Source: Clostridiales bacterium (lineage in GTDB: Bacteria > Bacillota > Clostridia > Christensenellales > QALW01). Taken from it: a DNA stretch of 32,558 nucleotides. Location of the stretch: the NCBI GenBank assembly GCA_015069575.1, contig SVIH01000015.1:1-32558 (forward strand), given 5' to 3'. This document shows, piece after piece, positions 1-32,558 of the stretch. Within the stretch, counting starts at the first letter, position 1. The number at the start of each line of letters is the position of its first letter. The notes under the pieces were generated by a model. The model searched no databases and was not told the DNA's origin. It worked only from the letters and a program-made list of their open reading frames with translations. Made by a program: the position numbers and the translations under genes.

Positions 1-53
1 CGGGGGCGTTCCGCTTAGGAGGCGGACCCTCTATCCTGCTGAGGTACAGAGAC
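1..53 (-). tRNA. tRNA-Arg (CCT), partial, cut by window edge
   Basis: Read on the minus strand from 53 the sequence folds as a tRNA 5' portion: acceptor strand GTCTCTG, then TA, a D-stem CCTC/GAGG around a loop containing GG, and an anticodon arm TCCGC-CTCCTAA-GCGGA, giving anticodon CCT (arginine). The 3' part (T arm and acceptor 3' strand) lies outside the window. The D-stem is fully paired but has C rather than the usual G at tRNA position 10, so this copy is diverged. It could be a working gene or one carried by a mobile element; the missing half decides. Confidence 0.65.
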
Positions 54-76
54 GTGTATAAAATTTTATCTATATT

Positions 77-107
77 ATCGCTCGCCTTTTGAGCAAAGGC
101 GAGTGAT
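77..107. terminator. Strong hairpin between tRNA-Arg copies
   Basis: The arms CTCGCCTTT (81-89) and AAAGGCGAG (95-103) pair perfectly around a 5-nt loop, and the stem extends to about 13 bp with flanking bases, including one G-T pair. There is no clean T run on either side, so termination strength is uncertain. It separates the partial tRNA-Arg from the second tRNA-Arg fragment. Confidence 0.45.
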
Positions 108-116
108 TTAGTATAA

Positions 117-156
117 CCTTAGGAGGGGCTTGTTATATCCATTTAACTAAAGCGGC
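117..156 (-). pseudogene. tRNA-Arg (CCT) 5' half, truncated at the anticodon loop
   Basis: On the minus strand from 156 there is a 7-nt acceptor strand GCCGCTT, TA, D-stem GTTA/TAAC around a loop with GG, A26, anticodon 5' stem AGCCC and loop CTCCTAA. The 3' side of the stem should read GGGCT but reads GGTTA, and no T arm follows. This is a 5' tRNA half that stops being tRNA right after the anticodon loop. It differs from the two flanking copies in every stem, so it is not a recent local duplicate. Probably an attachment-site remnant. Confidence 0.55.
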
Positions 157-241
157 ATTTCTAAAAAATCTATGATTATTTAATTGTCAAATAACACATT
201 GTCGTTTGCCTTGCCCCCAAAAGTGATTGTTATAACAAACT

Positions 242-281
242 CTTAGGAGGCGGTCGCTCTATCCAGCTGAGCTACGGAAAC
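242..281 (-). pseudogene. tRNA-Arg (CCT) 5' half, truncated at the anticodon loop
   Basis: On the minus strand from 281 the sequence gives acceptor GTTTCCG, TA, D-stem GCTC/GAGC with a normal GG-containing loop, and anticodon arm ACCGC-CTCCTAA. One more G follows and then tRNA identity ends (GAGTT where GCGGT is expected). Over 40 nt it matches the copy at 1-53 at 34 positions. Just past the break (plus strand 227-238) is a perfect 12-bp palindrome, TTGTTATAACAA, a possible recombinase arm site. No 3' half is visible nearby. Confidence 0.55.
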
Positions 282-324
282 ATCTTTATGTATTGTATTG
301 TAAATATTAAAATTTGTCAATAGA

Positions 325-350
325 AAAAGACAGGGTTAAGCCTGTCTTTT
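325..350. terminator. Bidirectional terminator after the AEC transporter gene
   Basis: AAAAGACAGG (325-334) and CCTGTCTTTT (341-350) form a 10-bp stem around a 6-nt loop, giving a T run on either strand. It starts 3 bp past the stop codon of the minus-strand transporter gene. Confidence 0.8.
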
Positions 351-352
351 GT

Positions 353-1327
353 TTAAATTAATAAAAGTAATGCAACGGTTGGTATTGTTAAAACTGAAAG
401 CAGTGTTGTTAAAGCAACAAGTTTTCCTGCATAATGAAAGTCACCACCATATACTTCGGCAAAAATTGAAGTTATCGCCGCCGCAGGTGTTGAAGAAAGT
501 ATCAAAAGTATACTCATAGAAGTTGTATCAATAAGTGAAAATATATTCAGTACTTTTAATAAAACAAAGACTATTGCGGGCAAAATAAGCAACCTTAATG
601 CAACAAAAGGATACATATATTTATCTTTAAAAATGCCCTTAAAATCAATATCCGCAAGGCGAGCACCAATTACAAGCATTGTAGCAGGCGCAACCATATT
701 TTTTAAAACAGTTATTACATCGTAAAAGATTTTCACGCTTGAACCAACAAAATTTTGCTGTATCATTACTTTTTGAATCCAAGTTCCGCCGCCGGTAATA
801 AAAATAATAAAACCAATAATAATTGGCGTAACAGCAGGGTTTATAATGGCTTCTTTAATGGATATATACTTTTTATTGTCAGTATATATAAGCCTGCCAA
901 GTGAAAAACCAAAAACATTAAACCATATAACATAAATAGTAGCGTAAATTGTAAATTCGGGACCAAGAACATCGCTTATAACAGGAATTCCCATATATCC
1001 TGCATTAGAAAAAATTAATCCGAACTGAAGAACTTTTTTTAATTTTACAGGTGCTTTTTTAAAAAGTTGGCGTGCAATGAAATAAAGCAAAATATGTATT
1101 ACAAAAGAAACGACAAAAACCTGTAAAAGCCCGCTTAAAATTTCAGTTTTAAACTCTGTAATATAACCGTGCATAAGTAACGCTGATTGCGCTACATATA
1201 AAACAAGTAATGAAAGGTTTTTTGAAAAACCATCGTCAATGAGTTTTAGTTTTCTTAAAATAAACCCCGGTATCATAAACAAAAAAAGTGTAAAAACCGA
1301 GCAAAATAACACAGAAATATTAACCAT
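353..1327 (-). CDS. AEC-family transporter (auxin efflux carrier / malate permease-like)
   Basis: A 324-residue, almost wholly hydrophobic protein with about ten membrane segments in two halves joined by a short polar loop, the layout of AEC (PF03547) permeases. Bacterial members move organic acids or other small anions; the substrate here is unknown. The N terminus MVNISVLFCSVF and the segments around FSNAGYMGIPV and SSTPAAAITSIFAE fit the family. The open frame continues upstream to 1417, but that would run back into tRNA-Thr and its terminator. The ATG at 1327 is preceded by GGAGG at good spacing, so I start there. It sits directly behind the tRNA-Thr terminator and may depend partly on read-through. 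Confidence 0.85.
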   Translation of the reverse strand: MVNISVLFCSVFTLFLFMIPGFILRKLKLIDDGFSKNLSLLVLYVAQSALLMHGYITEFKTEILSGLLQVFVVSFVIHILLYFIARQLFKKAPVKLKKVLQFGLIFSNAGYMGIPVISDVLGPEFTIYATIYVIWFNVFGFSLGRLIYTDNKKYISIKEAIINPAVTPIIIGFIIFITGGGTWIQKVMIQQNFVGSSVKIFYDVITVLKNMVAPATMLVIGARLADIDFKGIFKDKYMYPFVALRLLILPAIVFVLLKVLNIFSLIDTTSMSILLILSSTPAAAITSIFAEVYGGDFHYAGKLVALTTLLSVLTIPTVALLLLI

Positions 1328-1338
1328 ATATCCTCCAC

Positions 1339-1363
1339 AAAAAAAACCCCTGCTAAACAGGGG
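1339..1363 (-). terminator. Terminator of tRNA-Thr
   Basis: CCCCTG (1347-1352) pairs with CAGGGG (1358-1363) around a 5-nt loop. On the minus strand the stem is followed by a run of eight T. It lies between tRNA-Thr and the ribosome binding site of the AEC transporter gene. Confidence 0.8.
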
Positions 1364-1371
1364 AAATAAAA

Positions 1372-1448
1372 TGGAGCTGATGACGAGAGTCGAACTCGTG
1401 AACCTCATCCTTACCAAGGATGCGCTCTACCTACTGAGCTACATCAGC
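1372..1448 (-). tRNA. tRNA-Thr (GGT)
   Basis: A complete cloverleaf on the minus strand: acceptor GCTGATG/CATCAGC, D arm with AGTAGG, anticodon arm CATCC-TTGGTAA-GGATG with anticodon GGT (threonine), T arm with GTTCGAC, discriminator T and a genomically encoded CCA end. It is followed by its own terminator. Confidence 0.95.
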
Positions 1449-1468
1449 ACTTTTATATTAACGAGGGT

Positions 1469-1497
1469 ATTATACAACAAGGTTTCGTTTTTTGCAA
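1469..1497 (-). promoter_or_regulatory. Promoter of tRNA-Thr
   Basis: On the minus strand, TTGCAA (1492-1497) and TATAAT (1469-1474) are separated by 17 bp. The -10 lies about 20 bp before the tRNA 5' end. Confidence 0.7.
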
Positions 1498-1520
1498 GCG
1501 TTTTTTAATGAAAAATGAAA

Positions 1521-1540
1521 AAGGGGCAAAAGCGCCCCTT
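1521..1540 (-). terminator. Terminator after the ABC permease gene
   Basis: AAGGGGC and GCCCCTT form a GC-rich stem. The far arm overlaps the permease stop codon, and on the minus strand the hairpin is followed by a T-rich tract. Confidence 0.7.
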
Positions 1541-2342
1541 AATTGCCTTTTTGTTTTTTTATAACGGCTTTTTCAAAACTTACAACAGCAAAATACATAA
1601 CTGCAGAAAGCAAACAAAGTATTAATGTTGAAGCCATTACTATATCCATTTTAAAAATCTGTCCGCCGTAAACAATAAGGTAACCTAACCCTGCTTTTGA
1701 ATTTAAAAATTCGCCAACAATTACACCAACCCAGGACATTCCTATATTCAGTTTTAAAACTGAAACAGTTGTAGGTATACTTGCAGGAAAAACAACTTTG
1801 AAAAACAGTTGTGTTTTTGTGGCACCAAAAGTTTTCAATAAAGTTAATTTTGCTTGTTCAACCTCATTAAACCCATTTAAAACGCCGATAATAGCAACAA
1901 CAATAGAAATAAGCAATGTAACTGTTATAATTGAACTTATTCCTGCGCCAACCCAAACGATAATTATAGGGCCAAGTGCAATTTTAGGTAAACTGTTTAA
2001 AATAACAAGATAGGGGTCAAGAACATCCTTTAATAAAGGTGACCACCATAACAGTACGGCAATGATAAAACCTAAAACGCTTCCAAGCAAAAAGCCTGCA
2101 ATGGTTTCAAAAAGTGTGATACCAATATGCTTTATCAGACCTGTCTGAAAAAGAGTTCCAAGCATTTTTAATGATCTTGATGGAGATGAAAAAATAAATG
2201 AATTTATAATACCTGTTGCAGCAAATATCTCCCATAAGGCAAAAAACACGACAAAAATAGAAATTTGCAACAGAGTTTTTAAAAGATTTCTTCTTTTGAG
2301 TTTTTTTAAATAATTCAGATGTTCCTGTGAAAAATTACTCAA
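1539..2342 (-). CDS. ABC transporter permease (SsuC/TauC-like, BPD_transp_1)
   Basis: A 267-residue inner-membrane permease with about six membrane segments. A first helix at roughly 25-43 follows a basic N terminus. The coupling loop with the EAA-type motif (KTFGATKTQLFFKVVFPASIP) lies at about residues 170-190. The layout matches the SsuC/TauC/ThiX class, whose importers take up sulfonates, taurine, nitrate or thiamine precursors. Its start overlaps the end of the ATPase gene by 8 bp, so the two are translationally coupled. No substrate-binding protein is encoded next to the pair, so the substrate cannot be named from here. Confidence 0.87.
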   Translation of the reverse strand: MSNFSQEHLNYLKKLKRRNLLKTLLQISIFVVFFALWEIFAATGIINSFIFSSPSRSLKMLGTLFQTGLIKHIGITLFETIAGFLLGSVLGFIIAVLLWWSPLLKDVLDPYLVILNSLPKIALGPIIIVWVGAGISSIITVTLLISIVVAIIGVLNGFNEVEQAKLTLLKTFGATKTQLFFKVVFPASIPTTVSVLKLNIGMSWVGVIVGEFLNSKAGLGYLIVYGGQIFKMDIVMASTLILCLLSAVMYFAVVSFEKAVIKKQKGN

Positions 2343-3090
2343 GAGAATTCAACTCCTCCCATAACGCCTGAAAATATGATGAAAATTCAGGTGCTTTGCG
2401 GCGCATAATAGGGGATGTTTCACCAGAAAGCTTAATATTATATATGTTTTTAACAATAGCAGGTCTCTTTGATAGCACAATTATACGGTCAGACATACTG
2501 ATAGCTTCAGAAATATCGTGTGTAACAAGAATCGCTGTTTTGTTTTCTTCTTTTATAATAGAGTGTATATCATCAGAAACCGAAAGTCGTGTTTGATAAT
2601 CAAGTGCAGAAAAAGGTTCGTCAAGTAATAAAACAGAAGGATTAATAGCAAGTGTGCGTATTAGTGCAGCCCGTTGCCGCATACCGCCTGAAAGTTCACA
2701 GGGATACTTGTTTTTAAATTCGTTAAGTCCGTAACGGTCTAAAAGCATATCAACCCGATTTTCAGATTCGAAGTTTCTTTCTTTGCGGATGTCAAGACCT
2801 AAGAAGGCATTTTGTCTAACAGTAAGCCACGGAAAAAGATGGTCTTGCTGTAGCATATAACCAATGCGCGAATTTTCTCCTTTTGATTTTATATTAATAG
2901 TGCCGCCCGATTTTTCTTCAAGACCGGCAATAATTGATAAAACTGTAGACTTGCCACAACCTGAAGGCCCTATAATAGAAACAAACTCTTTTTCATCAAC
3001 TGTGAAATCAACATTCCGCAAGGCTTCGGTTTCTCCATTTTCGGTGTGGTAAAATTTAGAAATATTTTTAAGTGTAACAACCGCAGCCAT
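2335..3090 (-). CDS. ABC transporter ATP-binding protein (SsuB/TauB-like)
   Basis: A 251-residue ATPase that powers the adjacent permease. It has Walker A GPSGCGKST at about 42-50, a Q loop (MLQQDHLFPW), signature LSGGMRQRAALIRT, Walker B VLLLDEPFSALD and the switch histidine in LVTHDISEA. The FPW after the Q loop and the short C terminus are typical of the nitrate/sulfonate/taurine class. The ATG at 3090 has an AGGAG at normal spacing. It is the first gene of a two-gene unit with the permease. A binding protein must be encoded elsewhere or be shared. Confidence 0.9.
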   Translation of the reverse strand: MAAVVTLKNISKFYHTENGETEALRNVDFTVDEKEFVSIIGPSGCGKSTVLSIIAGLEEKSGGTINIKSKGENSRIGYMLQQDHLFPWLTVRQNAFLGLDIRKERNFESENRVDMLLDRYGLNEFKNKYPCELSGGMRQRAALIRTLAINPSVLLLDEPFSALDYQTRLSVSDDIHSIIKEENKTAILVTHDISEAISMSDRIIVLSKRPAIVKNIYNIKLSGETSPIMRRKAPEFSSYFQALWEELNSLE

Positions 3091-3131
3091 TTAATATATC
3101 TCCTTTTAGATGAAATAAAATCACCTGATAT

Positions 3132-3152
3132 ATTATATGTGCAAGCGCTTTA
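3132..3152 (-). promoter_or_regulatory. Possible -10 box and cre-like site upstream of the ABC pair
   Basis: On the minus strand a TATAAT (3132-3137) lies about 40 bp before the ATPase start, with no good -35. It abuts a palindromic core AAGCGCTT (within 3143-3150) that resembles a CcpA cre core, although the full consensus has mismatches. Catabolite control is only a suggestion. Confidence 0.25.
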
Positions 3153-3167
3153 ATTTGTTTAATAAAA

Positions 3168-3189
3168 AAAGAGAGCGTTTGCTCTCTTT
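3168..3189. terminator. Bidirectional terminator at the end of the DtxR-type gene
   Basis: AAAGAGAGC (3168-3176) and GCTCTCTTT (3181-3189) pair around loop GTTT, with A-rich and T-rich flanks. It overlaps the stop codon of the regulator gene and separates it from the ABC operon. Confidence 0.7.
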
Positions 3190-3553
3190 AAGTGTTTTTT
3201 AAAAAATTTTTTAATGCATTAAATGTCTGGTCACTTATAAAATGTTCCATCTTACAAGCATCATCAGAAGCAATATTTTCATCAACCCCAAGTTTTATTA
3301 AAACTTGTGTTAAAAGGTTATGGCGGTCATATATTTTTTTAGCAGTTTCATATCCTTGTTTGGTAAGCGAAATAAAACCTGAATTATCAACAGTAATAAA
3401 ACCACCGTTTTTTAAAACACCAACAGCACGGCTGACGCTTGGTTTTGAAAATCCCATATATTCACAAATATCAATGGATCTTACGGTAATTCCTTTTTTT
3501 GAAAGTATCAGAATAGTTTCAAGATACATTTCACCTGATTCTTGTAATTTCAC
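3188..3553 (-). CDS. DtxR-type iron-dependent transcriptional repressor, short form
   Basis: A 121-residue regulator with an N-terminal winged helix-turn-helix (about 1-70; recognition helix near SKPSVSRAVGVLK) and a metal-binding/dimerisation helix pair. Aligned by eye to DtxR, the primary-site ligands are present: Met9, Cys100, Glu103 and His104 (DDACKMEH; DtxR has EACRWEH). MntR carries Asp where Met9 is, so this looks iron-type. Of the ancillary site only His78 is kept; the other positions are Thr82 and Ser96. The third, SH3-like domain of DtxR is absent. The start is GTG at 3553, with GGAGG 7 nt upstream. It likely represses iron uptake when iron-loaded; the feo operators at 28673-28723 are a plausible target. 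Confidence 0.85.
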   Translation of the reverse strand: MKLQESGEMYLETILILSKKGITVRSIDICEYMGFSKPSVSRAVGVLKNGGFITVDNSGFISLTKQGYETAKKIYDRHNLLTQVLIKLGVDENIASDDACKMEHFISDQTFNALKNFLKNT

Positions 3554-3587
3554 AAAAAAGCCTCCTGCTTAAATATCATTAATGGAA

Positions 3588-3616
3588 ATTATAACACATA
3601 TAATATAAAAATTCAA
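3588..3616 (-). promoter_or_regulatory. Promoter of the DtxR-type gene
   Basis: On the minus strand, TTGAAT (3611-3616) and TATAAT (3588-3593) are spaced 17 bp apart, with an extended TGT before the -10. No DtxR-like palindrome is seen here, so autoregulation is not indicated. Confidence 0.65.
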
Positions 3617-3741
3617 TATAAAACACATCATAAAAGTCCAAAAATGTATGTGATAAAATAAAAAAACACTACAAATTGTGGTTTTAAGGGCAAAAATGTC
3701 AAAAAATTTTGAATTTTGTGAACTAATTTTTAAATTTTATC

Positions 3742-3770
3742 TTGAAATTGGTTAAAAAACAATGTATAAT
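3742..3770 (+). promoter_or_regulatory. Promoter of the EF-G-like gene
   Basis: TTGAAA (3742-3747) and TATAAT (3765-3770) are spaced 17 bp apart, 44 bp before the start codon. The leader carries the ribosome binding site AAGGGG. Confidence 0.75.
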
Positions 3771-3814
3771 ATATACAGCAATAAATTTATAACTATTCGA
3801 AAGGGGTTTTAAAA

Positions 3815-5854
3815 ATGGACTATCACGCTTCAAATGTAAGAAATATTGCCTTTATTGGTCATGGTGGCAATGGAAAAACTTCGCTTACAGAGGCGCTATT
3901 GTTCTTAAATGGTAATATTGAACGATTAGGCAAAACAGATGATGGCTCAACAGTTTCAGATTACGATCCCGAAGAAATAAAAAGACACATTTCAATTTCA
4001 CTTTCTATTGCTCCTGTTGAATTTGAAGGAAATAAAATCAATATACTTGACTGCCCCGGATATTTTGATTTCGAAGGCAGTGTTTTGAACGCTCTTAATG
4101 TTGCAGACGGTGCTGTTATAGTTGCTTCTGCACAGGGTGTTGATGTGGGAACTGAAAAAGCAATAGAACTTGCTAAAAAGAAAAGGCTTCCCAGAATTAT
4201 ATTTATTAATCAGATAGATAAGGAACACACATCCTTTGATAATACAGTTTTACAACTTAAAGCAAAGTATGGTTCAAACATTGTTCCTATTCTTTATCCA
4301 ATAATCGAAAATAATGTAATGACCGGATTTGTGGATTTGGTTGACAAAAAAGCATATACATTTAAAGGCGAGAAACGCGAAAGCATTGAAATACCCTCTG
4401 ATTTAATTGATACAATTGAACTTGAACATGCCGCTTTAATGGAAACCGCCGCAGAAAACGATGAAGAACTTATGGAAAAAGTTATTATGGGTGAAGAACT
4501 TACCCATGATGAAATCATAAAAGGCCTTGCTTTAGGTGTTGCAGATTCTTCTGCAGTGCCTGTGCTTTGCGGCAGTGCGCTTGATTTTAAAGGCGTAAGG
4601 CTTCTTCAGGATACGATTATGCGGTTTATTCCTTCAAGTTTAAACAAAGAGTTTGAAGGTCTTGATGATATTCGTACTTGTAATGAAGACGAACCTTTTT
4701 CAGCATATGTTTTCAAAACTATATCAGATCCATTTGCAGGTAAATTGTCAATTTTTATGGTTCGTTCAGGAGTGCTTACAAGTGATACTCCGCTTTATAA
4801 TGCAAATGAAGACAAGGCTGAAAAATCGGGCAATATCTACATATTAAAAGGAAAAAATCAGATTCCTGTACAAAAACTTTATGCAGGGGATATTGGTGCT
4901 ATTGGAAGATTACAGTATACTTTAACAGGTCATACTTTATATTCAGGCAAAAAAATACAGTATGAAAGTGTTGAAAATCCGTGGCCAGGTATGCGAATGG
5001 CAGTTGTTCCCAAAAAACAAGGGGATGAAGATAAAGTTTTTTCAGGACTTCGTAAATTAATTGAAGAGGATAACACCATTTCATTAGAAAAAAACAATGA
5101 AACAAATGAAATGATATTAATGGGCTTAGGTGATATGCACCTTGATATTACTCTTCAGAAATTAAAAACAAAATATAATGGTGAAGCAATATTAAAAACT
5201 CCACAAGTACCTTATAAAGAAACCATTCGTAAATCAGTTAAGGCACAAGGTAAATACAAAAAACAGTCAGGCGGTCACGGTCAATACGGTGATTGCTGGA
5301 TTGAATTCAATCCAAGTGATAAAGAATTTGAATTTATTGATAAGGTTGTAGGCGGGGCAGTACCAAGATCATATATTCCTGCAGTTGAAAAAGGCCTTAT
5401 TGATTGTATGAAGAAAGGTGTGTTGGCAGGATATCCTGTTACGGGCATTTCATGTACACTTTATGATGGTTCATATCATCCTGTTGATTCATCAGAAATG
5501 GCGTTTAAATCAGCAGCATCTATTGCCTATAAAACAGGCTGTGCAAGTGCAAACCCCGTTTTATTGGAGCCTGTATATGCAGTAGAAATTACAGTGCCTG
5601 ATGATTATATGGGCGATGTTATAGGTGATATAAATAAGCGCCGCGGAAGAGTTTTGGGTATGACGCCTGTTGCAAGCGGTCAACGAATAGATGGTGAAGT
5701 TCCGTTATCTGAAATGTTTACTTATGCTATCGACCTTCGTGCTATGACACAGGGCAAGGGTTTATATAAAATGGAATTTACTCGTTATGAAGAAGTTCCA
5801 CAAATGATTGCACAAAAGATTGCAGCGGCGGTACAGAAAGATAGTGAGGAATAA
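3815..5854 (+). CDS. Elongation factor G-like translational GTPase (FusA paralog)
   Basis: A 679-residue protein with the EF-G domain order: GTPase domain (about 1-265), beta-barrel domain II, domain III, domain IV with GGHGQYGDCWIEF near 485, and a C-terminal domain V. The GTP motifs deviate from canonical EF-G: P-loop GHGGNGKT (15-22), DCPG (79-82) instead of DTPG, and NQID (132-135) instead of NKxD. These fit the EF-G-like paralog group found beside regular EF-G in many Firmicutes; its exact role is not settled. It has its own promoter and lies just before spoVG. It is not the main fusA, which normally sits in the str operon. Confidence 0.85.
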   Translation: MDYHASNVRNIAFIGHGGNGKTSLTEALLFLNGNIERLGKTDDGSTVSDYDPEEIKRHISISLSIAPVEFEGNKINILDCPGYFDFEGSVLNALNVADGAVIVASAQGVDVGTEKAIELAKKKRLPRIIFINQIDKEHTSFDNTVLQLKAKYGSNIVPILYPIIENNVMTGFVDLVDKKAYTFKGEKRESIEIPSDLIDTIELEHAALMETAAENDEELMEKVIMGEELTHDEIIKGLALGVADSSAVPVLCGSALDFKGVRLLQDTIMRFIPSSLNKEFEGLDDIRTCNEDEPFSAYVFKTISDPFAGKLSIFMVRSGVLTSDTPLYNANEDKAEKSGNIYILKGKNQIPVQKLYAGDIGAIGRLQYTLTGHTLYSGKKIQYESVENPWPGMRMAVVPKKQGDEDKVFSGLRKLIEEDNTISLEKNNETNEMILMGLGDMHLDITLQKLKTKYNGEAILKTPQVPYKETIRKSVKAQGKYKKQSGGHGQYGDCWIEFNPSDKEFEFIDKVVGGAVPRSYIPAVEKGLIDCMKKGVLAGYPVTGISCTLYDGSYHPVDSSEMAFKSAASIAYKTGCASANPVLLEPVYAVEITVPDDYMGDVIGDINKRRGRVLGMTPVASGQRIDGEVPLSEMFTYAIDLRAMTQGKGLYKMEFTRYEEVPQMIAQKIAAAVQKDSEE

Positions 5855-5858
5855 GTGT

Positions 5859-5887
5859 TTGCCAAAAACACTATAATAATGTATAAT
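5859..5887 (+). promoter_or_regulatory. Promoter of spoVG, overlapping a short hairpin
   Basis: TTGCCA (5859-5864) and TATAAT (5882-5887) are separated by 17 bp, about 28 bp before the spoVG start. The -35 lies in the loop of a hairpin (AGTGTTT/AAACACT, about 5854-5872) at the end of the upstream gene. It may act as a weak terminator; no T run follows. Confidence 0.6.
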
Positions 5888-5914
5888 TATTTTGTTGTAT
5901 AGGAGGAAATGAAA

Positions 5915-6169
5915 ATGCAAATTACAGACGTGAGGATGCGTAAGGTAGAAAATGCAGGCAAACTTAAAGGCGTAGCTTCTGTAACATTTGATGATGAATT
6001 TGTAGTTCATGATATCAAAGTTATTGAAGGCACAACATCTTTGTTTGTTGCAATGCCAAGCGTAAAAAACTCCGCAGGTGAATTTAAGGATGTAGCACAT
6101 CCCATAAAGACCGAATTGCGCGAAACTATCTCAAAAGCTGTACTTGATAAATACTCATCAGAAGAATAA
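5915..6169 (+). CDS. spoVG: SpoVG septation/RNA-binding regulator
   Basis: An 84-residue SpoVG-family protein that begins [12 protein letters not shown] and carries the conserved core [24 protein letters not shown] and the C-terminal DVAHPI segment. Family members are small nucleic-acid-binding regulators that affect septation, sporulation and envelope genes. They also occur in non-spore-formers, so the gene alone does not prove sporulation. Two in-frame ATGs lie 6 nt apart. AGGAGG ends 2 nt before the first and 8 nt before the second, so I start at the second (5915). The position before glmU is conserved across Firmicutes. A hairpin follows it. Confidence 0.95.
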
Positions 6170-6181
6170 AAGGTCTTAAAA

Positions 6182-6204
6182 GGGCTTTCAGTTGCTGAAA
6201 GCCC
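6182..6204 (+). terminator. Hairpin after spoVG
   Basis: GGGCTTTCAG (6182-6191) and CTGAAAGCCC (6195-6204) form a perfect 10-bp stem with a 3-nt loop. The downstream tract is only partly T-rich, so it may attenuate rather than fully end transcription into glmU, which starts 28 bp later and has no evident promoter of its own. Confidence 0.6.
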
Positions 6205-6231
6205 ATCTTATTGCGAAAAATGGAGGAAAAT

Positions 6232-7605
6232 ATGTACAAAACTTCACTAATACTTGCCGCAGGAGATGGCAAAAGAATGAAATCCGAAACACCTAAGGTA
6301 ATGCATAAAGTTTGCGGATATCCGCTAGTTAAACATGTTTTTAATGCAGTAAAAACAGTTTCAGACGATGAACCTATCGTTATTACAGGACGGTGTGGTG
6401 AACTTTTACACAATCTTTTTAACGATGAAGCAAGATATGCTGAACAAACTGAACGCCGTGGCACAGCCCACGCCGTTATGTGTGGTGAGCATTATTTAAA
6501 AGGTAAATCAGGCTATGTAACTATAACTGCAGGTGATATGCCTATGATTACAGGTGCAACATTTGAAAAACTTGTTTTAACGGCAATTAATAATAATATG
6601 TCAGCCTGTGTTTTAACTGCTGTTGTAGATAATGCAGATGGATATGGCAGAATCATAAGGGATATTGATGGTTCAGTTAAGGGTATTGTAGAACATCGTG
6701 ATGCAACGGATGAACAAAAAAGTATTCGTGAGATTAATACATCTATATATTGTTTTAATATTGAAGATTTACTTGATTCATTAAAGTTGGTAGATTCAAA
6801 TAATGCGCAAGGCGAACTTTATTTAACAGATACTTTGGGGATTTTGCGTTCACAGGGCAAAAAAGTTGGTGCATGTATTGTTGATGATGTAACTGAATCA
6901 ATGGGAATAAATGATCGTGTTCAGCTTTCACAGGCTGAAAAAATGATGCGTAAAAGAATAAATGAAAATCTTATGCGTCAAGGCGTTACATTTATTGATC
7001 CTGACAACACCTATGTTGAAGCATGTGTTGAGATTGGTGCTGATACTGTTATCTATGCAGGTAATGTTTTAACAGGAAATACTGTAATAGGTAAAAACTG
7101 CATTATATATCCAAATAACCGTATCGAAGATTCTGTTATTGGCGATGATGCTGAAATTCAGTCATCAGTTATACTTTCATCTAAAATTGGTGATGGAACA
7201 ACTGTAGGTCCTTATGCATATGTTCGACCTGAAACAGTTGTTGGAAATAAAGCACGAATCGGTGATTTTGTAGAAATTAAAAAATCGCAGATAGGTGATG
7301 GTACAAAAGTTAGCCATTTAACATATGTTGGTGATGCTAAAATAGGTAAAAACTGCAATATGGGTTGTGGTACAGTATTTGTAAACTACGATGGCAAAAA
7401 CAAATATAAAACAGTTGTTGGCGACCATGTTTTCATTGGTTGTAACGCTAATTTGATTGCCCCGTTAAATATTGGCGATAACGCATTAATTGCAGCAGGA
7501 TCAACAGTAACAGAAGATGTTGGCGATAATGATTTATGTATAGCACGCTCTAGGCAGACAAATAAGAAAGGCTGGGTGCTTAATTATAAAAACTGGAAAC
7601 AATGA
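6232..7605 (+). CDS. glmU: Bifunctional GlmU: GlcNAc-1-phosphate uridylyltransferase / glucosamine-1-phosphate acetyltransferase
   Basis: A 457-residue cytoplasmic enzyme that makes UDP-GlcNAc for peptidoglycan. The N-terminal uridylyltransferase domain (about 1-230) shows LILAAGDGKRMKS with PKVMHKV; the family usually has GxGTRM, so the Lys at the Thr position is a mild variant. The C-terminal left-handed beta helix (about 250-450) shows repeated hexapeptides such as IGKNCI, IGDGTT and IGDNAL, and the acetyltransferase segments NYDGKNKYKT and AGSTVT. The frame opens earlier, but GGAGG lies 5 nt before the ATG at 6232 and the usual N-terminal motif follows. It is followed by pth in the same direction. 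Confidence 0.95.
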   Translation: MYKTSLILAAGDGKRMKSETPKVMHKVCGYPLVKHVFNAVKTVSDDEPIVITGRCGELLHNLFNDEARYAEQTERRGTAHAVMCGEHYLKGKSGYVTITAGDMPMITGATFEKLVLTAINNNMSACVLTAVVDNADGYGRIIRDIDGSVKGIVEHRDATDEQKSIREINTSIYCFNIEDLLDSLKLVDSNNAQGELYLTDTLGILRSQGKKVGACIVDDVTESMGINDRVQLSQAEKMMRKRINENLMRQGVTFIDPDNTYVEACVEIGADTVIYAGNVLTGNTVIGKNCIIYPNNRIEDSVIGDDAEIQSSVILSSKIGDGTTVGPYAYVRPETVVGNKARIGDFVEIKKSQIGDGTKVSHLTYVGDAKIGKNCNMGCGTVFVNYDGKNKYKTVVGDHVFIGCNANLIAPLNIGDNALIAAGSTVTEDVGDNDLCIARSRQTNKKGWVLNYKNWKQ

Positions 7606-7624
7606 TATAATAGTTATTGCGGGC

Positions 7625-8164
7625 TTGGGTAATCCGGGCTCGCAATATGCTAATACAAGGCATAATGTAGGCTTTATGGTTTTAGATATTCTTACATCTA
7701 AATTAAAAGCAAGTATGCCAAAAACAAAGTTTGATGGGCTTATATTTAATGCTAAAATTGGCGATAAAAAGATTATTTTAGTTAAACCTCAAACATATAT
7801 GAACGATAGCGGAAGATGCATCGGGCAGATTATGAATTTTTATAAACTTCAACCGGAAAACCTTGTTGTTATTTATGATGATATCGATTTGCCTGAAGGA
7901 AAAGTACGCATTCGTGCACAGGGAAGTGCCGGAACTCATAATGGCATGAGATCTATTGTTACACATATCGGGCAACAATTTCCACGCGTTCGCGTCGGTA
8001 TAGGTCAACCGCCTGTAAAAGAAATGGATCTTGCTGATTATGTTTTAGGAAAATTTTCAAAAGACTCACAAAAAATAATGGAAGAAACCATTTTATATGC
8101 CGCTGATAGCGTAATAGAGATTATAAAAAATGGTGTAGATTCTTCAATGCAAAAATATAACTAA
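7625..8164 (+). CDS. pth: Peptidyl-tRNA hydrolase, start codon apparently disrupted
   Basis: Releases tRNA from prematurely dropped peptidyl-tRNA and is essential in most bacteria. Recognised by GNPGSQYANTRHNVGF (catalytic Asn and His), KPQTYMNDSG, IYDDIDLPEGKVRIR with the conserved Asp, and GSAGTHNGMRS. The given start is a TTG, but it would delete the first beta strand: codons 7607-7624 in the same frame read I-I-V-I-A-G, continuing as LGNPG, exactly what the family has at its N terminus, yet no ATG/GTG/TTG precedes them in frame. The ATG overlapping the glmU stop (7602-7604) is out of frame by one base. Most likely the true product begins near 7602, with one base missing here, or a rare start is used. 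Confidence 0.85.
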   Translation: MGNPGSQYANTRHNVGFMVLDILTSKLKASMPKTKFDGLIFNAKIGDKKIILVKPQTYMNDSGRCIGQIMNFYKLQPENLVVIYDDIDLPEGKVRIRAQGSAGTHNGMRSIVTHIGQQFPRVRVGIGQPPVKEMDLADYVLGKFSKDSQKIMEETILYAADSVIEIIKNGVDSSMQKYN

Positions 8165-8176
8165 GTGGGGTAAATA

Positions 8177-11100
8177 ATGTTAAGACTGTTTAGGAATGCG
8201 CTTGAAAACAGCGCAGATTTCCTCAGGCTTGAAAAAAATGTCCGGGAGGGGGTAACACCCATCTCGGTTTTTGGCGTTTCAGACGGTCAAAAAACTCATC
8301 TTGCAACAGCATTAACACAAGACAGGCCTGTTTTGTTTGTTACACAAGGAATTTCAAGCGCTGAAAATGTTAAGAATGATTTTGAATTTTATACAGGAAA
8401 AAAGGCAGTTATTTTTCCTGGGCTTCAGTATGTCGTTGATGCTAAATATCAAAGTACTGATGTTCAGAACAAACGCATTCATGCGCTTAATGAATGTTTA
8501 AATGGCGCACAGGCTGTGATTGTTCCGTTTGATGCAATAATGTTTAATATTGCGCCACCTAAAATGCTTGAAAATTTAAAAATTTTTATTGAAGCCGGTA
8601 AAACGTATTCAATAGAAGAATTGCGCAAAAAACTTGTTTTGTGCGGATATAAATCTGTTACCGAAATTAATGCTGCAGGTGAATTTTTTATTCATGGTGG
8701 AATTATTGATATTTTTCCACTTAACAGTGAAAACTCAGTGCGTATTGATTTTTTTGATAACGAAGTTGAAACTATTCGTCTTGTTGAACCTGTTTCACAG
8801 CGTTCTGTTGAAAGAATAAAATCAATAGAAATTTTACCCATCAGTGAAACTTGCGCTACAGAAGAAGATTTGTTAAAAGCATCTCAATTACTTCTTGATG
8901 AAGTTTTAAAGTTTAATAAATCTTCAAAAAATAAGGATGCTATCACGCACGCAACAGATACATTCGTTCCAATGGCGCAAAAATTAAAAAACGGAATTTA
9001 CCCACTAAATTCTGATCAATTAATGCCTTATATTTATACGGATTATTCATGTATACTTGATTATATGCCTTCGGATACATTGGTGGTATTTGATGAAATT
9101 AAAGTTCTTCAAGAACGCAGTGATAATTTTGAACAGGAATTTAATCAAAATATTACCAATCTTATAAATGAAGGGAAGGCACTGTTGCGTCATGCCAATG
9201 CATTTACAGGCTTTTCACGGTTTTTTAAACGCGCACAAAAACATCAGATTATATGTATGCATTGTATTTCAGGGAACATACCTCAGGTTCAGGCGCAGGC
9301 AATATTCAGGTTTAATGGTCGTCAAATGCAGTCATTTCACGGAAAACCTGATTTTTTGATTCAAGAAGTAAAATTTTATCAAAAAGCAGGATATAAAATT
9401 GTACTTTGCGCGGGCACTAAAGCCCGTATGGAAAGATTGGAACAAGAATTTTCTGAAAAAGGCATCGGTATTTATCCAATAAAACGACCTGATGTTTCTT
9501 TGGAAAAAGGACAGATAGCAGTTGTTTTAGGAAGCGTTAAAAAAGGGTATGAATATCCTGATTTTAAACTTGTTTTTATTGGTGAAAATGATATTTTCGC
9601 TTCAGTTAAACAAAGCAAAAAACAAACTGAAAATAAATCTAAAAACACAATAGATGCCTTTGTTGAATTAAAAGTAGGCGATGCAGTTGTTCATGAAACA
9701 AATGGTATAGGCATCTATCAAGGTATTGTTAAAATAGAAACTGATGGAGTGCAAAGGGATTATCTTTTTCTTAAATACAGAGATGAAGATAAACTTTATG
9801 TTCCTGTAGAACAAATGAACAGGGTGCAAAAATATATTGCGCCTGATGATAATAAACCTAAATTAAGTAAACTTGGAACGCAAGAGTGGAATAAAACAAA
9901 AACCCGTGTTAAAAAATCTATTGAGGATATGACAGATAAGTTGTTATCTTTATATCGTACAAGAGAAAATACAAAAGGAATAGTTTTTGATAAAGATACC
10001 CCTTGGCAGCGTGATTTTGAAGAAGACTTTCAGTATGAAGAAACGCCTGATCAAATTCGTTGTATTAAAGAAATTAAAGCCGATATGGAATCGCCAAAAG
10101 CAATGGATAGGCTATTGTGCGGTGATGTAGGATACGGTAAAACGGAAGTTGCCTTAAGGGCTGTATTTAAAGCAGTTATGTCAGGCAGACAGGCGGCAAT
10201 ATTGGCGCCAACAACAATTTTAGCCCATCAACATTATAATACTTTACTAACAAGGCTTGTGAATTTCAGGGCTGTTCGTGTGGAATGCTTAAGCAGATTT
10301 AAAACAAGTAAAGAACAAAAACAAATTATTGAAGATCTTAGAAACGGAAAAATCGATATTATTGTTGGAACACATAAACTTTTAGGTAAAGAAGTTTCTT
10401 TTAAAAATTTAGGTTTGCTTGTTGTTGATGAAGAACAGCGGTTTGGCGTTGCGCATAAAGAAAAAATTAAACAAATCAAAGCAAATATTGATGTTTTAAC
10501 ACTTTCGGCAACACCTATTCCGCGAACACTCAATATGGCGCTTTCAGGCATACGCGATATGAGTTTGCTGGAAACACCGCCATTAGAACGTTTTCCTGTA
10601 CAAACATATGTTTTAGAATATTCTGATGCTATGGTAAGGGACGCGATTATCAGGGAAATACAGCGTGGGGGTCAGGTTTATTATCTGTATAACCGTGTTG
10701 ATGGTATTGAGTATTTTAAGGATAACCTTCAAAAACTTGTGCCTGATGCGCGAATTGCTATAGGGCATGGTCAGATGGATGAAAAGCAACTTGAAAAAAT
10801 TGTAATGGATTTTTATTCAGGTGAATATGATGTGCTTTTGTGTACAACAATTATTGAAAACGGAATAGATGTTCCCGGTGCAAATACTATAATTGTTCAG
10901 GATGCCCATCGGTTTGGCTTGGCGCAACTTTACCAATTAAGAGGTAGGGTAGGCAGATCAAACAGAATGGCTTATGCGTATTTTACGATTCCGCCTATGC
11001 GTTCTATTGGGGAAGACGCTGTAAAAAGGCTTAGTGCCATTGAAGAATTTACACAAATGGGTTCTGGCTTTAAAATTGCAATGCGCGATCTTGAAATTCG

Positions 11101-11671
11101 CGGTGCAGGTAATCTTTTAGGCGGCGAACAACATGGGCATATGTCAAGAATAGGTTATGATCTTTATTGCAAAATGATTAAAGAAACAGTTAATGAATCA
11201 TTAGGTAAAAAGGAAATTGAAAAGCCAAAGGCAACTATTGAAATCAAGGTAGACGCTTATATCAGCGATGAATATATTCCTGCAGAATCAGTTAAATTTG
11301 CAACATACAGGCGAATTTCTGATATTTTGGATAAAGAAAATATGCTTGATATGTCTGATGAGTTAAATGACAGGTTTGGTAAACTTCCGCAAAGCGTTGA
11401 TAACCTGTTGAACATTGCATATATGCGAAATCTTGCAGGTAAAACAGGCGTAAGCGTAATTAAAGAAGACGGGGGTAATATCATATTGATTTATCCTAAT
11501 CCAAATATTGAATATGTAACACGCACAACGGCTGAATTTTCTGATAAATGCCTTATCAGTGCAGGAAAATATTTTACCGTATTACTTAAAACAAAAGAAA
11601 TGTTTGATAAAGAAAAAATTGAATTTATTATTAAGTATCTTGAGTTTTATGAAAAACTTATTGATAATTAA
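8177..11671 (+). CDS. mfd: Transcription-repair coupling factor Mfd
   Basis: A 1164-residue DNA translocase that removes stalled RNA polymerase and recruits UvrA. The N-terminal third is UvrB-like (GEFFIHGGIIDIFPL near 175). The RNA polymerase interaction domain begins at VGDAVVHETNGIGIYQGI near 500. The helicase core has Walker A GDVGYGKTE near 650, DEEQRFGV near 750, SATPIPRT and RGRVGRS. A C-terminal TRCF domain closes the protein. The length is normal for the family. It lies 12 bp after pth, with a weak GGGG ribosome binding site, and completes the Firmicutes order spoVG-glmU-pth-mfd. Confidence 0.97.
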   Translation: MLRLFRNALENSADFLRLEKNVREGVTPISVFGVSDGQKTHLATALTQDRPVLFVTQGISSAENVKNDFEFYTGKKAVIFPGLQYVVDAKYQSTDVQNKRIHALNECLNGAQAVIVPFDAIMFNIAPPKMLENLKIFIEAGKTYSIEELRKKLVLCGYKSVTEINAAGEFFIHGGIIDIFPLNSENSVRIDFFDNEVETIRLVEPVSQRSVERIKSIEILPISETCATEEDLLKASQLLLDEVLKFNKSSKNKDAITHATDTFVPMAQKLKNGIYPLNSDQLMPYIYTDYSCILDYMPSDTLVVFDEIKVLQERSDNFEQEFNQNITNLINEGKALLRHANAFTGFSRFFKRAQKHQIICMHCISGNIPQVQAQAIFRFNGRQMQSFHGKPDFLIQEVKFYQKAGYKIVLCAGTKARMERLEQEFSEKGIGIYPIKRPDVSLEKGQIAVVLGSVKKGYEYPDFKLVFIGENDIFASVKQSKKQTENKSKNTIDAFVELKVGDAVVHETNGIGIYQGIVKIETDGVQRDYLFLKYRDEDKLYVPVEQMNRVQKYIAPDDNKPKLSKLGTQEWNKTKTRVKKSIEDMTDKLLSLYRTRENTKGIVFDKDTPWQRDFEEDFQYEETPDQIRCIKEIKADMESPKAMDRLLCGDVGYGKTEVALRAVFKAVMSGRQAAILAPTTILAHQHYNTLLTRLVNFRAVRVECLSRFKTSKEQKQIIEDLRNGKIDIIVGTHKLLGKEVSFKNLGLLVVDEEQRFGVAHKEKIKQIKANIDVLTLSATPIPRTLNMALSGIRDMSLLETPPLERFPVQTYVLEYSDAMVRDAIIREIQRGGQVYYLYNRVDGIEYFKDNLQKLVPDARIAIGHGQMDEKQLEKIVMDFYSGEYDVLLCTTIIENGIDVPGANTIIVQDAHRFGLAQLYQLRGRVGRSNRMAYAYFTIPPMRSIGEDAVKRLSAIEEFTQMGSGFKIAMRDLEIRGAGNLLGGEQHGHMSRIGYDLYCKMIKETVNESLGKKEIEKPKATIEIKVDAYISDEYIPAESVKFATYRRISDILDKENMLDMSDELNDRFGKLPQSVDNLLNIAYMRNLAGKTGVSVIKEDGGNIILIYPNPNIEYVTRTTAEFSDKCLISAGKYFTVLLKTKEMFDKEKIEFIIKYLEFYEKLIDN

Positions 11672-11707
11672 TTTCAGTGAAAAAATGATGAAATAGAAAA
11701 AAATCAC

Positions 11708-11736
11708 TTGATAATAAATGATATTTAATATATAAT
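11708..11736 (+). promoter_or_regulatory. Promoter of the foldase gene
   Basis: TTGATA (11708-11713) and TATAAT (11731-11736) are spaced 17 bp apart, 32 bp before the start codon, with a GGAGG ribosome binding site in the leader. Confidence 0.75.
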
Positions 11737-11768
11737 ACATTTAGTCGTAAATTGGAGGTTTATTTTTT

Positions 11769-13163
11769 ATGAAAAAAATTCTTACCTTTGTGTTAGTGCT
11801 TGTTCTTATGCTTGGCACTTTCACAGGCTGTACACTTATTGAGGATGATGATAGCAATGTTGTTGTTGCTACAGTAAACGGCAAACCCATTCTTAAAAGT
11901 GAATATGATGAACTTTATGATTATTATTACTATATGTATACCCAGTATTATGGTAATGATGCTTCAACAGCAGTTTCATATCTTCAAAGTTCTGCACAGG
12001 ATTTTCTTGACGACCTTGTAGAACAGGAAGTTTTAAAGCAAAAGGCAGAAGCAGCAGGTTATCTTAATTATACAGATGAAGATAAGGCTGAAGCACAAAA
12101 AAGTGTTGATGAAGAAAAGAACACTTATATTGATGAATTTGTTAATCAATGCAAAGAGGCTCTTAAAGGTCAGGATGTAAAAGGTAAAAATGAAGGCGAA
12201 AGCGATGAAGATTACTTCAAACGCATCGGCGCAGAAAAGTATGCACAAAACCTTAATGATAATGGCACATCAGAAGAAAAAATGCTTGAAGACATTCTTT
12301 TGAATAATGCTATTGAAAAATACAAAAAGGAAATGCTTAAAGATGTAACAGTTCTTGAAGCAGATATTGTTGCACATTACGATGAACTTTATAAAGAGCA
12401 ATCACAGGAATTATCAACTGATGCAAACTTTGTTAAAGCAATGAATGGCGAAAGCATCACATTAAGCACAGGCTCATCTAAAAGTTACAGCAATATAGTT
12501 TATTACCGTAAAGGTTATTCAAAGGTACAGCATATTCTTGTTCAGTTTGATGAAGAAGATGTTGAAGAACTTTCAGGTTATGTAACAACTATTGCTGAAT
12601 ATGATGAAGAAATTGCTGATTATGAATCAGAACTTACAAAGGAAACTGATGATACTAAAAAGGCTGATCTTCAAAAATCAATAGATGCAGCTAAAAATGA
12701 TAAAGCAGCAATACAATCAAAATATGATACTGCATTAAAAGCTGCTTGTGAAAAAATTCAGGGCGAAACCGATAAAATCTACGCATCTGTAAAAGATGGT
12801 GATGAAGCAAACTTTATTAAAGTTATGGTTGAAAAAACAGAAGATACAGGTATGAACACTGAAGAAGCTGCAAAGAACGGCTACCTTGTTGGTCCTGAAG
12901 ATGGTATGGTTACAGAATTTTCTTCTGCTGCAACAGCACTTAAAGATGGTGAAATAAGCAAGCCTGTTGCCACCTATTATGGTTACCATATTATTCGTTG
13001 TATTAAAGTTCTTCCTGAAGGCAAAGTTGCTTATGATGATGTAAAAGAAGAACTTAAGGAAACACTTACAGAAGAAAAGAAAAATACCGAATGGAACAAG
13101 TTGGTTGAAACTTGGACAGATGAAGCAAAAATCAAAAAATATTCAAAGCGTATTGAAGATTAA
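11769..13163 (+). CDS. PrsA-like lipoprotein foldase with PpiC-type rotamase domain
   Basis: A 464-residue exported lipoprotein. The signal peptide ends in the lipobox FTGC with the lipidated Cys21. Residues about 30-215 are a SurA/PrsA-type N-terminal helical region (VNGKPILKSEYDELYDYY). The parvulin rotamase domain starts with KVQHILVQF near 250 and ends with GYHIIRCIKV near 410. That is about 160 residues, where parvulin domains usually span about 95. The excess is a charged, helical, coiled-coil-like insertion at about 260-325. The role is folding of secreted proteins at the outer face of the membrane. Single gene with its own promoter and terminator. Confidence 0.88.
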   Translation: MKKILTFVLVLVLMLGTFTGCTLIEDDDSNVVVATVNGKPILKSEYDELYDYYYYMYTQYYGNDASTAVSYLQSSAQDFLDDLVEQEVLKQKAEAAGYLNYTDEDKAEAQKSVDEEKNTYIDEFVNQCKEALKGQDVKGKNEGESDEDYFKRIGAEKYAQNLNDNGTSEEKMLEDILLNNAIEKYKKEMLKDVTVLEADIVAHYDELYKEQSQELSTDANFVKAMNGESITLSTGSSKSYSNIVYYRKGYSKVQHILVQFDEEDVEELSGYVTTIAEYDEEIADYESELTKETDDTKKADLQKSIDAAKNDKAAIQSKYDTALKAACEKIQGETDKIYASVKDGDEANFIKVMVEKTEDTGMNTEEAAKNGYLVGPEDGMVTEFSSAATALKDGEISKPVATYYGYHIIRCIKVLPEGKVAYDDVKEELKETLTEEKKNTEWNKLVETWTDEAKIKKYSKRIED

Positions 13164-13170
13164 TTTAAAT

Positions 13171-13198
13171 AAGGCAGACATTAGCGTCTGCCTTTTTA
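13171..13198 (+). terminator. Terminator of the foldase gene
   Basis: AAGGCAGAC (13171-13179) pairs with GTCTGCCTT (13186-13194), followed by a T run, just past the foldase stop codon. Confidence 0.9.
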
Positions 13199-13201
13199 AT
13201 A

Positions 13202-13230
13202 TTGACTTTATTCTTTTGCTGTGCTAGAAT
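13202..13230 (+). promoter_or_regulatory. Promoter of the SGNH hydrolase gene
   Basis: TTGACT (13202-13207) and TAGAAT (13225-13230) are spaced 17 bp apart. GGTGGAGG follows as ribosome binding site before the ATG at 13258. Confidence 0.65.
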
Positions 13231-13257
13231 TTCAACAGAAATTGGTGGAGGATTATA

Positions 13258-14316
13258 ATGAGAATAGAAGAAATTGATAAAAATTTTGCAACACCTCAAT
13301 ATGATAAAAATGATATAGAGTGGTACGATATAAAAAAAGAACCTTTTAGCGTGTTTGGCGTAATTGAAGAAGATGATCAGTTCGTGCGTATGCCAAAAGA
13401 AATTGCGCAAAAGGTAAACGAAGGTGTTTTAACATTATATAGTTGTACCGCTGGTGGAAGAATAAGATTTTCTACTGATTCGCCGATAATTGCAGTATAT
13501 GCAGATGTACCCAATATGTATCTTGGTTCTCAACTTGGTGAATTTGGTTTTGATGTTTACTGCGATGATAATGGAAAAGATAAAGGCTTTATAGGCGCTT
13601 GTCCGCCTGATTTTTTTAACAAAAAAGTAAATGGCCTTGTAAAAATTACGGGCAGAGATTTTGAAAAAGGAATGCATAACTACACAGTAAATATGCCTCT
13701 TTATTGTTCTGCAAGTAACATTTTTATAGGTGTAAAAAAAGGTTCAAAGGTTGAAAAAGGCTTGGAACATAATAATAAACTACCTATTGTATATTATGGT
13801 TCTTCCATTACGCAAGGCGCTTCAGCATCAAGGCCCGGTATGTGCTATGAAAACATAATTTACAGGAAAAATAATATTGACTATGTAAATTTAGGCTTTT
13901 CAGGTAACGCAAAGGGTGAACCTGTTATGGCTGAATATATTGCATCATTAAAAATGGGCGCATTTGTTTACGATTACGATTATAATGCACCAAACAGTGA
14001 GCATCTTAAAGCAACTCATGAGCCTTTCTTTAATATAATAAGAAAAGCATACCCTGATATTCCCGTAATAATGATTTCAAAGCCTTGTACTAATATTGAA
14101 GATTTTGATAATAAAATTTGCCGCGATATTATTAGAGAAACATATCTTAATGCAAAAGCAAATGGGGATAAAAACGTTTATTTTATTGATGGATCAACAT
14201 TCTTTAAAGGTGAATATAAAAAAGACTGTACTTTTGAATATTGTCATCCAACAGATATTGGCTTCTCATTTATGGCTGAGGATATTTATAATGTTTTAAA
14301 AGAAATATATAATTGA
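13258..14316 (+). CDS. SGNH/GDSL-family hydrolase, likely carbohydrate or acyl esterase
   Basis: A 352-residue protein without a signal peptide, so probably cytoplasmic. The N-terminal half (about 1-170) looks like the beta-sandwich domain that precedes GDSL_3-type hydrolases, with GFDVY matching its GxDLY signature. The catalytic half has GSSITQG (nucleophile Ser183), a glycine block NLGFSGN, an asparagine block in DYDYNAPN and the terminal CHPTDIGF with catalytic His330. Such enzymes deacetylate sugars or cleave small esters; the substrate is not evident. It stands alone between the foldase and the arginine operon, with its own promoter. Confidence 0.8.
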   Translation: MRIEEIDKNFATPQYDKNDIEWYDIKKEPFSVFGVIEEDDQFVRMPKEIAQKVNEGVLTLYSCTAGGRIRFSTDSPIIAVYADVPNMYLGSQLGEFGFDVYCDDNGKDKGFIGACPPDFFNKKVNGLVKITGRDFEKGMHNYTVNMPLYCSASNIFIGVKKGSKVEKGLEHNNKLPIVYYGSSITQGASASRPGMCYENIIYRKNNIDYVNLGFSGNAKGEPVMAEYIASLKMGAFVYDYDYNAPNSEHLKATHEPFFNIIRKAYPDIPVIMISKPCTNIEDFDNKICRDIIRETYLNAKANGDKNVYFIDGSTFFKGEYKKDCTFEYCHPTDIGFSFMAEDIYNVLKEIYN

Positions 14317-14326
14317 ATAAAATTAT

Positions 14327-14424
14327 TTATGCATTTTTGTGTGTTTATGCACCGAAAATGCATAAATTTTCATTTATACATATAAAATGCGTATAAAAAT
14401 ATAAATTTTTAGAATTTTTATGCA
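14327..14424 (+). promoter_or_regulatory. Cluster of ArgR-like operator boxes upstream of argG
   Basis: At least three segments resemble ARG boxes (AT-rich, TGCAT-type half sites): TTATGCATTTT at 14328-14338, TGCATAAATTTTCA at 14359-14372 and AGAATTTTTATGCA at 14411-14424. The first two also form a 12-bp inverted repeat (14327-14338 with 14356-14367), so part of this could be a hairpin. They lie just upstream of the argG promoter. Repression by an ArgR/AhrC hexamer in arginine is inferred; no argR gene is in the window. Confidence 0.5.
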
Positions 14425-14432
14425 AAAAATGG

Positions 14433-14460
14433 TTGACAAAAGAAAAAAGTTGAATATAAT
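14433..14460 (+). promoter_or_regulatory. Promoter of the arginine operon
   Basis: A perfect TTGACA (14433-14438) and perfect TATAAT (14455-14460) with 16-bp spacing, 39 bp before the argG start. ArgR-like boxes directly adjoin the -35. Confidence 0.8.
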
Positions 14461-14499
14461 TAATTTATAATCAACAAATAGTTGCGGAGGCATTAAACA

Positions 14500-15717
14500 A
14501 TGAATAAAGAAAATATTAAAAAAGTAGTTCTTGCATACTCTGGTGGTCTTGATACTTCAATTATCATTCCATGGCTTAAAGAAAACTATAATAACTGTGA
14601 AGTTATTGCAGTTTCAGGTAATGTTGGTCAGGCAGATGAACTTGAAGGCTTGGAAGAAAAAGCACTTAAAACAGGTGCATCAAAACTTTATGTTCTTGAT
14701 CAGACCGAAGAATATGTTAACGATTTTATTATTCCTACAATGAAAGCAGGCGCGGTATACGAAGAATATCTTCTTGGCACAAGCCACGCCCGTCCTTGTA
14801 TTGCTAAAGGTCTTGTTGAAATTGCAATAAAAGAAAACGCTGATGCTATTGTTCATGGTTGCACAGGTAAAGGTAACGATCAAGTTCGTTTTGAACTTGC
14901 TATTAAGCATTTTGCACCTAATATGCCAATTATCGCACCTTGGCGTGAATGGGATATTAAATCTCGTGAAGAAGAAATTGAATATGCTGAAGCACACAAC
15001 ATTCCTTTAAAAATAAACAGGGAAACCAACTATTCAAAGGACAAAAACTTGTGGCACCTTTCACACGAAGGTATGGATCTTGAAGATACAGGTAACGAAC
15101 CTATGTATGAAAAAGAAGGTTTTCTTGAAATGGGCGTTTCACCAATTCAGGCACCTGATAAGCCAACCTATGTTGAATTAGAATTTGTTCAGGGTGTTCC
15201 TGTTAAACTTGACGGTAAGGAAATGACCGCAAAAGAAATCATCTTAAAACTTAACGAACTTGGTGGTGCAAACGGTATCGGTATTATAGATATTGTTGAA
15301 AACCGTCTTGTTGGTATGAAGTGTCGTGGTGTTTATGAAACTCCCGGCGGAACAATTCTTTATAAAGCACACAGCGTACTTGAATCCATCTGCCTTGATA
15401 AAATGACATTGCACGAAAAACAAAAACTTTCAATTACTTTTGCTGAACTTGTATATAACGGTCAGTGGTTCACGCCTTTAAGGGAAGCATTAAGCGCTTT
15501 TGTTGATAAAACACAGGAAAAAGTTACAGGTAAAGTTCGTCTTAAACTTTATAAGGGCAATATGATTAACGCAGGTGTTTGGAGTCCATATTCACTTTAT
15601 TCTGAAGAAATTGCAACCTTTGGCGAAAGCGATTACGATCAAAGGGATTCAGCAGGCTTTATTAACCTTTACGGTCTTCCCATTAAGGTTCAGGCTATTG
15701 TTGATGGTAAAAAATAA
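14500..15717 (+). CDS. argG: Argininosuccinate synthase
   Basis: A 405-residue enzyme that condenses citrulline with aspartate using ATP, the penultimate arginine step. The N-type ATP pyrophosphatase loop is AYSGGLDTS (12-20). Also visible are [14 protein letters not shown], the citrulline/aspartate-binding [14 protein letters not shown], and [15 protein letters not shown] precedes the ATG at normal spacing. It is the first gene of an operon with argH (15 bp gap), an amino acid importer and argF, behind the ArgR-like boxes. Confidence 0.96.
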
Positions 15718-15732
15718 TAGGGGATAAATAAA

Positions 15733-17106
15733 ATGGCAAAAATGTGGGCAGGCGTAACAGCAGGTCAAACAGAAAAAATAGCCGATGATTTTAATTCCTC
15801 AATACATTTTGATTCAAGAATGTATAAACAAGATATTTTAGGTTCAATGGCTCATGCGGCAATGCTTGGTAAACAGGGCATAATTTTAAATAGCGAAGCC
15901 GAAACCTTAATATCAGGTTTAGCCGATATTCTTGATGATATTGAAAACGATAAGCTACAATTTGATATGGATTGCGAAGATATCCATATGTTTATCGAGC
16001 AGGAATTAACAAATCGTTTAGGCGATATTGGTAAAAAACTACATACTGCAAGAAGCCGTAACGATCAGGTTGCTTTAGATATACGAATGTATTTAAGGGA
16101 TGAAACCGACACAATTATTGATTATATTCGTAAACTGATTGCAAGCGTAACGGATAAAGCGGAAGAATATAAAGATTCAATAATGCCCGGGTACACCCAC
16201 TTACAAAGGGCACAACCCATAACCTTCGGGCATCACTTAATGGCTTATGCTATGATGCTTTTAAGAGATGTTGACCGCTTTTTAGATATGCGACGACGAA
16301 TGAATCTCTCTCCAATCGGCTCTTGTGCCTTGGCGGGTACAACTTACGAAACGGACAGAGAGTTTGAAGCAGAAAAATTAGGGTTTGACGGTATCTGTAA
16401 AAATTCTATTGACGGTGTTTCTGATAGGGACTTTGTTGTGGAAATGCTATCTTGTATGGCAATTTTGATGATGCATCTTTCAAGATTTTCTGAAGAAATT
16501 ATTCTTTGGTCAAGTTGGGAATTTAAGTTTGTTGAGCTTTTAGATAGCTTTACAACAGGCTCATCCATAATGCCCCAAAAGAAAAATCCTGATATGGCAG
16601 AGCTTGTCAGAGGAAAAACAGGCAGAGTTTATGGTGACTTAATGGCGCTTTTAACAACTCTAAAAGGTTTACCTTTAGCATATAATAAGGATATGCAAGA
16701 GGATAAGGAAGCCATTTTTGATGCTTGTGATACAGTTAAAATGTGTTTAGCCGTGTTTGAACCAATGATAAAAACAATGAAGGCAAACACAGTTAATATG
16801 AAAAAAGCCGCACAAAAAGGCTTTATAAATGCAACGGACCTTGCTGATTATCTTGTTAAAAAAGGCTTACCTTTTAGAAGTGCCTATAAGATTTCAGGGC
16901 AGTTGGTTGCAAAATGTATAAAAGAAGATAAGGTTTTAGAAAACTTAACCTTATCTGAATATAAAGAGTTTTCTGAGCTTTTTGAAGAAGATCTTTATAA
17001 AGAAATTGATTTATTAACCTGTGTTGAAAAGCGCATAAGTAAAGGCGGAACAGGTATTAAATCAGTTGAAGAACAAATAAATTATGTAAAACAAAAAAAT
17101 AATTAA
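15733..17106 (+). CDS. argH: Argininosuccinate lyase
   Basis: A 457-residue member of the fumarase/aspartase superfamily that cleaves argininosuccinate to arginine and fumarate. The signature GSSIMPQKKNPD lies near 276-287 and carries the flexible catalytic-serine loop. Upstream are LHTARSRNDQVALD and the conserved GYTHLQRAQP. It normally forms homotetramers. It begins 15 bp after argG and is followed 22 bp later by the binding-protein gene, so it is clearly mid-operon. Confidence 0.96.
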   Translation: MAKMWAGVTAGQTEKIADDFNSSIHFDSRMYKQDILGSMAHAAMLGKQGIILNSEAETLISGLADILDDIENDKLQFDMDCEDIHMFIEQELTNRLGDIGKKLHTARSRNDQVALDIRMYLRDETDTIIDYIRKLIASVTDKAEEYKDSIMPGYTHLQRAQPITFGHHLMAYAMMLLRDVDRFLDMRRRMNLSPIGSCALAGTTYETDREFEAEKLGFDGICKNSIDGVSDRDFVVEMLSCMAILMMHLSRFSEEIILWSSWEFKFVELLDSFTTGSSIMPQKKNPDMAELVRGKTGRVYGDLMALLTTLKGLPLAYNKDMQEDKEAIFDACDTVKMCLAVFEPMIKTMKANTVNMKKAAQKGFINATDLADYLVKKGLPFRSAYKISGQLVAKCIKEDKVLENLTLSEYKEFSELFEEDLYKEIDLLTCVEKRISKGGTGIKSVEEQINYVKQKNN

Positions 17107-17128
17107 AAAAAGAAAGAGGTATTTAAAA

Positions 17129-17899
17129 ATGAAAAAGATTTTAGCACTTATGTTAGCAGTATTGATGGTAATGGCTTGTTTTGTAGGTTGTAATGGAAAT
17201 GACAAAAATAAACTTACTATTGCAACCAGCCCTGACTTTCCTCCCTTTGAGTATTATGATGACAATAACAACGTAATTGGTATTGAAATCGAAATTTTAA
17301 AGCTTGTTTGTGAAGAACTTGGATATACTCTTGATATTCAGACAATGAATTTTGATGCAGTTCTTACAGGTGTAGCATCAAACAAATATCAGCTTGGGGT
17401 ATCAGGTATTTCTGTAACACCTGAACGTCAGGAAAACATGCTTTTTACAAATCCTTACTGTCTTGCAGCACAGGCTATCGTTGTAAAAGAAGGTAGCGCA
17501 ATTACATCAAAAACTGATCTTACAGGCAAAAAAGTTTCAGTTCAGTTAGGTACAACAGCACAAGATTATTGCTCATCAAATGGTTATGATGTAAGCTCAT
17601 TTGAAGCAAACGCAGATGCACAAACTGCACTTGTAACAGGAAAAGTTGATGCTTGGGTTATTGATGACCTTACAGCTGCGGAAATGGTTACAGCATATAA
17701 TGCAGAAAATCCCGATGCAAAACTTAAAGTTCTTGACGATGCTATGACAACTGAACCTTATGCATTTGCATTGGCATTAGGAAATGAAGAACTTGCTGAA
17801 AAAATCAATACAGTACTTGATAAGCTTGTTGCTGAAGGCAAAGTTGCTCAGATTTTTGAACAGTACAATGCACCTTACACTTCACCCAGTGAAAAATAA
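17129..17899 (+). CDS. Polar amino acid ABC transporter substrate-binding lipoprotein
   Basis: A 256-residue exported binding protein of the SBP_bac_3 family. The lipobox is FVGC with Cys21. The mature part begins KLTIATSPDFPPFEYYDDN, the usual ligand-contact region, and GVSGISVTPERQENMLFTNPY is the family signature. The ligand is probably arginine, citrulline, ornithine or another polar amino acid; position between argH and argF favours an arginine-pathway compound, but that is inference from context. A strong hairpin separates it from the permease gene, which would let it be made in excess, as binding proteins usually are. Confidence 0.9.
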   Translation: MKKILALMLAVLMVMACFVGCNGNDKNKLTIATSPDFPPFEYYDDNNNVIGIEIEILKLVCEELGYTLDIQTMNFDAVLTGVASNKYQLGVSGISVTPERQENMLFTNPYCLAAQAIVVKEGSAITSKTDLTGKKVSVQLGTTAQDYCSSNGYDVSSFEANADAQTALVTGKVDAWVIDDLTAAEMVTAYNAENPDAKLKVLDDAMTTEPYAFALALGNEELAEKINTVLDKLVAEGKVAQIFEQYNAPYTSPSEK

Positions 17900-17918
17900 T
17901 ATATAACGATGATTTTTC

Positions 17919-17944
17919 AGGGATAGCGTTTTAACGCTATCCCT
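17919..17944 (+). terminator. Intercistronic hairpin between binding protein and permease
   Basis: AGGGATAGCG (17919-17928) and CGCTATCCCT (17935-17944) form a perfect 10-bp stem with a 6-nt loop. No T run follows, so full termination is unlikely. It more likely protects the upstream mRNA end or partly attenuates, setting a binding protein to permease ratio above one. Confidence 0.6.
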
Positions 17945-17978
17945 AGACTTGTTAAAAATAACAAAAGGAGACAAAAAA

Positions 17979-18668
17979 TTGGATCAGTGGTTAGATAAAC
18001 TGCACAGAACTTTTATAGAAAAAAATGGTTTAGAACAGATCCTTGAAGGTTTAGGGAATACGCTTTTAATAACAGCTGGTGCTTTGATAATTGGTGTTAT
18101 CATAGGCGTTATTATAGCGATTGCAAAATACTTTTCGGAAGATGTTCCTGCGTTAAAGCCTATATCATGGCTGTGCGATATTTATGTTACAGTTATAAGA
18201 GGTATTCCTGTTACCGTTCTTTTAATTATCTCATTTTTTATTGTTATGACGACCGTACAAAATGGTATTATTCCTGCTATTATTACGTTTGGTATAAATT
18301 CAGGTGCTTATATGGCAGAAATTATCCGAAGCGGTATTAACGCAGTTGATAAAGGACAAATGGAAGCAGGTAGAAGCCTTGGTTTAACTAAAATACAAAC
18401 GATGGGCAAGATTATATTACCACAGGCAGTCAGATACATACTTCCTGCAATTGGTAATGAGTTTATTGCTCTTTTAAAGGAGACTTCCGTTGCAGGATAT
18501 GTGGCAGTTGAAGATCTAACAAGAAAAGGTAATATTGTAAGTAACAATACTTTTGACGTTGTTAATCCCCGCTTATTTGTTGCATTGATTTATCTTGTGA
18601 TTGTTGTTATTCTTACACAAATCCTTAGTGTTGTGGAAAGGAGATTAAAAAAGAATGATAAGCGTTAA
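17979..18668 (+). CDS. Polar amino acid ABC transporter permease
   Basis: A 229-residue HisM/GlnP-type inner-membrane permease with about five membrane segments. Its coupling region reads [24 protein letters not shown] at about 128-151, typical of polar amino acid importers. The frame is open from 17949, but AAGGAG at 17965-17970 lies 8 nt before the TTG at 17979, so I start with that TTG (protein [12 protein letters not shown]). It overlaps the following ATPase gene by 14 bp, giving translational coupling. It is the single permease of the importer, so it would act as a homodimer. Confidence 0.9.
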
Positions 18669-19377
18669 AAATTTACAGAAAAACTTTGAAGGCGTTGAAG
18701 TTCTTAAAGGTATTGATGTTACCATAAATAAAGGTGATGTTGTTTGTGTTATCGGACCTTCAGGCTCAGGTAAATCCACTTTTTTAAGATGCCTTAATCT
18801 TCTTGAACAGCCAACAGGTGGCGAAATTATCTTTGAAGGCGAAAACCTTTTAGATAAAAAAGTAGATATAAATAAACATAGGCAAAAAATGGGTATGGTT
18901 TTTCAGCAGTTTAATCTGTTCCCACATATGTCCGTTTTAGAAAACCTTATTTGTGCACCTACAATGCTCAAAAAGATGCCAAAGAATGAAGCTATTGAAA
19001 AGGCTATGAACCTTTTGAACCGTGTTGGATTAGGCGATAGGGCAGATTCCTATCCCAATCAGCTTTCAGGTGGTCAGAAACAGCGTGTTGCAATTGTTCG
19101 CGCTCTTTGTATGGAACCTGACGTTATGCTTTTTGATGAGCCTACAAGCGCTTTGGATCCTGAAATGGTTGGTGAAGTTCTTGATGTTATGAAAGAACTT
19201 GCAAAAGAAGGTATGACGATGGTTGTAGTAACACACGAAATGGGTTTTGCAAGGGAAGTTTCCAATCGCGTACTTTTCCTTGATGAAGGTCTTATTGCAG
19301 AAGAAGGTTCACCCCAGCAGATTTTTAACGAACCTAAATGTGAACGATTACAGTCATTCCTGGCTAAAGTTCTTTAA
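18655..19377 (+). CDS. Polar amino acid ABC transporter ATP-binding protein (GlnQ/ArtP-like)
   Basis: A 240-residue ATPase with Walker [10 protein letters not shown] (about 34-42), Q loop [11 protein letters not shown], signature [15 protein letters not shown], Walker [15 protein letters not shown] and switch histidine in VVTHEMGFA. The length and the FPHMSVLEN segment place it with GlnQ/HisP/ArtP ATPases. It energises uptake by the preceding binding protein and permease. argF starts 15 bp downstream, so all six genes from argG look like one transcription unit. Confidence 0.93.
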
Positions 19378-19392
19378 TAAGGAGTTTTTATA

Positions 19393-20379
19393 ATGATACA
19401 GTTAAAAGGTAAAAGTTTTTTAAAGCTTCTTGATTTTACTCCTGAAGAAATTAACGGTCTTATTGATTATGCAATAGAACTTAAAAAACAGAAAAAACAG
19501 GGAATATCACATAAGATTTTCCCCGATAAAAGTATTGCGCTTGTTTTTGAAAAAACAAGTACCCGTACCCGTTGCGCTTTTGAAGTTGCTGCTGCAGATT
19601 TAGGCATGCATCCTGTTTATCTTGATCCATCAGGTTCACAGATAGGCAAAAAGGAATCAATCGCTGATACTGCAAGGGTTTTAGGAAGAATGTTTGATGG
19701 CATTGAATACCGTGGTTTTGGTCAGGAAATCGTTGAAGAATTAAGTAAATATGCAGGTATTCCCGTTTGGAACGGTTTAACAAATGAATTTCACCCAACA
19801 CAGATTTTAGCGGATTTTATGACCATTAAAGAACACTTTGGGTCATTGAAAAATATCAAACTTGTTTATATGGGTGATGCAAGATACAATATGGGCAATT
19901 CTTTAATGGTAGGATGCGCAAAAATGGGTATGCACTTTGTTGCTTGCACTAATAAAAAGTATTTCCCTGATAACAAGTTAGTTGAAACCTGCAAAAATAT
20001 TGCAAAAGAAACAGGCGCTAAATTAGAATTTATTGAAGATCCGATTATTGCAACAAAAGATGCAAGCGTGCTTTATACTGATGTGTGGGTTTCAATGGGT
20101 GAACCTGATGCAGTTTGGGAAGAACGCATTAATGATTTAATGCCTTATCAGATAAATTCAGCGTTAATGAAAAACGCAGGGCCACAGTGTAAGTTTATGC
20201 ACTGTTTACCTGCATTCCACGATTTAAAAACCACCATCGGCAAACAGATTTATGATAAATTTGGGATTACCTGTATGGAGGTTACTGATGAGGTTTTTGA
20301 AAGCGACGCATCAATTGTTTTTGATGAAGCCGAAAACCGTATGCACACAATAAAAGCAGTTATGGCTGCAACTTTATAA
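19393..20379 (+). CDS. argF: Ornithine carbamoyltransferase
   Basis: A 328-residue enzyme that makes citrulline from ornithine and carbamoyl phosphate. The carbamoyl-phosphate loop is [12 protein letters not shown], followed by HPTQILAD and the catalytic HCLPAFHD. The stretch [20 protein letters not shown] resembles the E. coli ArgF/ArgI and catabolic ArcB branch more than the shorter Bacillus-type anabolic enzymes. Its place behind argG and argH argues for biosynthesis, and no arcA or arcC is nearby. It is the last gene of the operon and ends at a strong terminator. Confidence 0.93.
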
Positions 20380-20385
20380 ATAAAA

Positions 20386-20410
20386 AAGGACTATCATTTT
20401 GATAGTCCTT
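20386..20410. terminator. Bidirectional terminator of the arginine operon
   Basis: AAGGACTATCA (20386-20396) and TGATAGTCCTT (20400-20410) form a perfect 11-bp stem with a 3-nt loop, with A-rich and T-rich flanks. It serves both argF and the converging phosphatase gene. Confidence 0.85.
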
Positions 20411-20416
20411 ATGTTT

Positions 20417-21142
20417 TTAATGTCTTGTTTCATCAAGAAAACATTCACAGAATCTGCCTGAAAAAGATGGTTCTTCGTTATCAACATATAAATGCGATAT
20501 ATCACCAATTCCGCTTGCCCTGAAAGATGCAATACCTTTTTTTCTTTCTTCAGAAATAAATGTAGTAACTGAGGTCGGTGCTAAAAATGTGTGTTGTAAT
20601 GTTGAAAAGGGTGAACAGTTCAGTAAATGTGAAATCAAAATACTTCCTAAACCAAAGTGACATGTAAAAATTAATGTATCGTGATTTGAGTCAGTTACCG
20701 TATAATTAAATTTATCTCTTTTGTATCCGTGGTTTTCCAATATTTTATCAAATTCTTTGCAAACATTATCGTAACATTCACTAACATTAGATTTTTTGAT
20801 AAGTTCAGAGTTTCGCCAATTTTCTGTTGAAAGTAAAAGGGGATCACTATCAACATATTCAGGTAAAAAATCCCATGTTGCTTTTTCTTTATCTAAATAG
20901 GGTAATGAAACGCGTGCATAATCAAATTCCCTTAGCCAATCGCAATAAGATGCGGTTATGTTTTTTGCTTTTAATGTTGGCTCAATTGTTGCTTTTGCTC
21001 TGCCATAAATTGAACAGTAAACAGCTTTAATATTTTCTTTTACAAGTCTGTTTTTTAAAAGTTCTGCTTCTATTTTTCCTTTTTCGGTTAATCCGTCAAT
21101 AGAATAGTCAGGGTCGCCGTGGCGCACAATTAGAATTCGCAT
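20417..21142 (-). CDS. Histidine phosphatase family protein
   Basis: A 241-residue member of the phosphoglycerate mutase-like superfamily. The phospho-accepting histidine lies in VRHGDPDYS (His8), with a conserved GRAKATIEP segment near 47-55, an acid in REFDYA (Glu72), and the second histidine in FTCHFG (His162). These residues predict an active phosphatase or mutase. The substrate is unknown; the family covers sugar phosphates, nucleotides and cofactor precursors. It starts 22 bp downstream of the tRNA-Ala terminator, with AGGTGA as ribosome binding site, and converges on argF. Confidence 0.82.
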   Translation of the reverse strand: MRILIVRHGDPDYSIDGLTEKGKIEAELLKNRLVKENIKAVYCSIYGRAKATIEPTLKAKNITASYCDWLREFDYARVSLPYLDKEKATWDFLPEYVDSDPLLLSTENWRNSELIKKSNVSECYDNVCKEFDKILENHGYKRDKFNYTVTDSNHDTLIFTCHFGLGSILISHLLNCSPFSTLQHTFLAPTSVTTFISEERKKGIASFRASGIGDISHLYVDNEEPSFSGRFCECFLDETRH

Positions 21143-21163
21143 ATAATCACCTGCTTAAAGTAT

Positions 21164-21189
21164 AAAAAAAGGGTTTCGCCTGAAACCCT
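21164..21189 (-). terminator. Terminator of tRNA-Ala
   Basis: AGGGTTTC (21170-21177) and GAAACCCT (21182-21189) pair around a 4-nt loop. On the minus strand the stem is followed by a run of T. Confidence 0.8.
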
Positions 21190-21195
21190 AAAAAA

Positions 21196-21272
21196 TGGTG
21201 GAGATAATGGGATTCGAACCCATGACCTCTTGACTGCCAGTCAAGCACTCTAGCCAACTGAGCTATACCCCC
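21196..21272 (-). tRNA. tRNA-Ala (GGC)
   Basis: A complete cloverleaf on the minus strand: acceptor GGGGGTA/TATCTCC with two G-T pairs, D arm with GTTGG, anticodon arm CTTGA-CTGGCAG-TCAAG with anticodon GGC (alanine), T arm with GGTTCGAATCC, discriminator A and an encoded CCA end. Confidence 0.95.
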
Positions 21273-21283
21273 GAACACAATAT

Positions 21284-21311
21284 ATTATACATAAAAAAAT
21301 TTGTTAGTCAA
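21284..21311 (-). promoter_or_regulatory. Promoter of tRNA-Ala
   Basis: On the minus strand, TTGACT (21306-21311) and TATAAT (21284-21289) are spaced 16 bp apart, about 11 bp before the tRNA 5' end. Confidence 0.65.
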
Positions 21312-21333
21312 TCATTTTTTATAAAAAATCATT

Positions 21334-21361
21334 TTGAATATTTATAGTTTTATGGTATAAT
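21334..21361 (+). promoter_or_regulatory. Promoter of isocitrate dehydrogenase gene
   Basis: TTGAAT (21334-21339) and TATAAT (21356-21361) with 16-bp spacing and an extended TGG before the -10. It is divergent from the tRNA-Ala promoter. Confidence 0.7.
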
Positions 21362-21403
21362 GTGCAAGAAATATTATTGTATCTGAATGGAGGTATTTTA
21401 AAA

Positions 21404-22609
21404 ATGAGCAAAATACAAATGACCACACCCATTGTCGAACTTGATGGCGATGAAATGACCCGCGTGCTTTGGCAGTGGATAAAAGAACTTCTTATTTTAC
21501 CATATGTTGATCTTAAAAGCGAATATTATGATTTAGGTCTTGAATATCGCGATAAGACTGATGATAAAGTTACTGTTGAATCAGCAGAAGCTATAAAAAA
21601 ATACGGCGTTGGTGTAAAATGCGCAACTATTACACCAAATGCACAACGCGTTGAAGAATATAATCTTAAAAAAATGTGGAAAAGTCCTAACGGAACAGTT
21701 CGTGCTATTTTAGATGGCACTGTTTTCCGTGAACCTGTTGTTGTAAAAGGAATTAAGCCCGTTGTTGTTAACTGGGAAAAACCAATTATCATTGCCCGTC
21801 ATGCTTATGGTGATGTATATAAAAATGTTGAATTCCGCGTTGAACAGGGTGAAACTGCAGAACTTGTTATTCGTGGTAAAAACGGTGAAAGAAAAGAAAC
21901 TATCCTTTCATTTGAAAACAGTTCAGGTGTAGTTCAGGGGCTTCATAATATTGATGCTTCTATTGAAAGTTTTGCCCGCTCATGTTTTGAATATGCTTTA
22001 GATAAAAAACAAGATCTTTGGTTTGCAACAAAAGATACAATTTCAAAAACATATGATCACCGCTTTAAAGATATTTTTGCTGAAATTTTTGAAAATGAAT
22101 ATAAGGCAAAATTTGATGAAGCAGGTATTGAATATTTCTACACTTTAATTGATGATGCAGTTGCTCGTGTTATCCGCTCAAAAGGTGGCTATATCTGGGC
22201 TTGCAAAAACTATGATGGTGATGTTATGTCTGATATGCTTGCAACAGCATTTGGCTCGCTTGCAATGATGACAAGTGTTCTTGTTTCACCTGATGGTAAA
22301 TATGAATATGAAGCAGCACACGGAACTGTTACACGCCACTATTACAAATATCGCGATGGCGAAGAAACAAGCACAAACCCTGTTGCTACAATATTTGCTT
22401 GGACAGGCGGTTTAAGAAAACGCGGTCAGCTTGATAATTTAGATGATCTTGTTGCATTTGCAGATAAACTTGAAAAAGCAACAATTACAACTATTGAAAA
22501 TGGCATAATGACAAAAGACCTTTATGCTCTTTCTACTTTAGAAAATAAAAAAGCAGTAAACAGCCGCGAGTTCTTACTTGCAATTAAAAATGAATTTGAT
22601 AAAATGTAA
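21404..22609 (+). CDS. icd: NADP-dependent isocitrate dehydrogenase, eukaryote-like type
   Basis: A 401-residue enzyme that converts isocitrate to 2-oxoglutarate with NADPH, supplying carbon for glutamate. The start [18 protein letters not shown], the substrate-loop segment [18 protein letters not shown] and the coenzyme region [23 protein letters not shown] are those of the roughly 400-residue homodimeric NADP-IDH group also found in eukaryotes, not of the E. coli Icd type. The frame is open from 21362, but GGAGG lies just before the ATG at 21404 and the family N terminus begins there. A SEC-C gene follows within 15 bp. Confidence 0.93.
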
Positions 22610-22623
22610 GGATGTTAAGAAAA

Positions 22624-23121
22624 ATGAAAATTTATGAAACTTGGGAAAATATGCAAAATCTTTGCCAAACTGAAATGCAACAAAGGGAACTTTGGGCAAC
22701 ATATTATCAGCAGGAAACTGATGCATATAAAATTATTTTAGCAAATAAGGAATTTGAAATTACAGGTACCGCAAAGGAAATAGCAGAAAAATTCAATATG
22801 GAAACTGCCATTCTTGCACCGTTCCTTGATGGCATCAATACTTCATTAAAAGATGAAATTGATGTTCAGAGTGTTGAAGAAGAAACAGAAATTACATTAA
22901 ATATCATTCCTGAAAAACTCTATTATAATATGCTTAATGCTAAAGCAAAATGGCTTTATGAATTAAAAGAATGGAACGATGTAATTCCTGAAGAAAAACG
23001 CATTGAAATTACACGCGCATGGCGTCAGGAGCAACAGGCTGTAAGTGCTACAACTGTTGGCAGAAACGATCCTTGCCCATGTGGTAGCGGTAAAAAATAT
23101 AAAAAATGCTGCGGCAAATAA
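22624..23121 (+). CDS. SEC-C zinc-binding motif protein of unknown function
   Basis: A 165-residue protein, mostly helical and charged. Its only recognisable part is the C-terminal SEC-C motif [18 protein letters not shown], the zinc finger also found at the end of SecA, where it contacts SecB or ribosomes. The body ([18 protein letters not shown] onward) matches no function I recognise. An in-frame ATG at 22612 is possible, but the only Shine-Dalgarno-like AAGGA overlaps that codon and lies 11 nt before the ATG at 22624, which I prefer. It sits between icd and lepA, 12 bp before lepA. Confidence 0.75.
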
Positions 23122-23133
23122 AAAGAGGATAAA

Positions 23134-24936
23134 ATGGCTTTTGATAAAAGCAAAATTCGTAATTTTTGCATAATTGCACATATTGATCATGGTAAATCAA
23201 CACTTGCAGACCGATTAATTGACGCAACAGGTACGGTAAGTTCAAGGGATATGCGTGCCCAACTTTTAGATACTATGGAACTTGAACAAGAACGTGGCAT
23301 CACAATTAAATCTCAGGCTGTTAGAATGTTCTATACCGCAGATGATGGTGAAGAATATATGCTTAACCTGATTGATACCCCCGGTCACGTTGACTTTACT
23401 TATGAGGTTGAGCGTTCACTTAACGCTTGTGAAGGCGCAATTTTAATTGTTGATGCTACACAGGGCGTGGAAGCGCAAACCTTGGCTAATGTGTATCTTG
23501 CAGTAGGGCAGGACCTTGAAATTTTGCCCGTTATAAATAAGATTGACCTTCCAAGTGCAGAGCCTGACCGCGTTGCACAGGAGGTTGAAGATATTATTGG
23601 TATTCCTTGTATGGATGCACCCCGCATTTCTGCAAAGGAAGGTATCAATATTCACGAAGTTTTGGAAATGATCGTTCGTGATGTGCCTGCACCTAAGGGC
23701 GATGATAACGAACCTTTACAGGCTTTGATATTCGATTCCGTTTACGATAACTATAAAGGGGCATTAAGTTTTGTTCGTGTTATGAACGGAACGGTTAAAG
23801 TTGGCACAAAAATCAGAATGATGCATTCAAATCATACCTTTGATGTTACTGAAGTCGGTGTTTTCACACCTAATTATCATCCTGTTGATACACTTTCAGC
23901 AGGTGAGGTAGGCTATATCTCGGCAAGTATTAAAACCGTTAGTGAAACTCGCGTTGGTGATACCATAACTGATGATGAAAACCCTGCACAAAAAGCCCTT
24001 GATGGTTATAAAAAAATAATGCCTACAGTTTTCTGCGGTATTTATCCTGCTGATGGCAGTGAGTATGACGATCTTCGTGATGCTTTGGAAAAGTTAGGCT
24101 TAAACGATGCTTCACTTACTTTTGAACCTGAAACATCTGCAGCATTAGGATATGGATTCCGTTGCGGATTTTTAGGATTGTTGCATATGGAAATCATTCA
24201 GGAACGCTTGGAAAGGGAATTTGATTTTGACCTTGTTACCACAGCGCCAAGTGTTATATATGAAATAACTAAAACCGATGGCACAGAACTTAAAATTGAT
24301 AACCCTGCAAACCTTCCTAAAACTGATGAAATCAAAGAAATGCGCGAGCCTATCGTTAAGGCTAATATTATGACGCCAAAAGACTATATCGGCGCTGTAA
24401 TGGATCTTTGCATTGAAAAGCGTGGGGAATATATCAATATGCATTATGCCGATAGTAACCGCGCTGTGCTTGAATACCGTATGCCATTAAATGAAATTAT
24501 TTATGATTTCTTTAATACGTTAAAATCAAGAACAAGGGGCTATGCTTCATTTGATTATGAACTTGCAGGCTATGTGCCAAGCGATCTTGTTAAACTTGAT
24601 TTTCTTCTTAACGGCGATATGTGTGATGCGCTTTCAGTTATCGTGCATAGAGAAAAATCCTACGCCCATGGCAGAATGGTTGCTGAAAAATTAAGGGACG
24701 TTATTCCGCGCCAGCTTTTTGAAATTCCTATTCAAGCAGCAATCGGAGGCAAGGTTATTGCCCGCGAAACCGTCCGCGCTATGCGTAAAGATGTTTTGGC
24801 AAAGTGCTATGGCGGTGATATTACAAGAAAGAAAAAACTTCTTGAAAAACAAAAGGAAGGTAAAAAACGTATGCGTCAGGTTGGCAGCGTAGAAGTTCCT
24901 TCCGAAGCTTTCCTTGCAGTTTTAAAATTAGATTAA
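23134..24936 (+). CDS. lepA: Elongation factor 4 (LepA), ribosome back-translocase GTPase
   Basis: A 600-residue translational GTPase. G1 is AHIDHGKS (15-22), switch II is DTPGHVDF and G4 is NKID. These are followed by EF-G-like domains II, III and V and the LepA-specific C-terminal domain ([21 protein letters not shown]). Domain IV of EF-G is absent, as expected. It acts on ribosomes during initiation or stalled elongation. GAGG precedes the ATG. hemW follows after a single base, the usual lepA-hemW pairing of Firmicutes. Confidence 0.97.
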
Positions 24937-24937
24937 A

Positions 24938-26050
24938 ATGTACGGATTATATATTCACATTCCATTTTGTTATAAAAAATGTTCATATTGTGATTTTGTA
25001 TCCTTTGGCGGCAGGCAAGATTTACTGCCACCTTATTTACATGCGCTTAAAAAAGAAGCAGAAAAGTTTAAAGGTGCAGAGATTGATACGGTTTTCATTG
25101 GTGGCGGTACGCCAAGTTTAATGGACACTAATCAGATACAAGACCTTTGTGCATTTTTATATCAGAATTTTAATATAAAATCTGATGCTGAATTTACAAT
25201 GGAAGCCAACCCACAATCATTAACTTTTGATAAAATTAAGGCATCAAAAGATGGGGGAGTAAATCGCTTTTCTGTTGGCGCACAAAGTTTAACTGATAGT
25301 GTATTAAACGATTTAGGCAGAAGCCATACGCTAAAGCAGTTTGAAAATGCAATAGAAAATATTAAAAAAGCCGATATAAAAAACTTTAATTTAGATTTAA
25401 TCTTTGCACTTCCCGGTCAAACCCTTGAAATGTGGCTTAAAACCTTAAATAAGGCGGTAAATTACGGTTCAACGCATATTTCTTGCTATTCCCTTATAAT
25501 TGATGAAAACACGCCCCTTGGCGTCTCATATAAGCGCGGTGAAATATCTCTTCCCAGTGAAGAAACTGAACGCCTTATGTATAAAGCCATAAAAGAAACA
25601 TTAGAAAAATACGGCATATATCAATATGAAGTTTCTAATTATGCAAAGAAAGGCTACGAATGTAAGCATAATATCAAATATTGGCAAGCAAAAGAATATA
25701 TTGGTTTAGGTTGTGCTGCTCATTCATACTATAACGGTGCAAGATATAACAACACTTTAAATCTTAATGATTACATAAACCAAAAAGATATTGTTACAAA
25801 CAAAGAAATTCTAACAAAAACCGATATGCAGGAAGAAATTATTTTTCTTGGCTTAAGAATGAACAGGGGAATTGATTTACAGGGGTATAAAAAAAGATTT
25901 AACTTTGATTTTATTTCTGAATATAATACACAAATCCAAAAATTAAAAAAGTTAAACCTTGTTGATTTTAACGAACGCTATCTCTATTTAACTGAAAAAG
26001 GTATGGATATTTTAGATAGCGTTGTGTTGGAGTTTATAAAAGAAATATAA
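24938..26050 (+). CDS. hemW: Radical SAM protein HemW (heme chaperone, HemN-like)
   Basis: A 370-residue radical SAM protein. The 4Fe-4S cysteines are Cys11, Cys15 and Cys18 in PFCYKKCSYCDF, followed by GGGTPS for S-adenosylmethionine binding. HemN carries a further cysteine two residues after Cys18; here it is Phe20, which marks HemW. HemW proteins bind heme and are thought to deliver it; they are often misannotated as coproporphyrinogen oxidase. A HemN C-terminal domain follows from about 290. It starts 1 bp after the lepA stop and ends at a terminator; the hrcA-grpE-dnaK genes often found next are absent. Confidence 0.93.
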   Translation: MYGLYIHIPFCYKKCSYCDFVSFGGRQDLLPPYLHALKKEAEKFKGAEIDTVFIGGGTPSLMDTNQIQDLCAFLYQNFNIKSDAEFTMEANPQSLTFDKIKASKDGGVNRFSVGAQSLTDSVLNDLGRSHTLKQFENAIENIKKADIKNFNLDLIFALPGQTLEMWLKTLNKAVNYGSTHISCYSLIIDENTPLGVSYKRGEISLPSEETERLMYKAIKETLEKYGIYQYEVSNYAKKGYECKHNIKYWQAKEYIGLGCAAHSYYNGARYNNTLNLNDYINQKDIVTNKEILTKTDMQEEIIFLGLRMNRGIDLQGYKKRFNFDFISEYNTQIQKLKKLNLVDFNERYLYLTEKGMDILDSVVLEFIKEI

Positions 26051-26051
26051 A

Positions 26052-26075
26052 AAGCACCGTTTTATAACGGTGCTT
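26052..26075. terminator. Bidirectional terminator between hemW and the feo operon
   Basis: AAGCACCGTT (26052-26061) and AACGGTGCTT (26066-26075) form a perfect 10-bp stem with a 4-nt loop. A T-rich tract follows on the plus strand and an A/T run on the minus strand. Confidence 0.85.
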
Positions 26076-26084
26076 AAATTTTAT

Positions 26085-26234
26085 TTATTTTTTGTGGCAA
26101 GAGTCTTTCATCGCGCAGCCGGAACAACCGCAAGAGCAAGAACCTTTGCCGTTTTTTCTATCAATAATACCTTTTACGATAATAGCGATAACTGCTATAC
26201 CGATAAGTGATGAAATAATAATTGTAGGCCACAT
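26085..26234 (-). CDS. FeoB-associated cysteine-rich membrane protein
   Basis: A 49-residue protein starting MWPTIIISSLIG. It has one N-terminal membrane helix (about 3-22), a basic stretch (VKGIIDRKNGKG) and a cysteine cluster SCSCGCSGCAMKDSC near the C terminus. This is the layout of the small FeoB-associated proteins (PF12669), often encoded last in clostridial feo operons. They are thought to help FeoB handle ferrous iron, but the mechanism is unproven. GAGG lies about 10 nt before the ATG. The gene begins 20 bp past the feoB stop on the same strand. Confidence 0.88.
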   Translation of the reverse strand: MWPTIIISSLIGIAVIAIIVKGIIDRKNGKGSCSCGCSGCAMKDSCHKK

Positions 26235-26254
26235 AAATGAAACACCTCTTTTTT

Positions 26255-28411
26255 TTAAATTTTTTCGTGTTTATTCTTTCTTAAAAGCATAAAGATTATA
26301 AGTGCAAGCACAATAATTGCGGCAATTGTGCCGATGATATTTCCGCTTCCAAAGAACCAGGAACCAAGCTGATAAATAATTAAACATACTGCATAGGCAA
26401 AAACGCACATATATGTGATAGCAAAAGCAGTCCATTTCCAATTGTTCATTTCTCTTTTTATTGCGCCCATAGCTGCAAAGCAAGGTGCACAAAGTAAGTT
26501 AAAGGTTAAGAACGAAAAGCCTGCAAGCTGGTTGTTATTAAAGAACTCCTGACCGATAATTTTTGCATTTTCAAATGTGCCACCGTCAACTTCTGTCATA
26601 AGATCTGCGCCTTCAGGAATCATCTGTGAAAGTGTACCAAACACACCAACAACTTCTTCTTTCGCGACTAAACCTAAAATAGTAGCAACTGCTGCCTGCC
26701 AGGAACCAAAACCTAATGGGTTAAATAAGAAAGCGATAGGTGTACCTAATACTTCAAGGATTGAGGCACCGCCATTTTCTTCTGTAATATAGTGTAAGCC
26801 GTTTTCAAAAGAAAGACTGTTAAGTACCCAAATTAAAACGCTTGCGGCTAAGATTACCGTACCTGCACGCTTGATAAATGACCAGCCACGTTCCCAGGTT
26901 GCCCTTAAAATGTTAGAAGGCATCGGTGCGTGGTACTGTGGCAACTCCATAACGAATGGGGCAGGGTTGCCGGCAAATGGTTTTGTCTTTTTAAGCATAA
27001 GACCGGTTATAATAACTGCCGTAATACCCACAAAGTAAGCAGCTGTTGCAATTATTCCGCTATTATTAAAAAGAGCGCCTGCAATTAAGCCAACAATAGG
27101 CATTTTAGCACCGCAAGGAATAAATCCTGTGGTGATGATAGTCATTTTTCTGTCGCGGTCCTGTTCAATGGTTCTGCTTGCCATAATACCGGGAACACCG
27201 CAACCTGTTGCAACAAGCATAGGAATAAAGCTTTTACCTGAAAGCCCGAACTTACGGAATAATCTGTCCATAATAAAAGCAACACGTGCCATATATCCGC
27301 AGTCTTCAAGAATTGAAAGTAAAAGGAATAAAATAAGCATCTGTGGAACAAAGCCTAAAACTGCACCAACACCGCCAACAATACCGTCAGCAACAAGGCT
27401 TGTAAGCCAAGGTGCGCAGTTCCAACTCTCTAAAAGAGAGGTTGCGCCGGGCACAATCCATTCACCAAACAAGGTGTCATTCATAAAACCAACGGTCCAA
27501 TCTCCAACTGTTCCGATTGAAATGGTGTAAACAAGCCACATTATTAATATAAAAATAGGTAATGCAAGGAACTTGTTTGTAACTATTCTGTCAATTTTAT
27601 CAGATGTTGATAACATCTTGTGATATTTTTTTGTAAAGCACTTTTTTGCAAGTTCGGTTATGTAAAGGTATCTTTCGTTTGCAATAATGCTTTCAGAATC
27701 ATCTTCATAATGGGCTTCAACATCAAGAATATCTGATTCAATATGTTTAAGAATGTCGTCGTTAAGGGATAATTCTTCTTTTACACGGGCATCTCTTTCA
27801 AAAAGCTTAACCGCATACCAACGCTGGTTATCTTCAGGAAGATGATGAACTGTTGCTTCTTCAATATGTGCAAGAGCGTGTTCTACCGTGCCTGAAAAAA
27901 TATGAATATGGGCAAAACTACTGTTTTTTGCTTCTTCAACTGCAAGATTAGCAGCCTCTAAAATACCGTCACCTTTTAATGCAGAAATTTCAATAACCTT
28001 ACATTTTAGAGCTTTTGAAAGCTTTGCAATATCAATTTTGTCGCCACGTTTTCTAACAACATCCATCATATTTATAGCAATAACAACGGGAATACCTAAA
28101 TCAAGAAGTTGTGTTGTAAGATAAAGGTTTCTTTCTAAGTTTGTGCCGTCAACAATGTTAAGTATGGCGTGGGGCTTTTCCTCTACAAGATAATTTCTTG
28201 CAACAACCTCTTCCAAGGTGTAGGGGGAAAGGGAATAAATACCGGGAAGGTCAGTTACGATAACGTCATCGTAATTCTTTAATTTACCTTCTTTCTTTTC
28301 AACTGTAACGCCGGGCCAGTTACCAACGTACTGGTTTGATCCTGTAAGCGCGTTAAAAAGTGTTGTTTTGCCACTGTTAGGATTACCTGCAATTGCTATT
28401 TTGTATTCCAT
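26255..28411 (-). CDS. feoB: Ferrous iron transporter FeoB
   Basis: A 718-residue inner-membrane iron permease fused to a GTPase. The N-terminal G domain shows GNPNSGKT (9-16), DLPG (54-57) and NMMD (114-117), with a helical GDI-like spacer to about 270. The membrane part holds two gate repeats, including GCGVPGIMASRT near 405 and LLCAPCFAAMGAIKRE near 650, both with the conserved cysteines. It imports Fe(II), the main iron source for anaerobes. It lies 20 bp after feoA and before the cysteine-rich partner gene, in an operon with two likely iron-repressor boxes at its promoter. Confidence 0.96.
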   Translation of the reverse strand: MEYKIAIAGNPNSGKTTLFNALTGSNQYVGNWPGVTVEKKEGKLKNYDDVIVTDLPGIYSLSPYTLEEVVARNYLVEEKPHAILNIVDGTNLERNLYLTTQLLDLGIPVVIAINMMDVVRKRGDKIDIAKLSKALKCKVIEISALKGDGILEAANLAVEEAKNSSFAHIHIFSGTVEHALAHIEEATVHHLPEDNQRWYAVKLFERDARVKEELSLNDDILKHIESDILDVEAHYEDDSESIIANERYLYITELAKKCFTKKYHKMLSTSDKIDRIVTNKFLALPIFILIMWLVYTISIGTVGDWTVGFMNDTLFGEWIVPGATSLLESWNCAPWLTSLVADGIVGGVGAVLGFVPQMLILFLLLSILEDCGYMARVAFIMDRLFRKFGLSGKSFIPMLVATGCGVPGIMASRTIEQDRDRKMTIITTGFIPCGAKMPIVGLIAGALFNNSGIIATAAYFVGITAVIITGLMLKKTKPFAGNPAPFVMELPQYHAPMPSNILRATWERGWSFIKRAGTVILAASVLIWVLNSLSFENGLHYITEENGGASILEVLGTPIAFLFNPLGFGSWQAAVATILGLVAKEEVVGVFGTLSQMIPEGADLMTEVDGGTFENAKIIGQEFFNNNQLAGFSFLTFNLLCAPCFAAMGAIKREMNNWKWTAFAITYMCVFAYAVCLIIYQLGSWFFGSGNIIGTIAAIIVLALIIFMLLRKNKHEKI

Positions 28412-28431
28412 TTTTAATTATCCTTTCTGTG

Positions 28432-28653
28432 TTATTCAACTTCAATCATTTGTGCATCGTCTTTTCTTAACGAAAGCTCATAGCCTCTTATAAACAACTC
28501 CATAGGATCACCTAAGGGCGCAAACTTTCTAACGTAAATTTCAACGCCTTTTGTAATTCCCATATCCATTATTCTTCTTCTGATAGGTCCTTCGCCGTGA
28601 AGCTTTTTTACTGTAACTGTCTGCCCAATTTTTGCATCCTTTAACGTCTTCAA
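28432..28653 (-). CDS. feoA: FeoA, ferrous iron transport accessory protein
   Basis: A 73-residue SH3-like protein with the FeoA pattern: KIGQTVTVKKLHGEGPIRRRIMDMGITKGVEIYVRKFAPLGDP. It is cytoplasmic and needed for FeoB function in several bacteria. An ATG at 28662 would add MLY at the front, but AAGGAG abuts that ATG with no spacing, while a TTG three codons later (28653) has an ideal 9-nt gap and gives MKTLKDAKIGQ, the usual family start. I choose the TTG with moderate confidence; the ATG is the alternative. First gene of feoA-feoB-cysteine-rich protein. Confidence 0.9.
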   Translation of the reverse strand: MKTLKDAKIGQTVTVKKLHGEGPIRRRIMDMGITKGVEIYVRKFAPLGDPMELFIRGYELSLRKDDAQMIEVE

Positions 28654-28672
28654 ATATAACATCTCCTTCTTG

Positions 28673-28688
28673 GTTAGTCTATGCTAAC
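28673..28688 (-). promoter_or_regulatory. DtxR-like operator, promoter-distal box of feo
   Basis: GTTAGTCTATGCTAAC, arms GTTAG/CTAAC, lies in the untranslated leader just before the feoA ribosome binding site. It matches the other box at most positions. Centre-to-centre distance between the boxes is 34 bp. Confidence 0.6.
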
Positions 28689-28705
28689 TTTATATCAAAA
28701 ATAAC

Positions 28706-28723
28706 AGTTAGCCTCTGCTAACT
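28706..28723 (-). promoter_or_regulatory. DtxR-like operator at the feo transcription start
   Basis: AGTTAGCCTCTGCTAACT is a perfect inverted repeat with 7-bp arms and a 4-bp centre, resembling the TTAG-type arms of DtxR/IdeR boxes. It begins about 8 bp after the -10 and so covers the likely transcription start. Repression by an iron-loaded DtxR-type protein is inferred. Confidence 0.65.
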
Positions 28724-28730
28724 CAATGAC

Positions 28731-28759
28731 ATTATATTTTAAAATCCAATCTTTGTCAA
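28731..28759 (-). promoter_or_regulatory. Promoter of the feo operon
   Basis: On the minus strand, a perfect TTGACA (28754-28759) and perfect TATAAT (28731-28736) with 17-bp spacing. A consensus promoter this strong fits a gene set held off by a repressor. Confidence 0.8.
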
Positions 28760-28804
28760 CTGATTTTTTCAAAAAAATTTTTTGTTATTTTGTGTAATAA
28801 ATAA

Positions 28805-28833
28805 TTGCAAAAAATAAAAATATCGTGTATAAT
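28805..28833 (+). promoter_or_regulatory. Promoter of guaA
   Basis: TTGCAA (28805-28810) and TATAAT (28828-28833) with 17-bp spacing. The leader to the ATG is only about 25 nt, so there is no room for a purine riboswitch. Confidence 0.7.
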
Positions 28834-28863
28834 TATTTTCATAAAATATTAGGGGGTAAAAAT

Positions 28864-29844
28864 ATGGATATTGTTAGGCGTCCCGAAACTATGCAAAGAA
28901 TTACAACAAATGAACTTGCGCAAGTCTTTATTGATGAACAGGTTGCTGAAATCAGGGAACAGGTAAAAGATAAAAAGGTTTTACTTGCACTTTCAGGTGG
29001 TGTTGATTCATCAGTTGTTGCCGCACTTTTAATTAAAGCAATTGGAAAGCAGCTTGTGTGTGTTCATGTAAATCACGGCCTTATGCGTAAAGGTGAAAGC
29101 GAACAGGTTATTGAGGTTTTTAGAAATCAGCTTGATGCTAACCTTATCTATATTGATGCTACTGATCGTTTTCTTGATTTGTTAAGAGATGTTGCTGAAC
29201 CTGAAAAGAAGCGCAAAATTATCGGTAACGAATTTATTAAAGTTTTTGATGAAGAAGCAGGTAAACTTCAGGGTATTTCCTTCTTAGCACAGGGTACAAT
29301 TTATCCTGATATATTAGAAAGTGATGGTGTTAAAGCACATCATAACGTTGGCGGTCTTCCTGAAGATATGCAGATGGAACTTGTAGAACCTATTAAACTT
29401 CTTTATAAGGATGAGGTTCGTGTTGTTGGTAAAGCACTTGGCTTGCCTGCACAAATGGTTGACCGTCAGCCATTCCCAGGTCCAGGCTTAGGTGTTCGTT
29501 GCCTTGGTGCAATTACAAGGGACAGGCTTCATGCTTTAAGGGAAGCAGATGCAATTTTAAGGGAAGAATTTGATAAATGTGGTCTTGCATCAAAAGTTTG
29601 GCAGTATTTTATTGCAGTTCCTGATTTTAAAAGCGTTGGCGTAAAGGATAATAAACGCTATGAAGGTTGGCCCGCAATTATCCGCGCAGTCAATACTGTT
29701 GACGCTATGACCGCTACTATTGAAGAAATTCCTTACGAAGTTCTTCATACAATTACAAATCGTATTACAACTGAGGTTGAAGGCATTAACCGTGTACTTT
29801 TAGACCTTACACCTAAACCCATTGGCACTATCGAGTGGGAATAA
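28864..29844 (+). CDS. guaA: GMP synthase, synthetase subunit only (no glutaminase domain)
   Basis: A 326-residue protein that aminates XMP to GMP with ATP. The ATP-pyrophosphatase loop LALSGGVDSS lies at 41-50 with SGGVDS at 44-49. Then come VNHGLMRKGE, GLPEDMQMELVEPIKLLYKDEVR, RQPFPGPGLGVR and the dimerisation end LLDLTPKPIGTIEWE. Typical bacterial GuaA has about 510 residues because a class I glutamine amidotransferase precedes this part. Here AGGGGG and the ATG at 28864 come right before the synthetase domain, and the promoter is just upstream, so nothing is cut off. A separate glutaminase subunit elsewhere, or use of free ammonia, is implied. Its last codons are the start of the 127-bp repeat. 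Confidence 0.92.
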   Translation: MDIVRRPETMQRITTNELAQVFIDEQVAEIREQVKDKKVLLALSGGVDSSVVAALLIKAIGKQLVCVHVNHGLMRKGESEQVIEVFRNQLDANLIYIDATDRFLDLLRDVAEPEKKRKIIGNEFIKVFDEEAGKLQGISFLAQGTIYPDILESDGVKAHHNVGGLPEDMQMELVEPIKLLYKDEVRVVGKALGLPAQMVDRQPFPGPGLGVRCLGAITRDRLHALREADAILREEFDKCGLASKVWQYFIAVPDFKSVGVKDNKRYEGWPAIIRAVNTVDAMTATIEEIPYEVLHTITNRITTEVEGINRVLLDLTPKPIGTIEWE

Positions 29845-29958
29845 TTAATGCAAGTCGAAAAAGCCTTATAAATCAAGGTTTTTCGGCATTCAAAGCGAGT
29901 TTTTGATACCGTTTTGATACCAAATAGAATAATAAACAACGGCAGGGGTGTAAATCTC
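29832..29958. repeat. 127-bp direct repeat, left copy (guaA 3' end; probable attachment site)
   Basis: Perfectly identical to 32432-32558. It begins inside guaA at the last four sense codons and includes the stop. It then contains a hairpin (CGAAAAA-CCTT/AAGG-TTTTTCG with one bulge, 29856-29885) and two direct TTTTGATACC repeats (29901-29910, 29912-29921). Identity stops one base upstream. The right copy is cut by the window end, so 127 bp is a minimum. The 3' end of guaA is a known integration target of genomic islands. Confidence 0.75.
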
Positions 29959-30008
29959 CTGCCGTTGCTGTCTTTTAAGGGTGTCTCTTCGGCGGCACCC
30001 ATTTTTTT
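29938..30008 (+). terminator. Double hairpin downstream of guaA
   Basis: AACGGCAGG (29938-29946) pairs with CCTGCCGTT (29958-29966). A second hairpin, GGGTGTC/GGCACCC (29979-29985 with 29994-30000), is followed by a T run at 30002-30008. The second is a classic terminator. The first begins inside the direct repeat and is cut off in the right copy. Apart from these and the repeat, 29845-30123 holds no gene. Confidence 0.75.
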
Positions 30009-30038
30009 ATATTAGTTCACACGTTTTTCGCAAGAATA

Positions 30039-30047
30039 TGTTATAAT
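30039..30047 (+). promoter_or_regulatory. Extended -10 promoter of the sigma/anti-sigma pair
   Basis: TGTTATAAT at 30039-30047 is a perfect extended -10 element without a good -35 at 16-18 bp. It lies about 75 bp before the sigma factor start, which has an AAAGGAGA ribosome binding site. Confidence 0.45.
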
Positions 30048-30123
30048 TATTTTGAGAAAAGTGTAAGATTTCGATTTTTTAAACGAATATAATATTAAAT
30101 TAATTCAAAGGAGAGATGAGACT

Positions 30124-30687
30124 ATGGAGGACAGTAAGTTACTGAGATTGCTACATAAAGACCCGAGCGCTGGAATGGAACAGTTAATGAATCAGTATGC
30201 AGGTCTTGTTTATGCTGTTGTCAAAGGTAAATATACGGGGTCTTGCTATGTTTCAACCGATTTTGAAGATTGTGTGGCAGATGTATTCAGCGAGTTTTAC
30301 ACGGAGCTTGCGAAGTATGACCCGAAGATCTCAAGCATCAAATCATATCTGTGCGTATTGGCTCGTTACCACGCGATCGATGTAGCACGAAAACGTGTGA
30401 GACAACGAGGTGATTTTTCGCTTGACGATGAGGATAGTTTGCTTCAGATTGCTGATAATTTTACCATAGAGGGAGATATTGCAGAGGATGAGATTCGCCA
30501 CGAGGTGTTATCAGCGGTTAAGGAGCTTGGTGAACCCGACTCAAGCATCATCATACGGAAGTATTATTTTGGTGAGTCCTCAAAGGATATCGCGGATGCG
30601 CTGAAGCTGACAGTATCCAATGTGGATACGCGCACACACAGAGCTTTAAACAAATTGCGAAAATTGTTTGGAGGTAAAGAGGTATGA
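30124..30687 (+). CDS. Sigma-70 family RNA polymerase sigma factor (ECF-like)
   Basis: A 187-residue protein with only regions 2 and 4, as in ECF factors. Region 2 covers about 15-95 (DFEDCVADVFSEFYTELAKYD, then IKSYLCVLARYHAIDVARKR for -10 recognition). Region 4 covers about 125-183, with the helix-turn-helix around YYFGESSKDIADALKLTVSNVDTRTHRAL. It directs RNA polymerase to an unknown gene set. The next gene starts within its stop (ATGA overlap of 4 bp) and encodes a membrane protein, the usual sigma/anti-sigma arrangement. It lies in the presumed guaA-integrated cassette. Confidence 0.87.
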   Translation: MEDSKLLRLLHKDPSAGMEQLMNQYAGLVYAVVKGKYTGSCYVSTDFEDCVADVFSEFYTELAKYDPKISSIKSYLCVLARYHAIDVARKRVRQRGDFSLDDEDSLLQIADNFTIEGDIAEDEIRHEVLSAVKELGEPDSSIIIRKYYFGESSKDIADALKLTVSNVDTRTHRALNKLRKLFGGKEV

Positions 30688-32156
30688 AAAAGAAATTGAA
30701 TGAAATATTTGATGAAGCAAAGCCGCAGGAACTTGATCAGTTTTCAGATGAGTTGAACGCACCCAAACTCCCCGATGATGTGCTTGCTTCAGTTAAAGAT
30801 AAGTTTTATGTCAAAACAAAATTGAAGAAAGAGAAGAAAACCACCCAAAACATATGGATTCGATTTGGGGCAATCGCAGCCTGCTTGTTGCTGATAGTCA
30901 GTGCTGTCATTGTTGTGCCTATGGTGCGAGAGGATTATACCCCAATCATTTTTGATGCAACTGTGTCCCCTGAACAATTAAACGGTAATAGTTTGGAATT
31001 TATAGTAGGAACTTCTACTTCTATTGAGGGCGGGGCTGCTGCAGAACCACCCAGATTTGAATTTAGCGCAGGATTTGCTGTAAAAGCCAGGGTTGTGAAG
31101 AATTATCCCGATAAATACTATAAACTTGATATCAGCTCGGCATATCGACCTATGGCATATCGTTTGATACAGATGGAAACCCTTGAAGTTATATGCGGTA
31201 ACAATGTGCCGAAATATTTTCTTTATTTAATTCCGGATTACCTCTATGTCGATATGTCCATATATGATTCGCTCATAATATCTATGTCTCAGCTTGGGGT
31301 AGAAAATTATGTTTTGCGAAACGGGACACAAAACAAGATGGAGTCTTTTGAATTGCTTATATTTTCGGATGAATGGGATAATCCCGAACGCGGTAACATT
31401 ATTGCTTTTAGCGATGGCATATTTGATGAAAGCTTGTGGCAAAATAAAATGTGGAATCACGGTTATCATTATCTTGATCATCCGGAACACGCCGATCTTG
31501 TTGTGGCGCGTGGTGACTTCGAGAGCACCGTTATATCTGCCATCAATCAGCAATTTGAGGAATGGTACGATGGCAATTTTAAGGCCCCCTCTGTAAAAAC
31601 ACTCAATTTTACTACCCAAGCAGCAAGGGATGCCATCGAATATGTAAAGCCCTTTGTCAACGGCGTTTTTTCTCAGTTGTATAGAAACGGAGCGCTCATT
31701 TTCAGACGCTATATCAACGGTTGCCAAACTGAAGAAACGATAAGTATCGATTTTCTTACTGAAGAAGTAACTTATTCCGAGGTTCGTTATACTAAGGAAG
31801 ATATGGAACAGATGGAGAATATCTCCGCGCATCTTTCTAAAAAAGTAGCCGAATATGCGGAGCAATTGCCGACTCCACCGCACACCAGACCCAAAGGGAA
31901 AGAGCTTGTGTGCCTTAATTTGTATGCATGGTATGCTAAAGTGGATGGTAAATTATACGGCATTATCAAAACTGCTTGGCGATACAGAAATAAAGATGAT
32001 TGGTTCATTCAATACTATGATGAAGCTCACGTTCTGTACGATATGTCAGCAGGAACGGCAACCGATATTTCAAGAGATGACTTGGTGGCTATCGTAGGAA
32101 CTCGCAATGTGTATATGGATAAATACGGAAAAGGAATCGAAATGCCCATGTATTAA
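30684..32156 (+). CDS. Single-pass membrane protein, probable anti-sigma factor with large extracytoplasmic domain
   Basis: A 490-residue protein. A charged cytoplasmic N terminus of about 57 residues (LNEIFDEAKPQELDQFSDEL) is followed by one membrane helix at about 58-81 (FGAIAACLLLIVSAVIVVP). About 400 residues outside follow; I do not recognise a family there. No zinc-binding HxxxCxxC anti-sigma motif is present. The role as anti-sigma or sensor is inferred from 4-bp overlap with the sigma gene and from topology. The outer part is rich in aromatic and acidic residues (WYDGNF, YAWYAKVDGKLYG) and may sense a ligand or envelope stress. Confidence 0.6.
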   Translation: MKKKLNEIFDEAKPQELDQFSDELNAPKLPDDVLASVKDKFYVKTKLKKEKKTTQNIWIRFGAIAACLLLIVSAVIVVPMVREDYTPIIFDATVSPEQLNGNSLEFIVGTSTSIEGGAAAEPPRFEFSAGFAVKARVVKNYPDKYYKLDISSAYRPMAYRLIQMETLEVICGNNVPKYFLYLIPDYLYVDMSIYDSLIISMSQLGVENYVLRNGTQNKMESFELLIFSDEWDNPERGNIIAFSDGIFDESLWQNKMWNHGYHYLDHPEHADLVVARGDFESTVISAINQQFEEWYDGNFKAPSVKTLNFTTQAARDAIEYVKPFVNGVFSQLYRNGALIFRRYINGCQTEETISIDFLTEEVTYSEVRYTKEDMEQMENISAHLSKKVAEYAEQLPTPPHTRPKGKELVCLNLYAWYAKVDGKLYGIIKTAWRYRNKDDWFIQYYDEAHVLYDMSAGTATDISRDDLVAIVGTRNVYMDKYGKGIEMPMY

Positions 32157-32171
32157 CTGTGCAACAATAGT

Positions 32172-32199
32172 AAGGTGAGCGTATTTTACGCTCGCCTTT
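32172..32199 (+). terminator. Terminator of the sigma/anti-sigma operon
   Basis: AAGGTGAGCGTA (32172-32183) pairs with TACGCTCGCCTT (32187-32198), with one T-G pair and a 3-nt loop. It lies 15 bp past the stop codon. Confidence 0.7.
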
Positions 32200-32261
32200 C
32201 GATTATCAGTGTTATGAATCTTCAAAAAATCTCCACAAACCTCTTAATATTTATTCTGATT

Positions 32262-32380
32262 TTATGGTATAATAAATTACATGGAAAAGTAGTGCTTTTC
32301 GGGTGGCATTGGGGATACCAATTTAATACCGTTTTTTCGTAGACGCCATAGAAGAAGCGAAAATCTTGGTCAAATGCCAC
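32262..32380 (+). other. Structured region with nested inverted repeats near the cassette right end
   Basis: An extended -10 (TGGTATAAT, 32265-32273) is followed by a small hairpin (GAAAAG 32284-32289 with CTTTTC 32295-32300). Then comes a nested set of arms: GTGGCATT (32303-32310) with AATGCCAC (32373-32380), ACCAA (32317-32321) with TTGGT (32366-32370), and TTTTCG (32334-32339) with CGAAAA (32358-32363). The order is consistent with one long imperfect hairpin. It could be a small RNA, a single-stranded recombination or transfer site, or recombinase arm sites. No convincing protein gene lies in 32157-32558. Confidence 0.4.
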
Positions 32381-32431
32381 TAAAAAACGCGTAAAAAGAC
32401 CTGAATTCACTCGATATAATACTAATTTAAG

Positions 32432-32558
32432 CGAGTGGGAATAATTAATGCAAGTCGAAAAAGCCTTATAAATCAAGGTTTTTCGGCATTCAAAGCGAGT
32501 TTTTGATACCGTTTTGATACCAAATAGAATAATAAACAACGGCAGGGGTGTAAATCTC
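32432..32558. repeat. 127-bp direct repeat, right copy (cut by window end)
   Basis: Identical to 29832-29958 over its full visible length and carries the terminal guaA codons, stop, hairpin and paired TTTTGATACC motifs without the rest of guaA. Just upstream, CACTCG (32408-32413) is inverted relative to the repeat's first bases CGAGTG (32432-32437), as recombinase core sites often are. The window ends inside the repeat. Confidence 0.75.

Follow-up and report, generated by a model that had tools for sequence, protein, structure and literature searches.

Tandem sigma/anti-sigma candidate cassettes lacking an integrase, with apparently exchangeable sensors, at the guaA 3′ end of a Clostridiales bacterium

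Results

An att-bounded sigma factor gene pair follows guaA

The DNA analysed here, referred to as the window, is the entire 32,558-nucleotide contig C7 (GenBank SVIH01000015.1) of a 1.59 Mb draft genome, G000, from a Clostridiales bacterium. Near its right-hand end, guaA is followed by two genes whose reading frames overlap by 4 bp (ATGA), the first encoding a sigma factor and the second a single-pass membrane protein. This pair lies between copies of an att core in a unit designated cassette 1, and a second unit, cassette 2, starts at the end of the window. The features are listed below.

28864–29844, + strand: guaA, short form, 326 aa (open reading frame and homology to GuaA)
29832–29958, + strand: left-end direct repeat, first copy, 100% identical to 32432–32558
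29833–29844, + strand: att core GAGTGGGAATAA (guaA codons EWE*), bounding cassette 1 on the left; the core occurs in exact form at 29833, 32433 and C16:2369
29905–29921, + strand: putative left arm-type sites, a GATACC direct repeat pair of period 11, about 60 bp past the guaA stop
29937–29967, + strand: terminator-like hairpin separating guaA from the genes of the cassette
30039–30047, + strand: TGTTATAAT, which may be the extended −10 element of a housekeeping promoter driving both genes (sequence reading only)
30061–30088, + strand: predicted ECF autoregulatory promoter GTGTAAGATTT-N12-YGWAT, kept upstream of type-A sigma genes
30124–30687, + strand: ECF-type sigma factor, 187 aa, sigma type A (Pfam, NCBIfam)
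30684–32156, + strand: 490-aa single-pass membrane protein, anti-sigma candidate, whole gene (open reading frame; partner kept in 16/16 relatives)
30684–30854, + strand: cytoplasmic part, residues 1–57, proposed sigma-binding domain of class II-like length (co-varies with sigma type)
30847–30922, + strand: 76-nt stretch over the transmembrane segment, proposed recombination hinge, identical to the C16 paralogue
30855–30926, + strand: transmembrane segment, residues about 58–81, with a conserved IAAC motif (single hydrophobic segment)
30936–32153, + strand: ectodomain, about 406 aa, proposed exchangeable sensor of an unrecognised family (comparison; weak fold hints)
32314–32330, + strand: putative right arm-type sites of cassette 1, a GATACC/AATACC pair of period 11 (copies at 32314 and 32325)
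32343–32448, + strand: right-end segment common to cassettes 1 and 2 (98%); contains a short open reading frame that ends in VDAIEEAKILVKCH*
32432–32558, + strand: left-end repeat, second copy, start of cassette 2, which continues on C16:1–2384
32433–32444, + strand: att core separating cassette 1 from cassette 2, an exact copy of GAGTGGGAATAA

The guaA product is the ATP-pyrophosphatase part of GuaA without the glutamine amidotransferase domain, and this short form is the sole GuaA match in G000. GuaA homologues were retrieved from 152 of 181 relatives, several of which hold both the short and the full-length protein, sometimes side by side (G163, G171 and G126). The 3′ end of the gene is the integration site, with the repeat opening on the last guaA codons, GAG TGG GAA TAA. 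The 127-bp repeat at 29832 and 32432 is exact, where 0 such repeats are expected by chance. Its length is a lower bound as the contig stops there, and the copy on contig C16 extends to the equivalent of about position 30070; the exact 127 bp of the terminal copy looks like an assembly k-mer limit. At the opposite end of the window, two partial tRNA-like stretches (1–60, at the contig start, and 241–285) resemble a tRNA-Arg half, and ARAGORN called neither as a gene.

Contig C16 of the same genome begins inside the left-end repeat, with C16:1–45 corresponding to repeat positions 83–127. It carries, in order, a second sigma factor gene, a second membrane partner, the shared right end, a further GAGTGGGAATAA and the host genes PadR-DUF1700-DUF4097, which are named from sequence reading. 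In the sister species G001, of the same genus, PadR-DUF1700-DUF4097 are also found downstream of guaA, with other cassettes in between. Because C16 starts in the repeat and the same host genes follow guaA in G001, C7 appears to adjoin C16; overlapping sequence and synteny are the basis of this join, and the draft genome may hold further copies in between. The guaA 3′ end carries at least two tandem cassettes of 2.6 and about 2.5 kb, in the order guaA, sigma1-anti1, att, sigma2-anti2, att, host. The initial annotation had described the pair as carried alone; a second sigma/anti-sigma pair adjoins it, from C7 to C16. The two sigma factors are 74% identical and the two membrane partners 37%.

In G001, the insert after guaA starts with a 433-aa cargo that has att copies of its own on either side and continues with an ABC-transporter/LytTR block, so the guaA site varies between sister species. 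The cassette is also foreign in composition, at 39.6% GC (43.6% in the sigma gene) versus 34.6 ± 2.3% for the host. When the right-end DNA (32341–32450) was searched in 396 genomes of the order, it matched in the source genome only. The open frame ending VDAIEEAKILVKCH* in this shared right end (32343–32390) is perhaps the tail of a lost gene. The att cores, the arm repeats described below and the varying cassettes in the sister species all agree with the earlier proposal of a mobile sigma factor inserted at the guaA 3′ end.

The cassettes have arm-type repeats and lack an integrase

To place the GATACC repeats in context, DNA 3′ of guaA was taken from 60 regions of relatives, giving 51 testable sites. 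A 7–10-bp direct repeat pair with a period of exactly 11, located 56–80 bp past the guaA stop, was present at 10 of these 51 sites, compared with a mean of 0.07 and a maximum of 1 in 200 shuffles, 0 at other offsets and at most 1 at other periods. A tyrosine integrase is encoded at four of the ten sites (L026, L051, L057 and the cut L027), for which reason integrase arm-type sites are the best interpretation of the period-11 pair. The left copies of cassette 1 are at 29905 and 29916, and loci L016 and L023 likewise have their own repeat motif at both cassette ends. Two IMG/VR contigs contain the exact left-end 19-mer, in each case immediately ahead of a tyrosine recombinase gene. At the right end of cassette 2 the pair is down to a single GATACC, and given this lone copy, cassette 2 may be partly decayed.

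No integrase was found among the reading frames of either cassette, or elsewhere in the window or C16, and a genome-wide search returned three integrases with none at guaA. Cis-mobilizable elements (CIMEs) are moved in cis by an ICE or IME with which they have accreted. They have attL and attR with no integration or transfer genes, and they accrete in tandem at the 3′ end of housekeeping genes (PMC5704250). In structure, the guaA cassettes fit this definition because they are att-bounded, with three att cores, have arm repeats, with pairs at both ends of cassette 1, and lack integration and transfer genes, as judged from the reading frames of both cassettes and the absence of an integrase at the site. 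Other classes of element were considered and rejected. An autonomous ICE or IME would encode its own integrase, and in an integron gene cassette array we would expect attC sites and a linked IntI integrase, rather than guaA 3′-end cores with arm repeats. A phage- or plasmid-borne origin is not supported, since relatives of the anti-sigma candidate or the sigma factor were absent from IMG/VR, as were relatives of the anti-sigma candidate from phage and plasmid records. The apparent att copies at L060 and L063 were set aside as chance matches, the copy in L060 lying inside an ABC-transporter gene whose sequence L063 shares.

The initial annotation had also raised the possibility of a remnant of a larger island. 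Under this explanation, one or two larger guaA islands (ICE/IME) lost their integration and transfer genes and decayed into the present modules, which are now immobile, and the sigma pairs have become ordinary chromosomal regulators. We regard this as quite possible, as the cassettes carry no integrase or transfer gene, CIMEs have been described as decay products (PMC5704250), the VDAIEEAKILVKCH* frame could derive from a lost gene and cassette 2 is short of one right arm repeat. It would not account for everything, however. The module ends have stayed 98–100% identical while their cargo diverged to 74% and 37% at the amino acid level, both reading frames are open and their promoters conserved, and cassette 1 retains its arm-type sites on either side. 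Furthermore, small cassettes of other kinds, likewise integrase-less, occupy this site in the sister species, and the sensor itself recurs at L016 within a guaA array separate from this one.

Several relatives hold other cargo 3′ of guaA. The first guaA cassette at L016 (320–1285) encodes a 321-aa protein with a signal peptide, His/Cys-rich repeats, a Ser/Thr/Glu-rich stretch and a C-terminal membrane anchor, for which PADLOC gave only a weak match, to PD-T4-6 (6.5e-4). Two further tandem att-bounded cassettes without an integrase are present at L066 (G135), one with a 339-aa protein of no assigned function and one with an apparent MFS-type transporter. At L046 (G014), the 12.9 kb from guaA to a further att-like core contains an apparent type I restriction-modification system and a large unassigned protein of 1164 aa. 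At L073 (G161), the guaA end and its 3′ context recur 2.56 kb downstream, by duplication or insertion, and between the two copies lie genes for a further sigma factor and its short membrane partner.

The sigma factor is ECF-type with a predicted autoregulatory promoter

ECF sigma factors contain Sigma70 regions 2 and 4 only, at about 190 aa. The 187-aa window protein has this architecture, with matches to PF04542 (Sigma70_r2) and PF08281 (Sigma70_r4_2) above Pfam cut-offs and to TIGR02937 (sigma70-ECF) at 5e-25, and its nearest solved sequence is the ECF factor SigE (2q1z). It is an ECF-type sigma factor, and together with the reading frames these matches agree with the earlier description of a two-region sigma factor overlapping its partner gene by 4 bp.

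Upstream of the gene, we compared the sequence with the ECF promoter type having a TGTAA-type −35, a CGWAT-type −10 and a 16–17 bp spacer. The predicted promoter GTGTAAGATTT-N12-YGWAT is present upstream of 4/4 type-A sigma genes, and TATAA within the TGTTATAAT region is kept in the same number of type-A loci (4/4). Exact matches to GTGTAAGATTT-N12-YGWAT in G000 are limited to the two cassette promoters, two-mismatch matches occur at control level, and the genome-wide search for a non-self target found none in G000. Because exact matches are confined to the two cassettes, the cassettes' own promoters are so far the only predicted targets (autoregulation). The earlier suggestion that the sigma factor could reprogram host envelope genes finds no counterpart among the exact promoter matches, which are the cassettes' own.

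The membrane partner has an ectodomain of an unrecognised family

Residues 1–57 of the partner are Lys-rich and contain no His or Cys, and the protein therefore has no zinc anti-sigma motif; assignment to the class I zinc anti-sigma factors (ZAS), which have HxxxCxxC, was rejected on this basis. In the transmembrane segment, the AAC motif is found in 17 of 25 partners, as compared to a shuffle mean of 0.63 and maximum of 4. IAAC fits a lipobox, a reading we set aside since the hydrophobic stretch comes after the motif and not before it. Searches of the partner against Pfam, NCBIfam, PHROGs, PADLOC and PDB sequences gave no significant match, and for a defence function PADLOC had no match to either the sigma factor or the partner. 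Proteins of the RsgI family have a characteristic N-terminal domain and a periplasmic domain that cleaves itself. An RsgI domain was not matched in the window protein by Pfam or NCBIfam, or in L112 or L019b by Pfam, and a divergent form is possible.

We modeled the ectodomain (pLDDT 64, pTM 0.64) and its C-terminal domain (pLDDT 72, pTM 0.68), each from six sequences and with moderate confidence. The models suggest two beta-strand-rich domains, and in Foldseek neither had a match with E below 0.001. The structures nearest to the N-terminal half are TIMP/NTR OB folds, at Z 5–6, below the trusted level. For the C-terminal half, YycI (Z 4.2) is below the trusted level, and the M4 propeptides 3nqy (Z 5.8, 142 aligned, rmsd 4.8) and 3nqz (Z 5.2, 139 aligned, rmsd 5.2) are both below the reliability level; Pfam did not match an M4-propeptide/PepSY-like domain in the ectodomain. 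The database searches uphold the initial description of a single-pass protein with about 400 residues outside, no family and no zinc motif, and structure prediction with remote homology gave no clear match of the outer domain to an unrelated function.

The cytoplasmic part tracks the sigma factor and the ectodomain does not

The ectodomain has few relatives, which occur in 4 of 391 genomes of the class (source genome counted) and at loci L016–L019. The family is joined to four kinds of cytoplasmic regulator. Among the sigma factors, type A is found in the window, C16 and L018a, type B in L016, L018b and L019a, and a third type in L111. At L112 (5437–7527), an XRE-HTH/sigma-region-4 fusion is paired with an ectodomain of the same family, possibly a different output for the same sensor.

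Comparison of the window with L016 gave 73% identity in the ectodomain versus 21% in the sigma factor and 24% in the cytoplasmic part. Between the window and L019b, the sigma factors are 89% and the cytoplasmic parts 85% identical, and the ectodomains are unrelated. Across nine pairs, sigma similarity correlated with similarity of the cytoplasmic part (r=0.93, p=5e-5) and not with that of the ectodomain (r=−0.13, p=0.75). After 16 more distant pairs were added, for a total of 25, the values were 0.67 (p=1e-4) for the cytoplasmic part and 0.16 (p=0.016), small but not zero, for the ectodomain. Because the cytoplasmic part tracks the sigma factor and the ectodomain does not, sigma binding probably resides in residues 1–57, and the ectodomain probably acts as a sensor that can be exchanged.

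As a general criterion, an anti-sigma gene adjoins the sigma gene and encodes a cytoplasmic domain, and both are found here, with the 4-bp overlap and a single-pass partner directly downstream in 16/16 retrieved sigma relatives, the ectodomains of which are quite different. Judging from these sequence comparisons, the partner very probably holds the sigma factor inactive, in line with the earlier anti-sigma candidate reading. It has no recognised anti-sigma domain, as would be the case if it were a sigma-dependent surface enzyme or adhesin that is merely co-transcribed. We consider such an effector role highly improbable, since an N-terminus that follows sigma type beside an ectodomain that does not is what sigma binding predicts, and since the gene overlap and the retention of a single-pass partner despite differing ectodomains also argue against it.

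L016 opens within a guaA 3′ end, and its sequence contains more att copies, at 1447 and 4375. The same sensor is present there in a second, independent guaA array with another sigma type, type B. At L018 (7453–11630) and L019 (2000–6373), type-A and type-B sigma/anti-sigma pairs are adjacent in tandem, and no guaA att was detected at either. The two L018 ectodomains are 61% identical and the sigma factors 25%.

The nucleotide comparison of cassettes 1 and 2 gave 98–100% identity at the ends, 62–82% over most of the sigma gene, 61–78% in the cytoplasmic part preceding the hinge, and 36–54% in the ectodomain with one block at 65%. Between L019a and L019b, the transmembrane DNA is 94% identical, the cytoplasmic parts are 37% identical and the ectodomains share nothing. 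Because the transmembrane DNA stays near-identical between otherwise diverged partners, the comparison of these few genomes suggests that sensors are exchanged by recombination through this stretch. A single insertion that was doubled by homologous recombination between the repeats and then diverged would also account for the shared gene order, the identical ends and the 74% identity of the sigma factors. We find a simple duplication of this kind unlikely, because the cassette 2 ectodomain is nearer to that of L112 (50%, with the XRE-sigma4 partner) than to that of cassette 1 (32%), and the cassette 1 ectodomain is closest to L016 (73%), so ectodomain replacement or separate acquisition would be needed in addition.

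Discussion

We have computed the array, its att and arm repeats, the sigma family, the coupling of sigma factor and cytoplasmic part, the exchange of sensors and the conservation of the promoter. Overall, we think it likely that the guaA 3′ end carries tandem, integrase-less, att-bounded sigma/anti-sigma cassettes with swappable sensors and proteolytic release of the sigma factor. Sigma binding, proteolysis and sensing we infer as follows. Each cassette would be a self-contained signalling unit, in which the anti-sigma candidate would hold the sigma factor through its short cytoplasmic part and detect an external signal with its large ectodomain. Once the signal arrives, a site-1 protease would probably cut first, followed by the host RseP-type protease near IAAC in the membrane; the genome encodes an RseP-type M50 protease. 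Degradation of the freed N-terminal fragment would release the sigma factor, which would then drive its own operon through GTGTAAGATTT-N12-YGWAT, plus further targets. In RsgI of C. thermocellum, RseP cuts the membrane helix and the exposed XAA end is recognised by ClpXP (PMC12203970), and we propose by analogy that a similar RseP/ClpXP route operates here. Sensor domains would be traded among anti-sigma genes by recombination at the transmembrane-coding stretch. The cassettes themselves would come and go by the action of a tyrosine integrase at the guaA 3′ end, the enzyme being either supplied in trans or lost once they had integrated (the CIME state); that they are mobile at present is our hypothesis.

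Each ingredient of this system has precedent. SigI/RsgI of Clostridium thermocellum consist of a sigma factor and a single-pass anti-sigma factor, with several paralogous pairs per genome (PMC6056542, PMC12203970). Like these, the pairs described here have a short cytoplasmic N-terminus and, outside the cell, a divergent and exchangeable part, which we propose to be the sigma-binding domain and the sensor, respectively; the one transmembrane helix between them carries an XAA motif. Unlike SigI/RsgI, these pairs have a sigma factor that profiles place in the ECF type and a partner without a detected RsgI domain; the ectodomain is of another, unrecognised kind, and the pairs are in att-bounded cassettes at guaA. 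Class II anti-sigma domains are short, with two helices wrapped round the sigma factor, and the length of residues 1–57 agrees with this. The class II anti-sigma domains of ECF sigma factors, such as CnrY of CnrH/CnrY (PMC7406223), share with the partner here a short cytoplasmic domain (29–57 aa) beside one transmembrane helix and no zinc motif, although the ectodomain here is much larger and the comparison is one of length and coupling.

The DUF4179-type membrane partners of Firmicutes ECF sigma factors are similarly encoded downstream and are single-pass with a short N-terminus. The window ectodomain has no match to DUF4179, and the relative L094 has a sub-threshold match.

As with CIMEs, the elements are site-specific, att-bounded and in tandem at the 3′ end of a housekeeping gene, but they are very small, with one sigma/anti-sigma operon each and the same type of cargo repeated in tandem. 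The islands ATE-1, GIsul2 and the Brucella IncP island (PMC5704250 table, PMC9376610) also use the guaA 3′ end as a tyrosine integrase attachment site; however, these encode their own integrase and carry other cargo, such as resistance genes in GIsul2. Sigma/anti-sigma pairs with swapped sensors (RsgI) and tandem integrase-less att-bounded elements (CIMEs) are therefore already known, and to that extent the system is less undescribed than the initial annotation had proposed. In the literature searched, mostly outside subscription journals, we found no description of sigma/anti-sigma pairs in CIME-like cassettes combined with this ectodomain. What is new is the combination of ingredients, the unrecognised ectodomain and the sensor exchange.

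More tentatively, and with considerable doubt, we speculate that the guaA 3′ end of Clostridia could collect and exchange, in tandem, single-operon cassettes that lack an integrase. Sigma pairs would be one class of these, with sensors re-assorted via the transmembrane hinge, giving a mobile combinatorial sensor repertoire without a recombinase of its own. Transcription switches are usually viewed as host-owned and slow to change. The sensor-plus-switch units here look like movable, stackable cargo, with the sensor apparently exchanged between unrelated switches. They provide sigma and anti-sigma parts in naturally matched and mismatched combinations for probing specificity, an orphan ectodomain family open to structure solving, and small integrase-less elements whose movement is testable.
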